A stretch of 64,000 nucleotides of DNA from assembly GCF_023347235.1 (NCBI RefSeq), contig NZ_CP094467.1:1116001-1180000 (forward strand), written 5' to 3'. The first letter of the stretch is position 1. The number at the start of each line of letters is the position of its first letter. Under the pieces are notes generated by a model. That model saw only the letters and a list, made by a program, of their open reading frames with translations, had not been told where the DNA came from and did not search any database. Made by a program: the position numbers and the translations under genes. This stretch comes from Faecalibacterium sp. I4-1-79. GTDB taxonomy: Bacteria > Bacillota > Clostridia > Oscillospirales > Ruminococcaceae. Below, piece by piece: positions 1 through 64,000 of the stretch.

Positions 1-1
1 A

Positions 2-1255
2 AAGTATGCCGACAACGCCACCATCACCGCTCTGGCTAAGACCGTTTCTGAGCAGTGGGCAGCTTATCAGGCAGACCCCAAGGGCTACTTCGACTCTGTG
101 GAGCTGATGGAACTGGACACCATGATCGGCGGCAAGGGCATCAACGACCCCGCTCTGGTGGAGACTCTGTGCTCTAACAGCGCTGACGCCATCGACTGGC
201 TGGACGAGCACGGCATCACCCTGCACAGCGTTTCCAGCTTCGGCGGCGCATCCGTCAAGCGTATCCATCGTCCCGTGGATGCCGAGGGCAAGACCCTTTC
301 TGTGGGCTCCTACATGATCCCCCTGCTGCAGGAGAACTGCGACAAGGCCGGCGTGCAGACCCTGCTGAACACCACCGCTACCGAGCTGCTGACCGATGCA
401 AACGGTGCCGTTGTGGGCGTGAAGGCTACCGGCTCCACCGGCGAGACCATCACCGTGAATGCCAAGGCTGTGGTGCTGACCACCGGCGGCTTCGGCGCAA
501 ATCTGGAGATGGTCACCGAGTACAAGCCCGAGCTGAAGGGCTTTATGACCACCAACGCCGCAGGCGCACAGGGTCAGGGTATTGAGATGGCTACCGCTGT
601 GGGCGCTGACACTGTGGACATGGATCAGATCCAGATCCACCCCACCGTGGAGGCTAACACCGCTGCCCTGATCACCGAGGGTCTGCGCGGCGATGGCGCT
701 GTGCTGATCAACGCCGAGGGCAAGCGCTTCATCGACGAAGTTGGCACCCGTGACGTGGTTTCCGCTGCCGAGATCGCTCAGACCGGCAGCTACAGCTGGC
801 TGGTGGTGGATCAGGCTATGGTCGATGCTTCCAGCGTCATTCAGGGCTACATCAAGAAGGGCTACACCGTGACCGGCCAGACCTACGAGGAACTGGCAAA
901 GGCTATGGGCGTGGACGAGGCTACTTTTGCCGAGACCATGAAGACCTGGAACGGCTACGTTGAGGCCAAGAACGACCCCGACTTTGGCCGCACCAGCTTT
1001 GCAAAGGCTCTGGATAACGCGCCCTACTATGCTATCAAGGTCACCGCAGGTGTGCACCACACCATGGGCGGCCTGAAGATCAACACCAACACCGAGGTGC
1101 TGAAGGCTGACGGTTCCGTGATCCCCGGCCTGTTCGCAGCAGGTGAGGTGACCGGCGGCGTGCACGGTGCAAACCGTCTGGGCGGCAACGCTGTGGCCGA
1201 CTTTACCGTCTTTGGCCGCATTGCCGGTGCTGCTGCCAGCAAGTATGCTGCATGA
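2..1255 (+). CDS. Flavocytochrome c-type FAD-dependent fumarate reductase, 5' truncated
   Basis: The reading frame is open from base 2, so the start lies outside the window; 417 C-terminal residues are visible. They match the flavoprotein subunit of soluble or membrane-anchored fumarate reductases of the flavocytochrome c family (fumarate or a related enoate to the saturated acid, flavin as electron donor). Visible landmarks are an HPT segment, TEGLRGDGA containing the expected catalytic Arg, GVHHTMGGL with the substrate His, and a C-terminal HGANRLGGNAVAD with the second Arg. An FMN-binding domain and signal peptide are usual upstream but cannot be seen. The stop overlaps the ATG of the next gene (ATGA), which suggests translational coupling. 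Substrate could be fumarate, urocanate or another acrylate; the sequence alone does not decide. Confidence 0.85.
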   Translation, partial: KYADNATITALAKTVSEQWAAYQADPKGYFDSVELMELDTMIGGKGINDPALVETLCSNSADAIDWLDEHGITLHSVSSFGGASVKRIHRPVDAEGKTLSVGSYMIPLLQENCDKAGVQTLLNTTATELLTDANGAVVGVKATGSTGETITVNAKAVVLTTGGFGANLEMVTEYKPELKGFMTTNAAGAQGQGIEMATAVGADTVDMDQIQIHPTVEANTAALITEGLRGDGAVLINAEGKRFIDEVGTRDVVSAAEIAQTGSYSWLVVDQAMVDASSVIQGYIKKGYTVTGQTYEELAKAMGVDEATFAETMKTWNGYVEAKNDPDFGRTSFAKALDNAPYYAIKVTAGVHHTMGGLKINTNTEVLKADGSVIPGLFAAGEVTGGVHGANRLGGNAVADFTVFGRIAGAAASKYAA

Positions 1256-1653
1256 GCATAAAACAAAAAATCTCTGACACCGCCGCCCCCAAGGGCAGCG
1301 TGTGGAAGAAAAATGTGATCTTTGCACTGGTGGTACTGGCGCTGGCCGCAGGTATTTTTCTTGCGGCGCGGGCGCAGCACCCCGCAAAGGGCAGCGGCTT
1401 ACAGGCCGTTGTGGATTTCGGTGACGGCGTTACCGAGACCTTGCCCCTTGCGCAGGATCACGATTACCTGTACGAGGTAGGGGACTACATCGTGCACCTG
1501 CAGGTAAAGGATGGCGCCATCGCGTTTTTGGACAGTCAGTGCCCGGATCATGTCTGTGAGCAATTCGGCTGGCTGGACAAGGACGGCGCATGGGCCGCCT
1601 GTGTGCCCGCAGGGGTGTATGTGGTGGTAGAGCCCACCGCAGACGCAGGGTAA
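1252..1653 (+). CDS. NusG domain II membrane-anchored protein
   Basis: A 133-residue protein with one N-terminal membrane segment (about residues 22-40) followed by an extracytoplasmic NusG_II-type domain. The domain shows the family pattern: a short beta-rich start, a segment of the form VGDYIVHLQVKDGAIAFLDS and a Cys pair in SQCPDHVCEQFGW, with a third Cys in WAACVPAG. Such proteins often lie beside FMN-transferase, Rnf-like or fumarate reductase genes in Firmicutes and are thought to take part in envelope redox or flavoprotein maturation, but the role is not established. It overlaps the reductase gene by 4 nt and is followed by a strong terminator, so the two form the end of one operon. 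Confidence 0.8.
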   Translation: MSIKQKISDTAAPKGSVWKKNVIFALVVLALAAGIFLAARAQHPAKGSGLQAVVDFGDGVTETLPLAQDHDYLYEVGDYIVHLQVKDGAIAFLDSQCPDHVCEQFGWLDKDGAWAACVPAGVYVVVEPTADAG

Positions 1654-1667
1654 AAACAAAGGAAACG

Positions 1668-1703
1668 GCACCCGGAGGGAAACCTCCGGGTGCTGTTTTT
1701 TGC
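1668..1703 (+). terminator. Intrinsic terminator of the fumarate reductase operon
   Basis: An 11-bp perfect stem (GCACCCGGAGG with its complement) around a GAAA tetraloop, followed by TGTTTTTT. It closes the operon ending with the NusG_II gene. Confidence 0.9.
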
Positions 1704-1775
1704 TTGAATAAAAGCCATTCTTTGTAAAAAAAGTCTGAAACTTTGTGGAAATGCCGTGAAACGAAAATTGGACGC

Positions 1776-1804
1776 TTGTTTATCGGGGCAAAATGCGATA
1801 CACT
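1776..1804 (+). promoter_or_regulatory. Possible sigma-A promoter of the efflux operon
   Basis: TTGTTT and TACACT separated by 17 bp, about 75 nt upstream of the adaptor gene and downstream of the preceding terminator. The match is moderate; other -10-like hexamers exist in this A+T-rich stretch. Confidence 0.4.
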
Positions 1805-1880
1805 ACAAATATGAGTTTCTGATGGATGCTTTTTACAAAAAAGCATCTTGTCATAAAAGAACCTAGGAGGAACGGCAAGA

Positions 1881-3671
1881 ATGATCTGGAAAAAGTCTAA
1901 ACAGCCCGCCGACTCGCAGCAGGACGCAGCGGCTGCACCGAAAAAAGGCGGCGCGGCGGCATTTGCCAAAAAGAACTGGAAGTGGCTGGTGCCGGTAGCC
2001 ATCGTGGTGCTGGCAGGCGGCTGGTGGCTGCTGAAGCCCAAGAGCGCAAAGCCCGCAAACGTGGATACTTCCTATACGGAAGCAGCGCCCGAGACCCGGG
2101 ATGTCTCCAACACGCTCAGCGGCACCGGCACGTTGAAGCCCGCCAATACTTACAGCGTTAAATCGCTGGTGTCCGGCAAGGTGCTGACCGGCAGCTTTGA
2201 AGAGGGCGATATCGTGGAAGAGGGTACTGTGCTGTACACGGTGGATTCCTCCGACGCTACCACCAAGGTGGAGCAGGCAGCTATCACCCTGCAGCAGGCG
2301 CAGCGCAGCTACGATAAGACCGCAGACCGCCAGTATGTCCGCGCCGAGGTGGCGGGTGTCGTCAGCAGCCTGAAGGTGAACAAGGGCGATGAGGTAAAGA
2401 GTGGTCAGGAAGTGGCTGTGGTGCGGGACAGCTCCAAGATGAATCTGGTGCTGGAGTTCCCGGCTGCGGATGCTGCCAACTTCTCGGTAGGGCAGACCGC
2501 CGAGGTGACGCTGGATGGCACCTTTGAGGTGCTGCCCGGCACCATTACCGCCGTGACCGGCACCGATGCCCTGAGCACCGGCAACCTGCTTACCCGCACT
2601 GTGACCCTCTCGGTGTCCAACGCAGGCGGTCTGACCACGGCACAGGCGGCAACGGCTACTGTCAACGGGGTCAGCTCCATTGCAGCGGCAAACTTCCAGT
2701 ATCAGGCCGAGCGCACCCTGACTGCGCTGTCTTCCGGTACTGTCACCGCCATCAATGTGCGGGAGGGTGGCAGCGTGAACAAGGACGATATCATCCTGAC
2801 CCTCAGCGGTGAGGACCTGACCGAGTCCATCCAGTCTGCCTCCGAGACCCTGCGCGGTGCGGAGCTGTCCATGCAGAATATGCAGGACGCTATGGATAAC
2901 TACACCATCACCTCACCCATCAGCGGCACCATCATCGAAAAGAATGCCAAGGTGGGCGATGCCCTGAGCACCGGCAGCGACCTGTGCACCATCTACGACC
3001 TGAGCTATCTGGAAATGACCATCAACGTGGACGAGCTGCAGGTCAGCAGCCTGAAGGTGGGGCAGACCGTACAGGTGACCGCAGACGCCGTGAAGGATAA
3101 GACCTACGAGGGCGTGGTCACCCGTGTGTCCATGAAGGGCGATACCAGCGGCGGCACCACCACCTACCCGGTGACCGTACGCATCGACGAGACCGATGGT
3201 CTGCGCCCGGGTATGAACGCCAACGCCGAGATCGTGGTGGCGCAGGCGAAAAATGCGCTCACGGTGCCTAACGCCGCCATCGTGCGGGGCAATTATGTGC
3301 TGGTGCGGCAGGACTCGCCCAGCGCCGTGAACGCCGATGCCTCCATGAGCGCACCGGAGGGTTATGTGTACGTCAAGGTCAAGACTGGTGTCAGCGATGA
3401 CAACTATACGCAGGTGACCAGCGGCCTGTCCGAGAGTGATACCATCGCCTACGACCCCAGCTCCGTGAGCAGTGACAGCTACTACGACTACGGCTCTGGC
3501 GATATGGACGGCGAAGTGATCGGCGGCGCCGGAAACGCCGCAGACCTCACCGAAGGCGGCGAGGAGACGCTGCCGGAGGAGACGGAAAACGGCGAAGAAC
3601 CCGCAGCGGACGCTGAAGAGCCCGCAGAGGGCATCGACCCCGCCGAGGCCGGCGCGGTCGTGGTGGATTGA
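1881..3671 (+). CDS. MacA-like periplasmic adaptor (HlyD family) of an ABC efflux system
   Basis: 596 residues. An N-terminal basic cytoplasmic stretch is followed by one membrane helix (about residues 34-51, WLVPVAIVVLAGGWWLL) and then the HlyD/MacA fold: a split lipoyl (barrel-sandwich) domain with halves near residues 95-130 and 345-375, a short helical hairpin, and a beta-barrel near 380-450. The last 60 residues are very acidic (Glu/Asp/Ala rich) and may be a cell-wall spacer. In Gram-positives such proteins pair with an FtsX-type permease and ATPase, and exactly that pair follows. A GGAGG lies 9 nt before the ATG. The exported substrate (peptide, antibiotic or envelope component) cannot be told. 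Confidence 0.88.
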   Translation: MIWKKSKQPADSQQDAAAAPKKGGAAAFAKKNWKWLVPVAIVVLAGGWWLLKPKSAKPANVDTSYTEAAPETRDVSNTLSGTGTLKPANTYSVKSLVSGKVLTGSFEEGDIVEEGTVLYTVDSSDATTKVEQAAITLQQAQRSYDKTADRQYVRAEVAGVVSSLKVNKGDEVKSGQEVAVVRDSSKMNLVLEFPAADAANFSVGQTAEVTLDGTFEVLPGTITAVTGTDALSTGNLLTRTVTLSVSNAGGLTTAQAATATVNGVSSIAAANFQYQAERTLTALSSGTVTAINVREGGSVNKDDIILTLSGEDLTESIQSASETLRGAELSMQNMQDAMDNYTITSPISGTIIEKNAKVGDALSTGSDLCTIYDLSYLEMTINVDELQVSSLKVGQTVQVTADAVKDKTYEGVVTRVSMKGDTSGGTTTYPVTVRIDETDGLRPGMNANAEIVVAQAKNALTVPNAAIVRGNYVLVRQDSPSAVNADASMSAPEGYVYVKVKTGVSDDNYTQVTSGLSESDTIAYDPSSVSSDSYYDYGSGDMDGEVIGGAGNAADLTEGGEETLPEETENGEEPAADAEEPAEGIDPAEAGAVVVD

Positions 3672-3685
3672 CGCAGGAGGGATGA

Positions 3686-4435
3686 ATGAGCGCTCTGATC
3701 GAGTTTGATGAGGTCTGCAAATATTACCAGATGGGCGATACCACGGTAAAGGCTGCCGACCACATCACTATGAAAATCGAAAAAGGCGAGTTCGTGGCCA
3801 TCGTGGGCCAGTCCGGCTCGGGCAAATCCACCTGTATGAACATCATCGGCTGTCTGGATGTGCCCACCCACGGTACCTACCGGCTCAACGGCCGGGACGT
3901 GGGCAAGATGAACCGCAACGAGCTGGCCGCCATTCGTAACGAAATGCTGGGCTTTATCTTCCAGCAATACAATCTGCTGCCCAAGCTGAACCTGATGGAA
4001 AACGTGGAGGTGCCGCTGGTGTATGCGGGCATCTCCCGCGCCGACCGCCACATCCGCGCCCGGGAGGTGCTGGAGCAGGTGGGGCTTGGCGACAAGCTGA
4101 AAAACCGCCCCAACCAGCTTTCCGGCGGCCAGCAGCAGCGTGTGTCCATTGCGCGGGCACTGGTGCGCAACCCGCCGGTCATTCTGGCGGACGAGCCCAC
4201 CGGCGCGCTGGACTCCCATACCGGCCGGGAGGTGCTGGGGCTTTTGCAGCAGCTGCACAAGCAGGGACACACCGTAGTGCTGATTACCCACGACAACTCC
4301 ATTGCCGTGCAGGCCGACCGCATCATCCGGCTGGAGGACGGTCAGGTGGTGTATGACGGCGACTCCCACGCACCGGAGGCCATGGTGCAGCCCACCCTGC
4401 TGCCCGAAACGCCGGAAAAGGAGGAACAGGCATGA
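3686..4435 (+). CDS. MacB/LolD-type ABC transporter ATP-binding protein
   Basis: 249 residues, the usual length of stand-alone MacB/LolD ATPases. Walker A is GQSGSGKST (about residue 40), the signature is LSGGQQQR (about 147), Walker B is VILADEP followed by the D-loop, and the H-loop His is in ITHD. It supplies ATP hydrolysis for the permease that overlaps it by 4 nt (ATGA). AGGAGG precedes the chosen ATG at 3686; a nearer ATG at 3682 is out of frame. It belongs to the adaptor-ATPase-permease operon starting at 1881. Confidence 0.92.
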
Positions 4436-5643
4436 TCTTTGAAACCTTCCGGCAGGCCATCCAGAATGTGTGGAGCAACAAGCTGCGCACCTTTCTGACC
4501 ATGCTGGGCATCATCATCGGCGTGATGGCGGTCATCGTCATTGTGGGTCTGGGCAACGGCATGACCAAGAGCATGCGGGACAGCTTTTCCGCACTGGGCA
4601 CCAACACCCTCAGCATTCAGGTGTGGGGCTACGGCTCCCGTACCGTGCCGGTGGAGGAGATGTACGATATATGCCAGCGGCATTCCGACCTGATCAAGGC
4701 GGTGTCGCCCCAGATCGAGTTCAGCGGCAATGCCAGTGGTACGCTGAAGATTGGTACCACCAGCTACCGCTGGTCCAACATAAGCGGTGTGGACGAGAAC
4801 TACACTGAAATGAAGAACTACCAGCTCGCGCAGGGACGCGGCCTGCAGTACATGGATATGCAGGACAACAAGCAGGTCTGCATCATTGGCGATTACCTGA
4901 ACCGGGTGGCCTTTGGCGGCAACGGTGTGGGGCAGACGCTCAAGATCGGTGCCAACAAGTTCCGCATTGTGGGCGTGCTGGCGGCCAAGGTCAGTGACCC
5001 CACCATGCAGCAGGGCAGCGATGATGACTGCGTTTACCTGCCCTACACCACCGTGATGCGGCTCTCCAGCCAGAGCTCGGTCAACAACTATACGGCGGTG
5101 ATGACCGACGAAAACTTTGCCAACGAGGCCAAGACCACCATGGAAGAGGAACTGATGTCGATCCTCAAGACCGAAAACGGCTACTATGTGTACAGCGCCA
5201 GCGAGTGGCTGGAGGAAATGAACAAGATGATCAACATGGTCATCGTGATACTTACCGGCATTGCCAGTATCTCGCTGCTGGTGGGCGGCATCGGCATTAT
5301 GAACATCATGCTGGTGTCGGTGACCGAGCGCACCCGCGAGATCGGCATCCGCAAGGCACTGGGCGCAAAAGAACGCACCATTCTGGCGCAGTTCGTGGTG
5401 GAAGCAGCCACCACCTCTGCGCTGGGCGGCGTTTTGGGCATTGCGCTGGGCTATGCGGTGTCCATGGCGGCCAACCGGGTGCTGCCCATGTTTATGACCG
5501 ATACCACCGTTACGGTAAGCCCCTCCTTCAACTCCATCGTGGTGGCCTTTGGCATCTCGGTGGGCATCGGCGTGCTGTTCGGCTACCTGCCGGCGCGGCG
5601 CGCAGCCCGGCTGAACCCCATTGAAGCATTGCGCTACGATTGA
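4432..5643 (+). CDS. MacB-like ABC transporter permease (FtsX domain)
   Basis: 403 residues with the MacB architecture: one N-terminal membrane helix (about 15-40), a large extracytoplasmic MacB_PCD domain (about 45-260) and three C-terminal helices with the FtsX motif region VTERTREIGIRKALGA near residue 300. It is split from its ATPase, unlike the fused Gram-negative MacB. Its start overlaps the ATPase gene by 4 nt. With the upstream adaptor it forms a mechanotransmission-type efflux complex. The SLH gene that follows 40 nt later may be cotranscribed. Confidence 0.9.
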   Translation: MIFETFRQAIQNVWSNKLRTFLTMLGIIIGVMAVIVIVGLGNGMTKSMRDSFSALGTNTLSIQVWGYGSRTVPVEEMYDICQRHSDLIKAVSPQIEFSGNASGTLKIGTTSYRWSNISGVDENYTEMKNYQLAQGRGLQYMDMQDNKQVCIIGDYLNRVAFGGNGVGQTLKIGANKFRIVGVLAAKVSDPTMQQGSDDDCVYLPYTTVMRLSSQSSVNNYTAVMTDENFANEAKTTMEEELMSILKTENGYYVYSASEWLEEMNKMINMVIVILTGIASISLLVGGIGIMNIMLVSVTERTREIGIRKALGAKERTILAQFVVEAATTSALGGVLGIALGYAVSMAANRVLPMFMTDTTVTVSPSFNSIVVAFGISVGIGVLFGYLPARRAARLNPIEALRYD

Positions 5644-5683
5644 TCGCGGCGGCGTGATAAACAAAGAACAAGAGGTACGACCA

Positions 5684-7858
5684 ATGAAAAAACGGATTCT
5701 CGCATTTCTGCTGGCGGTCAGCATTGCGGTGTCGGTGCTGGTGCTGCCGGTCTCGGCGGCCAGCATCAACAACACGGCTCTGCAGACGGCCATTACTCTG
5801 GGCGCTGTGCCCACCGGTCAGGAGCTTAGCGCCAACATTACCCGCGGCGCTTTTGCCAAAATGCTGGTGTCCTTTTCCACCTACCGGGAGAGCGTAGGCG
5901 CGCAGGGCACGGTGGGCACCCTGTACCGGGATGTGCCCGGCACCTCCCAGTGGGCCCCCTACATCCGCATTGCAGTGCAGCAGGGCTGGATGAACGGCTA
6001 CACCGATGGTTCCTTCCGCCCGGACAACACCGTCACGCTGGAGGAAGCCTGTGCAGCGGTGCTGAAGATGCTGAGCTATAAGACCACCGACCTGACCGGC
6101 TCCTTCCCGCAGGCACAGCTGAACAAGGCCCAGCAGATCGGTCTGCGGGACCAGCTGACCTGCACACAGGGACAGGCCATGACCTACGAGCAGTGCACCT
6201 TGCTGCTGTACAACGCCCTGCGAGCCAACACTGCCAGCGGCAGCGCCTACGGCAGCTCGCTGGGCTTTACGGTGTCCAACGGTCAGGTGGATACCTCCTC
6301 GGTGCTGCTCAAGAGCCGCAAGGGTCCCTTTGTGGCAGAGGAGGGCACTCAGCTGCCTTTTACGCCGGTGAGTGTTTACCGCAACGATAAGGTCTCTGCC
6401 TCGGCAGAACTGAACAAGTACGATGTGTACTATTACAGCGAAAGCCTGCAGACGGTGTGGATTTACACCCGCCGCGCCGCAGGCCGCATTACCGCGGTAT
6501 CGCCCAGCGCCAGCGCACCCACCGCACTGACCGTGGCGGGCAGCACTTACAGTCTGGGCAGCTCTGCTGTGGCATCCAAGATCTCCTCCCTGAACGGCGG
6601 CGGCGTGGGCGAAGTGGTCACCCTGCTGCTGGGCATGGACAACGAGGTAGCCGATGTGATCACCGGCGAGGAAGCCGACAGCGTGTTCTACGGCGTGGTG
6701 CAGACTGCCACCCGCAGCCTTGTAGAGGACAACGGCGCAGACGTGCTGCAAAAGATCTCGGTAATGTGCACCGACGGCATCATCCGCACTGTGAACATCG
6801 ACAAAAGCCTGAACTACCCCACCGGCTGGCTGGTGGAGATCAGCGTGACCCCCGAAGGGGAGCAGGTGACCGCTATCGAGTCCAAATCGGTCAGCGGCAC
6901 CATCAACGACACCGCCACCGCGCTGGGAGACTATGCTCTGGCCGATGACGTACAAATTCTGGATACGACATCGGAGGGGTTGGCTGGGACGGTTCGTCCC
7001 AGCCGAATAGCGGGGACAAAGCTGAACGCACTGGCCGTGCGCTACTATACGCTGAATGAGCAGGGGCAGATCGACCGTCTGGTTTTGAACGATGTTACCG
7101 GCGATCTGTGGAAATACGGCGTGCTGGACGATGTGAAGAATCTGGCCGTCAATGCCGGTTCCATTCTGGGCACCCTGACCGGCAGCGGCTCCTCCGGCTC
7201 AGGGAATGGTTCTTCGGGAAATAGTTCTTCTGGTTCCGGCAGCGGCTCTAAGGGGGACAGTTCTTCCGGTTCCGGCTCTACCGGCGGCACCACCACCACC
7301 ACGGTGGTGGATGATCTGCGCAGTGTGCTGGTGCCCACCACCAGCGAGATCTTGTGGGGCGTCATTGACGGCTCGCTGCTGAGCACGGTCTGGAACCGCA
7401 TCACCAGCAGTTCCGGCTCGCTGCTGAGTATTGGTCTCAAGCAGCTGGCCAAAATCACCGGCCAGCCCATGAGCACCATCCTCAACTTTGTGGGCGGTGG
7501 CGCTACTTACATCTGCTACGTCAACGGCAGTCAGGCCAGCTTTTCCACCTCCATCAAGTACCCGGTGCTGGCGGGCGGTCTGGCAGTGCGGCAGAACGTG
7601 AACGGCACGGTAAAGGCTATGATCCAGCTGATGCCCATGAAGATCGACAAGGTGGGCGCAGCCTCTGTGATGAGCAACGGCACCCGCTACGAAACGGCTG
7701 ACGATATGCAGGTGTACCTGTGGTACAAGGGGCAGTATTACGCCACCAAGCTTTCGGAGGTGAACTCCGAGGGCTACTACCTGACCGGCTGGTACGATAA
7801 CTTTGGCTGCGCAGCAGGCAAGCGCGTGCGGGTGATCGTGGCGGTCAAAAAGGACTGA
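5684..7858 (+). CDS. Secreted S-layer-homology (SLH) domain protein
   Basis: 724 residues from the ATG at 5684, chosen because AGAGG lies 7 nt upstream and a clear signal peptide follows (KKR, hydrophobic core, cleavage near VSAA). One well-formed SLH repeat lies near residues 70-130 (YIRIAVQQGWMNGY and FRPDNTVTLEEA), flanked by weaker ones; SLH domains bind secondary cell-wall polymer. The middle has beta-rich repeats of unknown function, then a Gly/Ser linker of about 45 residues (near 500-545) and a C-terminal globular region. It sits in the efflux operon, so it may be a surface partner of that system. A 10-bp perfect inverted repeat at 6982-7004 inside the coding region is odd. Confidence 0.85.
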   Translation: MKKRILAFLLAVSIAVSVLVLPVSAASINNTALQTAITLGAVPTGQELSANITRGAFAKMLVSFSTYRESVGAQGTVGTLYRDVPGTSQWAPYIRIAVQQGWMNGYTDGSFRPDNTVTLEEACAAVLKMLSYKTTDLTGSFPQAQLNKAQQIGLRDQLTCTQGQAMTYEQCTLLLYNALRANTASGSAYGSSLGFTVSNGQVDTSSVLLKSRKGPFVAEEGTQLPFTPVSVYRNDKVSASAELNKYDVYYYSESLQTVWIYTRRAAGRITAVSPSASAPTALTVAGSTYSLGSSAVASKISSLNGGGVGEVVTLLLGMDNEVADVITGEEADSVFYGVVQTATRSLVEDNGADVLQKISVMCTDGIIRTVNIDKSLNYPTGWLVEISVTPEGEQVTAIESKSVSGTINDTATALGDYALADDVQILDTTSEGLAGTVRPSRIAGTKLNALAVRYYTLNEQGQIDRLVLNDVTGDLWKYGVLDDVKNLAVNAGSILGTLTGSGSSGSGNGSSGNSSSGSGSGSKGDSSSGSGSTGGTTTTTVVDDLRSVLVPTTSEILWGVIDGSLLSTVWNRITSSSGSLLSIGLKQLAKITGQPMSTILNFVGGGATYICYVNGSQASFSTSIKYPVLAGGLAVRQNVNGTVKAMIQLMPMKIDKVGAASVMSNGTRYETADDMQVYLWYKGQYYATKLSEVNSEGYYLTGWYDNFGCAAGKRVRVIVAVKKD

Positions 7859-8652
7859 TGGACTACTATGCCCCCCGGCGCAGGGCGCTGCGGGCGGTGC
7901 GGCAGCTGCTCTACCCGCGCGAGTGCCCCTTCTGCGGCCGGGTGCTGGGAGATGTACGGGATTGCCCGGACTGCGCAGAGCAGCTGGAAGTGCTGCGCCG
8001 CAAGCCCGGCATCCGGCTGGACCCGGCGCAGCACTATATCGGCAATCTGACCGGTGCGGCTGCGCCCTACCGTTACAACGGCTGTGTGCGGCGCGGTATC
8101 CTGAACGCAAAGTATCAGGGCAAGCCGTGGCGGGCAGTAGAGATGGGCAACCGTCTGGTGCAGCTGGCCTTTGGCGGGGAGCTGACCGTGCAGTACGGCG
8201 AGCTGCTCCCGCAGCCGGTGCCGTGGGCGGCCATCGGGTACGATCTGATCGTGCCGGTGCCGGCCTCCGGCAAAAAGCGCGGATATAACGTGCCGGAGCT
8301 GATGGCGTTGCCGCTGGCCAAGGCCATGGAGGTGCCGCTGGCACCGCAGGCATTGGAGCGTACCCGGGCAAAACGGCATCAGGCCGGTCTGCCGCTGGAG
8401 CAGCGCATGGCCAACGTAGCAGGTGCTTTCCGGGCGGCACAGCCGCAGCAGCTGGAGGGCAAGCGCATCCTGTTGGTGGATGACGTCATCACTACCGGCA
8501 CAACGGTTGCCGCCTGCGCACAGGCACTGCTGCACGCCGGGGCAGACAGCGTGTTCGCGCTGGCCTTTGCCACGGTGGAGTTTGACACACCGCCGGACGA
8601 CACCACCCCCATCTGCGAGGACGACGAGGAAGAAGCGTACAGCGATTTTTGA
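7858..8652 (+). CDS. ComF family phosphoribosyltransferase-like protein
   Basis: 264 residues. The N-terminus has a Cys4 zinc site (CPFCG and CPDC, about residues 22-42), followed by the ComF double-wing region and a type I phosphoribosyltransferase fold with the PRPP-binding loop ILLVDDVITTGTT near residue 205. ComF proteins take part in DNA uptake in competent bacteria, though their biochemical reaction is still unclear. The gene overlaps the SLH stop codon (TGATG), so translation is likely coupled. The C-terminus ends with an acidic tail. There are no other competence genes in the window. Confidence 0.87.
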   Translation: MDYYAPRRRALRAVRQLLYPRECPFCGRVLGDVRDCPDCAEQLEVLRRKPGIRLDPAQHYIGNLTGAAAPYRYNGCVRRGILNAKYQGKPWRAVEMGNRLVQLAFGGELTVQYGELLPQPVPWAAIGYDLIVPVPASGKKRGYNVPELMALPLAKAMEVPLAPQALERTRAKRHQAGLPLEQRMANVAGAFRAAQPQQLEGKRILLVDDVITTGTTVAACAQALLHAGADSVFALAFATVEFDTPPDDTTPICEDDEEEAYSDF

Positions 8653-8739
8653 AAATAACGCTCTTTCGCGCATCCTTCCCGCGGGCAAAAGCCGGGATAA
8701 TAAAATGTAAAAACCGTATCAGAAATTTGGAAAAAGCGC

Positions 8740-8768
8740 TTGACAAAACGGGAAAAGTCGGGTATACT
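8740..8768 (+). promoter_or_regulatory. Consensus sigma-A promoter of tRNA-Pro
   Basis: TTGACA and TATACT with a 17-bp spacer, 34 nt upstream of the mature tRNA 5' end. Its near-perfect match to consensus fits a stable RNA promoter. Confidence 0.9.
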
Positions 8769-8802
8769 AATCAAGCTGTGAGCGACAAACGCAAACAGAT
8801 AT

Positions 8803-8880
8803 CCGGGTGTAGCGCAGTTTTGGTAGCGCGCTTGAATGGGGTTCAAGAGGCCGTGAGTTCGATTCTCGCCACTCGGACCA
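8803..8880 (+). tRNA. tRNA-Pro(GGG), CCA encoded
   Basis: A cloverleaf can be drawn directly: acceptor CCGGGTG pairs with CACTCGG (one G-U), the anticodon stem is CTTGA/TCAAG with loop ATGGGGT (anticodon GGG), and the T arm is GTGAG/CTCGC around TTCGATT. The discriminator A is followed by CCA. The 3' part from 8835 is the ICE attachment site, so the last 46 nt of this gene form attL; the restored sequence keeps the tRNA intact. Confidence 0.95.
8835..8880 (+). repeat. attL: 46-bp direct repeat, 3' half of tRNA-Pro
   Basis: This segment, from the anticodon loop to CCA, is repeated exactly at 54824-54869. Sequence diverges on both sides of each copy, which marks these as the recombined attachment sites. 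Confidence 0.95.
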
Positions 8881-8881
8881 T

Positions 8882-8922
8882 AAATCCAACGATTTCACGT
8901 TAGAAATCGTTGGATTTTTTTG
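8882..8922 (+). terminator. ICE-borne terminator directly after tRNA-Pro
   Basis: A 14-bp perfect stem (AAATCCAACGATTT) with an 8-nt loop and a T tract, starting 2 nt after the tRNA CCA. It belongs to the ICE, because the chromosomal terminator of this tRNA was displaced to 54875-54924. Confidence 0.9.
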
Positions 8923-8944
8923 TTTGTGGGCTGACCTCATTTGG

Positions 8945-8968
8945 TTTTGACCACAATTTTGACCACAA
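8945..8968 (+). repeat. Tandem 12-bp repeat near attL, candidate integrase arm sites
   Basis: TTTTGACCACAA occurs twice in tandem. The same TTGACCACAA core occurs twice in tandem, same orientation, at 54689-54709 near attR. Paired repeats at both ends outside the crossover site are typical arm-type binding sites of tyrosine integrases. Confidence 0.7.
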
Positions 8969-9014
8969 TGCCAAAGATTTTATCTGGTCTAATTAGTGCC
9001 GTTCTGTCTAACTT

Positions 9015-10112
9015 TTAGGCCGAAAAAGCCTCATCAAAAAGCTGAATCGCGTTCTGCCGAATGGATTCCTGAACATGGAGATAATGCTCAGTCATCTCGG
9101 TATCGGCATGGCCTACGATGCTCTGGATGGTCTGAATATCCACGCCCAACGCCTGCATCTGCGACACATAGGTGTGGCGGCAGCTGTGCGGCGTGAGCAA
9201 GCGGACATCGCCCGCTTCTTCCAGAGATTTGCGGAACACATCCCGGAAATGGGTGGGGTTGTAGGGCAAGCCGGTCTTGGGGCTTTCCCAGATGAACTGG
9301 TCGGTGGTATCCCGCAGCTTGATGGCACACGGGCGGACATTCAGCGGCACCGGAATATCCCGGATACTGTCTTTGGATTTCGGACTGCCGATGCTGACCG
9401 TACCTTTTACGACCTTTACTGCCTGCCGGATGTGAATGACAGAGCCATCTTCTTCAATAAACTGCGGCTCCAAAGCCAGAAGTTCCTGCATTCTCATTCC
9501 AGTGCCGAGCAAAAGCCGGATGCTCAAGCCCATGCGGTCATCGGGGAGAACCTTCATTAAGTGGGCGACTTCCTCTGTGGTGAAGGCTTCTTTGCGCTTT
9601 GCGGTGCCGGATGCCCGCATTTTTTCAGCAAGTCGAACCGGGTTGCGGCGCACAAGGTCATTGGCTTCTGCCTTTTGAAAGATCTGGTAGAGCATCCCTC
9701 GTGCCTTGCTGATGTAAGAATCCGAGCGGCCATCGCGCCGCATCCCTTTCAGGAAGTTTTCAATGTCGATGGGGCGTATGACGGTCAAGGGGCGATGATA
9801 AAATCCCTCTTTGAGCATTTTCAGGCAGTATTTGTAGCTTTCCTGTGTCGTGGGAGCGATATTATCCTTGTGACCCTCGAACCATGTATCAGCCCAATCC
9901 TCGAAGTACAGGATCGTGTCCAGCTGGATACCGCTGATAAGCGCATCCTGATACTCTTTCAGTTTGAGCTTGACCTCCTTCTGAGTCTTGCCATAGAAGG
10001 TCTTGAAGCGCGGCGAACCATCTTTCTGGTAGCCGTCCATCATACGTAATTCCCAGCGACCATCGCTGCGGTGGCGAAGCGTACCCTCGCCGTGTGAACG
10101 TTTGCTTGGCAT
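9015..10112 (-). CDS. int: Tyrosine recombinase (ICE integrase)
   Basis: 365 residues, in the range of Tn916-like integrases. An N-terminal arm-binding region and SAM-like core-binding domain (about 65-150) precede the catalytic domain. The catalytic residues are visible: Arg in LLGTGMRMQELL (about 210), the HxxR motif in PHSCRHTYV (about 312) and the nucleophile Tyr in GHADTEMTEHYLHV (about 344). It integrates and excises the ICE at tRNA-Pro; it is the first ICE gene inside attL and reads toward it. GGAGG lies 6 nt upstream of the ATG. A promoter is recognisable at 10149-10177, downstream of the excisionase gene. Confidence 0.95.
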   Translation of the reverse strand: MPSKRSHGEGTLRHRSDGRWELRMMDGYQKDGSPRFKTFYGKTQKEVKLKLKEYQDALISGIQLDTILYFEDWADTWFEGHKDNIAPTTQESYKYCLKMLKEGFYHRPLTVIRPIDIENFLKGMRRDGRSDSYISKARGMLYQIFQKAEANDLVRRNPVRLAEKMRASGTAKRKEAFTTEEVAHLMKVLPDDRMGLSIRLLLGTGMRMQELLALEPQFIEEDGSVIHIRQAVKVVKGTVSIGSPKSKDSIRDIPVPLNVRPCAIKLRDTTDQFIWESPKTGLPYNPTHFRDVFRKSLEEAGDVRLLTPHSCRHTYVSQMQALGVDIQTIQSIVGHADTEMTEHYLHVQESIRQNAIQLFDEAFSA

Positions 10113-10126
10113 ATTGCCTCCTTCCT

Positions 10127-10142
10127 GATGTCAAGTCGTTTC
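10127..10142 (-). repeat. Inverted copy of a 16-bp motif also found near attR
   Basis: Read on the minus strand it is GAAACGACTTGACATC. The motif GAAACGTCTTGACATC lies on the plus strand at 54717-54732, with one mismatch. It lies between the integrase promoter and start codon, so it may bind Int or Xis. Confidence 0.5.
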
Positions 10143-10148
10143 GGGAAT

Positions 10149-10177
10149 AGTATAGAAAAAGAAACCTCTTGAATCAA
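10149..10177 (-). promoter_or_regulatory. Integrase promoter
   Basis: TTGATT and TATACT with a 17-bp spacer on the minus strand, 37 nt upstream of the integrase ATG and just after the excisionase stop codon. Confidence 0.65.
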
Positions 10178-10187
10178 GGATGTCAAA

Positions 10188-10388
10188 TCAGCCATTTACG
10201 CTGTCCGTGATCCACTGAAGAAAACGGTCTTTGGGTACGACCATCCGCTTACCGATGTGGAGCGTGGGAAAGCCGTCCGAACGGAGCAGGATGTAAGCGT
10301 TGGCGCGGGAGATGCCCAGCGCAGCAGCGACATGATCGGCTGTCAGGGTGATGGGAAGCTGCTCATACGAAGTGAACTGAGAGCGCAT
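10188..10388 (-). CDS. xis: Excisionase-like helix-turn-helix protein
   Basis: 66 residues from the ATG at 10388, selected by AGAGG 6 nt upstream; the frame is open further upstream but without a ribosome site. The protein is a small winged-helix/MerR-like DNA-binding domain of the Tn916 Xis class: TADHVAAALGISRANAYILLR forms the helix-turn-helix and HIGKRMVVPKDRFLQWI the wing and last helix. It should bind near the att arms and favour excision. It lies just upstream of the integrase gene, as in many ICEs. Confidence 0.85.
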   Translation of the reverse strand: MRSQFTSYEQLPITLTADHVAAALGISRANAYILLRSDGFPTLHIGKRMVVPKDRFLQWITDSVNG

Positions 10389-10451
10389 AGAATACCTCTT
10401 TTCTCTATATGTTGTGTTAAGTGAATACAGGAACACTATATATTGCACTTT

Positions 10452-10493
10452 GATATGTAACAAGGGGCATCTGCGGTTTGCGGATGCCCCTTG
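10452..10493 (-). repeat. ICE hairpin element, copy 1 (after DUF6551 gene)
   Basis: On the minus strand an 11-bp stem (CAAGGGGCATC and complement, 11-nt loop) starts 27 nt after the stop at 10521 and is followed by TTACATATC. It is one of six hairpin plus TACATA units in this ICE (see findings). A terminator role is possible, but the T tract is weak. Confidence 0.6.
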
Positions 10494-10520
10494 TGTATAT
10501 GGGAGGTATGCCTGAAAATG

Positions 10521-11333
10521 TCAGAATTTCATCGGCAGTGCGTCTTTTCTGCACTTGCCGTTGTAGGCGGTGTAGATGGGAAAAACGTATTTTTTCCATC
10601 CGCGCAGCTTTGCAGGGTCGTCCTGTCCGATGCGGTAAATATCGACCGGGTGGATGCTGCGCAGCGCACGGAGCAGCCGTTCCTCGCTGAACTCGCCGTG
10701 GTACAGTTCCACAAAGTGCATCATGCCTTTCAGAACAGAGGCCCGGAACGAATCCGGTTTGCCCTCCCATGCTGCCACGATGAGCCGCATCGTTTCACAG
10801 TAGAGCGGTTCGCCCATCTGCTTGTAGAGCCGGAAAGCCGTACCAACGCAGCCGATGCGGTAATCGGTCAGCTGCTGGCTGTCATAATTGAGACTCAACC
10901 CCACCCGGTTGGTGGCTGCGAGAAACGCCTTGGAAATAGCATCGCCGCCCACCACCTTGGCACGGAGCTTGATGCCTGCCGTCAGCGGCGCAGAGAAGCC
11001 GTTCTGCTCGGCAAAGAGCAGGGCTTCCTGCTCCACGGTCATGCCCGTGTACACCTTGCAGAGGATCGGCAGATCCTTGCCGCCGTTGCGGAGGATGCGC
11101 CCCTCGATGGTGTGCTGCCCATCCGTTACGATGAACTGACCGTTACGGAAACTGACCTTCGGCTCATTTGCCACATATTCGTTGAAGTGGGCGGCGATCA
11201 GTTCCACACGCTTGCGCTCCACACCACGCTGATACAGTTCGCGGGGATAGACCAGCTTGCTGCTGTGGATGACCATGAGCTGGTACGGCGGGTTGACATG
11301 GATGAAGGGATTGTTACTGTCTTTCAGGCGCAT
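10521..11333 (-). CDS. ParB-like N-terminal domain protein (DUF6551 type)
   Basis: 270 residues. A ParB/sulfiredoxin-like fold is suggested by the segment KVSFRNGQFIVTDGQHTIEGRIL near residue 60-85, where DGQHT replaces the GHRR/GERR box of chromosomal ParB. No HTH equivalent to Spo0J is evident in the C-terminal part. Such proteins occur in ICEs and phages; their role (DNA binding or nucleotide hydrolysis) is not settled. It overlaps the upstream MazF-like gene by 10 nt and has GGAGG 7 nt before its ATG. A hairpin element follows it. Confidence 0.65.
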   Translation of the reverse strand: MRLKDSNNPFIHVNPPYQLMVIHSSKLVYPRELYQRGVERKRVELIAAHFNEYVANEPKVSFRNGQFIVTDGQHTIEGRILRNGGKDLPILCKVYTGMTVEQEALLFAEQNGFSAPLTAGIKLRAKVVGGDAISKAFLAATNRVGLSLNYDSQQLTDYRIGCVGTAFRLYKQMGEPLYCETMRLIVAAWEGKPDSFRASVLKGMMHFVELYHGEFSEERLLRALRSIHPVDIYRIGQDDPAKLRGWKKYVFPIYTAYNGKCRKDALPMKF

Positions 11334-11998
11334 CGCATTTCCTCCTTGATCCTCCAGATGTACGTTTCGGCTTCTTTCAGGATTTCAGCAACCTGCTGCT
11401 TACGCTTCGGGATGGTGAGCAGGCTGGGGTTGAACGTGAAGCTATATTCCAGCCGCTGGATCATTGCGTGTACCGCAGCTTCCAGTTCGGTGTACAGCAT
11501 CATGTCCTCAACGCTCCCAGCGTCCTCAAAGGACGATTTGATGGGTGTGTAGGGATAGAGGGGCGGCTTGCCGTCAACCACCTCAGGCGGCGCGTAAGCC
11601 GCCGTAGAGCGGATGATGGGTGGAAGCCGCTGAATGCTCCCCATCGGGTTCAGGGCAAGACTGGCACGGACAGCATCATCCACCCGGCTCATTTCTTCCG
11701 GGGTGAGGTGTCCGAGAAATTTCAGCACCCTGCTTTTGTCTACGGTAAAGATCTGCTCTGCCTGAACGATGGACGGAACGGAGAGAAAATCGTTCACCAG
11801 CATGCAGTGGGTCGGCTGGGTATACTTTTTTGCAGCCTTGCTTGTCAATGTGGCCACGATCAGCGTAGGCGAGTAAAAATTTCCCACATCGTTCTGGAGA
11901 ACGACTGCCGGACGATTCCCGCTTTGCTCTGAACCGGTGGCGTTGTCGAAACGGGTGAAGAAAATGTCTCCACGCTGGAATTTCCAGTTTTGAATCAA
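11324..11998 (-). CDS. MazF/PemK-like protein with C-terminal extension
   Basis: 224 residues from a TTG start (GGAGGG 5-6 nt upstream; no ATG fits). Residues 1-115 show the MazF/PemK endoribonuclease fold: FQRGDIFFTRF, NRPAVVLQND, VATLTSKAAKKYTQPTH and IVQAEQIFTVDKSRV. The remaining 110 residues are not part of MazF; they contain a helical, coiled-coil-like segment. MazF toxins cleave mRNA and are paired with a small antitoxin. The 75-aa gene immediately upstream is the only candidate partner and does not look like MazE. The extended form may act as a regulator or be self-restrained. Confidence 0.75.
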   Translation of the reverse strand: MIQNWKFQRGDIFFTRFDNATGSEQSGNRPAVVLQNDVGNFYSPTLIVATLTSKAAKKYTQPTHCMLVNDFLSVPSIVQAEQIFTVDKSRVLKFLGHLTPEEMSRVDDAVRASLALNPMGSIQRLPPIIRSTAAYAPPEVVDGKPPLYPYTPIKSSFEDAGSVEDMMLYTELEAAVHAMIQRLEYSFTFNPSLLTIPKRKQQVAEILKEAETYIWRIKEEMRCA

Positions 11999-12016
11999 AA
12001 GCTGCCCTCCTTTTGC

Positions 12017-12060
12017 AATATGTACACCGCCCGCTGCACCTCCTTGGCAGTGGACGGTGT
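12017..12060 (-). repeat. ICE hairpin element, copy 2 (weak stem)
   Basis: AATATGTAC on the plus strand adjoins a weak dyad (ACACCG and CGGTGT with an inner CTGC/GCAG pair), 6 nt after the stop codon of the 75-aa gene. It keeps the position and the TACATAT box of the other copies, but not a strong stem. Confidence 0.4.
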
Positions 12061-12066
12061 GTTTGT

Positions 12067-12294
12067 TCAGCGGTTCATCACAACGTAGTCATGACCGCGC
12101 CGGGTCTGGCAGACTGTGCAAGTGTCCATGCTCCGGTCTGCGCTGGGAACAATGGCGATTTTGAACGCCTTGGATTCTACAAAACTACAAAGGCAGACAC
12201 CGCAGAGCGTGCGGATAGACCGGATCATTTCCGGGGTCAGTTCCATTTCCTCGTAGATCGCTTGCTCTAAGGTGGTACGGTCGTTCTCGTTCAT
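12067..12294 (-). CDS. Small Cys-containing ICE protein, function unknown
   Basis: 75 residues from the ATG at 12294 (GGAGG 6 nt upstream, TAGGAGGTTTT). The N-terminal half is acidic and helical. The second half has Cys residues in GVCLCSF and a CxxC (CTVC) near the C-terminus, which could bind a metal. I do not recognise the family. It is the gene just upstream of the MazF-like protein and downstream of a terminator hairpin, so it could be the partner (antitoxin) of that toxin-like protein or simply the first gene of the int-xis transcript. Confidence 0.6.
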   Translation of the reverse strand: MNENDRTTLEQAIYEEMELTPEMIRSIRTLCGVCLCSFVESKAFKIAIVPSADRSMDTCTVCQTRRGHDYVVMNR

Positions 12295-12340
12295 AAAACC
12301 TCCTATGTAGGACGAAAATGTGGATATATGGAATAAGTAA

Positions 12341-12388
12341 AAAGAACAGGCGTGGACGAAGACCGAAAACAGCATTCGGCCACGCCTG
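12341..12388 (-). terminator. Intrinsic terminator/attenuator in the int-side leader
   Basis: A 9-bp outer stem (CAGGCGTGG and complement) with an inner CCGAA/TTCGG hairpin, followed on the minus strand by TTCTTTTT. It ends about 50 nt before the 75-aa gene start, so downstream expression needs read-through or a very close promoter. Confidence 0.75.
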
Positions 12389-12562
12389 ATTTAATAAGTT
12401 AAGGTCTCGCATATTCGCCCTCGGCTCCCTGCGAGTGGGGCATAAACATCTGGCAGCGGACTTGTACCGCTCCATTGGCATTTCAGCCACCCCGTCTGCT
12501 TTGTGACCGGGCCGCGAATTACGGAAGTATCATTATCGGAGTACCAGATGACGGAACTATTC

Positions 12563-12577
12563 AGTTTTCAAAGAACA
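12563..12577 (-). promoter_or_regulatory. boxA-like antitermination motif
   Basis: On the minus strand TGTTCTTTGAAAACT, the form of boxA found in Firmicute rRNA leaders and 16S-23S spacers, where NusB/NusE bind. No rRNA lies nearby. It precedes the terminator at 12341-12388 on the same transcript. Confidence 0.55.
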
Positions 12578-12655
12578 TGAGTGCAGACATTTCGTTCAGC
12601 GGCTTTCGCCGTCTGGTGAATTGTCCTTTCACTTGGTAGGCATCGAAAACGCCTT

Positions 12656-13144
12656 TCAGACAACCTCAATTTGAAAGTTTTTGATAAAATTAGTAATTCT
12701 GCGGATTTTCTTACTAATATTCTGCTTTGTTGTGCCAAATACTTTAGAAATTTCAACGGTGTCATATTCTTCATAGGCGTACAGAGTAATCAGCTCAAGG
12801 TCTGCATCCGACAAATTTTCCAGCGCAGACAGCAGTCGTTCGTCCTCGATCTCACCAATCCATGTGAAGCGGCTCTTGGTTTCACGATAGTGTTCGGTAA
12901 TAGAAATGGCTTCCTGATACTTGTTCATAAGGGGCGAGTAGGCTTCTTCGCCCTGCTCAAAGGACGGAGCGGCGATTTCCTGCGTGTGGTTCTGGTAAGA
13001 ACGTGCAGCATTGAAAACAGACCAGTCATACTCATACATTGCCTGAATCACTTCAATGCTCATGCCAGCGTCCTCATACTGCTTGCGCATGATAGCCCAC
13101 TGACGGTCAAAGTTCTTCTTTTCCAAACCATAATTAAAGCCCAT
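12656..13144 (-). CDS. Sigma-70 region 4-like regulatory protein
   Basis: 162 residues from the ATG at 13144, fixed by GGAGG 6 nt upstream. The open frame extends further but through terminator hairpins. The C-terminal 60 residues are a sigma region 4-type helix-turn-helix (LENLSDADLELITLYAYEEY, then ISKVFGTTKQNISKKIRRI). The N-terminal 100 residues have no clear region 2, so it may act as an activator or as a minimal sigma factor. Comparable proteins lie in the regulatory modules of Tn916- and Tn1549-like ICEs. Its ribosome site is buried in a perfect 13-bp hairpin and its leader has two terminators, so its expression looks tightly controlled. Confidence 0.75.
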   Translation of the reverse strand: MGFNYGLEKKNFDRQWAIMRKQYEDAGMSIEVIQAMYEYDWSVFNAARSYQNHTQEIAAPSFEQGEEAYSPLMNKYQEAISITEHYRETKSRFTWIGEIEDERLLSALENLSDADLELITLYAYEEYDTVEISKVFGTTKQNISKKIRRITNFIKNFQIEVV

Positions 13145-13152
13145 GTGTAACC

Positions 13153-13192
13153 TCCAAATTTTCGATAAAACGTGAAATGTCGAAAATTTGGA
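13153..13192 (-). promoter_or_regulatory. Hairpin sequestering the sigma gene ribosome-binding site
   Basis: A perfect 13-bp inverted repeat (TCCAAATTTTCGA and complement, 14-nt loop) whose 3' arm on the mRNA contains most of the GGAGG of the sigma-like gene. It could be an RNA switch, or as DNA a 40-bp operator. Confidence 0.7.
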
Positions 13193-13242
13193 GATACTAC
13201 GGATATTTCGCCATCTGGGGCAGCCACGAAAAGAGGGCAAAC

Positions 13243-13270
13243 ATAAAACCTGCTCCTTTTCGGGAGCAGG
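13243..13270 (-). terminator. Attenuator-like hairpin B upstream of the sigma gene
   Basis: Eight base pairs (CCTGCTCC/GGAGCAGG) with a 6-nt loop, followed on the minus strand by TTTTATGTTT. It lies about 100 nt before the sigma start. Confidence 0.6.
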
Positions 13271-13281
13271 CCATCTGAAGC

Positions 13282-13355
13282 TATAAAAAATAGCCGGACA
13301 ACAGCCAACCGAAGGATTTTCAAGCGAAAATCTTTCAGTCAAGCTGCTGCCCGGC
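13282..13355 (-). terminator. Attenuator-like hairpin A upstream of the sigma gene
   Basis: A 13-bp stem with two G-U pairs (GCCGGGCAGCAGC with GCTGTTGTCCGGC on the RNA), an inner 7-bp hairpin and a following TTTTTT. It is a strong intrinsic terminator between the zinc-ribbon and sigma genes. Confidence 0.75.
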
Positions 13356-13463
13356 CATTTGGTGCTACGTTTCATACATTGCCTTATGGCAATGGCCCGT
13401 TGCTCGGTGCTAACAGTCCATATTCAGAGTGCAGTGCACCCGATTGTTTTATAAAACTGATGT

Positions 13464-13628
13464 TTACTTGGCCCGAATGGAAAGGTCGAGCCATAACATT
13501 TTCCGGCAACGCCAGCATTTTATATGGATGAATCCAGTGCAGTCGGCGGTCATTCGATAAAGTTTTAAGTTGCACTTGGGGCAAAACTGCCAGTGTTCCG
13601 TAATTGCTTTCTTCTTATGATCGAGCAT
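13464..13628 (-). CDS. 54-aa Cys4 zinc-ribbon protein
   Basis: A small gene with GGGAGGG 6 nt before its ATG. The protein has CPKC (residues 16-19) and KCWRC (about 37-41), the spacing of a zinc ribbon, followed by a short basic/hydrophobic tail. It resembles the small Com-like or cysteine-rich KTR families found in phages and conjugative transposons, which are proposed regulators of translation or transcription. It lies between two pairs of terminators on the minus strand, which fits a role in leader control, but that is inference. Confidence 0.7.
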   Translation of the reverse strand: MLDHKKKAITEHWQFCPKCNLKLYRMTADCTGFIHIKCWRCRKMLWLDLSIRAK

Positions 13629-13706
13629 GACTTTCCCTCCCAAATATAAAGTTTGCTGCTATATCATAGGAGAAACGGTGGACTGCGGCACTTTGGCTCC
13701 AAAAGC

Positions 13707-13742
13707 GCAAAAACGCCAGCCTCCCATGGCGGGAAGCTGGCG
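13707..13742 (-). terminator. Intrinsic terminator before the zinc-ribbon gene
   Basis: Stem CGCCAGC/GCTGGCG with an inner CCC/GGG pair, followed on the minus strand by TTTTTGCGCTTTT. It lies upstream of the zinc-ribbon gene on the same transcript. Confidence 0.7.
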
Positions 13743-13850
13743 CAATATAACACATCGGCACGATTGTGGAGGGTGGAACGGAACGATTGTGCTTGCTTTG
13801 GGGCGGTCTGGCTTACGGCAGCAGACAGGCTTTTTTTGATGCGTTACCCC

Positions 13851-13891
13851 AATAAAAAATCACAGTTACCTCCACAAACGGCAACTGTGAT
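13851..13891 (-). terminator. First intrinsic terminator of the leftward regulatory leader
   Basis: Nine base pairs (ATCACAGTT/AACTGTGAT) with a 14-nt loop and TTTTTT on the minus strand. No gene lies between it and the divergent XRE promoter region, so any leftward transcript starting there meets it within about 150 nt. Confidence 0.7.
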
Positions 13892-14000
13892 CAGATGGCG
13901 CGTAGAATCGCCCAGGCGAGTTACCGTTTTTTTATAACTCGACCGGGAAATGTAAAAATCGGCACGATAGGACAAAATCACTGGAATGATGATGTTATAC

Positions 14001-14019
14001 CGTTCTTTCCGCAAGAACG
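14001..14019. promoter_or_regulatory. Operator-like dyad upstream of the XRE gene
   Basis: CGTTCTT-TCCGC-AAGAACG is a perfect 7-bp dyad 25 nt upstream of the XRE start, next to TTATAC on one side. A TCGGCACGAT repeat occurs at 13755-13764 and 13959-13968. It is a likely binding site for the XRE protein controlling both directions. Confidence 0.5.
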
Positions 14020-14044
14020 ATACAATACTATTGAGGTGATGATG

Positions 14045-14401
14045 ATGCCGAATGCGGATGCGATTGCTTTAGGAAAGCAGATAAAGGCTGTCCGAAAAGC
14101 GATGAAAATGACACAAGAGCAACTGGCACTGAAAAGTAATGTTTCGGTGAAGTATATCGCCAATATTGAAAATGGAAAACAGAATCCTTCTTTTGACATT
14201 TTAAGTTCAATTCTCCATGTTCTGCCACTTTCCTTGGATTCGGTTATCAACCCGAACTTATCAGAAGCAGAGCGCGAATGTCGAGAGTTAGAATCGATTT
14301 ATTTTGCTTGTCCGCCAGAAATGCGAAAAACTCTGTTGGATGCCACAAGGTCACTCGCAATCCATTTGACAGAACTTTCAGAACAGAACAAAAACACCTA
14401 A
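14045..14401 (+). CDS. XRE-family HTH repressor of the ICE regulatory module
   Basis: About 118 residues from ATG 14045 (GAGG 8 nt upstream; ATGs at 14039 and 14042 are also possible). Residues 5-65 form a Cro/CI-type helix-turn-helix: LGKQIKAVRKAMKMTQEQLA, LKSNVSVKYIANIENGKQNPS. The C-terminal 50 residues are helical and could dimerise. It is the only plus-strand gene of the ICE apart from the IS transposase, and is divergent from the leader that runs to the zinc-ribbon and sigma genes. That layout suggests the maintenance repressor of the element. The surrounding DNA is visibly A+T-richer than the neighbours. Confidence 0.82.
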   Translation: MPNADAIALGKQIKAVRKAMKMTQEQLALKSNVSVKYIANIENGKQNPSFDILSSILHVLPLSLDSVINPNLSEAERECRELESIYFACPPEMRKTLLDATRSLAIHLTELSEQNKNT

Positions 14402-14404
14402 GCT

Positions 14405-14442
14405 GCCAGAGTGGACGTTACGCTTCTCTCTGGCGTTCTTTT
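14405..14442 (+). terminator. Terminator of the XRE gene
   Basis: GCCAGAG/CTCTGGC stem followed by GTTCTTTT, 4 nt after the stop codon. Confidence 0.7.
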
Positions 14443-14523
14443 GTCTGAATACGCAATATTCTAACAGGTCATTCAATAAAATCACGTGAAAAGCAAACGA
14501 ATTACACAATAATTTTCTCGTAA

Positions 14524-14745
14524 TCAGTCTCGTTGTGGATTTTGAACCTCTTTTTCAATGGCAAGATCATTTTCTAGCGTATCATATAGTTCTTGTGGGG
14601 TACGGCATAAGACTGCGTAGAAGTTGATAGGAGCACCCTCATTAAAAAGCCGTACATACCCCCATCGACATGGGAGAACCTCTAAATAGGATGCCGTTTG
14701 CAAAAAATCTTCAAACTCTCTCAGAACATCTTCGAAGGATTGCAT
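14524..14745 (-). CDS. Hypothetical 73-aa acidic protein
   Basis: A small gene with a good ribosome site (GGAGG 7 nt before ATG). The protein is acidic, with a predicted helix (SFEDVLREFEDFLQTAS), a central beta-rich part (WGYVRLFNEGAPINFYAV) and a second helix. I do not recognise the family. It is convergent with the XRE gene and lies downstream of the wHTH gene at 14885 on the same strand, separated by a bidirectional terminator, so it probably has its own promoter. Confidence 0.55.
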   Translation of the reverse strand: MQSFEDVLREFEDFLQTASYLEVLPCRWGYVRLFNEGAPINFYAVLCRTPQELYDTLENDLAIEKEVQNPQRD

Positions 14746-14830
14746 CTTACCGCCTCCTAAAATCTTTTTTCTATATTTTAGAAAAGATTATTTCCGATTG
14801 CAAGGATGTCAATTTTTATCTATCCAGCTA

Positions 14831-14885
14831 ACGATAAAAGCCATACTCAAGGTCTAAGTTACCCATTGAGTATGGCTTTTATCGT
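14831..14885. terminator. 20-bp perfect hairpin, bidirectional terminator
   Basis: A 20-bp perfect inverted repeat (14831-14850 and 14866-14885) with a 15-nt loop; both strands carry CTTTTAT after the GC part of the stem. The right arm touches the stop codon of the wHTH gene. Confidence 0.8.
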
Positions 14886-15310
14886 TATAAGGAATCTTTT
14901 TTCACTGAAATGTTCGGCATAAATTGGTAGCCGAGGTTGGAAATCGTTCGAATATAGACAGGTACAGCTCTATCATCCTCGATTTTTTGCCGGATGCGTC
15001 CAATTGTATTGGTGACAGCAGTCAGGCAGCTTTCACTATCCTGATGCCACACGGCTTCAAATATCTGCTCTTTTGTAAACAATTGCCCCGGATGCCGTGC
15101 CATTAAACTTAAAACGCCATATTCGTAACGGCTCATGTACACTTCCTGTCCGTTTTTGAAAACACGACGGTGTTCTAAGTTTATTTCCAGACCGGGATAA
15201 TTCAAAGTGTCTGGCGCAGCACGGTTCATTTCAATCCACTCAAAAATCGTCTGCTCTTGGGGAGGGCAGTGGCCCTTCGTGATACGAACAATAACTTCAA
15301 TTTTTTGCAT
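14885..15310 (-). CDS. Winged-helix (OmpR/PhoB C-terminal type) regulator without receiver
   Basis: 141 residues. Residues about 50-135 form a Trans_reg_C winged helix: YPGLEINLEHRRVFKNGQEV, MSRYEYGVLSLMARHPGQLFTKEQIFEAVW and IGRIRQKIEDD followed by the typical YIRTISNLGYQF. The N-terminal 45 residues are not a receiver domain, so activity is not controlled by phosphotransfer in the usual way. The ribosome site is weak. It lies immediately downstream of the ABC transporter pair on the same strand and may regulate or be co-regulated with that cargo. Confidence 0.8.
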   Translation of the reverse strand: MQKIEVIVRITKGHCPPQEQTIFEWIEMNRAAPDTLNYPGLEINLEHRRVFKNGQEVYMSRYEYGVLSLMARHPGQLFTKEQIFEAVWHQDSESCLTAVTNTIGRIRQKIEDDRAVPVYIRTISNLGYQFMPNISVKKDSL

Positions 15311-15385
15311 AGAATTCTTCTAGAATCTTTGGTGAACAACTTCTCACAGACATTTAATGCTCCGCATCGCATACGCTGAATTTTG

Positions 15386-17134
15386 TTAAGCAAGGCTCCA
15401 TCCAGCCGCATTCTTTCGGATGTTGACAAACTCCTGATAAATGCCGGGCTGCTTCAAAAGTTCTTCGTGCGTGCCCTGCTGTGCAATCTGGCCGTTGTCA
15501 ATGACCAAAATCTGATCGGCATTCTGGATGGTATTCAGACGGTGGGCGATTACGAGAAGTGTCTTGCCCTTTACCAGTTCCGAGATGGCCTCCTGAATAT
15601 AGCTTTCGTTATCAGTATCTACGCTTGCGGTAGCTTCATCCAAAATGATGATAGGGGCATCTTTCAAGATGCAGCGTGCAATCGAGATGCGCTGCTTTTC
15701 ACCGCCGGAGAGTGTAGCACCGCCTTCACCAACTACGGTCTGGAATCCATCAGGCAACGCCATGATGAAATCATAGCAGCGGGCCTTCTTAGCAGCTGCA
15801 TAGACTTCTTCCTCTGTGGCGTCCGGTTTGCCTATGCTGATATTGTTGTAAATGGTATCTTGGAATAAGTACACTCGCTGGAATACCATGCTGATCTGCT
15901 CCATCAGCTCTGCCAAAGGCACGTTCCGAATGTCCATACCTCTTATTATTATGCTGCCAGATTTTACATCCCAAAGCCGAGCCAGTAAATTGGCAATAGT
16001 AGACTTTCCGCTGCCAGAAGGTCCGACTAAAGCAGTCATAGAATCTTTCTTCATGGCAAAGCTGATATGATGCAGAACTTCTTTGTCCTGATAAGCAAAT
16101 ACAACATCGTTAAACTGAACTTCTGGCTGTCCCGGCTGTGCCTGTGCAGGAAGATGCTGCTTGCCCGTGTCGGGAAGTTCAGGCTCATTCAGGACTGCTT
16201 CAATGCGGTCAAGAGCTGCATTCATAACGGTAAGGCGAGATGCTTCCCCATAAAGAGCTTTCAGCGGTCCAAAGAGGTCAAACACAAACAACAGAACACC
16301 AAGCACATAGGACAGCGGAAGTGCGCCGCGCTGTTCCAATACAATCGACAAGCCGAAAATCGCCGCAATACCAATGCCGTAAAGGATATTCAGACTCATT
16401 GTCCATGGTGTCATTTTCTGCTCAAAAGCAAGGGAGGTGTTTCTGGAACGCTGGAAATTGTCAGTCAGTTCTTCTGATTTTTCGCCCAGCAGGTTGTAGC
16501 TCTTGATGACGCCAATGCCCTCCACAAAGGATAGCACCGCATCGGTCAGCCGTTCGCTCTGTTCCTGCCGCTCTGCGGCTTCCCGCAGGGAAACCTTGTT
16601 CATTCCTTTTGACACCAGCCATGCCAGAACCGTGACGGCAGCAGCAATCAAACCAAGCTGTACGTTCAAATAAAACATGAATACCAGCAGAATCAAGGAG
16701 GACAGCAGATAGCCCATCATGTTGCCCAGCGTACTCATAGCGACTTCTTCAATGAATACCATATCCGTGCTAAGAACAGAGCTGATTTTGCCAATGTTGC
16801 CGGAAGTAAAATAGCCCATCGGAAGTTTCCGCAGATGGCTACCCAGTTCCATGCGTTTATCCGCAAACATCAAATATCCTGCGGCACTTTGCAGGCTGTC
16901 GCTGAGGTAATGAACAAGAATTTGCACCAACACTGCTGCGGCAAGTCCAAGGCCGATATAAAGGCAAGTCTGGCTGGTCAGTGTGTCAGCTGCAAAGCGG
17001 CTTAAAACTACAAAGGCAAGAACGATTGGCATTTTTGACAAAATGGATTCCAAAAACGCACAAACGAATGCACCTTGAATACGGCCTTTATAACGGCCGG
17101 AAAGTTTCAAAATTCTTGAAAACATCGCAAACAT
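15386..17134 (-). CDS. ABC transporter, fused TMD-NBD (YbtQ/IrtB-like)
   Basis: 582 residues: six membrane helices (about 20-300) and a C-terminal ATPase with Walker A GPSGSGKST, signature LSGGEKQR, Walker B IIILDEATA and H-loop IAHRLNTI. It abuts the preceding gene (stop TAA directly followed by its ATG), so the two half-transporters should form a heterodimer. By fold these are exporter-type, but heterodimers of this subclass (YbtPQ, IrtAB) import metal-siderophore complexes. Context with an AraC regulator and an ECF system supports uptake or metal acquisition, which remains inference. Confidence 0.85.
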   Translation of the reverse strand: MFAMFSRILKLSGRYKGRIQGAFVCAFLESILSKMPIVLAFVVLSRFAADTLTSQTCLYIGLGLAAAVLVQILVHYLSDSLQSAAGYLMFADKRMELGSHLRKLPMGYFTSGNIGKISSVLSTDMVFIEEVAMSTLGNMMGYLLSSLILLVFMFYLNVQLGLIAAAVTVLAWLVSKGMNKVSLREAAERQEQSERLTDAVLSFVEGIGVIKSYNLLGEKSEELTDNFQRSRNTSLAFEQKMTPWTMSLNILYGIGIAAIFGLSIVLEQRGALPLSYVLGVLLFVFDLFGPLKALYGEASRLTVMNAALDRIEAVLNEPELPDTGKQHLPAQAQPGQPEVQFNDVVFAYQDKEVLHHISFAMKKDSMTALVGPSGSGKSTIANLLARLWDVKSGSIIIRGMDIRNVPLAELMEQISMVFQRVYLFQDTIYNNISIGKPDATEEEVYAAAKKARCYDFIMALPDGFQTVVGEGGATLSGGEKQRISIARCILKDAPIIILDEATASVDTDNESYIQEAISELVKGKTLLVIAHRLNTIQNADQILVIDNGQIAQQGTHEELLKQPGIYQEFVNIRKNAAGWSLA

Positions 17135-18919
17135 TTAGGCTCCCTCCTTTGCAGTGTGTACTTTCCATTCGGCACTGTCCTGTGCGGCTTTCCACAATTT
17201 CTGATATTCAGGGCAGGAGCGAATCAAATCCTGATGCTTACCCGCTGCTACCAATTTTCCGTGGTCGATGACACAAATTTGATCGGCATTCATAATGGCG
17301 GGCAGTTTGTGAGCAATCACCACGAGGGTCTTGCCTTTTACAAGTTCTGCAATGGCTGCTTCCATCTTTTCTTCATTTTCGGGGTCAGCATAGGCTGTTG
17401 CTTCATCAAGAACTACAATGGGGGCATCCTTTAAGATTGCTCGCGCCAGAGAAATACGCTGACGCTGACCGCCGGAGAGCATTTTTCCGGCATCGCCTGC
17501 CATGGAGTGAATGCCCTGCGGAAGTTTTTCAATGAACTCCATGCACTGAGCTTTCTTTGCGGCCTCTATTACTTCTTCATCCGTTGCAGTCAACCGACCG
17601 AGCCGGATGTTCTCCAGCAGAGAAGTATTAAACAAATACTGATCCTGCGCCACATAGGAGATACGACTGTTCAATGCTTCAAGGCTCATATCGCAAAGTT
17701 TCTGTCCGCCGATGGAAATGCTGCCCTTTTGCGGGTCATAATAGTGAATCAGCAGTTTTGCCAAGGTACTCTTGCCGGAGCCAGACTCACCGACAAGAGC
17801 AGTTTTTTGTCCAGCCTTTGCCGTAAAGGAAATATCATGGAGAACTTCATCCTCAATCACCGCGGGCTTTCCATCCGGGCCGGGCTGTGTTGTCTGGTAA
17901 GCGAAAGAAACATGGTCGTAAGTAACGGTGTCATCTATTCCATGGAATCTATCATTCGTCTGCTGAAGTTCCGGCGCATCCAACACCTGCTCCAATGCGG
18001 AGATTTTATAGTTGAGCTGGGGCATGGTTGGCAGAAAGCCAAGAGATTTCAGCAGCGGCATACCGATACTCAAAGAAAGACACAGCACCAAAATCAAATT
18101 GGGCAGAGCCGACCAGCCGCAGAGGACAAACCATGCACCCACAGGCAGGGTCAGGATGATGGTACAAGGAAGCAGGCTGCTGTAAATCGCCATCCACGGC
18201 CATGCCGCCCTATACCATGCCAGTGTATAGTTCCGATAATCTGATATATCTTTGCGGAACCGTTCGTAAGAATCTGCGTCTTTATTGAAAACCTTGACGA
18301 CTTCCATACCGTTGATGTACTCAATAATGGTATTGTTCATCTTTTGCCCGGCCATATAGTAAGGTCCCATTTTCTTCATACCAACGGAATACATCGTCAT
18401 CATGGCAACTAAGCTAAGCGGAATGGATGCCAAAGATAACAGTGCCAGCTTCCAGTCTACAAAGAACATTGCCACATAAACTGCAATGGGAACCATCAGG
18501 TTGGCGATGCCCTCCGGCATAGAGTGTGCCAGCAGAACTTCCAGACTGTCTACATCGTCCACGAACAGCTTTTTCACGGTGCCAGTGCCTTTGTCCTGAA
18601 TAACACCCAGCGGCAGTTTTTCAAACCGTTTTTGCAGAGCCGTCCGCAGGCGGAGCAGCGTGTCATAAGCTGCTTTATGAGAGAGATTCAGGCCCCAGCC
18701 ATAGAAAAGAGCTTGCAGCACCAGACATACCAAAACCAGTATGACATGCTGGATGATAAAGGAAGCAGTGATTGCCTCCCCCATGACCAGCGGTGCAATT
18801 ACCTGATATGCCAGCACAAAGGGAAAAACACCCAGCAGAACACTGACCAGCACGATGGCTGTTGCAGCATAGAGGCCTTTTTTATGAGGTCCGGCATATT
18901 CAAATACTTTTTGGAACAT
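17135..18919 (-). CDS. ABC transporter, fused TMD-NBD (YbtP/IrtA-like)
   Basis: 594 residues with six membrane helices and a C-terminal ATPase: Walker A GESGSGKST, signature LSGGQRQR, Walker B VVLDEATAYADPENE and H-loop IAHKLPAI. The ATAxADPENE form after Walker B is characteristic of YbtP/IrtA-type proteins, in contrast to the SVDTDNE form of its partner. GGAGG lies 7 nt upstream. A terminator-like hairpin separates it from the ECF ATPase gene by only about 40 nt, so expression may depend on read-through. Substrate not determinable. Confidence 0.87.
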   Translation of the reverse strand: MFQKVFEYAGPHKKGLYAATAIVLVSVLLGVFPFVLAYQVIAPLVMGEAITASFIIQHVILVLVCLVLQALFYGWGLNLSHKAAYDTLLRLRTALQKRFEKLPLGVIQDKGTGTVKKLFVDDVDSLEVLLAHSMPEGIANLMVPIAVYVAMFFVDWKLALLSLASIPLSLVAMMTMYSVGMKKMGPYYMAGQKMNNTIIEYINGMEVVKVFNKDADSYERFRKDISDYRNYTLAWYRAAWPWMAIYSSLLPCTIILTLPVGAWFVLCGWSALPNLILVLCLSLSIGMPLLKSLGFLPTMPQLNYKISALEQVLDAPELQQTNDRFHGIDDTVTYDHVSFAYQTTQPGPDGKPAVIEDEVLHDISFTAKAGQKTALVGESGSGKSTLAKLLIHYYDPQKGSISIGGQKLCDMSLEALNSRISYVAQDQYLFNTSLLENIRLGRLTATDEEVIEAAKKAQCMEFIEKLPQGIHSMAGDAGKMLSGGQRQRISLARAILKDAPIVVLDEATAYADPENEEKMEAAIAELVKGKTLVVIAHKLPAIMNADQICVIDHGKLVAAGKHQDLIRSCPEYQKLWKAAQDSAEWKVHTAKEGA

Positions 18920-18956
18920 AAGCCCTCCTTATATTGAGCCGTACTGTCTGTGCTTC

Positions 18957-18991
18957 AAAAACAAGAGGCCGCCAAAGTAAAGCGGCCTCTT
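18957..18991 (-). terminator. Hairpin between the ECF ATPase and ABC genes
   Basis: Ten base pairs (AAGAGGCCGC/GCGGCCTCTT), 9-nt loop, followed on the minus strand by GTTTTTG. No obvious promoter fits between it and the next gene start 40 nt on, so it may set the ratio of ECF to ABC expression. Confidence 0.7.
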
Positions 18992-19045
18992 ATCATTATC
19001 TTTCTGTCCAGTCAAGGCGGCCCTGACATTCATAATTTCTAAAAT

Positions 19046-20512
19046 TCACTGGCGGATTCGGAAAAAATCCAAAACCTTTTTACTGCCGGATTCGTCCAAT
19101 GGATAGCTTTCTTTTATTTGCCCTTTTTCCATATGGACTACATACGAACATCCCGCCATCACCAACTCCGGATCATGCGTAATAACAAGAAGCGTTTTGC
19201 CCTGATCCGCGAGTGACTTCAAACTCCGCGCAACTTCCCGCATATGTTTGAGATCAAGCCCGCTGGTTGGTTCGTCAAACACAATGATCTCCCGGTTACT
19301 CACAATGGCAGATGCGATCGCTACCCGCTGTTTTTGCCCGCCGGAAAGAGAAAGCGGGTGCCTGTCTTTATATTCCAGCAGATCAAACTGTTTAAGGATT
19401 TCATCTGCAACAGTTTCATCCTCGTTGTCCATGCTCAGAAGCACTTCATCCGTCACGCTTTCGGTAAATAGCTGATGGCTGGTATCCTGCATTACCATGT
19501 AGCAATGTTTGAGCCGGGCTTTCCAATCAAGGGTTTTCCCGTCAACCTGCAAAAGGCCACACTTCTTTTCCAGTCCGCAAATACAGCGGGCCAGAGTAGA
19601 TTTTCCAGCGCCATTCAGGCCGATAATGGCAATCGTTTCTCCAACAGGCAGTTCAGCACTCGGAATATGGAGGCTTTCCGGTTCCCGCTTTTTATACGCA
19701 AAGCAGAAATTTTGAAATTCCATCAGTTTAGCTGTATGCGCCTGATACTGATTCGCGGGTTTCAACTTCGAGAGAGAAAACGGCCGCAGCCCCATTTCTT
19801 TTCGAGTGCTATCCGATAAACTGTCAAATTCAGCAGGCGTGTATTCCCGTTCAATCTCCCCATCTTTTACATACAGCACACGATCTGCAAGATCGTGAAG
19901 GTAGTAAAGGCGGTGTTCTGCAATCAGAATTGTTTTGCCCTGCTTTTTCCAGAGGCTCAAGACCTGCCGCAGGTCATCAATAGCAGCCATATCCAGATTA
20001 GAAGATGGTTCGTCAAGGACCATAATTCCCGGCAGCAATACACTTGATGAAGCACAGGCTATTTTTTGCTTTTCGCCCCCGGACAGAGCAAACACGCTTC
20101 GCCCCATCAAATCTTCAATATGATAATCGGAAACTGTACGGTCAATCCTTTTCAGGATATCTTCCTGGGGATAGCCTAAATTTTCACAGGCAAAGGCTAA
20201 TTCACTATCCGTATCCACGTTGAAAAACTGACTTTTGGGATTCTGGAATACAGATCCCACCATAGCAGCCAAGTCATAAAGCGGCGTATCTGATACGCTT
20301 TTTCCGTCCAGAAGGACATCGCCCTCTAAATTACCTTCGTAATAATGAGGCACCAGCCCGTTTACCAAACGGGTAATCGTTGTTTTCCCGCAGCCGGATT
20401 CTCCCGTGAGTAAAACAAATTCCCCTGTGTTTATGGTGAGATTGACATTTCTAATCCCTCCGCCGCTGGATTCTTCACCATAAGAAAAAGAAACATTTTG
20501 AAAATCTATCAT
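19046..20512 (-). CDS. ECF transporter double ATPase (EcfA-EcfA' fusion)
   Basis: 488 residues from ATG 20512, which overlaps the upstream stop (ATGA) and follows GGAGGG. There are two ABC domains. The first has GESGCGKTT, LSGGEKQK and MVLDEPSSNLD; the second has GLNGAGKST, LSGGQKQR and IVFDEPTSGLD. Fused EcfA pairs power energy-coupling-factor importers together with a T subunit and a substrate-binding S subunit, both encoded just upstream. Confidence 0.9.
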   Translation of the reverse strand: MIDFQNVSFSYGEESSGGGIRNVNLTINTGEFVLLTGESGCGKTTITRLVNGLVPHYYEGNLEGDVLLDGKSVSDTPLYDLAAMVGSVFQNPKSQFFNVDTDSELAFACENLGYPQEDILKRIDRTVSDYHIEDLMGRSVFALSGGEKQKIACASSSVLLPGIMVLDEPSSNLDMAAIDDLRQVLSLWKKQGKTILIAEHRLYYLHDLADRVLYVKDGEIEREYTPAEFDSLSDSTRKEMGLRPFSLSKLKPANQYQAHTAKLMEFQNFCFAYKKREPESLHIPSAELPVGETIAIIGLNGAGKSTLARCICGLEKKCGLLQVDGKTLDWKARLKHCYMVMQDTSHQLFTESVTDEVLLSMDNEDETVADEILKQFDLLEYKDRHPLSLSGGQKQRVAIASAIVSNREIIVFDEPTSGLDLKHMREVARSLKSLADQGKTLLVITHDPELVMAGCSYVVHMEKGQIKESYPLDESGSKKVLDFFRIRQ

Positions 20513-21261
20513 GGCAAAATCCCTCCTGCGGAAATTATCGGGGAAGCAATCGCCCAAACCACTACAAAGCAACAAAACAAGATCAGCACCACATCGGCAA
20601 AACTGAATTTAAGCTGGCAAATGTTTGTGCGTTTGACAGGAGCGCCGAGGCCACGGGTAATTGCCGCGGCGGAAAGTTCCTCACCGATTTTCACGGAGCA
20701 GGTAATCATCGGGATCAGCTTATACTCCAATATTTTTGAAGGTTTTTTCCCTCCAAGTTTAATCCCACGCATTTTCATAGCGTCACTGATTGCTTCTGAC
20801 TCCTGAAAGACAGTTGGAAAGAAGCGGAACATGACCGTTAAGGGAATCGTCACTTCTTTAGGCATATGGATTCTTTCCATGCCGGAAATCAATTCACTGA
20901 CCGTTGTTGTTTTCACTGCATAGGCAGCAATCGCAACACTGGGAAGGATTCGGCAGAAGAATCCTGTTGTAAACAGAACGAGGAAATTCAATATTCCCGT
21001 AAGGTGCGGCAAAACATAAATTTGAACAGCATAAAAAGCAGAAAACATAGCAATATAGCCCACAGCTTTTGCACATTGTTTCGAGGTAAGCAGCAATATA
21101 GCCGGAACCGTACAAAGAACAAGGCGGATCAGCCCCATAGCTTCTCCGCCTGTTCCACCCATGACAAAAATGCTTATGATGAAGATGAGCAACAGTTTTG
21201 TACGCGGATCGAGCCGTAGCCCTTGTTCTGTTTTTTTGCTGAGCAGAATTTCCCGCGCCAT
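20509..21261 (-). CDS. ECF transporter T component (EcfT/CbiQ family)
   Basis: 250 residues from the ATG at 21261, which overlaps the S-component stop (TAATG). The N-terminus is GLRLDPRTKLLLIF, typical for EcfT, followed by several membrane helices and the coupling region with Ala-Arg-Gly signatures: MKMRGIKLGG near residue 170 and AAITRGLGAP near residue 205. EcfT joins the S component to the ATPases. Confidence 0.88.
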   Translation of the reverse strand: MAREILLSKKTEQGLRLDPRTKLLLIFIISIFVMGGTGGEAMGLIRLVLCTVPAILLLTSKQCAKAVGYIAMFSAFYAVQIYVLPHLTGILNFLVLFTTGFFCRILPSVAIAAYAVKTTTVSELISGMERIHMPKEVTIPLTVMFRFFPTVFQESEAISDAMKMRGIKLGGKKPSKILEYKLIPMITCSVKIGEELSAAAITRGLGAPVKRTNICQLKFSFADVVLILFCCFVVVWAIASPIISAGGILP

Positions 21262-21857
21262 TATGCAATACCGGCACGCTGGAAGTGCTTTTTGCAAATG
21301 GCTTTCCCAATCATACCTCCGACAAGGCCAAACACAAAGCAGGCAACCAGCAGAATAGGCGCAATCCACATAGGCATATATGTATTAAGGGTAGCTGCAT
21401 ATTCAGCGCCGTATCCTTCAGTCAACATTACCATATAGCTTTCACGGTTCAGGAAAATGGGAGCAAAGTTGCCAAACACCCAGATGCTGAACACGCCGCA
21501 GGAAAGAACTGTACTCTTTGCACTTTTGTAGTCCGCCTTTTTCAGGATCACGTCGGCCAACAGGCCGCCAACAAGACCAGTTACCATAGTAAGATAGCCG
21601 TTGCCGAAGAACACCATGATTAGGCCAATCAGGAAACCCATGATTGCAGTCATCCCGAATTTTTTAGCCTTTGTAACATACAGCATATAGGGGATGCCGC
21701 CAATCAAAGGGCACAGCACCGCCATCAGCGGAATAAAAACGGGGATAAAGCCAAGCATCGCCACCAGCATAACAATCACGACATAGATGACGGTGTAGAT
21801 GCCGATAGTAATTAAATCTTTTCCCTCAAGCCGGGAACTTTTTTTCTGGGAACTCAT
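21261..21857 (-). CDS. ECF transporter S component (MptD/Trep_Strep family)
   Basis: 198 residues with about five to six membrane helices. The pattern LEGKDLITIGIYTVIY at the start, GGIPYMLYVTKAKKFG in the middle and a C-terminal GGMIGKAICKKHF fit the Trep_Strep/MptD-like S-component family, whose substrate is unknown. GGAGG lies 8-9 nt before the ATG. It is the first gene of the ECF operon and has its own promoter and operator-like dyad. Confidence 0.85.
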   Translation of the reverse strand: MSSQKKSSRLEGKDLITIGIYTVIYVVIVMLVAMLGFIPVFIPLMAVLCPLIGGIPYMLYVTKAKKFGMTAIMGFLIGLIMVFFGNGYLTMVTGLVGGLLADVILKKADYKSAKSTVLSCGVFSIWVFGNFAPIFLNRESYMVMLTEGYGAEYAATLNTYMPMWIAPILLVACFVFGLVGGMIGKAICKKHFQRAGIA

Positions 21858-21901
21858 ACCAGTATCCTCCTTATCTCTGAGAAAATGAAAATGCGATGTA
21901 G

Positions 21902-21915
21902 TTAGCTTTTTCTAA
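21902..21915. promoter_or_regulatory. Operator-like dyad TTAG-N6-CTAA at the ECF operon promoter
   Basis: TTAGCTTTTTCTAA lies just downstream of the -10 box of the ECF promoter. The same TTAG-N6-CTAA arrangement occurs at 22986-22999 at the AraC promoter. The spacing matches part of DtxR/IdeR-type metal operators, but an AraC or other regulator is equally possible. Confidence 0.55.
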
Positions 21916-21926
21916 CCACACCACAT

Positions 21927-21955
21927 ATAATAGCAATTTGCGCCCACGATTCCAA
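21927..21955 (-). promoter_or_regulatory. Promoter of the ECF/ABC operon
   Basis: TTGGAA and TATTAT with a 17-bp spacer on the minus strand, about 70 nt before the S-component ATG; the operator-like dyad begins about 12 nt downstream of the -10 box. Confidence 0.65.
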
Positions 21956-21998
21956 CCCAAAACCAATTTTATTCTACCCAAAATCAGTATTTTTGCGT

Positions 21999-22964
21999 TT
22001 ATCCAATCGTAGCTTCTGCTTTATAGTTTTTCGGATTCACTCCGTATTTCCTTTTGAACGCCGCTGCGAAATTGCTTGCTTTTGAATATCCCACCAGTAT
22101 AGCCACCTGGCTGACATTCAAATTACTTTCTAACAGCAGGCTTGCCGCCTTTTCTAACCGCTGGTCGATGACATACGCATGAACCGATGTTCCGAACAGG
22201 GAGGAAAAGCCCTTCGTCAATTTTGAAGTGCTGATATTGACCTGCCGCGCCAATTCCTCGCAGCTCGGAGCCAGGGCAAGCTGGCTGTCAATAATTCGCT
22301 TTGCCTCTATGATGGAATCCCGGTCACTTCTGGAAATTGCAACGTAGGTTGACGCGAGAATACTCAGCTCCAGGACCTCGCTCAAATATACCGACAGCAA
22401 CTCAAAGACCTTGCTTTCCAGAAACAGGTATCCCAACCCGCCGCGATATTGCGTGAAGTCTTTCAGCTCCGCAAAAATGTGTTCCATATAGGGCGTGATA
22501 TTCACCTTTGATATGCCGTCCAATAATTTTTTCTGATAGACCTCAATCTCACCGGCCTCAAAGTAGTCATTCAGAATCTTATAGAAATAGGATCGAGGTA
22601 TTTTCACATTTTTGAAAAGGAAATCGCTCTTTTTAGAATAGCACAGATATTCCATTTTCCCGTGGCCGCGATAAATACAGGATTCACCCTTTTGTATACT
22701 GGCACTTTGCCGGTTGTCTGCAATATTCCAGGAAACGCCGTCATTGAAGCAGAACAGCATTTGTATGTATTCTTCACTGCTCACTCCCTGCACGTTCATA
22801 TCCGAAAAGTAATTCATTCTCCAGTCTGAAACAACTGCTCCCTGTTTCGTGACGATCTGCGAAATCTGACCGGTTCCCATGTCTGTCGGAATATCTATGG
22901 TGATCGTCTGCGGTGAATTAGAGAGCAGATCACGATAAAGATTATTCATGTATTGATTTGTCAT
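21999..22964 (-). CDS. AraC-family transcriptional regulator (YbtA-like)
   Basis: 321 residues. The C-terminal 100 residues carry the two helix-turn-helix motifs of AraC proteins (CEELARQVNISTSKLTKGF and SQVAILVGYSKASNFAAAFK, then RKYGVNPKNYK). The N-terminal 200 residues form a ligand-sensing part without a recognisable cupin signature. It lies upstream of the ECF/ABC genes in the same direction, with its own promoter. In yersiniabactin systems an AraC protein (YbtA) activates the similar ABC pair in response to the metallophore, so this gene is likely the cargo regulator. Confidence 0.88.
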   Translation of the reverse strand: MTNQYMNNLYRDLLSNSPQTITIDIPTDMGTGQISQIVTKQGAVVSDWRMNYFSDMNVQGVSSEEYIQMLFCFNDGVSWNIADNRQSASIQKGESCIYRGHGKMEYLCYSKKSDFLFKNVKIPRSYFYKILNDYFEAGEIEVYQKKLLDGISKVNITPYMEHIFAELKDFTQYRGGLGYLFLESKVFELLSVYLSEVLELSILASTYVAISRSDRDSIIEAKRIIDSQLALAPSCEELARQVNISTSKLTKGFSSLFGTSVHAYVIDQRLEKAASLLLESNLNVSQVAILVGYSKASNFAAAFKRKYGVNPKNYKAEATIG

Positions 22965-22985
22965 GTATGAGTGCCCTCCTTATGG

Positions 22986-22999
22986 TTAGCTAAAGCTAA
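22986..22999. promoter_or_regulatory. Operator-like dyad at the araC-type gene promoter
   Basis: TTAGCTAAAGCTAA, a perfect dyad and second copy of TTAG-N6-CTAA, between the -10 box and the ribosome site of the AraC-family gene. Confidence 0.55.
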
Positions 23000-23003
23000 T
23001 AAC

Positions 23004-23032
23004 AGTTTACAACACCAACCCGGAAAAGTCAA
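23004..23032 (-). promoter_or_regulatory. Promoter of the AraC-family gene
   Basis: TTGACT and TAAACT with a 17-bp spacer on the minus strand, 40 nt upstream of the ATG. Confidence 0.7.
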
Positions 23033-23196
23033 TTTGTATTCCTTGTGTAGCCAGAGCCATGATGGATCACACCATGAATGGAGGTTCAGCCGTGGCCTTT
23101 TTCTGTTTTTCTTTGCGGATACAGCCATTTTACCCTTTCCAGATTGTAGTATTAGTAGAGGGAGAAATAGAAGGTAGGGTTTCGATAGCAAGCAGT

Positions 23197-23285
23197 GCAG
23201 ACGTATATACATCTGCTTATTTTGCGCTGCAAAATGCTTGTTGGGGAGTGCCCCAAACCCCTTTGATCTGCATTTCTCAATGCAG
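23197..23285. other. Candidate oriT: four consecutive dyads in a non-coding stretch
   Basis: The stretch 22965-23310 has no convincing gene. It holds the AraC promoter and then four dyads in 89 bp: GCAGA-N10-TCTGC around GTATATAC (23197-23216), TTTTGC/GCAAAA (23220-23234), TTGGGG-AGTG-CCCCAA (23241-23256) and CTGCAT/ATGCAG (23268-23285). Such clustered small dyads next to a mobilisation region are typical of transfer origins. The nick site cannot be assigned. Confidence 0.45.
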
Positions 23286-23310
23286 GCTGCGCGTCCCGGC
23301 GGGAAGCTTT

Positions 23311-23829
23311 TTACCCGGTGATGCTCTCCGGGTCGTTGAGGACTTGCATGAGATAGAAAGCGGCTTCTGCAAGAGAATCGTACTTCATCTGGTCCGGGAC
23401 AGGCGCATCCAGAAGCGTAATGCCCCATTCCTGCATACATTCCGCAAGCTCCTGTTGTGCTTGCAATGCAGCCTCCCGGCGCACCTCCGGGGTCACTGCG
23501 TCGTCCAAAACGTAGTCAACATTAAATTTTCCATTGCGGTCCTCGGTCAACTCCACCATGGAGTAATGCTCCTCCCAGTAGTGGCAGTACCAGACCCTGC
23601 CGCCAATTTCCTCCATGTCGGAGCGCAGATCTTCTGCATCGTTCCATTGCGAAATCTCGGAAAGAATGCTTTGCAGCTGCTCATACGCTTGCTGTTCGGC
23701 GGGGGTGACTTTTTTGCAACGGTATTCCCGCTGGATGGTGCGCTGCCAGTACAACGCCAACTTTCCCTGTTTTGCCCGCTCGATCGCATCCTGAATGTCG
23801 GCTAAAATGCTGTACCGTGGTTCTCTCAT
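23311..23829 (-). CDS. Hypothetical ICE protein, 172 aa
   Basis: A complete gene with GGGAG upstream of its ATG. The protein is acidic, soluble and mostly helical, with a Trp/Tyr-rich centre (GGRVWYCHYWEEHYSMVEL). No catalytic motif or membrane segment is visible and I do not recognise the family. It lies between the candidate oriT and an XRE regulator, at the edge of the mobilisation module, and has its own terminator arrangement upstream. Confidence 0.6.
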   Translation of the reverse strand: MREPRYSILADIQDAIERAKQGKLALYWQRTIQREYRCKKVTPAEQQAYEQLQSILSEISQWNDAEDLRSDMEEIGGRVWYCHYWEEHYSMVELTEDRNGKFNVDYVLDDAVTPEVRREAALQAQQELAECMQEWGITLLDAPVPDQMKYDSLAEAAFYLMQVLNDPESITG

Positions 23830-23902
23830 CTTAACACTCCCAAAATCAACTCTTTAGGAAACAATACATCCTATAAGAATGATTATAGCCGAAAGGAATG
23901 CA

Positions 23903-23940
23903 AAAGAAAAGCGCATCGGCCAAATTTCAGCCGATGCGCT
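23903..23940 (-). terminator. Terminator after the XRE regulator at 23956
   Basis: Eleven base pairs (AGCGCATCGGC/GCCGATGCGCT), 9-nt loop, followed on the minus strand by TTTCTTTT. Confidence 0.85.
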
Positions 23941-23955
23941 TGCAAAGTTTGTGAT

Positions 23956-24294
23956 TTATTCTTCGTTTGTGAGGTAGGGGAGATTGCTGATATAGGTATC
24001 CAGTAAATCGAGGGCTGCTTTTTTCTGGATGGGGGTCAAGCCTTCCAGTCGCTTGCGGATCTCGTCGTCGGTCACATGAGATGCACTGGGCACCAGATCA
24101 CACAACAATGTGTCTGCGGAAATATTCAGAGCGTTCAGAAGTTTAACAATGGTGGCAAGGCCGGGTTCCTTTAAGCCGCGCTCTACCATGCCGATATAGT
24201 TGGAGGAAAGCTCGGATTTTTCCGCAAGTTGTTCCAGCGTCAACCCATGCTTTATACGCTGCTCCCGCAGTCTCTGTCCAAAAAGCTCTTTCAT
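23956..24294 (-). CDS. XRE-family HTH regulator
   Basis: 112 residues. Residues 5-62 are a Cro/CI-type helix-turn-helix (FGQRLREQRIKHGLTLEQLA, ELSSNYIGMVERGLKEPG). The C-terminal part is a short helical region. It lies downstream of the relaxase terminator and probably has its own promoter within a 7-bp dyad with a 17-nt spacer at 24306-24336, which suggests autoregulation. It may control mobilisation genes. Confidence 0.82.
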   Translation of the reverse strand: MKELFGQRLREQRIKHGLTLEQLAEKSELSSNYIGMVERGLKEPGLATIVKLLNALNISADTLLCDLVPSASHVTDDEIRKRLEGLTPIQKKAALDLLDTYISNLPYLTNEE

Positions 24295-24305
24295 AGTGCA
24301 ACCTC

Positions 24306-24336
24306 ATCCTATCGTGTTCTTTACACTCCATAGGAT
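24306..24336. promoter_or_regulatory. Operator-like dyad upstream of the XRE gene
   Basis: ATCCTAT-N17-ATAGGAT with an inner GTGT/ACAC pair, 12 nt upstream of the start codon. It is a likely self-binding site of the regulator. Confidence 0.5.
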
Positions 24337-24402
24337 ACCTGTTAAACGCATTAACATACACAATCGAAAGAGATGAACAATTCCGCTAAAGATTGAACTA
24401 AC

Positions 24403-24450
24403 GAAAAAAAGATTGCCAGAAGCGGACCTCTTACGGTCAACTCCCGGCAA
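24403..24450 (-). terminator. Terminator after the relaxase gene
   Basis: TTGCCGGGA pairs imperfectly with TCTGGCAA on the minus strand across a long loop and is followed by TCTTTTTTT. Confidence 0.6.
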
Positions 24451-24457
24451 TTTGTTC

Positions 24458-25846
24458 TTATCGAGCCTGTTCGTTCTCCTGCGCTGGCTTTTCTTCCGCA
24501 AAAAATCGTTCCACGTTTTTCTGTGCCCGAACCAGTTCCTGCATCTCGTCCCGTGCTTTGCGGTAGTCCGGGTAGGCAGCTTTCTTTTTTGTCAGCAGTT
24601 CTGCAAACTCCGCATCCAACTCCTTGACCTTCGGCAGCTTTTGCAGCCCGGCTTCGTCAAAGGCAGCTTTCGCTGCCTTGTGCAGGGTGATCTCCTCCCG
24701 GTGGGCTTCCAAAAACTTTTTACTGTACCCTGACTTGCGGTACGCATCATAGACCGGGCGGGTCTTGGCATAGTTGATGATGTGAGTTTTCAGCACGGCG
24801 ATTTCGGTCAACCTCGCTTCTGCCGCTTTGATGGAATCCCCCATAGCATGATAGCGTTCCGTTGCAGCTGCTGCACGTTCCCGCAGTTCCTCGGCACTGC
24901 TGATTTTCTGTTCCTGCAAGAACAGCAGCGTCTTGGACATCTCTTTCAGGTTGAATTTGGTTGCCCACTTTTTGTAGCCGACACTTTTGCCCTCTGCCAT
25001 TTTCCCCTGAATATCCACCAGCAACTGGAAGGGCTGCTCTTTGGGTGGCTTCTTCTGGTACGGTTGGTGTTTCACCTTGCCCTCCAGCACCGCCTTGATC
25101 TCATCCTCGCCATAGCCGGTGCCCAGTGTACGGAACCGGATAAAACGTTTCTGCCCCTTGCTCTTTACCGCCGTGTGCTTGCCACGCTTCACCTCATAGC
25201 CCTGCTGCTCCAGCTTTTGCAGAAACGCTTCGTAATCTCCCGGCTTTTCTGCGAGAATAGTGTCGATGGTTCCGCACAGGCGGTCACGATTGCTCTCCTT
25301 GGGTGGGTAGAGAACACGCTTCTGCCGCTCCCGGTAGGGTTTCTTCTCAATGACAGACAACTGGTGCTCTAAGCAGATCAGGTCGCTCAACCGCTGCACA
25401 GCCAACGCCGAAAAGAAAAAATCCCGGAACTTTCTGGTGCCATCCAACGCTGTGGAGTTGAAGATTACATGGTTGTGGATGTGCTGCCGGTCCGTGTGCG
25501 TTGCCACCACAAAGGCGTGTTTGCCCTTGGTAAAGCGCATGGCCAGTTCGTAGCCCACTTTGTTGGCTTCCTCTGCGGTGATCTCGCCCGGACGAAAGGA
25601 CTGCCGGATCTGATAAGCGATGACATCGCTTTTTTGCCTGCGTCCATTTACAAGGTCGTACTGCCGCTTGGTGAGCATAAATTCTTCATCTGCCGTCAGG
25701 GTGCTGCAGGCATAGCTGCTGACAAACTGCCCTTGCTCAGTCTTGTCTGGGTTTTCGATATAGTCTGTGCGATTTTTCAGGCAGGCCGCAACGGTCATGC
25801 CCTTGTTTTTGTGCAGCGCAATCAACCGTGTTGCTGCCAGTGTCAT
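24458..25846 (-). CDS. MobA/VirD2-type relaxase (MOBP)
   Basis: 462 residues from ATG 25846 (the GTG just before is also possible). The N-terminal relaxase domain has the metal-binding three-His motif in THTDRQHIHNHVIFNS (about residues 113-128) and the segment SYACSTLTADEEF nearby; the catalytic Tyr is probably in the first 35 residues (RTDYIENP). The C-terminal half is basic and coiled-coil-like. The enzyme nicks oriT and pilots the strand through the VirD4/VirB4 machine encoded downstream. A short terminator hairpin lies between it and the preceding gene, so its expression may be attenuated. Confidence 0.9.
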   Translation of the reverse strand: MTLAATRLIALHKNKGMTVAACLKNRTDYIENPDKTEQGQFVSSYACSTLTADEEFMLTKRQYDLVNGRRQKSDVIAYQIRQSFRPGEITAEEANKVGYELAMRFTKGKHAFVVATHTDRQHIHNHVIFNSTALDGTRKFRDFFFSALAVQRLSDLICLEHQLSVIEKKPYRERQKRVLYPPKESNRDRLCGTIDTILAEKPGDYEAFLQKLEQQGYEVKRGKHTAVKSKGQKRFIRFRTLGTGYGEDEIKAVLEGKVKHQPYQKKPPKEQPFQLLVDIQGKMAEGKSVGYKKWATKFNLKEMSKTLLFLQEQKISSAEELRERAAAATERYHAMGDSIKAAEARLTEIAVLKTHIINYAKTRPVYDAYRKSGYSKKFLEAHREEITLHKAAKAAFDEAGLQKLPKVKELDAEFAELLTKKKAAYPDYRKARDEMQELVRAQKNVERFFAEEKPAQENEQAR

Positions 25847-25854
25847 CACCCCCT

Positions 25855-25885
25855 ACAAAAAGAAAATGCCGCACATTGGCGGCAT
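25855..25885 (-). terminator. Attenuator-like hairpin directly before the relaxase
   Basis: ATGCCGC/GCGGCAT with a 6-nt loop followed by TTTCTTTTTG on the minus strand, ending about 10 nt before the relaxase start, in a 44-nt gap. Confidence 0.7.
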
Positions 25886-25890
25886 CAAGA

Positions 25891-26148
25891 TCATTTGGAT
25901 AATTTTTCGTGATCGGCAGCACCTGCCAGATACATGGCTTCCTGCCGAACACTTTCCAATTCGTTGCTGATTGCATCCAATTCCAGATAGAGGCTCCATG
26001 CTTCTTCGCTGATAAGAGCTTTCAACGCAATCTCTGCGGCAATCTTTTTCTGGATCAGTGCACGATATTCATCATCGTCTGCAAGTTGTCGTTGCAGAAT
26101 ATCTTTCAGATTTTCCCAATAATAGTCGGTCATAGCATCTGTGTCCAT
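25891..26148 (-). CDS. Small helical ICE protein, function unknown
   Basis: 85 residues from ATG 26148 (GAGGG 6 nt upstream). The protein is acidic and almost entirely helical (YWENLKDILQRQLADDDEYR and similar), with coiled-coil character in the second half. No motif is recognisable. Its place between the CD1845-like membrane protein and the relaxase in the same operon suggests a relaxosome or mobilisation accessory role. Confidence 0.6.
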   Translation of the reverse strand: MDTDAMTDYYWENLKDILQRQLADDDEYRALIQKKIAAEIALKALISEEAWSLYLELDAISNELESVRQEAMYLAGAADHEKLSK

Positions 26149-26156
26149 CGAATCCC

Positions 26157-26432
26157 TCACAATCCGGCAACCCAGCCATTAAAACGCTCCGCCGCATCCA
26201 CGATCAAAGCCCCCATGAAGATCAGCGCAAAGCAGCCAAACTCTGCCACCAGCAAGATCAAAAACTGCAGCCACTCCTGACAATAGAGAGTATAGAGGCC
26301 GCAGCCGAAAATATACAGCATGGGCAGTGCCAGCACAAACGCCGACAGGTTCAGCGTCCATTTCAGCATCAGTACCAGAAATGCACTCAGGAGAACCACA
26401 GGAAATAGGAGAACCCTTGCTACAAATTTCAT
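26157..26432 (-). CDS. CD1845-family small membrane protein
   Basis: 91 residues with two to three hydrophobic helices (about residues 5-25, 28-45 and 50-80). The N-terminus KFVARVLLFPVVLLSAFLVL resembles the CD1845-like proteins found in Tn1549/CTn mobilisation operons, function unknown. It has a ribosome site and lies between MobC and the relaxase as in related ICEs. Confidence 0.7.
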   Translation of the reverse strand: MKFVARVLLFPVVLLSAFLVLMLKWTLNLSAFVLALPMLYIFGCGLYTLYCQEWLQFLILLVAEFGCFALIFMGALIVDAAERFNGWVAGL

Positions 26433-26497
26433 ATTGACACCGCCTTTCTGCTTTCAGTATATGGATAGAGCATGAGCCTGTCAATGGTGTTGCCGCC

Positions 26498-26528
26498 TAT
26501 GTACCCCCGCAGCCCTCCAACTGCGGGG
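26498..26528 (-). repeat. ICE hairpin element, copy 3 (after mobC)
   Basis: CTATGTAC on the plus strand, then an 8-bp stem CCCCGCAG/CTGCGGGG with 8-nt loop, 6 nt after the MobC stop. It was considered as oriT but has the same layout as the other hairpin elements. Confidence 0.6.
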
Positions 26529-26534
26529 AGAAAT

Positions 26535-26867
26535 TTAGAGATCAGCCAGCCGGGAAAGGATCTGCCGACCAATCTCAATCAGTTCATCCAGCCGCTGCCG
26601 CAGGTCCTCCATGTCGGTGGCATAGACCCGACCATTTTCATTGGCGGCTTTGGCGTACTGGTTCAGGTTGTTGCTGCACATCTGCAAGAGATATGCCATG
26701 CGTTGCAGTTCTTTCAGGTCGAGATGCAGGCAGTAACCATCCAGTGCCATCTTGCGGATATACGCACTCAGGCTGCGGATGCCCATGCCCAGCATCTTTT
26801 CATAAATGCGGTTCTTCTCGGCTTTTGTGGTTCTCAGGATGATGATCTCATCCCGCTTTTCTTTCAC
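26535..26867 (-). CDS. mobC: MobC-type relaxosome accessory protein
   Basis: 110 residues from a GTG start that overlaps the giant helicase gene by 4 nt (GTGA). The N-terminal half is ribbon-helix-helix-like (IILRTTKAEKNRIYEKMLGM, then SAYIRKMALDG) and the C-terminal half has the MobC-typical LKELQRMAYLLQMCSNNLNQ. MobC proteins bind oriT and help the relaxase. It is translationally coupled to the helicase and followed by CD1845 and the relaxase. Confidence 0.87.
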   Translation of the reverse strand: MKEKRDEIIILRTTKAEKNRIYEKMLGMGIRSLSAYIRKMALDGYCLHLDLKELQRMAYLLQMCSNNLNQYAKAANENGRVYATDMEDLRQRLDELIEIGRQILSRLADL

Positions 26868-29800
26868 CGGGCATCACCGTCCTTGTCGTAATAACTGCGG
26901 AAGGGCTTCACTGGCTCCGGCTGATTGGATTTTTCTCCCAGCGCAGCCAGCACGGACGGACGAGTTGTGGGAGTTTCTTCTGTTTTTTCGGGAGAATCCT
27001 GTGCCGAACTGCGATCAATGTTCAGCAAGGCGTTCAATTCAGCAAGTCGGGCAGACTTTTCAGCCAGTTCTTCCTCCTGTACGAAGGGCTTTGCCACTTC
27101 AACCTCTGCGGCCCGCTTTTGCTGTTCAAGGTTTTGCAGGGCATTTTCGGCATCTGCAATACGGTCAGCGAAATTGTCGATGGCATTGTCCAGACGAGTG
27201 ATATTGCCGCGCGCATCATCGCCCAGCGACACCGGGTAACTCAACTCTGCCCGGAGTACGGCCTGATGCTCATTTTTGAAGCTGTCGAATCGAATGTTCA
27301 GTTCAAACCCACGGTAGGTGCCCAGCAGCATCATATCAGCATTGGGCATCTCCTGCCGAGCCAGCAGCAGCCGTTCGCCTGCAGCCTTTTTGTCATCGTA
27401 CACCATGCCCTTGATGGTCATGCCGCAGAAGTTTTCTTTGTCCTGCGGGTGTGCTACTGCAATCTGTGAATCCTGTTGTAAAGCAGCAATGCGGGTTTTC
27501 TGTTTCTGGATCTCCTCCGGGAAAGTTTTGAGCAACTTATCCTCCAGACGATATTTCTGATTCTGGAAGTCTCCGCGCAGCACCTTCAATTTTGCTACCT
27601 GCACGTCCAAGTCCATCTTTTCCCGGATGCGAGGGTCGCCTGCACACAGAGCCTTGATTTCTGCGTAAGATAAAGCCTGTTCGTCAATATCATCGCAAGA
27701 TCGCATAGGCGATTTGCTCGTCATGATCTGCGAGATAAACTTCTGTTTATTCTCAAGGGTCTGATAGAGGTAGGCGTCAAATGTCGATTCCGTGACGTAG
27801 TTATAGACGTAGACTTGTTTGTTTTGATTGCCTTGGCGGATGATTCTGCCGTTGCGCTGGGTCATATCAGACGGACGCCAGCCTACATCCAGATGATGCA
27901 CCGCCACAAGCAGCGTCTGGACGTTGGTGCCAGCTCCCATCTTTGCAGTGCTGCCCAGCAGCACACGCACCCGTCCGCTGCGTACCTTGGAGAAAAGTTC
28001 TGCTTTCTTGTTCTCCGTATCTGCGTTGTGGATGAACTCGATCTCCTGTTCGGGCACACCGGCGTTGAGCAGCTTGGTGCGAATATCATCATAGACGTTG
28101 AACGAACCGTCCCCCTTGGGAGTAGACATATCGCAGAAAATCAGCTGGGTCAGCTTCTGCTCCTTGGTGTCGTTCCAGATGCGCAGGACGTTGTTGACGC
28201 AGGCATTTAACTTGCTGTTGGGGTCATCGGGCAGAGCGGAATTCATCAACCGCTGATCAAGACCGATTTTGCGGCCATCCGACGTAATTTTCAACATATT
28301 ATCCACAGAAGGGTCAACAGAACCGCTGTGGACTTCGGCTGCACGTTCGCTCAACGCCTGCACCATGTCCTGCTGGATTTCCGAAGGCTTGACCACTACG
28401 GTTTCAAATTTAGCTTGGGGCACTGGCAGGTTCAACTGGTCGCTGGTCTTGATATCCGCCGCTTCTTTGAACATCGCCATCAGTTCAGGAAGATTGAAGA
28501 ACTTAGCGAATCTTGTTCTTGCCCGGTAGCCGGTGCCTTCTGGGGCAAGTTCGATGGCGGTAGTAGTTTCGCCAAAAGTCGATGCCCATGCGTCAAAATG
28601 GGTCAATCCTTTCTGTTGCAAGGTGTTGTACTGGAGATAGCGCATGAGGGTGTACATCTCGGTCATGCTGTTACTCAGGGGCGTACCCGTTGCAAAAATC
28701 ACGCCACGGCCTCCGGTGATTTCATCCAGATAGCGGCACTTGCCGAACATATCGCTGGATTTTTGCGCCTCGCTCGTACTCAAACCTGCGACATTACGCA
28801 TTTTCGTGTACAAGTAGAGGTTCTTAAACGCTTGGCTCTCGTCCACAAACAACCTGTCTACGCCCAATTGTTCAAACGTAACCACATCATCTTTACGGTC
28901 TGTGCCTTGCAGCTTTTCCAATTTCTGTTTCAAAGACTTGCGCAGCTTTTCCAGCTGCTTTACCGTGAAATGCTCACCAACCTGTGCTTTCGCTTCTTCG
29001 ATGGCCTCCTCGATTTCATCCATCTGTTCCTGAATCAGACGCTCCTGTCGTTCTGCGGACAAGGGTATCTTTTCAAACTGGCTGTGTCCGATGATAACCG
29101 CATCATAATCACCGGTCGCAATTTTCGCACAGAATTTTTTGCGATTACCCGGTTCAAAATCTTTCTTGCTGGTAACCAGCAGCTTTGCATTGGGGTACAG
29201 GCGTAAAAATTCGCTGGCCCATTGTTCCGTCAAATGGTTTGGCACAACAAAAAGACTTTTCTGGCACAAGCCCAGACGTTTCAGTTCCATAGCGGAAGCC
29301 GCCATCTCAAAACTCTTGCCGGCACCGACTTCGTGCGCCAAAAGGGTGTTGTACCCATACAGCACATGGGCAATCGCATTGCGTTGATGCTCTCGCAAAT
29401 TGATCTCCGGGTTCATGCCCACAAAATGAATGTGGGAACCATCGTATTCACGGGGGCGGGTGCTGTTAAAAAGCTCGTTGTACTTCTTCACCAATAAGGC
29501 ACGCCGCTGAGGGTCTTTCCAGACCCAGCCAGCGAACGCATCCTTGATGGCCTGCTGTTTCTGCTGGGCGAGGGTGGTTTCGTTTTGATTCAGCACACGC
29601 TTTTCTTTCCTATCCTCCTCGATGGTATCATAAACGCGGCTATCACGCAAATTCAAGGTGTCTTCCAAAATCTTGTAAGCATTGGCCCTGCGGGTACCGT
29701 AGGTTTCGGTGGCCATAATGTCACCAAAGCCAGTAGCAGATTTATTGCTGATTCGCCATTCGGAAGTGTAAGGGGAGTAGCGAACGGTGATGGCATTGTT

Positions 29801-32800
29801 GTAGCGGATACGATAGGGCGGCTGAAAAGTTTCCATCATAAACTGCTGCACGATGGAGGGGGCAAGCCAAGTGGCACCCAAACGCACATCAATTTCAGAT
29901 GCCTCCAGATCTTTGGGCTGTGCCTTGGTCAGTGCGTCCACATTAACCTTGAACTCCGGGTGACTTTCCGCAGCGAGCTGTGCCATCCGCAGCTTATCGC
30001 GTACATTACCCGAAAGGTATTCGTCCGCTGTTTGCCAGCCGGCTTCCGGGTCGTCAGCATCCGCAGCAGGGTCTTTGAAGATCACGCCGGAGAGTTCGGT
30101 GGTGATGCGCTCATAGTTGCCGGGAGTGCCCAGCAGTTCTGCCATATAAGGCAGATCAACCTTACCATGCTCCCCGATTGACACTGCCAACGCTTCGCTG
30201 GGGGTATCCACGCTGGTGACAACACGCTCTGGTCGAATCGTCCGCTTGGTGAACATATCTGCCTTGGACTTGAGATTTTTATTCTCGTCCAGATTCTCCA
30301 GTGAGCAGAGCAGATAGTAGGAACTGTCATCATCGAACAGGCGGGCATTTTTCTTGTCGTTGATCAGCCCGTATTTTGCGGTAAAGGCATCATAGGCGGC
30401 ATTCAACTTGGCCTGCGATGCCTTAATGTCCTCGTCCGGGAAGTCATTCAACTGCTGCTGAATCAGTTCGTTGACGATCTGCCGCAACTCCACCATACCA
30501 GCTACACGGCCTTTGGCGTTGTCGGACAGTTCGATCTGCGTCATGATAGAGTTCTCTCGGTAGTAGATCTCGCCATCAACAACCGTATAGCTAAAATTCT
30601 TCACAGTCGGGTCTGCGGGCAGCGTTTTGCGCTGTGCTTCCGCATCTGCGACGTCCGGGGCAGCAATCTCCACTGCAGTGTAATTGCCCTCGATGTGCTG
30701 CACCGCCTCGGCAAGCTGGTCTGCAAGGTTTGCACCCTCGATGGGAGCAACGGTCAGGTCGTGACCGTACTGGGTGCTTTCCAGTGTCAGCTGTCCCAGC
30801 ACCATCTCCGGGTGGTCTACGAAATACTGGTTGATGGCAAAGCCATCTTCGGTCTTACCGAGCTGCACCCATGCAGGTTCGATGTCCGCAGGGCGGTCAC
30901 GCTTCTGCAAAAAGATAATATCGCTGACAACATCCGTACCAGCGTTGGCACGGAAAGCGTTGTTGGGCAGACGAATGGCCCCCAGCAAATCGGCTCGTTC
31001 TGCCATGTGCTTGCGGGCAGAAGAATCTTTACTGTCCAGCGTGTAACGACTGGTGACAAACGCCACCACGCCGCCCGGACGCACTTGGTCAATGGCCTTG
31101 GCGAAAAAGTAGTTGTGGATAGAAAATCCCAGCTTGTTATATGCCTTATCGTTGACCTTGTACTGACCGAAAGGCACATTGCCCACCGCCAAATCGTAGA
31201 AATCACGGCGGTCGGTAGTCTCAAAGCCAGCCACGGTAATGTCGGCCTGCGGGTACAGTTTTTTCGCAATGCGCCCGGTGATGCTGTCCAGTTCCACGCC
31301 GTACAGCCGACTGTCTGCCATGCTGGAGGGCAGCATTCCAAAGAAGTTGCCCACACCCATAGACGGTTCCAGAATATTACCGGACTTAAAGCCCATCTTC
31401 TCGACCGCATCATAAATAGAGCGAATCACCACCGGGGAGGTATAGTGGGCGTTCAGGGTGCTGGAACGGGCGGCGGCGTATTCGTCCTTAGAGAGTAGCC
31501 CTTTCAACTCTGCATATTCCTTTGCCCAACTATCTTTGCCGGGGTCAAAGGCATCTGCCAGACCGCCCCAGCCCACATACTGCGCCAGCACCTGCTGCTC
31601 CTCGGCGGTGGCACCACGGTGCTCATCTTCCAGCTTGAACAGGGTGCGAATGGCTTCAATGTTCCGGGCATATTTCTGCTTTGCACCGCCCTCGCCCAGA
31701 TGGTCGTCCGTAATGTGGAAGTTTCCGGCAGGTTCCGGCGCAGGTTCGGCATTTAGGGCTTCATCCAAGGCAGCGGCATCCGGGAATGTCCGAACCTTTC
31801 CGTCCATCACGGTAGAGATAGGCAGCTTGTCCAGTTCTTCGTCCGACAGTTCTGGCTCGACCTGCCGCAGACCGTCCTCGAATTGTCGTTTGTTGATAAC
31901 CTCATTATCCCACGACTGCCCCTGCGCGCTGGTGTCGATGCGAACATCCGTTTCGCCCACATAGCCGATTTTCCCTTCGATGGTTCGTGTAGGAAAATCA
32001 ACGATAACATTGTCACCGACCTTGTAATCGGGCAGGAGGGATTCCATCGTGTCCTGCTCCTCGTACAACTCCCGGACAAGCGCCAGCGGTTTCTCCCGGA
32101 AAATTGGCATCCGCATTTCTGCCAGAGCCACATCCTGCAAGGTAACGCTGTCCTTATCGAAGTTGACCGTATCCACCCGGAAGGCGCGCCCCTCCATGTG
32201 GACGGTAGCACCCAGCGGCAGATAATCCTCCCGGCGCAGATACTTGGTCTGGTGGTGGGTGCCGTCCTCGTTCAGCCCGGCAAGGTAAATATTTTCACCG
32301 CACTGCCACAGCTGCTTGGCACGGTATGCCCACTGGTCGCGGGGAAAGCCGGTGACCGGGACGGTGCCCAGTGCCGTTTCCTTTTCCAGCAGTTTGCCGT
32401 CCAGAAGTTCGCAGATTTTTAGGGCATCCTCGCCGTAAAATTCAAACTGCCCGTTCTGCTCAAAGCCTACCAGCGCATCCGGGTACTGCTCTTTCAGGGC
32501 GTTGTACTCGGTGGCGGCATCCAGCGGCAGCAGTGCCGGGCGTTCTTCCGCTTTGCTGTGGTAGTGCTCCAGTTCTTCGTCCGTGACGCTGACCAGTTCC
32601 GAGAAATCCAGAGCTTCCAACTCGGTTTCGGTCAGATCTTCCAGACTTTCGTACTGCCGCTCGTCGATCAGCACCTCGCCCAGATACCGCTCTACCCGGT
32701 ATCCCACCAGATCTACGTTGACCTGAATGGGAATTTCCTCATCGGTGGCGTTGGTGTAGGCAATACCGATCTTGGACAAATCAGAAAAGTCCGGCTCTGA

Positions 32801-34432
32801 GTCGTATTCCTCCTGACAAAATTTCCAGATCAGGTTTTTGGCACGGGTCAGGTCGGCATCCGGTTTTACGCTGACGGGCGAAAGGGGCGTGTAATGCTCC
32901 TTTTCTCTATCCGTCAGATAGCGGTCGGACTGGACCATCAGGTCGATATACCGTTCCACCTGCGTCCAGCTTAACGTGAATTTCTTGTGTTCGGGGTAAT
33001 GGTCAAATTCCATTCCTCTCCCGTCGTGGTTCACAAAGCCCCGGCTTCCGTCCAAAAAATCGTGGGAGTGCCCGCCGATGCCGTACTCTTTTGCCAACGC
33101 TTTGGCACGGAGATTACGGTCAGGCTGGGTCTGGTACAGCGCCATAATGCGCTGTTTACCACCCATAAATCCCGAACCGTGCTTGCACAGTTCGTTCTCA
33201 ATTTCCGCTTGAGATAACGAAAAAGCGGAGGGCGTTTTTTCGCTCTCCGCTTGGTCGATTTTTTTAATTTGCTCAGCTTCGGTGGGGATGTGGGCATCGA
33301 AGAAACTTAGCTGTAGATCAGTTCCGTCAACACCAGTTCCTCGGTCTGCGCTTTCAGGCTGTTCATGTGCTGTACCCACGCCAGCTGATTCTGCTCCTTG
33401 TCCGGGGCAGGGGTCTGTTTCAAGAGCTGTGCCATGGTCTGCTGCATCTGGCTCTCTGCCGTCTGCTCCACCTCCATCAGATGCGGGTACAGGCTCCCGT
33501 TCAGGAGCATCGAGTTGTACAGTACCGGGCGATGCTCCTTCAGGTACGTCCGGCGCAGCCTGCCGTACTTGCCCAGCGGCTTCCGGGGCTGGTTCAGGGT
33601 CAGGTTCGGGAGAAGGTAATCCCCGACGGTCGAGTAGGTCACGTTCCTGCTGTTCGTATTCATATTGGCTCCTTTCTGCATTGCGGCGGCGAATGGTGGT
33701 TTTCACGGTGCGCTCGATGTTCCGCAGCACCTCCCGGCTCATGTCGCTGACGGCTGCGCCGAGGGCGTAAACGGCATCCGGGGTGGAAAACTCGTGGATG
33801 GCTCGGAAATCGTCTTTATCGAACCACCCGGCAGGCTCAAAACCGCATCGTTCCAGCAGCGTGTAGGTGACACTGATGGTGGCGGCGCTTTTGAACTGCA
33901 TCTCCACTCCGGCTTCATCATAATCCATCAGGAGCGAGCCGTCAACGATGGCGCGGATGTCGCCGCCGTTGTTGTCCCAGTAATCTGCCACCAGTTTCCC
34001 GGCAACATCTGCGAGCTGCTGACTGACACGCTCCCCACTGATACCGTAGGTGTCGGCGAGCATTTCCGAAACCGGCTGCACCAAATCGGGACCGAGCTGC
34101 CACACCTCCGGGTCACGTGAATTGCGGCGCACCCCGGTGTCCGACACATCGAAAACGTAGTGCAGGCGCGGGAATCCGCTGGATTCGTCCAGCAGGGCGA
34201 TGCCCTTAGAGCCACGCCTGACATAGCGGTTCATCCGGTTGCGCCAAATGTCAAATTCGGCGCAGGCGGTGGCATCGGGCCGCTGGGCGTAGATCATCAG
34301 CTGGTCTGCAAAGGGGTACTTGTACAGCCGGGATGCGGTGATCAGGTAGTCCGTCCAGCTTTCCCAGTATCGGGTCAAGCCGTTGGCTGTGCGCTGGGCA
34401 AGGGCGAGATATTCTTCGGTTTTGCTTGGCAT
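26864..34432 (-). CDS. 2,522-aa polyvalent protein: N6-adenine methylase plus SNF2 helicase
   Basis: One uninterrupted frame of 7.5 kb. Residues 1-270 resemble LtrC/ArdC-like N-terminal domains of conjugative elements. Residues about 257-375 are a Pro/Glu/Gly-rich linker, where a second gene (tnpV-like, 33307-33663) is read in another frame. An adenine methylase core follows, with motif I EPSMGVGNFFG (about 1020) and the catalytic box as NVPF instead of NPPY (about 1085). The SNF2-type helicase has EVGAGKS (about 1700), LFVDESQAF (about 1864), ATGTPLSNS and NGRIIRQGN (about 2194). The tail is coiled coil. Such proteins are hallmarks of Tn1549-type ICEs and are thought to protect or process incoming DNA. 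GGAGG lies 5 nt before ATG. Confidence 0.9.
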   Translation of the reverse strand: MPSKTEEYLALAQRTANGLTRYWESWTDYLITASRLYKYPFADQLMIYAQRPDATACAEFDIWRNRMNRYVRRGSKGIALLDESSGFPRLHYVFDVSDTGVRRNSRDPEVWQLGPDLVQPVSEMLADTYGISGERVSQQLADVAGKLVADYWDNNGGDIRAIVDGSLLMDYDEAGVEMQFKSAATISVTYTLLERCGFEPAGWFDKDDFRAIHEFSTPDAVYALGAAVSDMSREVLRNIERTVKTTIRRRNAERSQYEYEQQERDLLDRRGLPSPEPDPEPAPEAAGQVRQAAPDVPEGASPGTVQLDAPEREPVPASDGGGADGREPDAADHGTALETDPCPGQGAESAGVGTAHEQPESADRGTGVDGTDLQLSFFDAHIPTEAEQIKKIDQAESEKTPSAFSLSQAEIENELCKHGSGFMGGKQRIMALYQTQPDRNLRAKALAKEYGIGGHSHDFLDGSRGFVNHDGRGMEFDHYPEHKKFTLSWTQVERYIDLMVQSDRYLTDREKEHYTPLSPVSVKPDADLTRAKNLIWKFCQEEYDSEPDFSDLSKIGIAYTNATDEEIPIQVNVDLVGYRVERYLGEVLIDERQYESLEDLTETELEALDFSELVSVTDEELEHYHSKAEERPALLPLDAATEYNALKEQYPDALVGFEQNGQFEFYGEDALKICELLDGKLLEKETALGTVPVTGFPRDQWAYRAKQLWQCGENIYLAGLNEDGTHHQTKYLRREDYLPLGATVHMEGRAFRVDTVNFDKDSVTLQDVALAEMRMPIFREKPLALVRELYEEQDTMESLLPDYKVGDNVIVDFPTRTIEGKIGYVGETDVRIDTSAQGQSWDNEVINKRQFEDGLRQVEPELSDEELDKLPISTVMDGKVRTFPDAAALDEALNAEPAPEPAGNFHITDDHLGEGGAKQKYARNIEAIRTLFKLEDEHRGATAEEQQVLAQYVGWGGLADAFDPGKDSWAKEYAELKGLLSKDEYAAARSSTLNAHYTSPVVIRSIYDAVEKMGFKSGNILEPSMGVGNFFGMLPSSMADSRLYGVELDSITGRIAKKLYPQADITVAGFETTDRRDFYDLAVGNVPFGQYKVNDKAYNKLGFSIHNYFFAKAIDQVRPGGVVAFVTSRYTLDSKDSSARKHMAERADLLGAIRLPNNAFRANAGTDVVSDIIFLQKRDRPADIEPAWVQLGKTEDGFAINQYFVDHPEMVLGQLTLESTQYGHDLTVAPIEGANLADQLAEAVQHIEGNYTAVEIAAPDVADAEAQRKTLPADPTVKNFSYTVVDGEIYYRENSIMTQIELSDNAKGRVAGMVELRQIVNELIQQQLNDFPDEDIKASQAKLNAAYDAFTAKYGLINDKKNARLFDDDSSYYLLCSLENLDENKNLKSKADMFTKRTIRPERVVTSVDTPSEALAVSIGEHGKVDLPYMAELLGTPGNYERITTELSGVIFKDPAADADDPEAGWQTADEYLSGNVRDKLRMAQLAAESHPEFKVNVDALTKAQPKDLEASEIDVRLGATWLAPSIVQQFMMETFQPPYRIRYNNAITVRYSPYTSEWRISNKSATGFGDIMATETYGTRRANAYKILEDTLNLRDSRVYDTIEEDRKEKRVLNQNETTLAQQKQQAIKDAFAGWVWKDPQRRALLVKKYNELFNSTRPREYDGSHIHFVGMNPEINLREHQRNAIAHVLYGYNTLLAHEVGAGKSFEMAASAMELKRLGLCQKSLFVVPNHLTEQWASEFLRLYPNAKLLVTSKKDFEPGNRKKFCAKIATGDYDAVIIGHSQFEKIPLSAERQERLIQEQMDEIEEAIEEAKAQVGEHFTVKQLEKLRKSLKQKLEKLQGTDRKDDVVTFEQLGVDRLFVDESQAFKNLYLYTKMRNVAGLSTSEAQKSSDMFGKCRYLDEITGGRGVIFATGTPLSNSMTEMYTLMRYLQYNTLQQKGLTHFDAWASTFGETTTAIELAPEGTGYRARTRFAKFFNLPELMAMFKEAADIKTSDQLNLPVPQAKFETVVVKPSEIQQDMVQALSERAAEVHSGSVDPSVDNMLKITSDGRKIGLDQRLMNSALPDDPNSKLNACVNNVLRIWNDTKEQKLTQLIFCDMSTPKGDGSFNVYDDIRTKLLNAGVPEQEIEFIHNADTENKKAELFSKVRSGRVRVLLGSTAKMGAGTNVQTLLVAVHHLDVGWRPSDMTQRNGRIIRQGNQNKQVYVYNYVTESTFDAYLYQTLENKQKFISQIMTSKSPMRSCDDIDEQALSYAEIKALCAGDPRIREKMDLDVQVAKLKVLRGDFQNQKYRLEDKLLKTFPEEIQKQKTRIAALQQDSQIAVAHPQDKENFCGMTIKGMVYDDKKAAGERLLLARQEMPNADMMLLGTYRGFELNIRFDSFKNEHQAVLRAELSYPVSLGDDARGNITRLDNAIDNFADRIADAENALQNLEQQKRAAEVEVAKPFVQEEELAEKSARLAELNALLNIDRSSAQDSPEKTEETPTTRPSVLAALGEKSNQPEPVKPFRSYYDKDGDAR
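33307..33663 (-). CDS. tnpV: TnpV-family protein, overprinted inside the helicase gene
   Basis: 118 residues from ATG 33663, with AGGAG 5 nt upstream. It lies wholly inside the coding sequence of the giant helicase in a different frame. The sequence matches TnpV of Tn4451-like elements: YSTVGDYLLPNLTLN, PLGKYGRLRRTYLKEHRPVL, YNSMLLNGSLYPHL and a C-terminal WVQHMNSLKAQTEELVLTEL. TnpV is a small transposon-borne protein of uncertain role. The opposing frame is a low-complexity linker, as expected if this frame is the constrained one. Confidence 0.75.
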   Translation of the reverse strand: MNTNSRNVTYSTVGDYLLPNLTLNQPRKPLGKYGRLRRTYLKEHRPVLYNSMLLNGSLYPHLMEVEQTAESQMQQTMAQLLKQTPAPDKEQNQLAWVQHMNSLKAQTEELVLTELIYS

Positions 34433-34460
34433 TTTGGCCTCCTTTTTCAGATTTTAGGGT

Positions 34461-34496
34461 ATAAAAATAGCGGGCAACCGGTTTGTGGTTGCCCGC
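34461..34496 (-). terminator. Terminator after the NUDIX gene
   Basis: Ten base pairs (GCGGGCAACC/GGTTGCCCGC), 7-nt loop and TATTTTTATA on the minus strand. It lies 29 nt before the helicase start, so the helicase needs read-through or its own promoter. Confidence 0.8.
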
Positions 34497-34541
34497 AGAG
34501 GGTATGTAGTGATTTGGTTATTCGTCAAACTGGAAGTTGTC

Positions 34542-35159
34542 TCAATCGAACAGCGTTGCCGCATTTGGATTTTCATACGAGTCAAAACACATCAAAATTT
34601 GTTCTTTTGTGCATTTTTCTACAGCAAGGTCAGATGGGAGATTGTTTTTATCAAAAAATCTAATTTCTGTAGTTTCAATATTTTTTTCAAACTCTCCACC
34701 TTCATACCTGCACAGAACAAAAATCTTCACTACTCCATAAGCATAATTCACCACATTATGCTTTCGCCAATCTTGAACTGCAATTATTTTTTCGGATATT
34801 ACCGAAAATCCTGCTTCTTCCCGCACTTCTTTTTCCGTATTGGATATAACAGACTGGTCTACATCGCACCACCCTCCCGGCAATGACCATGTACCATTAT
34901 TTTCATGTACAAGCAGAATTTTACCGTCAACAAAAACTGCAGCCCGTGTATCTACTTTTGGTGTCTGGTAGCCAGATTCATTACAAAACAAATCGAAAAT
35001 TTTATTTACCGGAATATCCGTTTTCAGGGACAGCATTTCTGCTGCAATCTGTCTCAATTCCTCATAACGCTCTCTGTCATATTTATCTTTCCCATACTGA
35101 AGCCCAGCCTGAGCAATACTTTGAATACGAATTGCAAACTCAACCCATTTATCATTCAT
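34542..35159 (-). CDS. NUDIX hydrolase with Nudix_N_2-type N-terminus
   Basis: 205 residues from ATG 35159 (GGAGG about 11 nt upstream; the frame extends to 35210). The N-terminal 70 residues are helical, as in the YjhB group. The NUDIX box is GGWCDVDQSVISNTEKEVREEAGF, where the usual Glu and Arg are Gln and Lys; the catalytic REEAG part is kept, and similar variants are known in this group. The domain hydrolyses nucleotide-linked diphosphates such as ADP-ribose. The gene is clearly A+T-richer than its neighbours and interrupts the usual ICE order, so it looks like a recent cargo gain. Confidence 0.85.
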   Translation of the reverse strand: MNDKWVEFAIRIQSIAQAGLQYGKDKYDRERYEELRQIAAEMLSLKTDIPVNKIFDLFCNESGYQTPKVDTRAAVFVDGKILLVHENNGTWSLPGGWCDVDQSVISNTEKEVREEAGFSVISEKIIAVQDWRKHNVVNYAYGVVKIFVLCRYEGGEFEKNIETTEIRFFDKNNLPSDLAVEKCTKEQILMCFDSYENPNAATLFD

Positions 35160-35230
35160 ATAGTTTATTACCTCCACAACTTCCGAGTTGTCGAGTTCAG
35201 TATACCACACTGAACTGCATTGGAAAAGAG

Positions 35231-35256
35231 GATATGTACGCCGCCCGCAGGCGGCG
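35231..35256 (-). repeat. ICE hairpin element, copy 4 (after TTRAP gene)
   Basis: GATATGTAC on the plus strand joined to a 7-bp stem CGCCGCC/GGCGGCG with CGCA loop, 4 nt after the stop at 35261. Confidence 0.65.
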
Positions 35257-35260
35257 AAGA

Positions 35261-35464
35261 TCAGTCCAGTGGAAATTCCAGTTCGGCAAACTCTGTATCC
35301 GTCAGAAGTTTCAGCTTTTCAATAACGCCCTCCGACAGTTCCCGCAGAGCGGTCTCGTCCGGCATCAGGTAACACTGCATGAGCCGCAGTTCGTGGATAA
35401 GCCCCAGCCGGGTGCCGGTGTTGTAGAGCATCATCAGCATGAGTTCCTCGTGATTAAAGTTCAT
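35261..35464 (-). CDS. TTRAP-family transposon-transfer assisting protein
   Basis: 67 residues from ATG 35464 (GAGGG 6 nt upstream). The pattern FNHEELMLMMLYNTGTRLGL, then IHELRLMQCYLMPDE and LTDTEFAELEFP, matches the small TTRAP family of CTn/Tn1549 elements, named for a proposed role in transfer. The start overlaps the YodL gene by 11 nt, so they are coupled. Confidence 0.75.
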   Translation of the reverse strand: MNFNHEELMLMMLYNTGTRLGLIHELRLMQCYLMPDETALRELSEGVIEKLKLLTDTEFAELEFPLD

Positions 35465-35969
35465 GCGCATCCCTCACTTTCCGGCATCCGGTTGGGTTGC
35501 ACTCCGGGGCATCACACTTCTCTTTGAGCGTTTGCAGAACAGAGGTACGTTCCGGCTGCTTGTCCAGAAACCCCTGTAAATCTTTGAAGCCGATGCTGTC
35601 CACATAATGCACAGACACCTCGCCATTGCGTTTGAGTGCGATCACATCGCTGACCGACAGGCTGTGTCCCTCAAAATCCTGCGGACGGGAGAGGTTGAAC
35701 ATCTGAAACAGTTCTTCCAGAACCTCGTCGCTCGGCACATCCTGCCACATGGCGGGCAGATCAGCATAGTAGGTGAGCTCGTAATGCTCCGGGTCGGGTG
35801 TTTTGCCTCGACGATTCAACTCCCGCATAGAAGCAAATCTTTCATCGAAGATTTTTTCGTCATGCCGCAGCTGCATCACCATATAAACATCGCACCCTGC
35901 GTTCAGAAATTTCTGCGGGATGTCCGCCATGGGTTCGCCGTCAAAATTCTGGTTCCATTTTTGCTGCAT
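35454..35969 (-). CDS. YodL-domain protein of the ICE
   Basis: 171 residues from ATG 35969 (GAGG about 6 nt upstream). The central and C-terminal parts carry the YodL pattern YELTYYADLP, LEELFQMFNLSRPQDFEGHS, LSVSDVIALKRNG and VHYVDSIGF. This domain is common as a stand-alone or fused module in ICE polyvalent proteins; function unknown. The C-terminus has three Cys residues (EKCDAPECNPTGC). It lies between the LPD16-like and TTRAP genes in the same operon. Confidence 0.78.
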   Translation of the reverse strand: MQQKWNQNFDGEPMADIPQKFLNAGCDVYMVMQLRHDEKIFDERFASMRELNRRGKTPDPEHYELTYYADLPAMWQDVPSDEVLEELFQMFNLSRPQDFEGHSLSVSDVIALKRNGEVSVHYVDSIGFKDLQGFLDKQPERTSVLQTLKEKCDAPECNPTGCRKVRDAHEL

Positions 35970-35977
35970 CGCCCACC

Positions 35978-36865
35978 TCACAGTTCCGGCGCAGAACGTA
36001 CAGACGGTTTTGGCACAGACGTATCGCTTGCCAGTTCTGCCAGCTTTTCCAGTGTGGAAGAGCGATGGTCTGCACTCCGTTCCTCGGCTTCCGCAACTTT
36101 ATCCATAACGGCATCGTAGTCCTGCAACAGCCGCCGCCCCTTTTCCATGTGGTGCGCTTCCAGAATCTGCTCACGAGCTTCCTGAATGGTCAGTTCCGGG
36201 GCATCCAGCTGCCCACCGTCCATTACGGAATAATCACTGTGGTAAATAGTGTAGTCCCATCCATCTTCACAGGACTGGATTGCAAGGTAGCCTTTGCCGC
36301 CCAGTTCCCACGCCGCCTGCTCGTCCTGTGTCTGAATCTCCGGGTAGAAGTCGGCATGGTTCCGCTCCATGACCTCGGCAAACTGGCAGATGTGGAACAC
36401 ATTGCCCAAACCGCCCATGTCAAAGTGGTAATCATCCAGATGCTCCACCCGTGCCGTAAAACTGCGCCCATCCGGGTAATCCACCTGAATCACGCCGCCA
36501 TCTGGAATGCGATAGAGGTCATCATAGTGGCTGTTGATGAGACGAATATCCTTCGGCAGCGTTTCCGGCTCCCAGATGCACCGCCTGCCGATGCCCGCCT
36601 GCGGGATGTTTTCGAGGATTTTTACGCTTTCCTGTTGGATGGCCTTACGGTCATCGTCCGAAAGTTCAAACAGATACCAGTTCCGGGCGGCAGGGATGGT
36701 GTTTTGTCCGCCTGGCGGCAGATTCTTTTCCGAGATCTGCCCACTTTCCAGCGGCTCGCCAGTTACCTTGTTATAAGTGGCAAAGCCGACCCCTGCGCCA
36801 TTCTCTCGCAGATGCAAGTATTTGTCGCCATTGATGAGATAAACAGCTTCTTTGGTTTGTTCCAT
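35978..36865 (-). CDS. LPD16-like polyvalent-associated domain protein
   Basis: 295 residues from ATG 36865, which overlaps the topoisomerase stop (TGATG). The C-terminal half has the pattern GGKGYLAIQSCEDGWDYTIY, YSVMDGGQLDAP, LTIQEAREQIL of the large-polyvalent-protein-associated domain LPD16. The N-terminal half is beta-rich and uncharacterised. No catalytic motif is visible. It occurs in this position in Tn1549-like ICEs. Confidence 0.65.
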   Translation of the reverse strand: MEQTKEAVYLINGDKYLHLRENGAGVGFATYNKVTGEPLESGQISEKNLPPGGQNTIPAARNWYLFELSDDDRKAIQQESVKILENIPQAGIGRRCIWEPETLPKDIRLINSHYDDLYRIPDGGVIQVDYPDGRSFTARVEHLDDYHFDMGGLGNVFHICQFAEVMERNHADFYPEIQTQDEQAAWELGGKGYLAIQSCEDGWDYTIYHSDYSVMDGGQLDAPELTIQEAREQILEAHHMEKGRRLLQDYDAVMDKVAEAEERSADHRSSTLEKLAELASDTSVPKPSVRSAPEL

Positions 36866-38946
36866 CAGCACCCACCTTCAAATTCCAGAGAAAACCTGCT
36901 GCGGCCATCAGCTTCACAGGACAGCAGGATGGTGGCATTGTAGGTCTTGCCCTTGGCGCTCTTGCAGTCCTTCAGGCGGACCCGACCATCCCGCAGCAGC
37001 TTGTCTGCCACATGAGTGTCCAGACGCTTGCCCAAACGCTTGAAGAACGCATTGTCCTTCCACAGCACGAAACGGCACTCCCGGTTCTCGCAGAACCAGC
37101 CCTTTTCGCGCTCCACGACAGGCTTCCCACAGTTCGGACAGACACCAATAATCTTGCTTTTCATAAGTACATTCGCTCCTTTTTTCATTTCCGTGTTCTT
37201 TACCAGTTCGGTAATCATCGTATTGATCTCAGTCATAAATTCACCCGGCTCCATTTCGCCACGCTCGATTTGCAGCAGTTTCGCTTCCCAGTCAGCCGTC
37301 ATATCCGCAGACTGAATCTCTTCGGGCATTACGGTGATGAGGGCTTTGCCCTTGTCGGTGGGCAGAAGCACCTTGGTTTTCTTGGTACCTTTCCGTTCCA
37401 GAAAGCCCTTCTGTACCAGTTTTTCAATGGTGGCGGCTCTGGTTGCCGGAGTACCGATACCCTGACGCTCCACGCCCTCCGGCATACTGTCCGCACTTGC
37501 GGTTTCCATAGCGTGCAGCAGGGTGTCCTCGGTAAAATGCTTCGGTGGGGACGTTTGGCCCTCCTTTAGCTCGGCGTTGAGAATACCGCACTCGTTTTCT
37601 GCCGCATTGGGCAGGGCGGTGAGTTCCTGTTTTCGATTTAGAATGTCTGCCAGTACCTTGCGTTCCACCGCTTTCCAGCCTTCCTCCAGAACCTCCTTGC
37701 CCTTGGCGGTAAATTCCTCCTCGGCACATTCGGTGGTCAGCAGGGTTTCCAGATAACGGAAGGGCTTGCTTACCGCCATCAATGTCCGGGCGATGATGAG
37801 TTTTAAGACGTTCTGCTCCCCTTTGGGCAGAGCATCCAAATCGGCTTGCAGCATACTGCGGGTGGGCAGGATGGCGTGATGATCGTTGACTTTCTCCCGG
37901 TTAATGGTGCGCCGTGTCCGGGGCACAGCTTCGTCCACATCTTCCGGGGTAATGTCGAGAAAAACCTCCAGTGCCTCGGTCAGTTCTTCCAGCATTTCCT
38001 CGTCATCGTCGGTGATATAGCAGCTATCAGTTCGGGGATAAGTGGTAAGTTTCTTCTCATAAAGGCTCTGCACATAGTCCAGCGTCTGCTGTGCGCTGTA
38101 TCCCAGCAGGCGGTTTGCATCCCGCTGAAGGGTGGTAAGGTCGTACAGCGGCGGTGGATTCTCGGACTTTTCCTTGCGGGTGATGCGCTGGATCGTTGCC
38201 ACCATCTCCTTTCGACAGGCTTCCAGCAGGTTCTCTGCAACGGTTTTTTCAGGAATGCGGCGGCTGGATGCCGTGCAGCCACTGGTCAGTTCCAGATCCA
38301 CCGTGTAGAATTTCTCCGGCACAAAGGCGGCGATGGCGGCTTCCCGCACCACGGTCATAGCGAGCACCGGGGTCATAACACGCCCCACTGCCAAGGGCTG
38401 GTTGTACAGACACGAAAAAAGCCGGGAAGCGTTGATGCCGACCATCCAGTCGGCACGTTCCCGGCAGAGTGCTGCGTTGTACAGCGCATCGTATTCAGTT
38501 GACGGTTTCAGGTGGGCGAACCCTTCTCGGATAGCGTTTTCCTCCATGCTGGACAGCCACAGGCGGGAAACAGGCTTCTTACATCCAGCCTGTTCATAGA
38601 CCAGCCGAAAGATCAGTTCTCCCTCCCGGCCGGAATCGCAACTGTTCACCACAGTATCAACGTCTGCCCGGTGCATCAGCTTTTGCAAGATGCCAAACTG
38701 CTTTTTGGTGGACGCAGACACCAGATACTGCCACTTTTCCGGCAGGATGGGCAGATCTGCGATGCTCCACTTGACGTATTTGGCATCGTAGATGTTGGGC
38801 GGTGCCAGTTCCACCAGATGACCAACACACCAGCTGACGAGATAGCCGTTGCCCTCAAGGTAGCCGTCCTGCCGGTTGGTCGCACCGAGAACTTTTGCAT
38901 AGGACATGGCCACCGATGGCTTTTCTGCTACAACTAGAATTGAAAT
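36865..38946 (-). CDS. topB: Type IA topoisomerase III of the ICE
   Basis: About 693 residues. The TOPRIM domain starts with ILVVAEKPSVAMSYAKVLG and has VNSCDSGREGELIF (acidic metal site). The active-site Tyr lies in KLTTYPRTDS near residue 310. A Cys4 zinc ribbon (CPNCG, then CENREC) lies near the C-terminus. The start is unusual: GGAGGG is followed 7 nt later by ATT, and no ATG, GTG or TTG lies at a normal distance; the TTG at 38961 overlaps the ribosome site. An ATT start, as in infC, is my best reading. The enzyme resolves DNA during transfer or replication. Confidence 0.88.
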   Translation of the reverse strand: MSILVVAEKPSVAMSYAKVLGATNRQDGYLEGNGYLVSWCVGHLVELAPPNIYDAKYVKWSIADLPILPEKWQYLVSASTKKQFGILQKLMHRADVDTVVNSCDSGREGELIFRLVYEQAGCKKPVSRLWLSSMEENAIREGFAHLKPSTEYDALYNAALCRERADWMVGINASRLFSCLYNQPLAVGRVMTPVLAMTVVREAAIAAFVPEKFYTVDLELTSGCTASSRRIPEKTVAENLLEACRKEMVATIQRITRKEKSENPPPLYDLTTLQRDANRLLGYSAQQTLDYVQSLYEKKLTTYPRTDSCYITDDDEEMLEELTEALEVFLDITPEDVDEAVPRTRRTINREKVNDHHAILPTRSMLQADLDALPKGEQNVLKLIIARTLMAVSKPFRYLETLLTTECAEEEFTAKGKEVLEEGWKAVERKVLADILNRKQELTALPNAAENECGILNAELKEGQTSPPKHFTEDTLLHAMETASADSMPEGVERQGIGTPATRAATIEKLVQKGFLERKGTKKTKVLLPTDKGKALITVMPEEIQSADMTADWEAKLLQIERGEMEPGEFMTEINTMITELVKNTEMKKGANVLMKSKIIGVCPNCGKPVVEREKGWFCENRECRFVLWKDNAFFKRLGKRLDTHVADKLLRDGRVRLKDCKSAKGKTYNATILLSCEADGRSRFSLEFEGGC

Positions 38947-38975
38947 AAGCGTTCCCTCCAATCTGTTTTCATTTG

Positions 38976-39001
38976 GATATGTACGGCGGCAAAATGCCGC
39001 C
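38976..39001 (-). repeat. ICE hairpin element, copy 5 (after DUF4366 gene)
   Basis: GATATGTAC on the plus strand joined to a 7-bp stem GGCGGCA/TGCCGCC with AAA loop, 6 nt after the stop at 39008 and just before the topoisomerase ribosome site. Confidence 0.65.
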
Positions 39002-39007
39002 TTAAAA

Positions 39008-39733
39008 TCAGATGGGTTCGGTATCTTCCTCACCGGGTTCCTCCGGCTCGTCCTCGGTGGGAATCTCAAAGTCGCCCTTGTCCTCGGTGTAGTTTGCATC
39101 AGGGTCAAGGGCTTCTTTTTCGGCCTGCTTTTTCTGCTTCTGCTTGGCGAAAGCGTAGAAGCCGCCGCCTGCCGCCAGTGCGATCAGCACGACCACACCC
39201 AGAAAGCCGGATGCGATCTTTGTGACCTTGTTTTCCTTGGGCTGTTCCTCGCCGGATGCTGCCGCTTCTTCGGCGGCTTTTTTCGCTTCTTCCTCGGCTT
39301 TCAGCCTGTCCTGTTCCGCCTGCGCCGCTGCTTCTTTTTCAGCGGTGTAGGCATCGGCGGCATCCTCTTCCATCAGAGCCAAAAGGTCGGCTTCGTCCAC
39401 CAGATTCATAAAGTGGACGGTCTGTTGCCCTTTGGCGTTGCGGTCAATGACCAGATAAAAGGTCGCACCCGACTTCGACACCAGCGTGATGAACTGCTGA
39501 CCGCTGCCATCGGAATAGTCGGTGTGGTAGTCGTCTACCAGCGTCAGATTGCCCTCCGGGGTCAGGGCACCAGAGGTTTCGTCCGTGACGGTGACAACAT
39601 CTTCCTCCACGACTTCCGGCAGAACCGGCTGCTCCACCGGGGCAGCTTCGCCTTCAAAAGCAAAAGCAGGAGCCGCCATGCCAGCGCACAGTGCCGCCGA
39701 TACCAGCAGCGCGCCCAGTTTCTTAATCTTCAT
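39008..39733 (-). CDS. DUF4366-family secreted/membrane conjugation protein
   Basis: 241 residues from ATG 39733 (GGAGG about 9 nt upstream; ATG 39739 is possible). Signal peptide (KIKKLGALLVSAALCAGMAA), a beta-rich extracytoplasmic domain (residues about 25-130, TLVSKSGATFYLVIDRN), an Ala/Glu-rich coiled coil (about 135-175), a membrane helix (about 183-203) and an acidic cytoplasmic tail. This is the DUF4366/CD1107-like protein conserved in CTn-type secretion operons. It overlaps the DUF4315 gene by 11 nt. Confidence 0.8.
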   Translation of the reverse strand: MKIKKLGALLVSAALCAGMAAPAFAFEGEAAPVEQPVLPEVVEEDVVTVTDETSGALTPEGNLTLVDDYHTDYSDGSGQQFITLVSKSGATFYLVIDRNAKGQQTVHFMNLVDEADLLALMEEDAADAYTAEKEAAAQAEQDRLKAEEEAKKAAEEAAASGEEQPKENKVTKIASGFLGVVVLIALAAGGGFYAFAKQKQKKQAEKEALDPDANYTEDKGDFEIPTEDEPEEPGEEDTEPI

Positions 39734-39989
39734 CTGCATCGACCTCCTTCTCGAAAGTTGCACCCACGGCAGACAGCGCAGCCGGGTTCGGGGTGGCGGT
39801 AGCTGACTGCCGCAGCAGAGCAGCAAGCTGTTCCGGCGTGACTTTTGCAGTCCGCACCATCTCGTTGACCTCGGCGGAATCCTCCTCCTGAATGCGCCGC
39901 TCCAAAATCTCGATACGATTGTTCAGTTTGATGCGGCGTTCCTTCTCTTTTGCCAACATCGCCCGCAGCTTATCCGATTTTTCGCTCAT
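39723..39989 (-). CDS. DUF4315-family conjugation protein
   Basis: 88 residues from ATG 39989 (GGAGG 6 nt upstream). A coiled coil (LRAMLAKEKERRIKLNNRIE, then LERRIQEED) is followed by VNEMVRTAKVTPEQLAALL, the pattern of DUF4315 in Tn1549/CTn operons. Function unknown; it sits between the NlpC/P60 hydrolase and DUF4366, and overlaps the latter. Confidence 0.8.
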   Translation of the reverse strand: MSEKSDKLRAMLAKEKERRIKLNNRIEILERRIQEEDSAEVNEMVRTAKVTPEQLAALLRQSATATPNPAALSAVGATFEKEVDADED

Positions 39990-40002
39990 AAAACTCCTCC
40001 AA

Positions 40003-41736
40003 TCATTTTGAAAGCCGTCCGAACCCGGCGAGATGCTTCTCCCAGTAGGACGAATGAATGTTTGCGTACTTGATGGGGTCGCCGGCACTGACCATCATGC
40101 CGTTGCCGAGATATATCCCGGTATGGCTCATACCGGGAGTGTCATAGGTTCCCTTGAAAAACACCAGATCACCGGGTTTTGCTTCGGCTTCGGAAATTTT
40201 CTGGCACTTGTTCCATAAGCCATTTGCGGTCGTGCGCCCTACATCGTAGCCGTTCTGATTGTAGACCCAGCAAACGTAGCCGGAGCAGTCGAACCCGGTT
40301 TCGGGGGAACTGCCGCCCCAGACGTAGGGTGTACCGACATATTTCTTTGCTTCCTCATAGATGGCCGCAAATTCGCTGTCGGTCAGGGCTTCTGCCGGAA
40401 CCTGATAGTCGATGCCCGGTGTACCGGAGCCATCCGAACCACCGGGCGGTAATCCGCCGTTGAACAGGTAAGGTCTGCCACCCAAGGTGTCCTGAAAGAT
40501 CTCGTAGCGTTTCCATTGGTCAGAATCCAATTCTTCCCGGATGACCACCTCCAAGCCACGGTTCACCAGCTTGGTGTGGAAAATCTTGTACTCATACGGC
40601 ACTTGGGTAGGAACAGGGATACCTGCCGGACTGATGACCCAGACCGTCTTGTACCGAATCTGCACCTCTACCCATGTGGTCAGCTTGTACTGCTTTTTGA
40701 AAATCTCCTGCAATTTTGCCTGTACTTCCGACCGGGTATAATCGTCATAGAGCGTAGTCAAAAAAGAAGTGAGCTGCCACGGGTCGTGCTCGATGGCATC
40801 CAGATGGTACTGGTACTCGTTGTAGCCGGGGTGGTCGATGGGGGTGCGCTTGATCTTTTTGTCCAGTTCCTTTTCCAGCTTCTTGTAGTCCTGTTCTGCG
40901 CCCCGGATGTCCCGATCCTCGGCAGAGTATATGGTCTGCCCGGACACCTGTGTGCCGCCCGAAAAGAGGATACTGCAGGAGGAAAAGCCCGACATCACCA
41001 TGAGCAGGAGCAAAAGAAAAACGCCCACGATCACCAGAACGTGTGCGTTGCCTTTGGCGGCATTCATCAGCCCCTTCACGGCAGTGCTGACGGCAGCTTT
41101 GCCTTTCTCCACCGCCTGTTCCACGCCGGACCGGGCAGCAGATGCGCCGTTGGATGCCGCCTTACCGCCTGCGGTCTGCGCCGCTGTGCCCGACCGGGCG
41201 GCAGCATAATAGCTCTGCCGGATATCCTGTTTCTGCCGCCACCGGGAAAGCCAGTTGGAACCGCCCTCACTGGTGCTGGATGCGCCTGCATCTTGTGCCG
41301 CAGTCGGCTCCGATGCAGAAGATCTTGCGGTTTTGGAGCATTTCTTGCCCTGCATCTTGGTTTTTTTCTTGAGTTTGCGGGCGTATCTGCTCTTGGAAAT
41401 ATCCCGGACATTTCCTGCCGCTTTTTCGCCCTCGCTCAACGCCTGCACACCGACGTTTTCATCCTCATACTGGTCAACTTCGTGATGCACCGCAGAGCGG
41501 GCGGCATGGGCGGCGTACATTTCACGCTTCTGCGCCTTGCTCAACCGGCTCAACTCGTCCGGGGTCAGTTCCGCCTTGCCAAACCGCGGATGCTGTGCCT
41601 TTTCCGCAGCCTTATCTGCATCCAGTTTCAGCTTTTTCTTTTTGGGCACCGACTGTTCCACCCTCGCTTTCTTCGGGGGAGAACGGGTCTTTTTTGCGGA
41701 CGATTCCTCTTTGATGTTCAGTTTCGGTTCACTCAT
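40003..41736 (-). CDS. CD1108-type NlpC/P60 (C40) cell-wall hydrolase of the conjugation machine
   Basis: 577 residues. A long basic, Ala-rich cytoplasmic region (1-240) is followed by one membrane helix (about 243-262, HVLVIVGVFLLLLLMVM), an extracytoplasmic linker domain and a C-terminal NlpC/P60 domain. Catalytic residues are visible: Cys in ETGFDCSGYVCW, His in GMSHTGIYLGNG and a following polar residue. It should open peptidoglycan locally for the transfer channel. It overlaps VirB4 by 4 nt (ATGA). Confidence 0.88.
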   Translation of the reverse strand: MSEPKLNIKEESSAKKTRSPPKKARVEQSVPKKKKLKLDADKAAEKAQHPRFGKAELTPDELSRLSKAQKREMYAAHAARSAVHHEVDQYEDENVGVQALSEGEKAAGNVRDISKSRYARKLKKKTKMQGKKCSKTARSSASEPTAAQDAGASSTSEGGSNWLSRWRQKQDIRQSYYAAARSGTAAQTAGGKAASNGASAARSGVEQAVEKGKAAVSTAVKGLMNAAKGNAHVLVIVGVFLLLLLMVMSGFSSCSILFSGGTQVSGQTIYSAEDRDIRGAEQDYKKLEKELDKKIKRTPIDHPGYNEYQYHLDAIEHDPWQLTSFLTTLYDDYTRSEVQAKLQEIFKKQYKLTTWVEVQIRYKTVWVISPAGIPVPTQVPYEYKIFHTKLVNRGLEVVIREELDSDQWKRYEIFQDTLGGRPYLFNGGLPPGGSDGSGTPGIDYQVPAEALTDSEFAAIYEEAKKYVGTPYVWGGSSPETGFDCSGYVCWVYNQNGYDVGRTTANGLWNKCQKISEAEAKPGDLVFFKGTYDTPGMSHTGIYLGNGMMVSAGDPIKYANIHSSYWEKHLAGFGRLSK

Positions 41737-44126
41737 TTCTGTGCGCCCTCCGAGATCTCGTTGAGTTTGGTCGTGAGGATGCGGTAGAGTTCAAGGTCTT
41801 TCGGGAAGTGATCAACGAACGGCAAAATGACATTGCCGAAAAACAGCAGCCCTTCGCCCTCGCCGGAGTGGGTCACATAGGAAAGCTGATGGGGCGAGAT
41901 GTTGAGCTGCTTTGCGAGAATCTGCCGGTCTCCGTTGGCCTGATTGAGCATATACACAAAGTCCGAGTTCTCAAAAATATTCGATACTTCGGGACTTGCC
42001 AGCAAATCTTTGACGTTCTGCGTTAGGGCTGTCGGGATGCCGCCCCACTTACGGAAACGCTTCCAGATCTCCACGGAATAAGCGGCAGTCTGCTCTTCCT
42101 TCAAGAGCAAATGGAACTCGTCTGCATAGTACCGGGTGGATTTTCCGGCACTACGGTTGGCGGTCACACGCCCCCACACGGCATCCTGCACGATGAGCAT
42201 ACCCAGCTTTTTGAGCTGCTTGCCCAGCTGCTTGATGTCGAAGCAGACGATGCGGTTGTGGATGTCCACGTTGGTGTGGTGATTGAAAATGTTCAAACTG
42301 CCCTTGACGTAGATTTCCAGCGCAGCCGCTACATGGCGGGCTTCCGGTTCGTCTTGCGTCAGCAGGGCGTTGTACAGATCTTCCAACAGCGGCATATTTT
42401 CTGGGGTGGGATTCTCGAAATACTTGCGATAGATTACATGGACGCAGCGGTCAATGACCGTCTTTTCCACCGGCTGCAACCCTTCTTTGCCGCCCACCAC
42501 CAGCTCACACAGCGAAAGAATAAAGTCCGCTTTCAGAGCCAGCGGATTGTCCTCCTCGCTGTAATTGCTGTTGATGTCCATGGGGTTGATATACTGGGTG
42601 CTGGCGGGACCGATGTGGATAACCTGTCCATGCAGACGCTCCACCAGCGGAGCGTATTCTGCTTCCGGGTCGCAGATGATAATATCATCATCCGTCACCA
42701 GAAAAGCGTTGGTGATCTCACGCTTTGCCGAGAAACTTTTGCCAGAACCGGGAGTGCCGAGGATCAGGCCGTTGGGGTTTTTCAGCTTTTTGCGGTCCAC
42801 CATAATCAAATTGTTGGACAGTGCATTCAGCCCATAATACAGGGACTCCTTGCCAGACTGGTACAGTTCCTGCGTGGTAAAGGGGATGAAGATGGCAGTG
42901 CTACTGGTGGTCAGCCCTCGCTGAATCTCGATCTGGCAGTCAGCCAGCGGCAGGCTGCTCATCAGCCCCTGCTCCTGCTGGAAATCCAGTCGGCACAGGT
43001 TGCAGTTGTGTTTCTGGGCAATGGAGCTGGCCTGAAAAACATTGTTTTCCAGTTCCTGCTCAGTCCTGCCCGTGTTCAGCACCAGAAAGGTGACAAGGAA
43101 CATCCGCTCGTTCTGGCTCTGCAATTCTTTCAGCAGAGCCTTGGCATCTCTGCCGTAGGTCGCCAAATCCGACGGAATGATGTCAATATCATATCCGGCA
43201 CGGATTGCCTTCTTCTGTTCCTCGATCTTGCTGCGATCCAGTTCCGTGATGGTGCGCTTGACGGTCTTGATGGCACGGTTCTGATCGACACTCTGAATGT
43301 GCATGGTGACGATCTGGGACGAATCCATGTCCAGAAAATCCTTCAAAAGCTGGTCGCTGATGTCGGAGGCCGTGATGCTCAGAAAGCTGGCGGCGCAACA
43401 GATGCCGCCCATCTGGAAGGTACGGCTGTTCTTGAAAGCAAAGGCGGTGGGCGCAATGGCATCCTTCACAGACAGCCCGCTTTTCACAAGGTCTTTCCAG
43501 TCAAAGTGAAACTTGGATGCGCCGTCCATGTTGAACATATCGTGCATGAGTTTCAGCCGCTGGGCACCATTCAGGGGTTTTGCCTGCACACCCAACCGGT
43601 GGAAGTTGTTCAGCAGATCGTTCTGGATGTGGTCGAGCCGGGGCTTGACCTGTGCCATGCTTTCGCCCTCCACCCCAAAGGTGATGAATTTGGTCTTGGT
43701 CAGACCATTATTGCCCTTGGCAAGCTGCTGGCGCAGCATCTGGGAATACTCGGCACGAACATCGTCAAAGCCGTCCTTCTGGAACGGAATGCGGATGCTT
43801 TTCTCAAACTCGGTGCTGTCGGTTGCCATGTTCACAAAGGACAGTTCAAATTTGATGGAGCTGTCGAAAAAGTTGAGGAAGGAACACCATTCCTCGAAAA
43901 TGGCGGTCTTGTCCTCCTGCTGGGCGAGCTGGTAATTGATGTCCTGATACTGGATGGTGCGGGTGTAGTAGCCGGGACGGACACGGCAGGTGCCGTCCTC
44001 AAACATCCGCTGCATGGGGATGGACTGTTGGACGGTCCGGGGCACAGCAGGCTTTGTGTTCTGCCTGCGCTTCTGCGCAGACTGCGGCTTGCTGTGCTTA
44101 CCGGTCTTTTTCCAAAATGGGATCAT
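41733..44126 (-). CDS. VirB4-like conjugation ATPase
   Basis: 797 residues. The N-terminal half is the CagE/TrbE/VirB4 domain and the C-terminal half is an AAA+ ATPase with Walker A GTPGSGKSFSAKR near residue 457, DDDIIICDPEAEYAPLV after it, and a FHLLLKEEQTA segment matching the Walker B/arginine-finger region. GGGAGG lies 8 nt before ATG. It powers the type IV secretion machine; its start overlaps PrgI by 29 nt. Confidence 0.93.
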   Translation of the reverse strand: MIPFWKKTGKHSKPQSAQKRRQNTKPAVPRTVQQSIPMQRMFEDGTCRVRPGYYTRTIQYQDINYQLAQQEDKTAIFEEWCSFLNFFDSSIKFELSFVNMATDSTEFEKSIRIPFQKDGFDDVRAEYSQMLRQQLAKGNNGLTKTKFITFGVEGESMAQVKPRLDHIQNDLLNNFHRLGVQAKPLNGAQRLKLMHDMFNMDGASKFHFDWKDLVKSGLSVKDAIAPTAFAFKNSRTFQMGGICCAASFLSITASDISDQLLKDFLDMDSSQIVTMHIQSVDQNRAIKTVKRTITELDRSKIEEQKKAIRAGYDIDIIPSDLATYGRDAKALLKELQSQNERMFLVTFLVLNTGRTEQELENNVFQASSIAQKHNCNLCRLDFQQEQGLMSSLPLADCQIEIQRGLTTSSTAIFIPFTTQELYQSGKESLYYGLNALSNNLIMVDRKKLKNPNGLILGTPGSGKSFSAKREITNAFLVTDDDIIICDPEAEYAPLVERLHGQVIHIGPASTQYINPMDINSNYSEEDNPLALKADFILSLCELVVGGKEGLQPVEKTVIDRCVHVIYRKYFENPTPENMPLLEDLYNALLTQDEPEARHVAAALEIYVKGSLNIFNHHTNVDIHNRIVCFDIKQLGKQLKKLGMLIVQDAVWGRVTANRSAGKSTRYYADEFHLLLKEEQTAAYSVEIWKRFRKWGGIPTALTQNVKDLLASPEVSNIFENSDFVYMLNQANGDRQILAKQLNISPHQLSYVTHSGEGEGLLFFGNVILPFVDHFPKDLELYRILTTKLNEISEGAQK

Positions 44127-44463
44127 GGGTCACGCCTCCCTTCATCAAAATCGCATAGTAGTTGTTGGTCTTGTAGGGGCGAATTTTCGGGCGGAGAAAC
44201 CGTGACTGCACATAGTACGACAGCAGCTTTTCCATGGGCTGGCCGTTCTTTTCGTACATCCCAAGGAAGAACGCCGGCAGCATCACCGCCATCATGCCGA
44301 GGGTGGCAGCAGTGTTGCCGCCAGAGTCCCGGAGAACAAAAAACAGCGGCACTCCAATGAGAGCCGCTGTGCCAAAGCAGACAAGCTGCCGCTTGGTCAG
44401 GTTGAATGCGACCTTTGACTTCACTTTCGTCAGGTCACGGGGAACGGAAATATACGCAGCCAA
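44098..44463 (-). CDS. PrgI-family conjugation membrane protein
   Basis: 121 residues from a TTG start (GGAGG 7 nt upstream). The sequence begins with YISVPRDLTKVKSKVAFNLT, the PrgI signature, then has two membrane helices (about 28-45 and 55-75) and a C-terminal RPYKTNNYYAILM. PrgI is the VirB3-like partner of VirB4 and precedes it here. Confidence 0.85.
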   Translation of the reverse strand: MAAYISVPRDLTKVKSKVAFNLTKRQLVCFGTAALIGVPLFFVLRDSGGNTAATLGMMAVMLPAFFLGMYEKNGQPMEKLLSYYVQSRFLRPKIRPYKTNNYYAILMKGGVTHDPILEKDR

Positions 44464-44476
44464 GTGAACACCTCCT

Positions 44477-45343
44477 TTAATGCGCTCCGAGAACGGATTT
44501 TGTCACGGAGCTGGTCTTGAACAGGCTGAAACAGAGCAGAACGGTGTAGCCCACAATGCTCCAAATGGAGTTGATGGCATCCCCGGAAATCGCCACCGAC
44601 TGTATCAGCACCGCATAAATCGCCACGCAGATGAGGATGAGAAAGCCCTGAAAGCCCAGCGCAAACAGGCATTTCAGGTAGTTCTGCCCCATGTGCGATT
44701 GCTCATGGTTGCCGAAAGTCGCCATGGGGATGGGTGCAAGGCTTACCATGCAGTAGATCTCGATCATACGCCCGTAGACGATGACAAAAATGATGATGCT
44801 CAATATCCGCATGGTGATGCCGATGAAGAAGGACTGCAAAAACAGCCCGAATAATGGGCCGACATCCATCTGCATCAGGCTGGATTGCAGCATGGACAGG
44901 CCAATGTCGTTGACACGGGTGTTTCCGGCAATGATACCGCTGGAATCAGACACAACTTTCTGCGTAAGGTCAAAGACTGCCATCACAATATCAAAAGTAT
45001 TGCTGATGAGCCAGACCGAAACAGCGGTCTTAAAAATCCAGCGCATGATGAGCGCAGGCTCAAACTGTGCCATGTTGTTGTGCTGGGTGATCATCTCAAT
45101 CAATTCGTAGCAGGCGATGAAGGTCAGGATGATGCCTGCAATGGGCAGCACCACGTTCCGGGAAAGGGCTTCGATCATCGCAAAAACGCGCGGTTCAAAG
45201 GCCGATGGCTTGGTGCCCACCTGCTGTGCGATGTTGCCCACCTGCGTGTTCACATCATCGAACAAGCCGGAAAGGTTTGACATAATGCCTGCCGTCAGGA
45301 TGCCTTTGATCCAGTCGGCAATGGCTTTGAGAACGGTTTCCAT
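44477..45343 (-). CDS. VirB6/TrbL-like conjugation channel protein
   Basis: 288 residues with about six membrane helices: VVLPIAGIILTFIACYELIE, then a pair near 110-130 and 170-195, and two near the C-terminus. The N-terminal 60 residues carry an amphipathic helix. It matches the TrbL/VirB6-like inner-membrane protein of CTn elements that forms the channel scaffold with VirB3/PrgI and VirB4. Ribosome site is weak (GGACGGTG). Confidence 0.82.
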   Translation of the reverse strand: METVLKAIADWIKGILTAGIMSNLSGLFDDVNTQVGNIAQQVGTKPSAFEPRVFAMIEALSRNVVLPIAGIILTFIACYELIEMITQHNNMAQFEPALIMRWIFKTAVSVWLISNTFDIVMAVFDLTQKVVSDSSGIIAGNTRVNDIGLSMLQSSLMQMDVGPLFGLFLQSFFIGITMRILSIIIFVIVYGRMIEIYCMVSLAPIPMATFGNHEQSHMGQNYLKCLFALGFQGFLILICVAIYAVLIQSVAISGDAINSIWSIVGYTVLLCFSLFKTSSVTKSVLGAH

Positions 45344-45359
45344 TCAGCAGTCACCGTCC

Positions 45360-45428
45360 TTAGCTGAAGTGGTTGATGAGGGTCTTGAGAAGGTTCAGAA
45401 GAAAAATAATGTGGGTCAAAAACTGCAT
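45360..45428 (-). CDS. Possible 22-aa hydrophobic peptide
   Basis: A tiny frame, ATG at 45428 with GGCGGTG upstream, encoding MQFLTHIIFLLNLLKTLINH plus two residues, all hydrophobic with a basic/His tail. It sits 16 nt before the VirB6-like gene in the same orientation. It may be a membrane peptide or a leader for coupling; it could also be chance. Confidence 0.35.
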   Translation of the reverse strand: MQFLTHIIFLLNLLKTLINHFS

Positions 45429-45560
45429 ATAGCACCGCCTTTCGTTGATGGGTGGATAAAAACACGGCTTGGAGCACGGGCAATCAATAAACCTGCAAAC
45501 CGCAGAGGGCTTTCCGTTTCTGCTCAAGCCGCCGTATGGAATAATCGACTCAGAAGCCGA

Positions 45561-45600
45561 TGAAAACAAAAATGCCGACTGCTTTTTGGCAATCGGCAAT
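45561..45600 (-). terminator. Terminator after the gene at 45611
   Basis: TGCCGA/TCGGCA stem with a 14-nt loop, then TTTTTGTTTT on the minus strand. Confidence 0.65.
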
Positions 45601-45610
45601 GGCAACATTA

Positions 45611-46084
45611 TTATATAAGTTCTTCCCATGGCTCTAGGCCCATTTCTTCCCATGTGACACCATAAGGGGCACCGCCAGAAGTATAACCAGCAATAAAGAA
45701 GAAATCATCATTCTGTTCCACGAGTGGCTCGAACACCTGTTTCTTTTTCTTCTTTTTGTTGGACTTTATCGTTTTTACAGCAGGACGATTCAGTTTTTCC
45801 TGTCTGCGTTCCTCACGATGAAGCAGATGTTCCGGCAATCCTTTCTCTGTAAGGCACTGTTCTATCGCGGAATGCTTTTTATTATATACGGCATAGAACT
45901 CGTCAAAGGAAACATGGTATGGAATGTGCGAAAAAATTTGGCGAGCAAGCAACTCATGTTCATCCGGGGTATCAGGAAACCGTTGATTATCGGAAAAGAA
46001 CTGATGAAGTTCTTTATACATCCGCTCTACAACTTTAGCTTTCTGTTTCTGCTTGAGCTGTTTGTAAGGCTTGTAATCATTCAT
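45611..46084 (-). CDS. Hypothetical basic ICE protein, 157 aa
   Basis: The N-terminal part is very basic (YKQLKQKQKAKVVERMYKE), the middle has a Lys-rich stretch (SNKKKKKKQ) and the C-terminal 40 residues are acidic with a SGGAPYGVTWEEMG motif. No known fold is recognisable. It lies downstream of the DUF3990 pair and ahead of the VirB6-like gene; the base composition is slightly A+T-rich, so it may be cargo. Confidence 0.55.
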   Translation of the reverse strand: MNDYKPYKQLKQKQKAKVVERMYKELHQFFSDNQRFPDTPDEHELLARQIFSHIPYHVSFDEFYAVYNKKHSAIEQCLTEKGLPEHLLHREERRQEKLNRPAVKTIKSNKKKKKKQVFEPLVEQNDDFFFIAGYTSGGAPYGVTWEEMGLEPWEELI

Positions 46085-46116
46085 TTACTATGCTCCCAGC
46101 GGTAAGAAAGTGGAAA

Positions 46117-46560
46117 TCAAGCAAGCATTTTGCCCTCCAGATAGGAGCAGCGGAGATAATCAGGATTGGTGTAGTATACGTTGGAATTGAAATCGGAGAT
46201 CTCATCCGTGATAAACGACGAAAAAACATCCAGAATTGCCTGTGCAGCATCCTCATCCTTCATGGTAGATAGCACCAGCCCCTGATACAGCATTCCGATG
46301 GAGGTTGCAGAAGGGACTGTATAGCGGCACTCTGCAGCGGTGTCGAAATCCCCATCCGGGATGTTGAGATCTTCGATCAGTTCATCCGAAACCTGCTCAA
46401 AGGACAGGCAATGGTTCACTTCTGCCAGCCGGAGCTGCCGTTCGATGTCGGCTTTTGTGAAGCGACGGATCACATCCTGCCGATGATTTTTGGTTTTGCG
46501 GGCGATGGTCTCGATCAGGCTGCAAACATAGAGAACATCATTTTTCTGCTTTTCGGTCAT
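46117..46560 (-). CDS. DUF3791-like protein, probable antitoxin of the DUF3990 pair
   Basis: 147 residues from ATG 46560 (GAGGAG about 11 nt upstream). The first 70 residues resemble DUF3791 proteins (NDVLYVCSLIETIARKT, IRRFTKADIERQL, DELIEDLNIPDG) that pair with DUF3990 toxins. The C-terminal 75 residues (IGMLYQGLVLSTMKDEDAAQ, then FITDEISDF) are extra. The start lies inside the toxin gene (overlap 23 nt), so the two are coupled, toxin first. Confidence 0.6.
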   Translation of the reverse strand: MTEKQKNDVLYVCSLIETIARKTKNHRQDVIRRFTKADIERQLRLAEVNHCLSFEQVSDELIEDLNIPDGDFDTAAECRYTVPSATSIGMLYQGLVLSTMKDEDAAQAILDVFSSFITDEISDFNSNVYYTNPDYLRCSYLEGKMLA

Positions 46561-47020
46561 GGATGGGCTCACTCCTCTCAAAGGTCAGGCAGTGCAAAGC
46601 GTTTACGGTGTGAAAGCTGATCTGGTGTGTCGGATGCTTGAACTTCGCCAATGCCCAAAATGCTTCACGGCTGATCTGCCCGGACGTAAATCCGTTGACG
46701 TAATCCCAAATGGTGTCATCTGCCATGGGACCCTCCACAATATCGTAGGGATGGGTTTCACCTGCACGACATTTTGCAATAAAATCCAGCCATTCGTCCG
46801 ACATTTCAGGAAAACGCAGAATCTTCAGGTCGGGATTCTCTACATAACGATAGACGTTCACAAGGCCGTCAGCAGAACGGCGGTCTGCCCAGCGGTAGGC
46901 TTGCTGATAGTTGTTCGTGCAGTAGAATCCCCAAGAGAAGTCCTTTGTATACCGTGTGATGCGGATTTCGGGATAGACAACTTCTTCTTTACTGCCGTGA
47001 TACAATAAAATCTCGCTCAT
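46538..47020 (-). CDS. DUF3990-family protein, ADP-ribosyltransferase-like toxin candidate
   Basis: 160 residues from ATG 47020 (AAGGTG upstream). The pattern LYHGSKEEVVYPEI, TKDFSWGFYCTNNYQQAYRW and NVYRYVENPDLKILRF, with DEWLDFIAKCR and YDIVEGPMADD, matches DUF3990, which is related to the ADP-ribosyltransferase superfamily (HGS and a later Glu/Gln-rich part as putative NAD site). A short DUF3791-like gene follows. The pair may stabilise the ICE; activity and target are unknown. Confidence 0.72.
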   Translation of the reverse strand: MSEILLYHGSKEEVVYPEIRITRYTKDFSWGFYCTNNYQQAYRWADRRSADGLVNVYRYVENPDLKILRFPEMSDEWLDFIAKCRAGETHPYDIVEGPMADDTIWDYVNGFTSGQISREAFWALAKFKHPTHQISFHTVNALHCLTFERSEPIHDRKAEK

Positions 47021-47069
47021 CTGCTTCACCTTCTGTATGTGAGATAGTAACTATGGCTTTCCTTATTAT

Positions 47070-47098
47070 AATATGTACCGGGCGGCAACCGCCGCCCG
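47070..47098 (-). repeat. ICE hairpin element, copy 6 (after Maff2 gene)
   Basis: AATATGTAC on the plus strand joined to an 8-bp stem CGGGCGGC/GCCGCCCG with AACC loop, 6 nt after the stop at 47105. Confidence 0.65.
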
Positions 47099-47104
47099 CT
47101 GTTC

Positions 47105-47320
47105 TTAACCGAACAGACCGCTCAGCAGGGGAATCAGGGTAATGCCGACCAGAGCAACGCCGCCGCCAGCCATGAGCTGCTTCATGCCCTGAGACTTGGA
47201 GCCGGGGTTGTCGTTACCATAACCTTCCAGCAGGTTGATGGCACCCCAAACGCCGAGGCCGGCACCCAGAGCGACAACCAGAGTCTGAAGAACTTCGATA
47301 GCAGAGTTGAAGAATTCCAT
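47105..47320 (-). CDS. Maff2-family small membrane protein (VirB2-like pilin candidate)
   Basis: 71 residues with two hydrophobic helices (about 12-28 and 47-65), in the pattern AIEVLQTLVVALGAGLGVWG, then GMKQLMAGGGVALVGITL of the Maff2 family. It lies between VirD4 and the other transfer genes in Tn1549-like ICEs, as here, and its size and topology recall VirB2/TrbC pilins. AGGAG lies upstream. Confidence 0.82.
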   Translation of the reverse strand: MEFFNSAIEVLQTLVVALGAGLGVWGAINLLEGYGNDNPGSKSQGMKQLMAGGGVALVGITLIPLLSGLFG

Positions 47321-47442
47321 AGTCTTTTCTCCTTTATTATAAAGCGTCTTCGATCATTTGTACACACCCGAAATCTTATTGTTTTACACTGCATAACCGC
47401 AGCAAGGTTGATTTCCTGGTGCACCTTTCTGACCGGGGTAAA

Positions 47443-47472
47443 ATTAAACCGCCTACCGGGTCAGGCAGGCGG
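47443..47472 (-). terminator. Weak hairpin around the VirD4 stop codon
   Basis: CCGCCT/AGGCGG across 12 nt, followed on the minus strand by TTTAATTTTAC. It straddles the stop codon at 47461 and may reduce read-through into Maff2. Confidence 0.4.
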
Positions 47473-49227
47473 GAGCGAATCAGCGTCCACCACGATGAAC
47501 TCATCACCGGGGTGAATTTTTTCTTTTCGGTTCAGATATTTTTCAATATCAAAGGTGTTTTTGGGGTCGTAGTCCGAGGTCAGCTTGTAGTTGGGATGCT
47601 GCGTCAGGTCGTACTTGTCAGAAAGAAACGGTCTGACGCCACGCAACTGCAAAATACACTTGCCGCCGTCCAGCACCGCCAGCTCGTCCCGGCTCAATAA
47701 TTCGTGCCCCATCTTTTGGAACGTAGTTCCGTAACTTGGGCTGTTGCCACGGGTGTCCGAGGTGTTGAACGCATCAATGGTCTCCTTACCTAGCATTTCG
47801 GACAGGTCTTTCAAGGTGGTGGGTTCCGAGCCGCCGAGGAAAATCTGGCTGTCCATGTTGCCCACAATGGTGTCAGCGTTGTCCTTGTAGATGGCTTTCA
47901 ACTGGCTTCTCGCCTGCAAAACAAGGCAGGCGGAGATCTCACGGCTGCGGATAGTCGCCACCAGCTTTTCCAGATTGGGAATCTGCCCAATGTTGGCGCA
48001 CTCGTCGATAAGGCACCGCACATGGATGGGCAGCTTGCCGCCGTACACATCGTCTGCCTTGTCGCAAAGCAGATTGAAAAGCTGCGTGTAGACCATGCTG
48101 ATGAGGAAGTTGAAGGTGCTGTCCGTGTCTGACATGATGAGGAACAGCGCCGTTTTCTTATCGCCCAGTGTGTCCAGTTGCAGCTCATCGTACATGGTGA
48201 GGTCACGCAGTTCTTGGATGTCGAAGGGGGCAAGCCTAGCACCGCAGGAAATGAGGATGGATTTTGCGGTCTTTCCGGCAGCCAGCTTGTAAAGTTTGTA
48301 CTGCCGCCCGGCAAAGCTGTTGGGCTTCTTTTTTGCCAGTTCTTCAAACAGCAGATCCACCGGGTTTTGGTATTCCTCATCGTCCTCCAGCACCTGCATG
48401 GTGTTCAGCATTTCCAGAAGAGTAGCGAAGTTTTGCTCCTCCACCGGGGCTTCATAATGCAGATAGGCAATCAGGGCAGTGAGCAAAAGTCGCTCGCTTT
48501 TCTCCCAGAATGGGTCCCCGCCGCTGCCTTCGCCCTTCGTGTTGGTCATCAGGGTCGTGACCAGTTTCAGAATGTCCTTCTCGCTGTGGACGTAGCTGAA
48601 CGGGTTGTAGTGCATCGACTTTTTGAAGTTGATGGTGTTCAGGATTTTCAGCTTGTAGCCGTTTTTCAGAAGTGCGTTCCCGCACTCGACCACGATACTA
48701 CCTTTCGGGTCAGTGACCACATAGGAGCTGTGACATTGTAAAAGGTTGGGCTTGAGCCAAAACCGGGTCTTGCCGCTGCCGGAGCCGCCCACCACCAGCA
48801 CGTTTTTGTTCCGGGCGTTCTTGGGGTCAGGCGGGCGGTTGCTCATCATCAACCGCTCTGTTTTGGTTAAAATGATGTTGTCGGCAAACTTCGGAGCTTG
48901 AAAAGGTTCAATGTCCTTGGGTGTACCCCATCGGGCAGAGCCATATTCCATGCCGTGCCGATATTTCTTTGCATTTTTGCTTCGCAAATATACGGCAAGC
49001 CGTAACCCTGCGCCGCAGAAAAAGCCGACAAGTAGATCCAATGGGGGCAAACTGGGCAGCGGATTCGCAAAGGCTAAAGGTAGCGTTCCCATCATTGCCA
49101 TAATTTTATCGCCCAGTCCTTTGCCCTCGGCCAGCCGCCATGCTTCACCCAAGTTCGTTGCTACCAGTCCCAGCAGGATATAGGGCAGATACAGAGCCAG
49201 CCATTTTGTGAGCTTTTTCGTGTTCAT
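47461..49227 (-). CDS. VirD4/TraG-type coupling protein
   Basis: 588 residues. Two N-terminal membrane helices (about 12-30 and 60-85) precede a T4CP ATPase with Walker A VVGGSGSGKTRFW near residue 148 and Walker B LIDECANIGQIPNL, followed by a motif region with SRLFT-like QARSQLKAIY. It links the relaxosome to the VirB4 machine. It overlaps PcfB by 4 nt. Confidence 0.93.
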   Translation of the reverse strand: MNTKKLTKWLALYLPYILLGLVATNLGEAWRLAEGKGLGDKIMAMMGTLPLAFANPLPSLPPLDLLVGFFCGAGLRLAVYLRSKNAKKYRHGMEYGSARWGTPKDIEPFQAPKFADNIILTKTERLMMSNRPPDPKNARNKNVLVVGGSGSGKTRFWLKPNLLQCHSSYVVTDPKGSIVVECGNALLKNGYKLKILNTINFKKSMHYNPFSYVHSEKDILKLVTTLMTNTKGEGSGGDPFWEKSERLLLTALIAYLHYEAPVEEQNFATLLEMLNTMQVLEDDEEYQNPVDLLFEELAKKKPNSFAGRQYKLYKLAAGKTAKSILISCGARLAPFDIQELRDLTMYDELQLDTLGDKKTALFLIMSDTDSTFNFLISMVYTQLFNLLCDKADDVYGGKLPIHVRCLIDECANIGQIPNLEKLVATIRSREISACLVLQARSQLKAIYKDNADTIVGNMDSQIFLGGSEPTTLKDLSEMLGKETIDAFNTSDTRGNSPSYGTTFQKMGHELLSRDELAVLDGGKCILQLRGVRPFLSDKYDLTQHPNYKLTSDYDPKNTFDIEKYLNRKEKIHPGDEFIVVDADSLPPA

Positions 49228-49688
49228 AGGCCGCGCTCCTGCTCTTTATGCCGGACTTTTCCGGTGAGTTCTGCAGCAGCTTGTACCAGCTCATGCAGCT
49301 TTTCCAGTACAGAAGGACGGTTCACTTTGTTTAGCAGGGATGCCGAATACTCTTTGAACGCTGCATTAAAAGCATCTGCATCCGGGGCTTTGAAAAAGAC
49401 CAAATACCGGGGTGGCACTTCGGAGGTGTCTTTCTGGATAGCGTAGTCGATGCCGTACTTTTTGGCGTACCGCTCAAAATCACGGATGCCTGTTTTGCTG
49501 ATTTCTACGCTGGATACGCCCCGGTTCTGTCGCAACAAGGTGCGGACGCTCTGCTTACCTTGGGATGTTTTGGACTGGTACAGCCGAACCGCCGCCTTTA
49601 CCGCCCGCATGACAGTCCGGGCAGACAGCTTGGTGGTAGAGATCATCAGGTTGAATGACTTCTGTTCGATTTCTTCCTGCACTGCCAT
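49224..49688 (-). CDS. PcfB-family conjugation protein
   Basis: 154 residues. The ATG at 49688 overlaps the stop of a 34-aa gene (TGATG), so it is chosen despite the short distance to GGGAGG; the GTG three codons on is the alternative. The pattern LSARTVMRAVKAAVRLYQSK, GKQSVRTLLRQNRGVSSVEI and DFERYAKKYGIDYAIQKD matches PcfB, the accessory protein upstream of VirD4/PcfC that helps recruit relaxosome DNA. Confidence 0.8.
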   Translation of the reverse strand: MAVQEEIEQKSFNLMISTTKLSARTVMRAVKAAVRLYQSKTSQGKQSVRTLLRQNRGVSSVEISKTGIRDFERYAKKYGIDYAIQKDTSEVPPRYLVFFKAPDADAFNAAFKEYSASLLNKVNRPSVLEKLHELVQAAAELTGKVRHKEQERGL

Positions 49689-49792
49689 CACCTCCCGTGC
49701 AGCAGGATGCTGGCTTTGATAAGTTTATCAATGACTTCACCATTGGACAGCCCCGGATACATACTCTGGAAAAATTCCGCTCTCGTTGACAT
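49688..49792 (-). CDS. 34-aa helical peptide upstream of pcfB
   Basis: ATG at 49792 with GAGG about 7 nt upstream. The sequence is MSTRAEFFQSMYPGLSNGEV followed by IDKLIKASILLHGR. Its TGA overlaps the PcfB ATG. The good ribosome site and the coupling suggest it is real; it may serve mainly to couple translation. Confidence 0.6.
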   Translation of the reverse strand: MSTRAEFFQSMYPGLSNGEVIDKLIKASILLHGR

Positions 49793-49801
49793 AGCGATAC
49801 C

Positions 49802-50224
49802 TCAGTCCATGCAGATGCAGGGCAGCTTCTGGTCATCTGCCATCAGGGTGATGCTGTGGCTTGCCAGATACTTCTGGAACAGGTAGACCTCATCAATGGT
49901 CAGCGAGATGACCTCGCCGTCCATGTTGGTGCGAACCAGAATCACCGGGCCGGTCAGGTAGTGCTTGCCGCGCATTTTCAGCACCTGCGCCGGGTTGTAG
50001 CAGAGCAGCAGCGAGGTGTCAGGAAGGTTCAGGCAGGCATCATCCTCCTCAAAGCAGGGCAGGATGCCGGGAGCCTCATCCAGCGTGATGACAGTCAGCT
50101 CCATATCCGGGGCAATGGCTGCGAGGTAGACCTCGCCGCCCCGGTTTGCCGCCAGTGCAGCGCAGATACGCACGTCAATGGTGATCTCCTCGGAGCGGAT
50201 GGTACGGGTAGCGTTGTTTTTCAT
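49802..50224 (-). CDS. Hypothetical 140-aa ICE protein
   Basis: 140 residues from ATG 50224, with GGAG about 8 nt upstream. The protein is acidic and mixed alpha/beta (EVYLAAIAPDMELTVITLDE, EVISLTIDEVYLFQKYLA), with no membrane helix and no motif I can identify. It lies between parB and the 34-aa gene, in the operon leading to PcfB and VirD4. Confidence 0.6.
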   Translation of the reverse strand: MKNNATRTIRSEEITIDVRICAALAANRGGEVYLAAIAPDMELTVITLDEAPGILPCFEEDDACLNLPDTSLLLCYNPAQVLKMRGKHYLTGPVILVRTNMDGEVISLTIDEVYLFQKYLASHSITLMADDQKLPCICMD

Positions 50225-50244
50225 AGGCTTTTCTCCTTTTAGTT

Positions 50245-50272
50245 GCAAAAGAAAAAGACCCCATCGGGTCTT
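50245..50272 (-). terminator. Terminator after parB
   Basis: AAGACCC/GGGTCTT with a CATC loop, followed by TTTTCTTTT on the minus strand. It lies only about 25 nt before the next gene's ATG, so transcription of the transfer genes needs read-through or a separate promoter. Confidence 0.75.
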
Positions 50273-50287
50273 GCGTTACGGTATAAG

Positions 50288-51214
50288 TCAGCGTTCATTC
50301 TGCCGCTGCTGTTTGCGCTGCCACTGTTCCAGCAGCTTGATGATGGTGTCTTCCATCTGTTTCGGGGTGTAGCTGCGCGGGAAATACTTCCGCAGGGTGT
50401 CGTTTTTGATGACCACTTTGTCCAGCTCGTCCTTCTTTTCTTCGCCCATGACCGCAAAGGCAACGTCATACGAGAAGTGCCCTTCCTGTGCCAGCTTTTT
50501 GAGCCGCTGCGCTTGGGATAAAGACGGTGCGTTCTGGGTGTCTTGCATTGCTTCTAAAAAATCCCGCTGTTGGGCTTCGTCCAGATAGGACAACTCCACA
50601 GCGGGATTAAAGGCTATCTTCTTTTCGTCTACCATGTCCAGCAGTTCCGGGACAAGGTTGGTCAGGCGGATGAAACGCTGAATTTGATTGCGGCTTTCTC
50701 CTAAATCTTGTGCCACTTTTTCATCTGCTCGCAACTTCGTCCCAATTTGGGACGAAGTTAAATCTGACCTAGCACCTTGATTTTTTAGAGCTTCCAGCTT
50801 CATTTTGTAGGCGAAAGCCCTTTCACTGGGCAAGATGTTTTCACGTTGGAGATTGCTATCCACCATCAATATAACAGCAGCATCATCTGACATTTCCCGG
50901 ACGATGACCGGCAGGGTTTCCAGCCCCGCAAGCTGTGCAGCGTGCTGACGGCGGTGCCCGGAGATGATTTCATAGCCACCCTCCGGGCGTGGGCGGGCGA
51001 TCAGCGGAGAAAGCACGCCGTACTGTTCCACACTTTCCACCGTGCGCTGCATGGACTCGTCATCCAAGACCTTAAAGGGATGGTCTTTGAAGGGGAACAG
51101 CTCTCCGATGGGAATCTGCTGCACCTGCTCCCGCTGCTGTTCCTGTCGGGATTCTTCCGTGGAGAAAATGTCATCTGCCCCTTTCAGCGACACGCTTAAG
51201 CTGCTTTTCGGCAT
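50288..51214 (-). CDS. parB: ParB/Spo0J-type partition protein
   Basis: 308 residues. The N-terminal CTPase-type domain has IPIGELFPFKDHPFKV, LIARPRPEGGYEIISGHRRQ (box with GHRR) and VDSNLQRENILPSE; a helix-turn-helix follows near residue 180 (ESRNQIQRFIRLTNLVPELL). The ICE also encodes ParA and RepA, so it may replicate and partition as a circle for a time. GGAGG lies 9 nt before ATG. A perfect 27-bp palindrome lies inside the gene (50733-50759), and the IS110 insertion 20 nt upstream separates it from parA. Confidence 0.9.
   Translation of the reverse strand: MPKSSLSVSLKGADDIFSTEESRQEQQREQVQQIPIGELFPFKDHPFKVLDDESMQRTVESVEQYGVLSPLIARPRPEGGYEIISGHRRQHAAQLAGLETLPVIVREMSDDAAVILMVDSNLQRENILPSERAFAYKMKLEALKNQGARSDLTSSQIGTKLRADEKVAQDLGESRNQIQRFIRLTNLVPELLDMVDEKKIAFNPAVELSYLDEAQQRDFLEAMQDTQNAPSLSQAQRLKKLAQEGHFSYDVAFAVMGEEKKDELDKVVIKNDTLRKYFPRSYTPKQMEDTIIKLLEQWQRKQQRQNER
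50733..50759. repeat. 27-bp perfect palindrome inside parB
   Basis: AACTTCGTCCCAA-T-TTGGGACGAAGTT within the coding region (encoding around TSSQIGTK). It could be a partition or binding site, or a chance palindrome. Confidence 0.5.
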
Positions 51215-51256
51215 CAGCCAGCACCTCCTCGTATCATAAAAGAGTAGTATTTATAG

Positions 51257-51440
51257 ACCGCTCTCCAGCGGTATGCTACACTGTATAGGATGCTGTGGAT
51301 TGGTGAACACCTCCTACCGCAAAGACGGTTTGACAAAGGCTCCAACCACAGCTTCTTTGTTGAAATGTTAATCAGTTAGATACCGCCAGACGGTTTATTT
51401 AGAACGAGGTTACAACTGCAAAGAAGTCTGTGGTCCTAAG
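51257..51440 (+). ncRNA. Candidate bridge RNA of the IS110 element
   Basis: Three stems can be drawn: ACCGCT/AGCGGT (51257-51272); an 11-bp stem-loop, GCTGTGG and TTGG with a bulged A, pairing with CCAA and CCACAGC (51292-51303 and 51342-51352), whose 38-nt loop has its own ACCG/CGGT pair; and an 8-bp stem CTTCTTTG/CAAAGAAG (51352-51359 and 51419-51426) with a 59-nt loop. This matches a 5' stem-loop plus two large loops as in IS110 bridge RNAs. TTGACA in the right end (52704) and TAGTAT in the left end (51245) would form an 18-bp-spaced promoter only in the circular IS. Guide pairings could not be verified by eye. Confidence 0.55.
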
Positions 51441-51472
51441 CAGCATTAAATACTATAGCGGAGGTATCAAAA

Positions 51473-52648
51473 GTGATCTGTGTTGGAATTGACGTTGCCA
51501 AAGATAAGCATGACTGCTGCATCCTTGATTCAGAAGGAACAACCCTCGCTGACTGCTTTACCATCCCCAACAACCTAGATGGGTTTAAAAGGCTGCTGCA
51601 AACGATTAAAGACTGTACTCAAAAATCAGACAAAATAAAAGTAGGGCTTGAGGCTACCGGACATTACAGCTGCAATATCCTTGGGTTTCTTCTTGACAAC
51701 GACCTGCCCGTCTATGTCATGAATCCCTTGCATACCAACCTGTATCGAAAGAGCCTCAGTCTTCGCAAAACTAAAACCGATCGTGTGGATGCAAAAACGA
51801 TTGCAACTATGCTATTGTCCGATGTAGACCTTAAGTCCTACACAGATACAGCATATCACAACGAAGAACTAAAGTCACTCACGAGATACCGATTTGATAA
51901 AGTTCAGGAACGCGCCAAACTAAAGCAGTCGGTGTCCAGATTGGTTACGATCCTGTTTCCAGAATTAGAACAGCTTGTTTCGTCTATCCACGGCACTTCA
52001 ATCTATGCTCTTCTCAGTGAATATCCCGGTGCAAAGCAGATTTCAGAAGCTCATCTGACCAGATTGGCTAACATCCTCGTGACAACATCCAGAGGCCATT
52101 ACCGAAAAGACCGAGCTACTCATATCCGAGATGCAGCCAGAACATCCATTGGTTCTGTTATGCCTGCTAAGTCTTTGGAATTAAAGCACACCATTAAGCT
52201 CATTCAAGAACTTACCTCCGAAATCAACGAAATAGAAGATGCCATTCGGAAAATCATGGATGAATTGAAACCGCCAATCCTTTCGATTCCCGGAATGGGA
52301 TTTTATTCTGCTGCGATGATTCTTGCAGAGGTGGGGGATTTTTCAAATTTCAACTCTCCTGATAAAGTTTTGGCTTATGCCGGATGTTCTCCGTCCACAT
52401 ACCAGTCAGGAAAACTCACAAACTGCTATGCACACATGGAAAAGCGTGGCTCTCGTTATCTTCGATACGCTCTTTACACTGCAACCAAATACGTCTGTTA
52501 CTGGAATCCTGTTTTTACTGAATACCTTACCAAAAAGCAAGCTGAAGGCAAGCACTACAATGTTGCCCTATCTCATGCCACAAAGAAACTCGTACGACTG
52601 ATTTACGCTTTGCAGAAGTCCGGTAAAGCATATCTTGCCATCACTTGA
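51473..52648 (+). CDS. IS110-family DEDD transposase/recombinase
   Basis: 391 residues from GTG 51473 (GGAGG 8 nt upstream). The N-terminal RuvC-like domain has acidic residues in GIDVAKDKHD, GLEATGHY and KTDRVDAKTIA. The C-terminal Transposase_20 domain has PPILSIPGMGFYSAAMI and SPSTYQSGKLTN with the catalytic Ser region, then KRGSRYLRYALY. In this family a non-coding bridge RNA from the element directs target choice, and the enzyme acts by a strand-exchange mechanism. It is a plus-strand gene in a minus-strand ICE region. Confidence 0.92.
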   Translation: MICVGIDVAKDKHDCCILDSEGTTLADCFTIPNNLDGFKRLLQTIKDCTQKSDKIKVGLEATGHYSCNILGFLLDNDLPVYVMNPLHTNLYRKSLSLRKTKTDRVDAKTIATMLLSDVDLKSYTDTAYHNEELKSLTRYRFDKVQERAKLKQSVSRLVTILFPELEQLVSSIHGTSIYALLSEYPGAKQISEAHLTRLANILVTTSRGHYRKDRATHIRDAARTSIGSVMPAKSLELKHTIKLIQELTSEINEIEDAIRKIMDELKPPILSIPGMGFYSAAMILAEVGDFSNFNSPDKVLAYAGCSPSTYQSGKLTNCYAHMEKRGSRYLRYALYTATKYVCYWNPVFTEYLTKKQAEGKHYNVALSHATKKLVRLIYALQKSGKAYLAIT

Positions 52649-52717
52649 TTTTCTCCAGAGTTTGAGTTAAACCTAAGAACAACTTAGCTGGCGCAGCGAA
52701 CCCTTGACAAACCGAAG

Positions 52718-52813
52718 CATTCAAATGCTATTCTGTTTTTGCGAGGGTTGGCTGGGCTTGCTTTGCTGTTCTCTCCGTCACCCTCGCTACTCCAAGGCCA
52801 GCATTTGAATGAT
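52718..52813. other. Structured stem-loop between parA and parB (IS target)
   Basis: CATTCAAATGCT at 52718-52729 and its complement at 52800-52811, enclosing GCGAGGG/CCCTCGC (52741-52747 and 52781-52787) and a 33-nt loop. Together with AT of the left flank (51233-51234) the outer stem was 14 bp before the IS. TTGACA/TATTCT with a 19-bp spacer lies at its left edge on the plus strand, so it may also specify a small RNA. Candidate parS site, regulatory RNA or structured parB leader. Confidence 0.6.
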
Positions 52814-52867
52814 GTTTGTCATGGGCAGCGGATGGTTGGCGGATTTTTTCATTTTAGGGCTTGACTT

Positions 52868-53659
52868 TTAATAGTTAGTCTTCGTCAGAGATTGGTAGGC
52901 TTCTGCCACCTTGCCTTTGGGGTCATGCTGGAAAATGCTTTTGCCCACGGCACTGATTTCCGCAGCACGGACAGACCGGGGAATGGTCTGGTCAAACACC
53001 TTGATCTTGCTGCCGTAGGCACCCCGAATCAAATTGTCGATCTGCTGTCCGTAGTTGGTGCGGCTGTCGGTCATAGTCAGCAGGATGCCCTCGATTTTCA
53101 ATTTCGGGTTGATCTGCCGCCGGACCTTCTGCACCGTCTGCAAAAGCTGTTCCAGACCCTTCGCAGACAGGTACTGCGCCTGCACGGGAATCAGGGTGGT
53201 GTCTGCCGCTGCCAAGGCATTGACGGTCAGCATCCCAAGGGAAGGGGTGCAATCTAACAGGATAAAGTCGTATTCTCGCTTTGCACCGTCCAACACCTGC
53301 TTGAGCATCTTTTCCCGGTTCATGCAGTTGACGAGAGACACTTCCAGCCCTGCCAGTTCAATGTTAGCAGGGATCAGGTCAACGCCCTCTGCATGGTGCA
53401 GGATGCCTTCACCGGGCGGAATACTCTGATCGTTCATGGCTTTTGCCATCAGAGTGGAAAGGGTAGTGGGCAGTTCATCGGGCTGCTGCCAGCCCATGCT
53501 GATGGTCAAGCTGCCCTGCGGGTCAGCGTCCACCAACAGGACCTTCTTGCCCTCCATCGCCAGACCGATGCCTAGATTTTCACAGGTCGTGGTCTTGCCG
53601 GTGCCGCCTTTCTGGTTGACGATGGCTATTGTGGTTGCTTTCTTTGAAATTTTTATCAC
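52868..53659 (-). CDS. parA: ParA-type partition ATPase
   Basis: 263 residues from GTG 53659, coupled to the RepA stop (GTGA overlap). Deviant Walker A KGGTGKTT near residue 18, Walker A' DADPQGSLT, and Walker B FILLDCTPSLG near residue 130. It should drive ICE segregation with ParB. In the uninterrupted ICE, parA and parB were separated only by the stem-loop. Confidence 0.92.
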   Translation of the reverse strand: MIKISKKATTIAIVNQKGGTGKTTTCENLGIGLAMEGKKVLLVDADPQGSLTISMGWQQPDELPTTLSTLMAKAMNDQSIPPGEGILHHAEGVDLIPANIELAGLEVSLVNCMNREKMLKQVLDGAKREYDFILLDCTPSLGMLTVNALAAADTTLIPVQAQYLSAKGLEQLLQTVQKVRRQINPKLKIEGILLTMTDSRTNYGQQIDNLIRGAYGSKIKVFDQTIPRSVRAAEISAVGKSIFQHDPKGKVAEAYQSLTKTNY

Positions 53660-54525
53660 CCCCGCATCGCTAAGTCGTGATTAGTTTGGTTCTGGTAGGA
53701 AAGCTGCATGGTGGTGGGTGCGTTGTACAGAGAAGCGAGCAGGTATTGTTTCATGTTACGAATCGGGCTGCTGTTCTCTGCAAGGCGCTTCAGCACAAAG
53801 CAGATATGGTCGGCGTTCAGCTTCATAAAGCGACTGCGTACCACCTCGGCGGGCTTATCGTCCCCGGCAATGCGCAGCGTCTTGCGGTTGGTGGCGCAGG
53901 TGTCCACCAGCAAATCCACGATTTGATAGAGGGTATCTTCATCATCCGGGTAAAGCCGGAGAAGAAGGTCTATCTCCAAAGAGTGTGAAAAATATTCTTC
54001 GAGCAGTTCACGATTCTTCATCTTCTCCGATTCGTCGGAAAGGATAAGATTCGTATTATTCATCTCTGTTTTATTCTCTTTCTTCTTAATACCTCGTGAT
54101 TTTACCGGGTCTTGACAAGCGATTTTAGAGCCACAAGAATCGTCATTATCACGATTCTTGACACTCTCCTTTGAAGATTCTGACGAAAAGTTTTTCACAT
54201 ACACCAAACATGGCTTTCCTTGCCCTCGACGTTTTCGTTCAATCAGACCAAACTTTTCGAGTTCCCGGAGCAGCTTGGTCGCTTTGTTGTCTGCGCAACG
54301 TAAAGTTCTCTTGACATCCTCAATCGTGAAGATGATGAACACTCGGCCTTTTTTGTCAAACCATTCATTTTTAACAGAAAGGCTCATGCGGTCAAGCAGA
54401 ATGCCGTACAGAGTTTTGGCATCGGTTGACAGATTTTGAAACCGCTGCTCCTGAAAAAGAGCCTTTGGAATGCGGAAGAACGAAAATAGTTCTCCGGCCT
54501 GTCCGTAAAAGTAGTCAAGGGTCAT
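53656..54525 (-). CDS. repA: Replication initiator protein A (RepA_N type, DUF6017 C-terminus)
   Basis: 289 residues. The N-terminal winged-helix RepA_N domain shows YFYGQAGELFSFFRIPKALF, LSTDAKTLYGILLDRMSLS and EDVKRTLRCADNKATKLLREL; a linker with charged residues follows, then a DUF6017-like C-terminus (LRIAGDDKPAEVVRSRFMKL). It probably starts replication of the excised circle. There is no ribosome site before its ATG; instead a 15-aa leader overlaps it by ATGA, so translation is likely coupled to that peptide. Confidence 0.85.
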   Translation of the reverse strand: MTLDYFYGQAGELFSFFRIPKALFQEQRFQNLSTDAKTLYGILLDRMSLSVKNEWFDKKGRVFIIFTIEDVKRTLRCADNKATKLLRELEKFGLIERKRRGQGKPCLVYVKNFSSESSKESVKNRDNDDSCGSKIACQDPVKSRGIKKKENKTEMNNTNLILSDESEKMKNRELLEEYFSHSLEIDLLLRLYPDDEDTLYQIVDLLVDTCATNRKTLRIAGDDKPAEVVRSRFMKLNADHICFVLKRLAENSSPIRNMKQYLLASLYNAPTTMQLSYQNQTNHDLAMRG

Positions 54526-54569
54526 GCGGTTCTGTCAAGGATGAAAAAATGACGATGTTTCATTGACAT
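54522..54569 (-). CDS. 15-aa leader peptide coupled to repA
   Basis: ATG at 54569 with AAGGAGG about 11 nt upstream, sequence MSMKHRHFFILDRTA, ending TGA inside the repA ATG. As repA lacks its own ribosome site, ribosomes finishing this peptide would restart at repA, as with the tap-repA coupling of IncFII plasmids (analogy, not homology). Confidence 0.6.
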   Translation of the reverse strand: MSMKHRHFFILDRTA

Positions 54570-54604
54570 GGTTGACAAATCCTCCTTATGAATAATTCGT
54601 GCAA

Positions 54605-54646
54605 ACAAAAAAGCGCAATCTCGATTTTGAAAAATCGGAATTGCGC
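54605..54646 (-). terminator. Hairpin upstream of the repA leader
   Basis: GCGCAAT/ATTGCGC and CGATTTT/AAAATCG arms around a GA loop, with TTTTTTG on the minus strand. It would insulate the repA promoter from leftward transcription entering from the chromosome. Confidence 0.65.
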
Positions 54647-54688
54647 CATGTAACTTAATAGGGGAGAAAGGTCATTTGTCGGGGTCGG

Positions 54689-54709
54689 TTGACCACAATT
54701 TGACCACAA
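54689..54709 (+). repeat. Tandem TTGACCACAA repeats near attR
   Basis: Two copies 11 bp apart in the same orientation as the pair at 8945-8968. Candidate integrase arm sites. Confidence 0.7.
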
Positions 54710-54716
54710 AAGGAAT

Positions 54717-54732
54717 GAAACGTCTTGACATC
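54717..54732 (+). repeat. Right-end copy of the inverted 16-bp motif
   Basis: GAAACGTCTTGACATC, 15 of 16 identical to the minus-strand sequence at 10127-10142. Confidence 0.5.
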
Positions 54733-54823
54733 CAATGAAACAGAATGATAAAATAAGTTTGGAATTTGATGATACTGCGTACAAGTGGTATCGGAGTGTC
54801 CATTGTGTTTTTGCGAGAAGCAC

Positions 54824-54869
54824 AATGGGGTTCAAGAGGCCGTGAGTTCGATTCTCGCCACTCGGACCA
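54824..54869 (+). repeat. attR: 46-bp direct repeat
   Basis: Exact copy of the 3' 46 nt of tRNA-Pro (8835-8880). The rest of the tRNA is missing here, so this is not a functional tRNA gene. Confidence 0.95.
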
Positions 54870-54874
54870 AACAA

Positions 54875-54924
54875 AAATAATCCGAACTTGTTTCCGATGG
54901 GAGACGGGTTCGGATTATTTGTTT
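54875..54924 (+). terminator. Original chromosomal terminator of tRNA-Pro
   Basis: Thirteen base pairs (AAATAATCCGAAC and complement), 20-nt loop, then GTTTT. Now separated from its tRNA by the ICE. Confidence 0.85.
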
Positions 54925-55027
54925 TCTACGGAAAACAGACTTGCATTTATTAAAAATAACCGAACCTTGCGGCTGTTGATGGAATGTGCCGCAGAGTTCG
55001 GGCAGATCCTGTAAGGAGGGTCATGCT

Positions 55028-56278
55028 ATGAATACCACATTGCGGCGGGATGCGGATGAAATCATTCGTGCCAGCATTCAGGCGGTGCTGCCGGATAAGG
55101 CTGTGTGCCGTGCGCTGGAAAACTTTCAGCCCAGAGGCGGCAGAGTGCTGCTGGTGGCGGCAGGCAAGGCTGCATGGCAGATGGCGCACGCCGCCGTGCA
55201 GGCACTGGGGCACGTGGACGGCGGCGTGGTGGTGACCAAATACGGCCATGTGAAGGGCAAAATCCCCGGCATAAGCTGTTATGAGGCGGGCCATCCCGTG
55301 CCGGATGCCAACAGCTTTGCAGCCACCGAAAAAGCCTTGGCGCTGGTACAGGGGCTGACCGAAGAGGATACCGTGCTGTTTCTGCTTTCCGGCGGCGGCA
55401 GTGCCCTGTTTGAAAAGCCGCTTGTCCCCGGCGGGGAATTGCAGGATATCACCAATCAGCTCCTTGCCAGCGGAGCGGACATTGTGGAGATGAACACCAT
55501 CCGCAAGCGGCTGTCCGCTGTCAAGGGCGGGCGGTTCGCGCAGGCCTGCGCGCCCGCAAAGGTGTTCAGTATCGTGCTCAGCGATATTCTGGGCGACCCG
55601 CTGGATATGATCGCCAGCGGCCCGGCGGTGCCGGATGGCTCCACCTGTGCGCAGGCACTTGCCATTGCGGAAAAATACCAGCTGCGCTTATCGGCGCAGG
55701 CAAAGGCGCTGTTAGCGCAGGAAACGCCGAAAGCCCTTGACAACGTGACGACCCAGATCACCGGCAGTGTGCGGGAGCTGTGCGCCGCCGCTGCCGAAGC
55801 CTGCCGGGAACTGGGCTATGCACCGCTGCTCCTCACCGACCGGCTCTGCTGCGAGGCGCGGGAGGCGGGCAGTTTTCTGGGGGCCATCGCCCGCACCCAT
55901 GCGGGGCAGGGGAAAAAGCTGGCCTTTATCGCAGGCGGGGAAACGGTGGTGCACCTGACCGGCAAAGGGCTGGGCGGGCGCAATCAGGAGCTTGCTCTGG
56001 CCGCTGCTCCGGCGCTGGCCGGACAAAACGCGGCAGTGTTCTCGGTGGGCAGTGACGGCACCGACGGCCCTACCGATGCCGCCGGCGGCTATGCGGACGG
56101 CGATACTGCCGCTGCGCTGGCTGCAGCGGGCTGGAACCTGTTCGACACCCTGCAAAACAACGATGCCTACCACGCCTTGCAGGCGGTGGAAGGGCTGATC
56201 ATCACAGGCGCTACCGGTACCAATGTCAATGATGTTGCCGTAGTGCTGATTGGGGGAGAAGAGCGGGCAGACGCTTGA
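55028..56278 (+). CDS. Glycerate 2-kinase, GckA/MOFRL type
   Basis: 416 residues from ATG 55028 (AAGGAGGG about 8 nt upstream). DUF4147 N-terminal domain (RGGRVLLVAAGKAAWQMAHA, LFLLSGGGSALFEKP, VEMNTIRKRLSAVKGGRFA) and a C-terminal MOFRL domain (FIAGGETVVHLTGKGLGG and SVGSDGTDGPTDAAGGYAD). It phosphorylates glycerate to 2-phosphoglycerate, feeding glycolysis. The D-2-hydroxyacid dehydrogenase at 61014 might supply glycerate from hydroxypyruvate, but it is not in the same operon. Confidence 0.92.
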   Translation: MNTTLRRDADEIIRASIQAVLPDKAVCRALENFQPRGGRVLLVAAGKAAWQMAHAAVQALGHVDGGVVVTKYGHVKGKIPGISCYEAGHPVPDANSFAATEKALALVQGLTEEDTVLFLLSGGGSALFEKPLVPGGELQDITNQLLASGADIVEMNTIRKRLSAVKGGRFAQACAPAKVFSIVLSDILGDPLDMIASGPAVPDGSTCAQALAIAEKYQLRLSAQAKALLAQETPKALDNVTTQITGSVRELCAAAAEACRELGYAPLLLTDRLCCEAREAGSFLGAIARTHAGQGKKLAFIAGGETVVHLTGKGLGGRNQELALAAAPALAGQNAAVFSVGSDGTDGPTDAAGGYADGDTAAALAAAGWNLFDTLQNNDAYHALQAVEGLIITGATGTNVNDVAVVLIGGEERADA

Positions 56279-56312
56279 AACTCTGTCTGCCCGGCGCACC
56301 TATAACATTTGA

Positions 56313-56354
56313 CCCCGCTTTGTCCGCAGTGTACGGGCAGGCGGGGATTTTTTG
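56313..56354 (+). terminator. Terminator of the glycerate kinase gene
   Basis: CCCCGC/GCGGGG with a 22-nt partly paired loop followed by ATTTTTTG. Confidence 0.75.
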
Positions 56355-56363
56355 TGGAAGGAC

Positions 56364-56392
56364 TTGACAGATCATTTGCAAAGTGATATGAT
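56364..56392 (+). promoter_or_regulatory. Consensus promoter of the SPFH gene
   Basis: TTGACA and TATGAT with a 17-bp spacer, 50 nt before the start codon. Confidence 0.88.
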
Positions 56393-56441
56393 TTTGATAT
56401 CACAAAGAAATGCTTCCGACCCTGATAAGGAGGAACCTGTT

Positions 56442-57479
56442 ATGGAAGAAAAAATTTTGAATACCCGCAAAAACGGCATGGCTATGCTGTTGCTCACGTT
56501 GCTGGGCTATGTGGTGGCCATCGCCCTGTTCATTTACAGCATCACTCTGCTGAATGCAGACCGGATGCTTCTGGGCGTGCCGCTGCTGATCTTGTCCATT
56601 GCGTATTGGATCGCGGGCATTTTCCTGTTCTGCGGTCTTAAGGTGTTAAAGCCGCAGGAGGCGTTGGTGCTCACCCTGTTTGGTGATTACATCGGCACCC
56701 TGAAGGGACAGGGCTTTTACTGGGTAAACCCCTTCTGTACCGCCGTCAACCCCGCCGCCGGCACCCGCCTGAGCCAGAGCGGAGATGTGAACAGCAAGGA
56801 GAACAGCGTGGCTGCGCTGTTTGGCAATAACGGCCAGAATGCTCAGATGACCGTCGAGTCCATGAGCAAAAAGATCTCCCTCAAGATGATGACCCTGAAC
56901 AACTCCCGCCAGAAGATCAACGATTGTCTGGGCAACCCGGTGGAGATCGGCATTGCGGTCATCTGGCGCGTGACCGATACCGCCAAGGCCGTGTTCAACG
57001 TGGATAACTATAAGGAATACCTCTCCCTGCAGTGCGACAGCGCCCTGCGCAACGTGGTGCGGGTGTACCCCTATGATGTTTCTCCCAACGTGGACACCAC
57101 CGGCGACGGCGTAGCCGACGAGGGCAGTCTGCGCGGCTCCTCCGAGGTAGTGGCTGCCCGCATCCGGGACGAGATCCAGAAGAACGTGGCCGAGGCCGGC
57201 ATCGAGGTGGTGGAAGCCCGCATCACCTATCTGGCCTATGCACCGGAGATCGCAGCGGTCATGCTGCAGCGCCAGCAGGCCAGTGCCATCATTGATGCCC
57301 GCAAGATGATCGTGGACGGCGCTGTGGGCATGGTGGAAATGGCGCTGGATCGTCTGAACGAGAACAAGGTAGTGGAACTGGACGATGAGCGTAAGGCGGC
57401 AATGGTGTCCAATCTGCTGGTGGTGCTGTGCGGCAACCGGGATGCCCAGCCCATCGTGAACAGCGGCAGCCTGTACTGA
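56442..57479 (+). CDS. SPFH/Band 7 membrane protein
   Basis: 345 residues from ATG 56442 (GGAGG about 8 nt upstream). Two N-terminal membrane helices (about 12-35 and 45-68) precede an SPFH domain ([50 protein letters not shown]) and a helical flotillin-like tail with [20 protein letters not shown]. Such proteins form membrane scaffolds. It is followed, with TGATG overlap, by an Arc-like protein, a recurring pairing in Firmicutes. Confidence 0.9.
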
Positions 57480-57679
57480 TGGCCGAGCCGAAAAAACAGG
57501 TGCCCCTGCGCCTGAACGCCAAACTCTACGATGCCCTTGCCGCTTGGGCAGAGGATGACTTCCGCTCGGTGAACGGACAGATCGAATATCTGCTTACCGA
57601 GTGCGTGCGTCAGCGCAAAAAGAACGGGAAATATGTCTCAGACCAGTTGGACGTCCCGCCGGAGCTGGATCTCCATTAA
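57479..57679 (+). CDS. Arc-like ribbon-helix-helix protein paired with the SPFH gene
   Basis: 66 residues from ATG 57479 overlapping the SPFH stop. [20 protein letters not shown] and [19 protein letters not shown] form an Arc-type ribbon-helix-helix. It may regulate its own operon; it could also be a protein-binding adaptor of the SPFH scaffold, which is inference. Confidence 0.8.
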
Positions 57680-57710
57680 GACACCCGCGGTAAACGTAAA
57701 TTATGAAATA

Positions 57711-57750
57711 AGGCCGCTGCACAAAACCGGTGCGGCGGCCTGTTGTTTGT
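57711..57750 (+). terminator. Terminator of the SPFH operon
   Basis: AGGCCGC with TGCAC pairing with GTGC and GCGGCCT, then GTTGTTTGT. The remaining part of the 338-bp gap up to 58017 holds the next promoter and otherwise nothing I can identify. Confidence 0.65.
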
Positions 57751-57944
57751 CAGGGAAAGGCGGTGCTTTCCGGCGGGAAAGGGAACAAATAAAGGCCAAT
57801 TTGATAGATCAGTTGATCGTACAATGCTCCGGTATTTCGTCGGAAAAAGCGACCAAAGTCGCAAAAAAGTCTTGAAGATATAGAAGAAGATGGACAAATA
57901 TCTGGGCGAAAACGTTTCTTTTTTGGATTTTTCCGGAAAATAAC

Positions 57945-57973
57945 TTGCCTAAAAGTTTGCGGCGTGCTAAACT
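57945..57973 (+). promoter_or_regulatory. Promoter of the response regulator gene
   Basis: TTGCCT and TAAACT with a 17-bp spacer, 44 nt before the ATG at 58018. Confidence 0.6.
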
Positions 57974-58017
57974 AACAGCGGGGAATTGTTTTGCGTAAGC
58001 AGACAGGGGGTGAAGCT

Positions 58018-58863
58018 ATGAAAATACTGGTCGTGGATGACGGTCAGCTTGCGATCAATTCGCTGATCCGTATCCTGTGCCGGGTGGCACCGGACTGTGA
58101 TTATATCAGTGCCATGACGACCGACGATGCCCTGACGTGGATGCGGCAGGGCCCGATGGATGCTGCCTTTTTGAACTTGGAAATGCCGGGGATGAATGGC
58201 CTTGCCCTTGCCCGCATGATCCAGAAATTGCAGCCCCGCTGCAATATCATCGTGGTCACCGAGCATCCGGAGTATGCGCTGGAAGCATTGCAGATCTTCG
58301 TCAGCGGTTTTCTGCTCAAGCCCGCCAACGAGGCCGATGTGCGCAATGTGCTGGAAAACCTGCGTTACCCGCCGGAGACTGCGCCGGTGGGCATCAAGAT
58401 CCAGTGTTTCGGCAATTTCGAGATCTTTGTGGGCGGACGTCCGCTCTCCTTCAAGCGCAGTAAGAGCAAGGAGCTGCTGGCCTACCTTGTGGACCGCAAC
58501 GGTGCCACCTGCACCAACGGCGAGATGCTGGCTATTTTGTGGGAAGATAAGCCCGATACCGCCTCGCTGCACAGCCATCTGCGCAATTTGATCTTTGACC
58601 TCAGCCATACGCTGGAGGATGCAGGGGTCAACGGGCTGCTGGTACGCGGCCGCAGCACGCTGGCGCTGGATACCAGCAAGGTGGATTGCGACTATTATAA
58701 CTTCCTGCGGGGAGACCGCTCGGCCTTCAACTCCTACCGGGGCGAGTATATGACCCAGTACTCTTGGGCAGAGGTCACCCGTTCGGCGCTGCGCCAGCAG
58801 GCCGCAGCTACGCCCAAAAGCGGGTCGATCCCAAGCTATTACGTCCCGCCCACGGGCTTTTAA
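58018..58863 (+). CDS. SARP-type response regulator with degenerate receiver
   Basis: 281 residues from ATG 58018 (GGGGGTG 5 nt upstream). Residues 1-115 are a receiver domain: acidic pair in LVVDD, Thr in VVTEH and Lys in LLKPAN are present, but the phospho-acceptor position is Asn53 in AAFLNLEMPG, where Asp is expected. Residues about 125-220 form a winged helix of the AfsR/SARP or OmpR class (FGNFEIFVGGRPLSFKRSKS, LLAYLVDRNGATCTNGEMLA), with the region to the end resembling BTAD. No sensor kinase is adjacent. It probably acts without phosphorylation. Confidence 0.85.
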   Translation: MKILVVDDGQLAINSLIRILCRVAPDCDYISAMTTDDALTWMRQGPMDAAFLNLEMPGMNGLALARMIQKLQPRCNIIVVTEHPEYALEALQIFVSGFLLKPANEADVRNVLENLRYPPETAPVGIKIQCFGNFEIFVGGRPLSFKRSKSKELLAYLVDRNGATCTNGEMLAILWEDKPDTASLHSHLRNLIFDLSHTLEDAGVNGLLVRGRSTLALDTSKVDCDYYNFLRGDRSAFNSYRGEYMTQYSWAEVTRSALRQQAAATPKSGSIPSYYVPPTGF

Positions 58864-58878
58864 AACTGCATAAAACAC

Positions 58879-58917
58879 AAAAGGCTGTTGCGCGATGATG
58901 CGCAGTAGCCTTTTTTC
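58879..58917 (+). terminator. Terminator of the response regulator gene
   Basis: AAAAGGCT/AGCCTTTT outer stem with an inner TTGCGC/GCGCAG pair and TTTTTTCC. Confidence 0.85.
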
Positions 58918-58984
58918 CTTTTATGGGTTTGAAAGTGGGGTAAGGGAATGCCCGCAGGCGTGCTGTTATCCTATAATAAATTGC

Positions 58985-59455
58985 TTAAAATCGCTCCAAT
59001 TCCAGCAGATATTCCTTGATCTCCAGTCCCTCGGCGTAGCCGGTCAGACTGCCGTCTGCGCCGATGACCCGGTGGCAGGGCACCACGATGCAAAGTGGGT
59101 TGCGGTGGCAGGCGCTGCCTACGGCGCGGCTGGCCTTGGGTTTGCCCAGCGCCGCCGCCAGCTGTCCGTAGGTGCGCACCTCCCCGTAGGGAATCTTGCG
59201 CAGCTGCGCCCATACCGCCTGCTGAAAGGGCGTGCCTTTTGCCGCCAGCGGCAGGTCGAACTCCCGGCGCACCCCGGCAAAATATTCGTTCAGCTGCTCC
59301 TCGGCCTCCTGTAACAGGGGCGTTTCCACCACCCTGCGGGGCAGCGGTTCCAGCTCCGGTGCGCCGTCCGGGCAAAAATGTACCCCGCACAGAGCGTCGT
59401 TCTCCTCCTCTAAACAGATGGCACCAAGAATGCTGTTGATGTACCAGACGTTCAA
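58985..59455 (-). CDS. ogt: Methylated-DNA--[protein]-cysteine S-methyltransferase
   Basis: 156 residues from a TTG start (GGAAGAGG about 6 nt upstream). The active-site motif is IVVPCHRVI with the acceptor Cys; VRTYGQLAAALGKPKASRAV is the helix-turn-helix and GYAEGLEIKEYLLELE the C-terminal helix. It removes O6-methylguanine damage by suicide transfer. It is the only minus-strand gene between 54870 and 62640. Confidence 0.93.
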   Translation of the reverse strand: MNVWYINSILGAICLEEENDALCGVHFCPDGAPELEPLPRRVVETPLLQEAEEQLNEYFAGVRREFDLPLAAKGTPFQQAVWAQLRKIPYGEVRTYGQLAAALGKPKASRAVGSACHRNPLCIVVPCHRVIGADGSLTGYAEGLEIKEYLLELERF

Positions 59456-59542
59456 AACCGGCCTCTTCCTTTCCTGTAAGAATGTGCTATACTGGTACTA
59501 TCTTAACACAAAAGCTTCCATGAGGAAAGGGGCGTTTCAACT

Positions 59543-60265
59543 ATGGTCAAGGCACTGGAAGATATCATTGCAAAAAGCAGCAGCATCGTCTTTTTCGGCG
59601 GCGCGGGCGTTTCTACAGAAAGCGGTATCCCGGATTTCCGCAGCGTGGACGGGCTGTACCACCAGAAATACGACTACCCGCCCGAAACCATCCTCAGCCA
59701 TACCTTCTGGGAGGAAAACCCGGAGGAGTTTTACCGTTTTTACCGCGATAAGCTGATCGTAAAGGGTGCAAAACCCAACGCTGCCCATCTGCGGCTGGCA
59801 AAACTGGAACAGCAGGGTAAGCTGCGGGCGGTGGTCACCCAGAACATTGACGGGCTGCATCAGGCGGCGGGCAGCAAAACGGTGTACGAGCTGCACGGCA
59901 GCACCCTGCGCAACTACTGCACCCGCTGCGGTAAGTTTTACGATGTGGATTTTATCGCAAACAGCACCGGCGTGCCCCGCTGCACCGAGTGCGGCGGCAT
60001 CGTAAAGCCGGACGTGGTGCTTTACGAGGAGGGCTTGGACGAGGAGGTGCTGTCCGGCGCAGTGGATGCCATCCGCCATGCCGATACCCTTATCATCGGC
60101 GGCACCAGTCTGGTGGTGTACCCCGCCGCCGGGCTCATCCGGTACTTCCGGGGCGACAATTTGGTGGTCATCAATATGCAGCCCACCGGGGCTGATGCCT
60201 CTGCTGACCTGTGCATTGCAAAACCCATCGGGCAGGTGCTGAGCGAGGACATTTCGCTGGACTGA
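59543..60265 (+). CDS. cobB: NAD-dependent protein deacetylase (sirtuin, CobB type)
   Basis: 240 residues, typical length of bacterial sirtuins. NAD-binding motifs FFGGAGVSTESGIPDFRS and VTQNIDGLHQAAGS (catalytic His in ELHGS follows), Cys4 zinc site (CTRCG and CTECGG) and KPDVVLYEEGLDEE, GGTSLVVYPAAGLI. It deacylates lysines using NAD. A TATACT -10 box lies at about 59490. No substrate is indicated by context. Confidence 0.93.
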   Translation: MVKALEDIIAKSSSIVFFGGAGVSTESGIPDFRSVDGLYHQKYDYPPETILSHTFWEENPEEFYRFYRDKLIVKGAKPNAAHLRLAKLEQQGKLRAVVTQNIDGLHQAAGSKTVYELHGSTLRNYCTRCGKFYDVDFIANSTGVPRCTECGGIVKPDVVLYEEGLDEEVLSGAVDAIRHADTLIIGGTSLVVYPAAGLIRYFRGDNLVVINMQPTGADASADLCIAKPIGQVLSEDISLD

Positions 60266-60356
60266 TTTTTGCACTGTAAGGCGCGCTGTTTCGCGCCGGT
60301 TTGCACGCGGTTTTCCGTATGCTGATGGAAAGAACATCAGAACGGAGGAACTGCAA

Positions 60357-60986
60357 ATGATCCAGGTATGCGACCCGCCGCGTCAGCGGCAGGTGCGGCG
60401 GCTTTCCGCCGAAGAATTTTTTACATTGGTGCGCTGCGGCGGGGCGGGGTTCTACCGTCCCCGTACCGAGGTGCTACGGATGCTGACCGCAGGCGAGGCG
60501 TGGGGGACAGCCGGGGCGGCGCTGCTGGTGCTGCCCCTTACCGCCGATACCGCCGCCGCAGCAGCACTGCGCAGCTGGCTTGGACGCAGGCAGCTGGAAG
60601 GCGGTTGTCTGCTCACTCCGCTGGTGCGTACCGGCGAGGAGCTGCCCGCCCGGCTGGTGGAAATTGCCGCCGCCCGGGCAGACCGGCTGCGCCGCAAGGG
60701 TACGGCATGGGCAGTGGTGGAGTGCACCGAAACGGCGGCAGCACTGTTGCCGCTGTATTTCCGGCAGGGCTTCGGACTGCGGGCGCTGCGCCCGCTGGAA
60801 AGCCTTGCGCCCTGCTTTTTGCTGTGCACCGGCTGCGTGCCCGTTCGCACTGCGCCGGTGTGGGTGCCGCTGGAGGACAGGGTACAGCTGGCGCTGCTGC
60901 TGGCAAAGGGCTATGCTGCACTGGACAGCCGCCCCTACGGCGGCAGTCTTGCACTGGCGCTTTATCCGCTGAAAGAAACGGAATGA
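60357..60986 (+). CDS. GNAT-like protein of unknown function
   Basis: 209 residues, Ala/Leu/Arg rich, with GGAGG about 7 nt before the ATG. The centre (ARADRLRRKGTAWAVVECTE and ALLPLYFRQGFGLRALRPLE) has the beta-alpha pattern with the Y-x-x-x-G-F signature seen at the C-terminal part of GNAT acetyltransferases, but no clear acetyl-CoA loop (Q/RxxGxG/A). It is upstream of the dehydrogenase, 27 nt apart, so likely same operon. Function uncertain. Confidence 0.6.
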   Translation: MIQVCDPPRQRQVRRLSAEEFFTLVRCGGAGFYRPRTEVLRMLTAGEAWGTAGAALLVLPLTADTAAAAALRSWLGRRQLEGGCLLTPLVRTGEELPARLVEIAAARADRLRRKGTAWAVVECTETAAALLPLYFRQGFGLRALRPLESLAPCFLLCTGCVPVRTAPVWVPLEDRVQLALLLAKGYAALDSRPYGGSLALALYPLKETE

Positions 60987-61013
60987 CGTAAACCAGAGAG
61001 GGAATGAGAAATT

Positions 61014-61976
61014 ATGAAGGCAGTGATTCTGGAAAGCTATGTGATGGAAGAAGGGGACTTGGACTGGTCCGGGGTAAAGGCACTGGTGCCGGACACCACC
61101 AGCTATGTGCGCACCGACTACACCGATATTGCGCCCCGCATCGGGGATGCAGAGCTGGTGCTCATCAACAAGTGCCGCATTGACGAGGCAGTGCTGGCGC
61201 AGTGCCCGAACCTCAAGTGGGTGGGCATCATCGCCACCGGCACGGATAATATCGACCTTGATGCCTGCCGCCGCCATGGGGTGGCAGTAGCCAACGTGCC
61301 GGGGTATTCTACTTACAGCGTGGCGCAGATGACCTTCAGCCTGCTGCTGGCCATCTGCCAGTGCGCCCAGCGGTACGACCGGGCGGTAAAGGCCGGGTAC
61401 TGGCAGCTGGGCATCCCGGCAGAATATGGTCTGCTGCCGCAGGTGGAGCTGCTGGGCAAGACCTTTGGCATCTACGGCTACGGCAGCATCGGCCGCCAGA
61501 CCGCCCGCATTGCAAAAGCCTTTGGCATGGAGGTGCTGGTGTGCACCCGCACGGTGCGCCCGGAGTATGCCGCCGATGGGGTGGAGTTTGTGGACTTTGA
61601 CACCCTGCTTGCCCGCAGCGATGTGCTCAGCCTGCACTGCCCGGCCACCCCGGAAACCCGCGGGCTGATAAGCCGGGAAGCCCTTGCAAAAATGAAGCCC
61701 GGTGCCATTCTGCTGAACACTGCCCGGGGCGCACTGGTGGACGAAGAAGCCGTGGCTGATGCGCTGGAAAGCGGGAAGCTTGCCTTTTACGGCGCCGATG
61801 CCTTTGCCACTGAGCCGCTGCCGCCCCAAAGCCGTTTGCGCAGTCTGCCGGGCGCGGTGCTCACCCCGCATATCGCGTGGACTACCAAGGAGGCTTTGCA
61901 GCGGCTGATGGACATCACCACCGACAACCTGCGCAGCTTTCTGGTCGGGAAAGGCGAGAATATCGTCAACCCTTGA
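61014..61976 (+). CDS. D-isomer-specific 2-hydroxyacid dehydrogenase
   Basis: 320 residues. The NAD-binding Rossmann motif is GIYGYGSIGRQTARIA; catalytic Arg lies in ILLNTARGALVDEEAV, Glu in DAFATEPLPPQ and His in LTPHIAWTTKEA, as in glycerate and hydroxypyruvate dehydrogenases. It reduces a 2-keto acid to the D-2-hydroxy acid or the reverse. Substrate not certain; hydroxypyruvate/glycerate is plausible given the glycerate kinase in the same region. Confidence 0.9.
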   Translation: MKAVILESYVMEEGDLDWSGVKALVPDTTSYVRTDYTDIAPRIGDAELVLINKCRIDEAVLAQCPNLKWVGIIATGTDNIDLDACRRHGVAVANVPGYSTYSVAQMTFSLLLAICQCAQRYDRAVKAGYWQLGIPAEYGLLPQVELLGKTFGIYGYGSIGRQTARIAKAFGMEVLVCTRTVRPEYAADGVEFVDFDTLLARSDVLSLHCPATPETRGLISREALAKMKPGAILLNTARGALVDEEAVADALESGKLAFYGADAFATEPLPPQSRLRSLPGAVLTPHIAWTTKEALQRLMDITTDNLRSFLVGKGENIVNP

Positions 61977-62001
61977 TTTTGGCAGGGCACTGCACTATAC
62001 T
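61973..62001 (+). promoter_or_regulatory. Promoter of the flavodoxin gene
   Basis: TTGATT and TATACT with a 17-bp spacer, 100 nt before the flavodoxin ATG; the -35 box overlaps the dehydrogenase stop. Confidence 0.75.
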
Positions 62002-62100
62002 CTTCCATGATTTCAGGCTCTCACGGCAAAGAAACTGCCGTAAAATAACGTATGCACAAGAGCATCCGGCAGCTTTGCCGCTGCTCTGAGGGAGGTAAAA

Positions 62101-62592
62101 ATGAGCTACGCCATCGTATTCAGCAGCAAAACCGGCAACACCGCACTGCTGGCACAGACCCTGCAGGAGCAGCTGCCACAGGCAGACTGCTGCTATTTCG
62201 GCGCACCGGACGCTGCCGCATTGGCAGCAGATACCCTGTATGTGGGTTTCTGGACGGACAAGGGCAAGGCCGATGCCGACACGCTGGATTTTTTGAAGCA
62301 GCTGCGCGGCAAGCGGGTGTTTCTGTTTGGCACCGCAGGCTTTGGCGGCAGTGCGCCCTACTTTGAAAAGATCCTTGCCGCCACCCGGAAGGCGCTGGAC
62401 GGGAGCAATACCGTCATCGGCAGTTTTATGTGTCAGGGCAAGATGCCGGTATCCGTCCGGCAGCGTTACGAGGCCATGAAGGCAAAGCCTTTGCACATCC
62501 CCAATCTGGACGCCCTGATCGAAAACTTCGACAAGGCGCTCTCCCACCCGGATGCCGCAGATCTGGAACAGCTGAAACAGGCTGTAAAATAA
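62101..62592 (+). CDS. Flavodoxin-family protein (BilS-like)
   Basis: 163 residues. The FMN phosphate loop is FSSKTGNTALLAQ; DTLYVGFWTDKGKADADTLD and VFLFGTAGFGGSAPYFEKIL follow. This GKADADT/GFWTDKG variant resembles the flavodoxin associated with bilirubin reductase (BilS), though no bilirubin reductase gene is in the window. GGAGG lies 5 nt before ATG. Confidence 0.85.
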   Translation: MSYAIVFSSKTGNTALLAQTLQEQLPQADCCYFGAPDAAALAADTLYVGFWTDKGKADADTLDFLKQLRGKRVFLFGTAGFGGSAPYFEKILAATRKALDGSNTVIGSFMCQGKMPVSVRQRYEAMKAKPLHIPNLDALIENFDKALSHPDAADLEQLKQAVK

Positions 62593-62595
62593 GTG

Positions 62596-62637
62596 AAAAA
62601 GAGCGACCGCACATGGTTTTGTGCGGCCGCTTTTTCT
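62596..62637. terminator. Bidirectional terminator between flavodoxin and peptidase genes
   Basis: AGCG-A-CCGCAC pairs with GTGCGG-C-CGCT, T-rich on both sides (TTTTTC right, CTTTTTC left). Confidence 0.85.
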
Positions 62638-62651
62638 GTATGGGACAAACG

Positions 62652-63344
62652 CTAGTCAATGGTGGTTTTGGTGCGTCCGATGCCGATGACGGCGGTGGAA
62701 ATCTTTTTCCAGCTGTCGCAGCCGCACACGCCGTCCACCCGCAGGCTGGTGCGCTTCTGGTAGCCCCGCAGCGCCTGTTCGGTGCGGGCACCAAAGATGC
62801 CGTCGATACGGCTGCCGGTCTGGTAGCCAAGGGTGGAAAGTGCGTCCTGCAAGATCATGACATAGCAGCCCCGGCTGCCCCGGCGCAGGGTGGGGTAACC
62901 GGCGGTGGTGCCGCTGCATGCCGGGGTGCCGTAGCGGCGGTCAAAGTGCACCCATGTGGGGGTCTGGCTCAGCGGCTCCACATAGCCCCATGCGCCGGTA
63001 GCGCGGGCGGCGTTGTAAATGGCGGTGCGCTGGCGCTGGTCAAGGCTTTGCCCTACGTCAAACGCTACCCCTGCATAGTGCTGGCTGCGGGTGCCGTGAC
63101 CGCCCTCCCAGATGCGGCGGAAGGCATACCCCACCGGGATGCCCCTGCCGTATTTGCGGCGGGTCAGGTTCCACGCTTCCATAGCGGCAATGGTGGTCCA
63201 CAGGGTAGGGCTGGCCGATTTTCCCCGGAACTCCCGCAGCCGCAGGGTGGTCAGGGTGCTGTAAGGCATGGGGTCGTTCTCGTTCAGGTTTGCGTAGGTG
63301 TACACCTTGTTTTCGTAGGCGTCATAGATCAAAAGGCGTGCCAT
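62652..63344 (-). CDS. Peptidase M15A-like domain with peptidoglycan-binding domain
   Basis: 230 residues. The N-terminal region has RSQHYAGVAFDVG and WVHFDRRY, the two metal-binding motifs (HxxxxxxD and HxD-like) of D-Ala-D-Ala carboxypeptidase/M15A or phage endolysin-type enzymes. The C-terminal 70 residues are a PG_binding_1 repeat (YPTLRRGSRGCYVMILQDAL, GIFGARTEQALRGYQKR). No signal peptide is evident, so it may act in spore or mother-cell wall work or be exported by another path. It follows the upstream partial gene by 3 nt and shares its peptidoglycan-binding type. Confidence 0.82.
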   Translation of the reverse strand: MARLLIYDAYENKVYTYANLNENDPMPYSTLTTLRLREFRGKSASPTLWTTIAAMEAWNLTRRKYGRGIPVGYAFRRIWEGGHGTRSQHYAGVAFDVGQSLDQRQRTAIYNAARATGAWGYVEPLSQTPTWVHFDRRYGTPACSGTTAGYPTLRRGSRGCYVMILQDALSTLGYQTGSRIDGIFGARTEQALRGYQKRTSLRVDGVCGCDSWKKISTAVIGIGRTKTTID

Positions 63345-63347
63345 CCC

Positions 63348-64000
63348 TCATTCCTCCTTCTCGCAGCCGTAGGGGTCGGTGCACTGAGCTTGCAAAGCGT
63401 GCCATGTTTCCCGGTACACGATGCCGTTTACCGGGTGCAGCCCCGCCTGCTGCTGGACAGCCCGCACGGCGGCAGCGTCTGCCGCGCCAAAGCGGTTGTT
63501 ATCGGCCACATAGCCCTCGCCGCAGGAAAGTTGCGCCCGGCGGTTGAGCCAGTACTCCACCTGCCCCACTTCTTGCCCGGCGCTGCCCTCAGCGATAGCA
63601 CGCCCCGGGTAAGCAGTGCTGGGCGTGGTGCCCCGGTCGGGGTTCGGGGCATGAGCGGCCAGCTGCAAGCTCAGCGCTTCCACCGCCGTCCATGTGTCAG
63701 CATCTGCAATGCCGGTCTGCTCCAGCCCTAATAGCTGCTGGGCGCTGCGGGTGGCGGCGGCAGTCTCGTCGGTATAACGGTCGGCAAGGGGCGGAGCTTC
63801 CACGCTGGAAAAATAATAGGCGATGCGCTGCAAAAGCAGATTGTAGTACAGCACGGTCTCGCCGCTGCTGCCCACTGTCAGCGGCGTGCCGGGGTAGGGC
63901 AGACGCTTTAAGGTGACCACCGGGCCGGAGGAGCGCAGCTGGCTGGCGCGGCCGTAGAGGGAGTTCCATGTGGTGCGCCCCACTATGCCGTCCACGGTAA
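63348..64000 (-). CDS. Peptidoglycan-binding repeat protein, 5' truncated by window edge
   Basis: At least 217 residues; the frame is open to the window end, so the start is not visible. Three PG_binding_1-like units can be seen (DGIVGRTTWNSLYGRA; YTDETAAATRSAQQLLGLEQ with DADTWTAVEAL; FGAADAAAVRAVQQQAGLH with YRETWHALQA). Such repeats anchor proteins to cell-wall peptidoglycan. It is the upstream gene of the M15A-like gene in the same operon. Confidence 0.8.
   Translation of the reverse strand, partial: TVDGIVGRTTWNSLYGRASQLRSSGPVVTLKRLPYPGTPLTVGSSGETVLYYNLLLQRIAYYFSSVEAPPLADRYTDETAAATRSAQQLLGLEQTGIADADTWTAVEALSLQLAAHAPNPDRGTTPSTAYPGRAIAEGSAGQEVGQVEYWLNRRAQLSCGEGYVADNNRFGAADAAAVRAVQQQAGLHPVNGIVYRETWHALQAQCTDPYGCEKEE

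Follow-up and report, generated by a model that had tools for sequence, protein, structure and literature searches.

Annotation tends to keep one frame where two genes overlap, and to our knowledge bacteria offer few documented examples of a long same-strand overlap between two recognised protein families. The locus considered here raises the question of whether DNA inside a giant methylase-helicase gene also encodes a second, small protein, TnpV, in another frame and, if it does, how the two came to share it. The window is the whole analysed stretch of 64,000 nucleotides from Faecalibacterium sp. I4-1-79, and the features concerned are the following.

26864 to 34432, minus strand: giant gene, 2522 aa, methylase-SNF2 helicase, DarB-like; Pfam SNF2, ResIII and Helicase_C
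33676 to 34432, minus strand: N-terminal domain of the giant, aa 1-252, ahead of tnpV; distantly ArdC-like
33669 to 33675, minus strand: Shine-Dalgarno motif of tnpV, AAAGGAG, within giant codons, 5 nt upstream of the ATG
33307 to 33663, minus strand: nested tnpV, 118 aa, ATG to TAA; Pfam PF14198, PHROG 24764 (E 2e-31)
33307 to 33663, minus strand: linker in the giant frame, about aa 257-375, on the DNA common to tnpV; characterised by composition and mild constraint
26921 to 31792, minus strand: DarB-like methylase-helicase part of the giant, aa 881-2504; PHROG 10089

The gene pair in the window

The tnpV gene runs on the minus strand from an ATG at 33663-33661 to a TAA at 33309-33307, and an alternative start at an upstream ATG (33681) would give a protein of 124 aa. 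The 118-aa protein matches the full length of the PF14198 TnpV profile (positions 1-111 of 111) at 122.1 bits, where the curated cut-off is 27, with an E value of 1.3e-35; searches of NCBIfam and PADLOC gave no match for it. The gene lies wholly inside the giant open reading frame at 26864-34432 on the minus strand, which stays open throughout, and is read at +1 relative to it, the first base of a TnpV codon being the second base of a giant codon. A preliminary description of the locus had reported a 118-aa TnpV-family protein at 33307-33663 with a ribosome site of its own. Its coordinates proved exact, the AAAGGAG motif provides the site, and the observation of an overlapping (overprinted) gene pair is confirmed at the level of sequence.

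Residues 881-2504 of the giant match PHROG 10089, a DarB-like antirestriction family, at 1636 bits, and the giant probably protects mobile DNA as an antirestriction-type protein. Its conserved N-terminal domain (residues 1-252) has no Pfam match above cut-off. Because PF08401 (ArdcN) gave no match at E up to 1 in the N-termini of the four giants scanned, though a Thermus protein that the N-terminus matches at 26.5% does have ArdcN, we call the domain just distantly ArdC-like. In composition, the giant-frame linker beneath TnpV is enriched in G, P, S, D and R and poor in hydrophobic residues, and 77% of its residues are disorder-promoting, compared with 56% in the flanks. It had been described as Pro/Glu/Gly-rich, which holds for Pro and Gly; Glu is slightly raised only.

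The predicted model of TnpV, made from 18 sequences, consists of a beta hairpin and four helices (pLDDT 87.7). Solved structures gave no TnpV match by sequence (best E 0.79), nor did a PDB fold search at E up to 0.001. In a search of viral structures, the second match was Q8W6J4_2, with an E value of 0.84.

The TnpV proteins of Tn4451 and Tn6104 are the namesakes of PF14198, and the window protein shares that family by its profile match. In both of those elements tnpV is a gene of its own, whereas in the window it lies inside another gene and in another frame. The window giant shares its methylase-helicase architecture with DarB-like giants, and with snf2 of ICESa2603-family ICEs and enterococcal plasmids, as far as the accessible accounts of these describe it. 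According to the available text of one such account (PMC12942858), snf2 is a methyltransferase that has an SNF2 helicase domain; it is conserved among ICESa2603 elements and also occurs in pheromone plasmids. Published snf2 accounts, in their accessible portions, mention no nested tnpV, whereas the window giant has one (PMC12942858). None of the titles and opening lines of abstracts returned by searches of open-access literature mentions a nested tnpV.

Conservation of the overlap in relatives

We drew loci for comparison from plasmids and from genomes at genus, family, class and phylum level; these sets overlap, and part of the matches was fetched. Matches to PF14198 were present in 23 of 31 genus, 69 of 148 family and 19 of 299 phylum genomes, and matches to the giant N-terminus in 18 of 31 genus, 34 of 148 family and 63 of 291 class genomes. 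The genome of the window itself has 12 PF14198 places, six of which are directly behind a giant N-terminus, and 17 of the 18 named loci found by N-terminus belong to Faecalibacterium. The loci up to L266 contain 222 distinct TnpV genes: 148 nested, 72 stand-alone and two others that lie behind an N-terminus with the giant frame broken.

Every one of the 148 nested copies is in phase 1 and no more than 700 nt behind a giant N-terminus (one pair is cut by a contig end), and no other kind of long gene contains any of the 222 distinct genes. The giant frame has no stop across any of the 148 nested copies and at least one across 70 of the 72 stand-alone copies, where the zero is partly a matter of definition, since "nested" required a long open frame. 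The proposal that tnpV is overprinted in another frame, with both frames kept, holds for all these nested copies, which come from Clostridia and Bacilli.

Counted from the side of the giant, TnpV lies behind 153 of 159 distinct N-termini, in phase 1 in all 153, many of the 159 loci having been found through TnpV. Among loci found by N-terminus alone (L116-L172), TnpV is present in 55 of 57; the misses, L138 and L142, are fragments, while among the others L151 has a broken giant and L161 runs to the end of its contig. For L173-L211, some of which repeat giants of the former set, the count is 37 of 39, the misses being L198 and L200, the latter at a contig end. Five of the six N-termini without TnpV are truncated or at contig ends. 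Homologous giants free of a TnpV frame had been raised as a possible objection to the pairing, and they come to one intact case, L198, which has a shorter linker. Because it sits with TnpV-bearing giants in a starred set of the N-terminus tree (25 members, the others not TnpV-less), we read this case as loss.

Interruption of the TnpV frame in relatives was the other objection. The TnpV matches behind 145 of the 153 N-termini reach profile position 105 of 118; the remaining eight comprise one cut by a contig end and seven divergent copies, in which the match fades 7-24 codons before the stop. In 150 of the 153, TnpV lies under the N-terminus's own open frame, which stops early in L151, L207 and L263, and tnpV is readable in the broken giants L151, L207, L282 and L285. 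Giants differ greatly in how far tnpV lies from the N-terminus, and TnpV is recognisable even in those whose N-termini are approximately 30% identical to that of the window.

Nested copies are also present in plasmids of Listeria seeligeri, Virgibacillus and Enterococcus wangshanyuanii, where the gene is named only "SNF2-related protein". In six Bacilli plasmid records outside the profile training set (Cohnella, Listeria innocua, Streptococcus agalactiae, Aerococcus, Enterococcus faecalis and S. suis), we found nested tnpV at 36 to 135 bits, in phase 1 in all six. The Aerococcus giant is interrupted further on, and strong ribosome sites, as judged by eye, precede both streptococcal copies. For Cohnella and Monoglobus the gene table has TnpV and not the giant, which is suggestive only, the plasmid gene table being incomplete. 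Across records, one arrangement goes under two labels, either "SNF2-related protein" or "TnpV protein". No TnpV match was obtained with the stand-alone ArdC-like genes from Thermus and Lacticaseibacillus. According to the available text of PMC9815147, elements of S. suis that have inserted into snf2 possess a tnpV gene that stands alone. Neither of the Streptococcus giants L284 and L288 contained the repeat that has been reported for the ends of elements borne by snf2.

A Shine-Dalgarno motif precedes the start in all 42 distinct genus copies under a loose test, in which the start was chosen by the motif. Under a strict test, 126 of the 148 nested copies have the site and 22 fail, compared with 465 of 4524 control windows having it. 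A conserved start codon and Shine-Dalgarno site argue against frameshifting from the giant N-terminus into tnpV, which would yield an N-terminus-TnpV fusion by a route that needs no internal initiation. The widely varying distance between the two is likewise unlike what a fixed slippery site would give. A fused reading can exist in DNA: in the L. monocytogenes plasmid pFV4 (L282), a break in the giant frame upstream of tnpV makes the N-terminus run straight into this gene. On balance, we consider frameshifting very unlikely.

Selection on the two reading frames

The length of the open TnpV frame was rejected as sole evidence, as the 148 giants contain 54 other same-phase frames of at least 115 codons. 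What goes beyond chance is the homology, the conserved ribosome site, the fixed phase and the pattern of selection; frame length is not remarkable. The same 54 frames speak for the possibility that the giant alone matters, its linker being conserved while the TnpV frame is merely carried along in it as a dead relic.

Substitution patterns bear on this directly, and more than 100 diverged homologues are enough for a serious measurement of selection on both frames. Differences among 120 nested copies concentrate at TnpV base 3 (55% in near pairs, going to 42% in far pairs); among 59 stand-alone copies the share of base 3 goes from 67% to 51%. In the flanks, variation instead follows base 3 of the giant's codons. 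We took four-fold sites of the flanks as the yardstick of rate, in distance bins of 15, 41, 186 and 203 pairs. Four-fold sites in the overlap that are silent in the giant, which are TnpV base 2, change at 0.20, 0.15, 0.11 and 0.13 of the flank rate, while sites that are silent in TnpV and non-silent in the giant change at 1.03, 0.61, 0.46 and 0.48 of it, ratios that recombination could blur. The closest 15 pairs, with a linker ratio of 1.03 (0.33-2.17), give no sign of constraint on the giant linker. When stop-prone contexts are omitted, the linker ratios are 1.07 (0.28-2.22), 0.72 (0.49-1.01), 0.51 (0.39-0.62) and 0.51 (0.42-0.62), and the 0.10-0.20 bin then touches 1.

The comparison of the two frames across homologues that the preliminary description had proposed shows constraint on both, at 0.11-0.20 for TnpV and, in all but the closest pairs, 0.46-0.61 for the linker. 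Because the TnpV ratios are this low and those of the linker are about 0.5 in the diverged bins, we conclude that there is purifying selection in both frames, strong on TnpV and mild on the linker, the latter signal being absent in the closest pairs. The slow change of giant-silent sites at TnpV base 2 is hard to square with a relic, as are the residue differences, which are fewer in TnpV than in the linker (0.171 vs 0.260 in the 0.20-0.35 bin), the conserved ribosome site, and the recognisable TnpV in giants with N-termini so far from that of the window. A dead TnpV frame therefore seems extremely improbable.

The converse would be that TnpV is a real gene, the giant is in fact two genes, and the open linker frame between them is accidental. 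A linker that is disordered in composition and mildly constrained would suit this, as would the broken giants L151, L282 and L285. Against it stands the contrast in giant-frame stops between nested and stand-alone copies. We also recoded five nested TnpVs at random with synonymous codons (5000 draws each), and the giant frame was left open in 0.08-0.62% of draws, below 1% for all five. In addition, the linker ratio stays at about 0.5 in the diverged bins even without stop-prone contexts. An accidental linker frame is most improbable on this evidence. T-ending codons that create a giant stop number 0 of 1213 in nested TnpVs and 278 of 842 in stand-alone ones, where the zero follows from the giant frame being open; retention of two frames has a cost in TnpV codon choice.

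Two open frames in fixed phase, a conserved ribosome site, purifying selection in both frames and joint inheritance can all be seen in the aligned loci. The explanation that we consider highly probable is a dual-coding pair, in which the giant and a nested TnpV translated from an internal Shine-Dalgarno site form an old, shared overlap. We infer that one messenger would carry the giant antirestriction-type gene. Ribosomes starting at the giant ATG would make the 2522-aa protein of N-terminal domain, methylase and helicase, with the disordered linker spanning the shared DNA. Other ribosomes would start at the internal site, read one base over to make the folded 118-aa TnpV, and end just before the next domain of the giant.

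History and role of nested and stand-alone TnpV

Distances between nested TnpVs correlate with those between giant N-termini at a Mantel r of 0.913 (136 giants), with none of 999 permutations as high, and with those of the giant part behind the linker at 0.653 (136 giants). Nested TnpV and the giant N-terminus travel together.

We built two TnpV trees. The smaller holds 108 of the 222 rows (64 of 148 nested, 44 of 72 stand-alone), leaving out 16 named loci, near-duplicates, broken copies and those that score below 95 bits or are shorter than 100 aa. In it the stand-alone genes do not form one clade (AU p 0.000137), nested and stand-alone states need 6 changes, 2 of them forced by starred branches, and the midpoint root falls among nested copies, all stand-alone copies lying inside nested ones under that rooting. 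The larger tree (157 of 222 rows, long branches included) needs 10-11 changes, 5 of them forced, and places four long-branched stand-alone rows (L212, L227 and two of L229) in its deeper half. A further tree, of 80 N-termini and an outgroup of two stand-alone ArdC-like proteins, has many open forks and long branches; its deep branches with enough sequence carry TnpV, and L200 ends with its contig.

Because stand-alone copies are not one clade and are mostly inside nested lineages, many of them probably escaped from giants. The overlap most likely has a single origin, older than the parting or spread of the sampled giants of Clostridia and Bacilli. The simplest reading is that the nest originated once and that escapes followed, as re-entry at one place and phase is implausible. 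For the stand-alone copies of Faecalibacterium (L046, L076 and L078-L080), a recent escape is not claimed: the representative, L080, is long-branched, and it falls inside the genus clade in the smaller tree, where a divergent nested pair fell too in the larger tree.

How the overlap began is a separate question. The preliminary description held that a formerly separate tnpV had been absorbed, and this was not shown: deep giants with enough sequence to judge are already nested and most stand-alone copies lie inside nested lineages, so that the separate tnpVs of the present appear to descend from nested ones and not to be their ancestors. An absorption of tnpV by fusion of its flanking genes would agree with a TnpV that is folded by prediction against a linker disordered in composition, and with the four long-branched rows in the deeper half of the larger tree. 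The smaller tree, with all stand-alone copies inside nested ones under its midpoint root, speaks against it, and since the deep giants with enough sequence are already nested, it could have been an event at the root only. Codon usage of the TnpV frame is closer than that of the linker to the giant's own in 86 of 143 cases (mean 0.089 vs -0.075), a small difference that leans weakly to TnpV as the older frame. Given this lean, absorption at the very root is a possibility that we hold somewhat short of even. We give similar tentative credence to the idea that the TnpV family was born, or first fixed, nested in the giant, and that transposon tnpVs such as that of Tn4451 are repeated escapes; if true, a giant antirestriction gene would be a bacterial gene nursery that exports finished genes.

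Overprinted pairs of E. coli likewise have a long overlap of two coding frames, and their available accounts give few cases and name recent or orphan genes (PMC4683798, PMC2268670, PMC5810103). Unlike those pairs, as there described, tnpV and the giant belong to two recognised families and are conserved across Clostridia and Bacilli. While overlapping genes are known as a kind, this depth, the two recognised families and the likely export of a gene set the pair apart, and it is a rare, old case of two predicted proteins sharing one stretch of bacterial DNA. It offers a testable case of how the gene of a small protein lives in, and perhaps leaves, a larger gene, and it places TnpV, whose function is unproven, inside an antirestriction-type gene of conjugative elements.

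TnpV of Tn4451 has been postulated, by likeness to lambda Xis, to act in excision, according to the accessible text of PMC3158075. For the family as found here, a role in excision or recombination seems unlikely to us. We tentatively favour a small accessory protein of a module that protects or establishes an incoming element, a possible role suggested by the tie of the nested form to antirestriction-type giants. A serine recombinase as steady partner was considered and rejected: one lies within 1500 nt of 16 of 72 stand-alone copies and 2 of 148 nested ones, as counted with a one-query profile at loci that mostly have only about 1.5 kb of flank. The 20 neighbours taken from 17 stand-alone loci are diverse, and two have no Pfam family; by Pfam, neighbours include a relaxase, a serine recombinase, a coupling protein, ParB, HTH proteins and others. 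A four-base overlap between tnpV and the end of a recombinase gene occurs in a Campylobacter plasmid.

Giants without tnpV or with a broken frame

Among the homologues of the methylase-helicase gene (giants), only one intact example without tnpV was found:

L198:655-1500 (G252:C68), intact giant without tnpV

The linker of this giant, the stretch that elsewhere shares its DNA with tnpV, is reduced in length and retains a QISLF motif at the position where tnpV ends in other giants. On Monoglobus plasmid 12 (L263), where the remainder of the giant is separated from the N-terminal domain, 2193 codons are open despite the split, spanning tnpV and continuing into the giant. In Listeria monocytogenes pFV4 (L282), tnpV is still readable although the giant is broken; an IS6 transposase gene lies close to the broken giant, and an ArdC-like protein is annotated in this locus.

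The giant protein at the tnpV stop

Two features were located in the giant of the window:

33296-33316, giant-frame LQLSFFD, at the tnpV stop
32261-32509, match to MutS domain I (PF01624, E 2.6e-7), giant aa 642-724

Giant residues resembling Q-L-S/T/N-(L/F)-(F/L), a pattern devised for this analysis, occur at the tnpV stop in 60 of the 148 distinct nested tnpV; this pattern resembles the sliding-clamp binding motif.

Copies, fold and neighbours of tnpV

Searches of the window's own genome (G000) found six giant N-termini, each with a nested tnpV behind it:

G000:C1:429479-430592
G000:C1:729979-731095
G000:C1:937827-938940
G000:C1:1149316-1150432
G000:C1:2067773-2068889
G000:C1:2938466-2939579

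Six more PF14198 places lie elsewhere in this genome, one with an internal stop. TnpV had a fold match within a 1093-residue viral entry (BFVD Q8W6J4_2) with a probability of 0.97, but with E 0.84 and TM 0.48.

The 74-kb contig IMGVR_UViG_2531839010_000002 (L268 and L278) carries nested and stand-alone tnpV together, ~7 kb apart, the latter having 95% identity to the pSGG1 tnpV that adjoins tet genes. An Enterococcus wangshanyuanii plasmid carries a further neighbour:

L261 5451-5858, annotated as Cas9 inhibitor AcrIIA9 and preceding the giant by 2.4 kb
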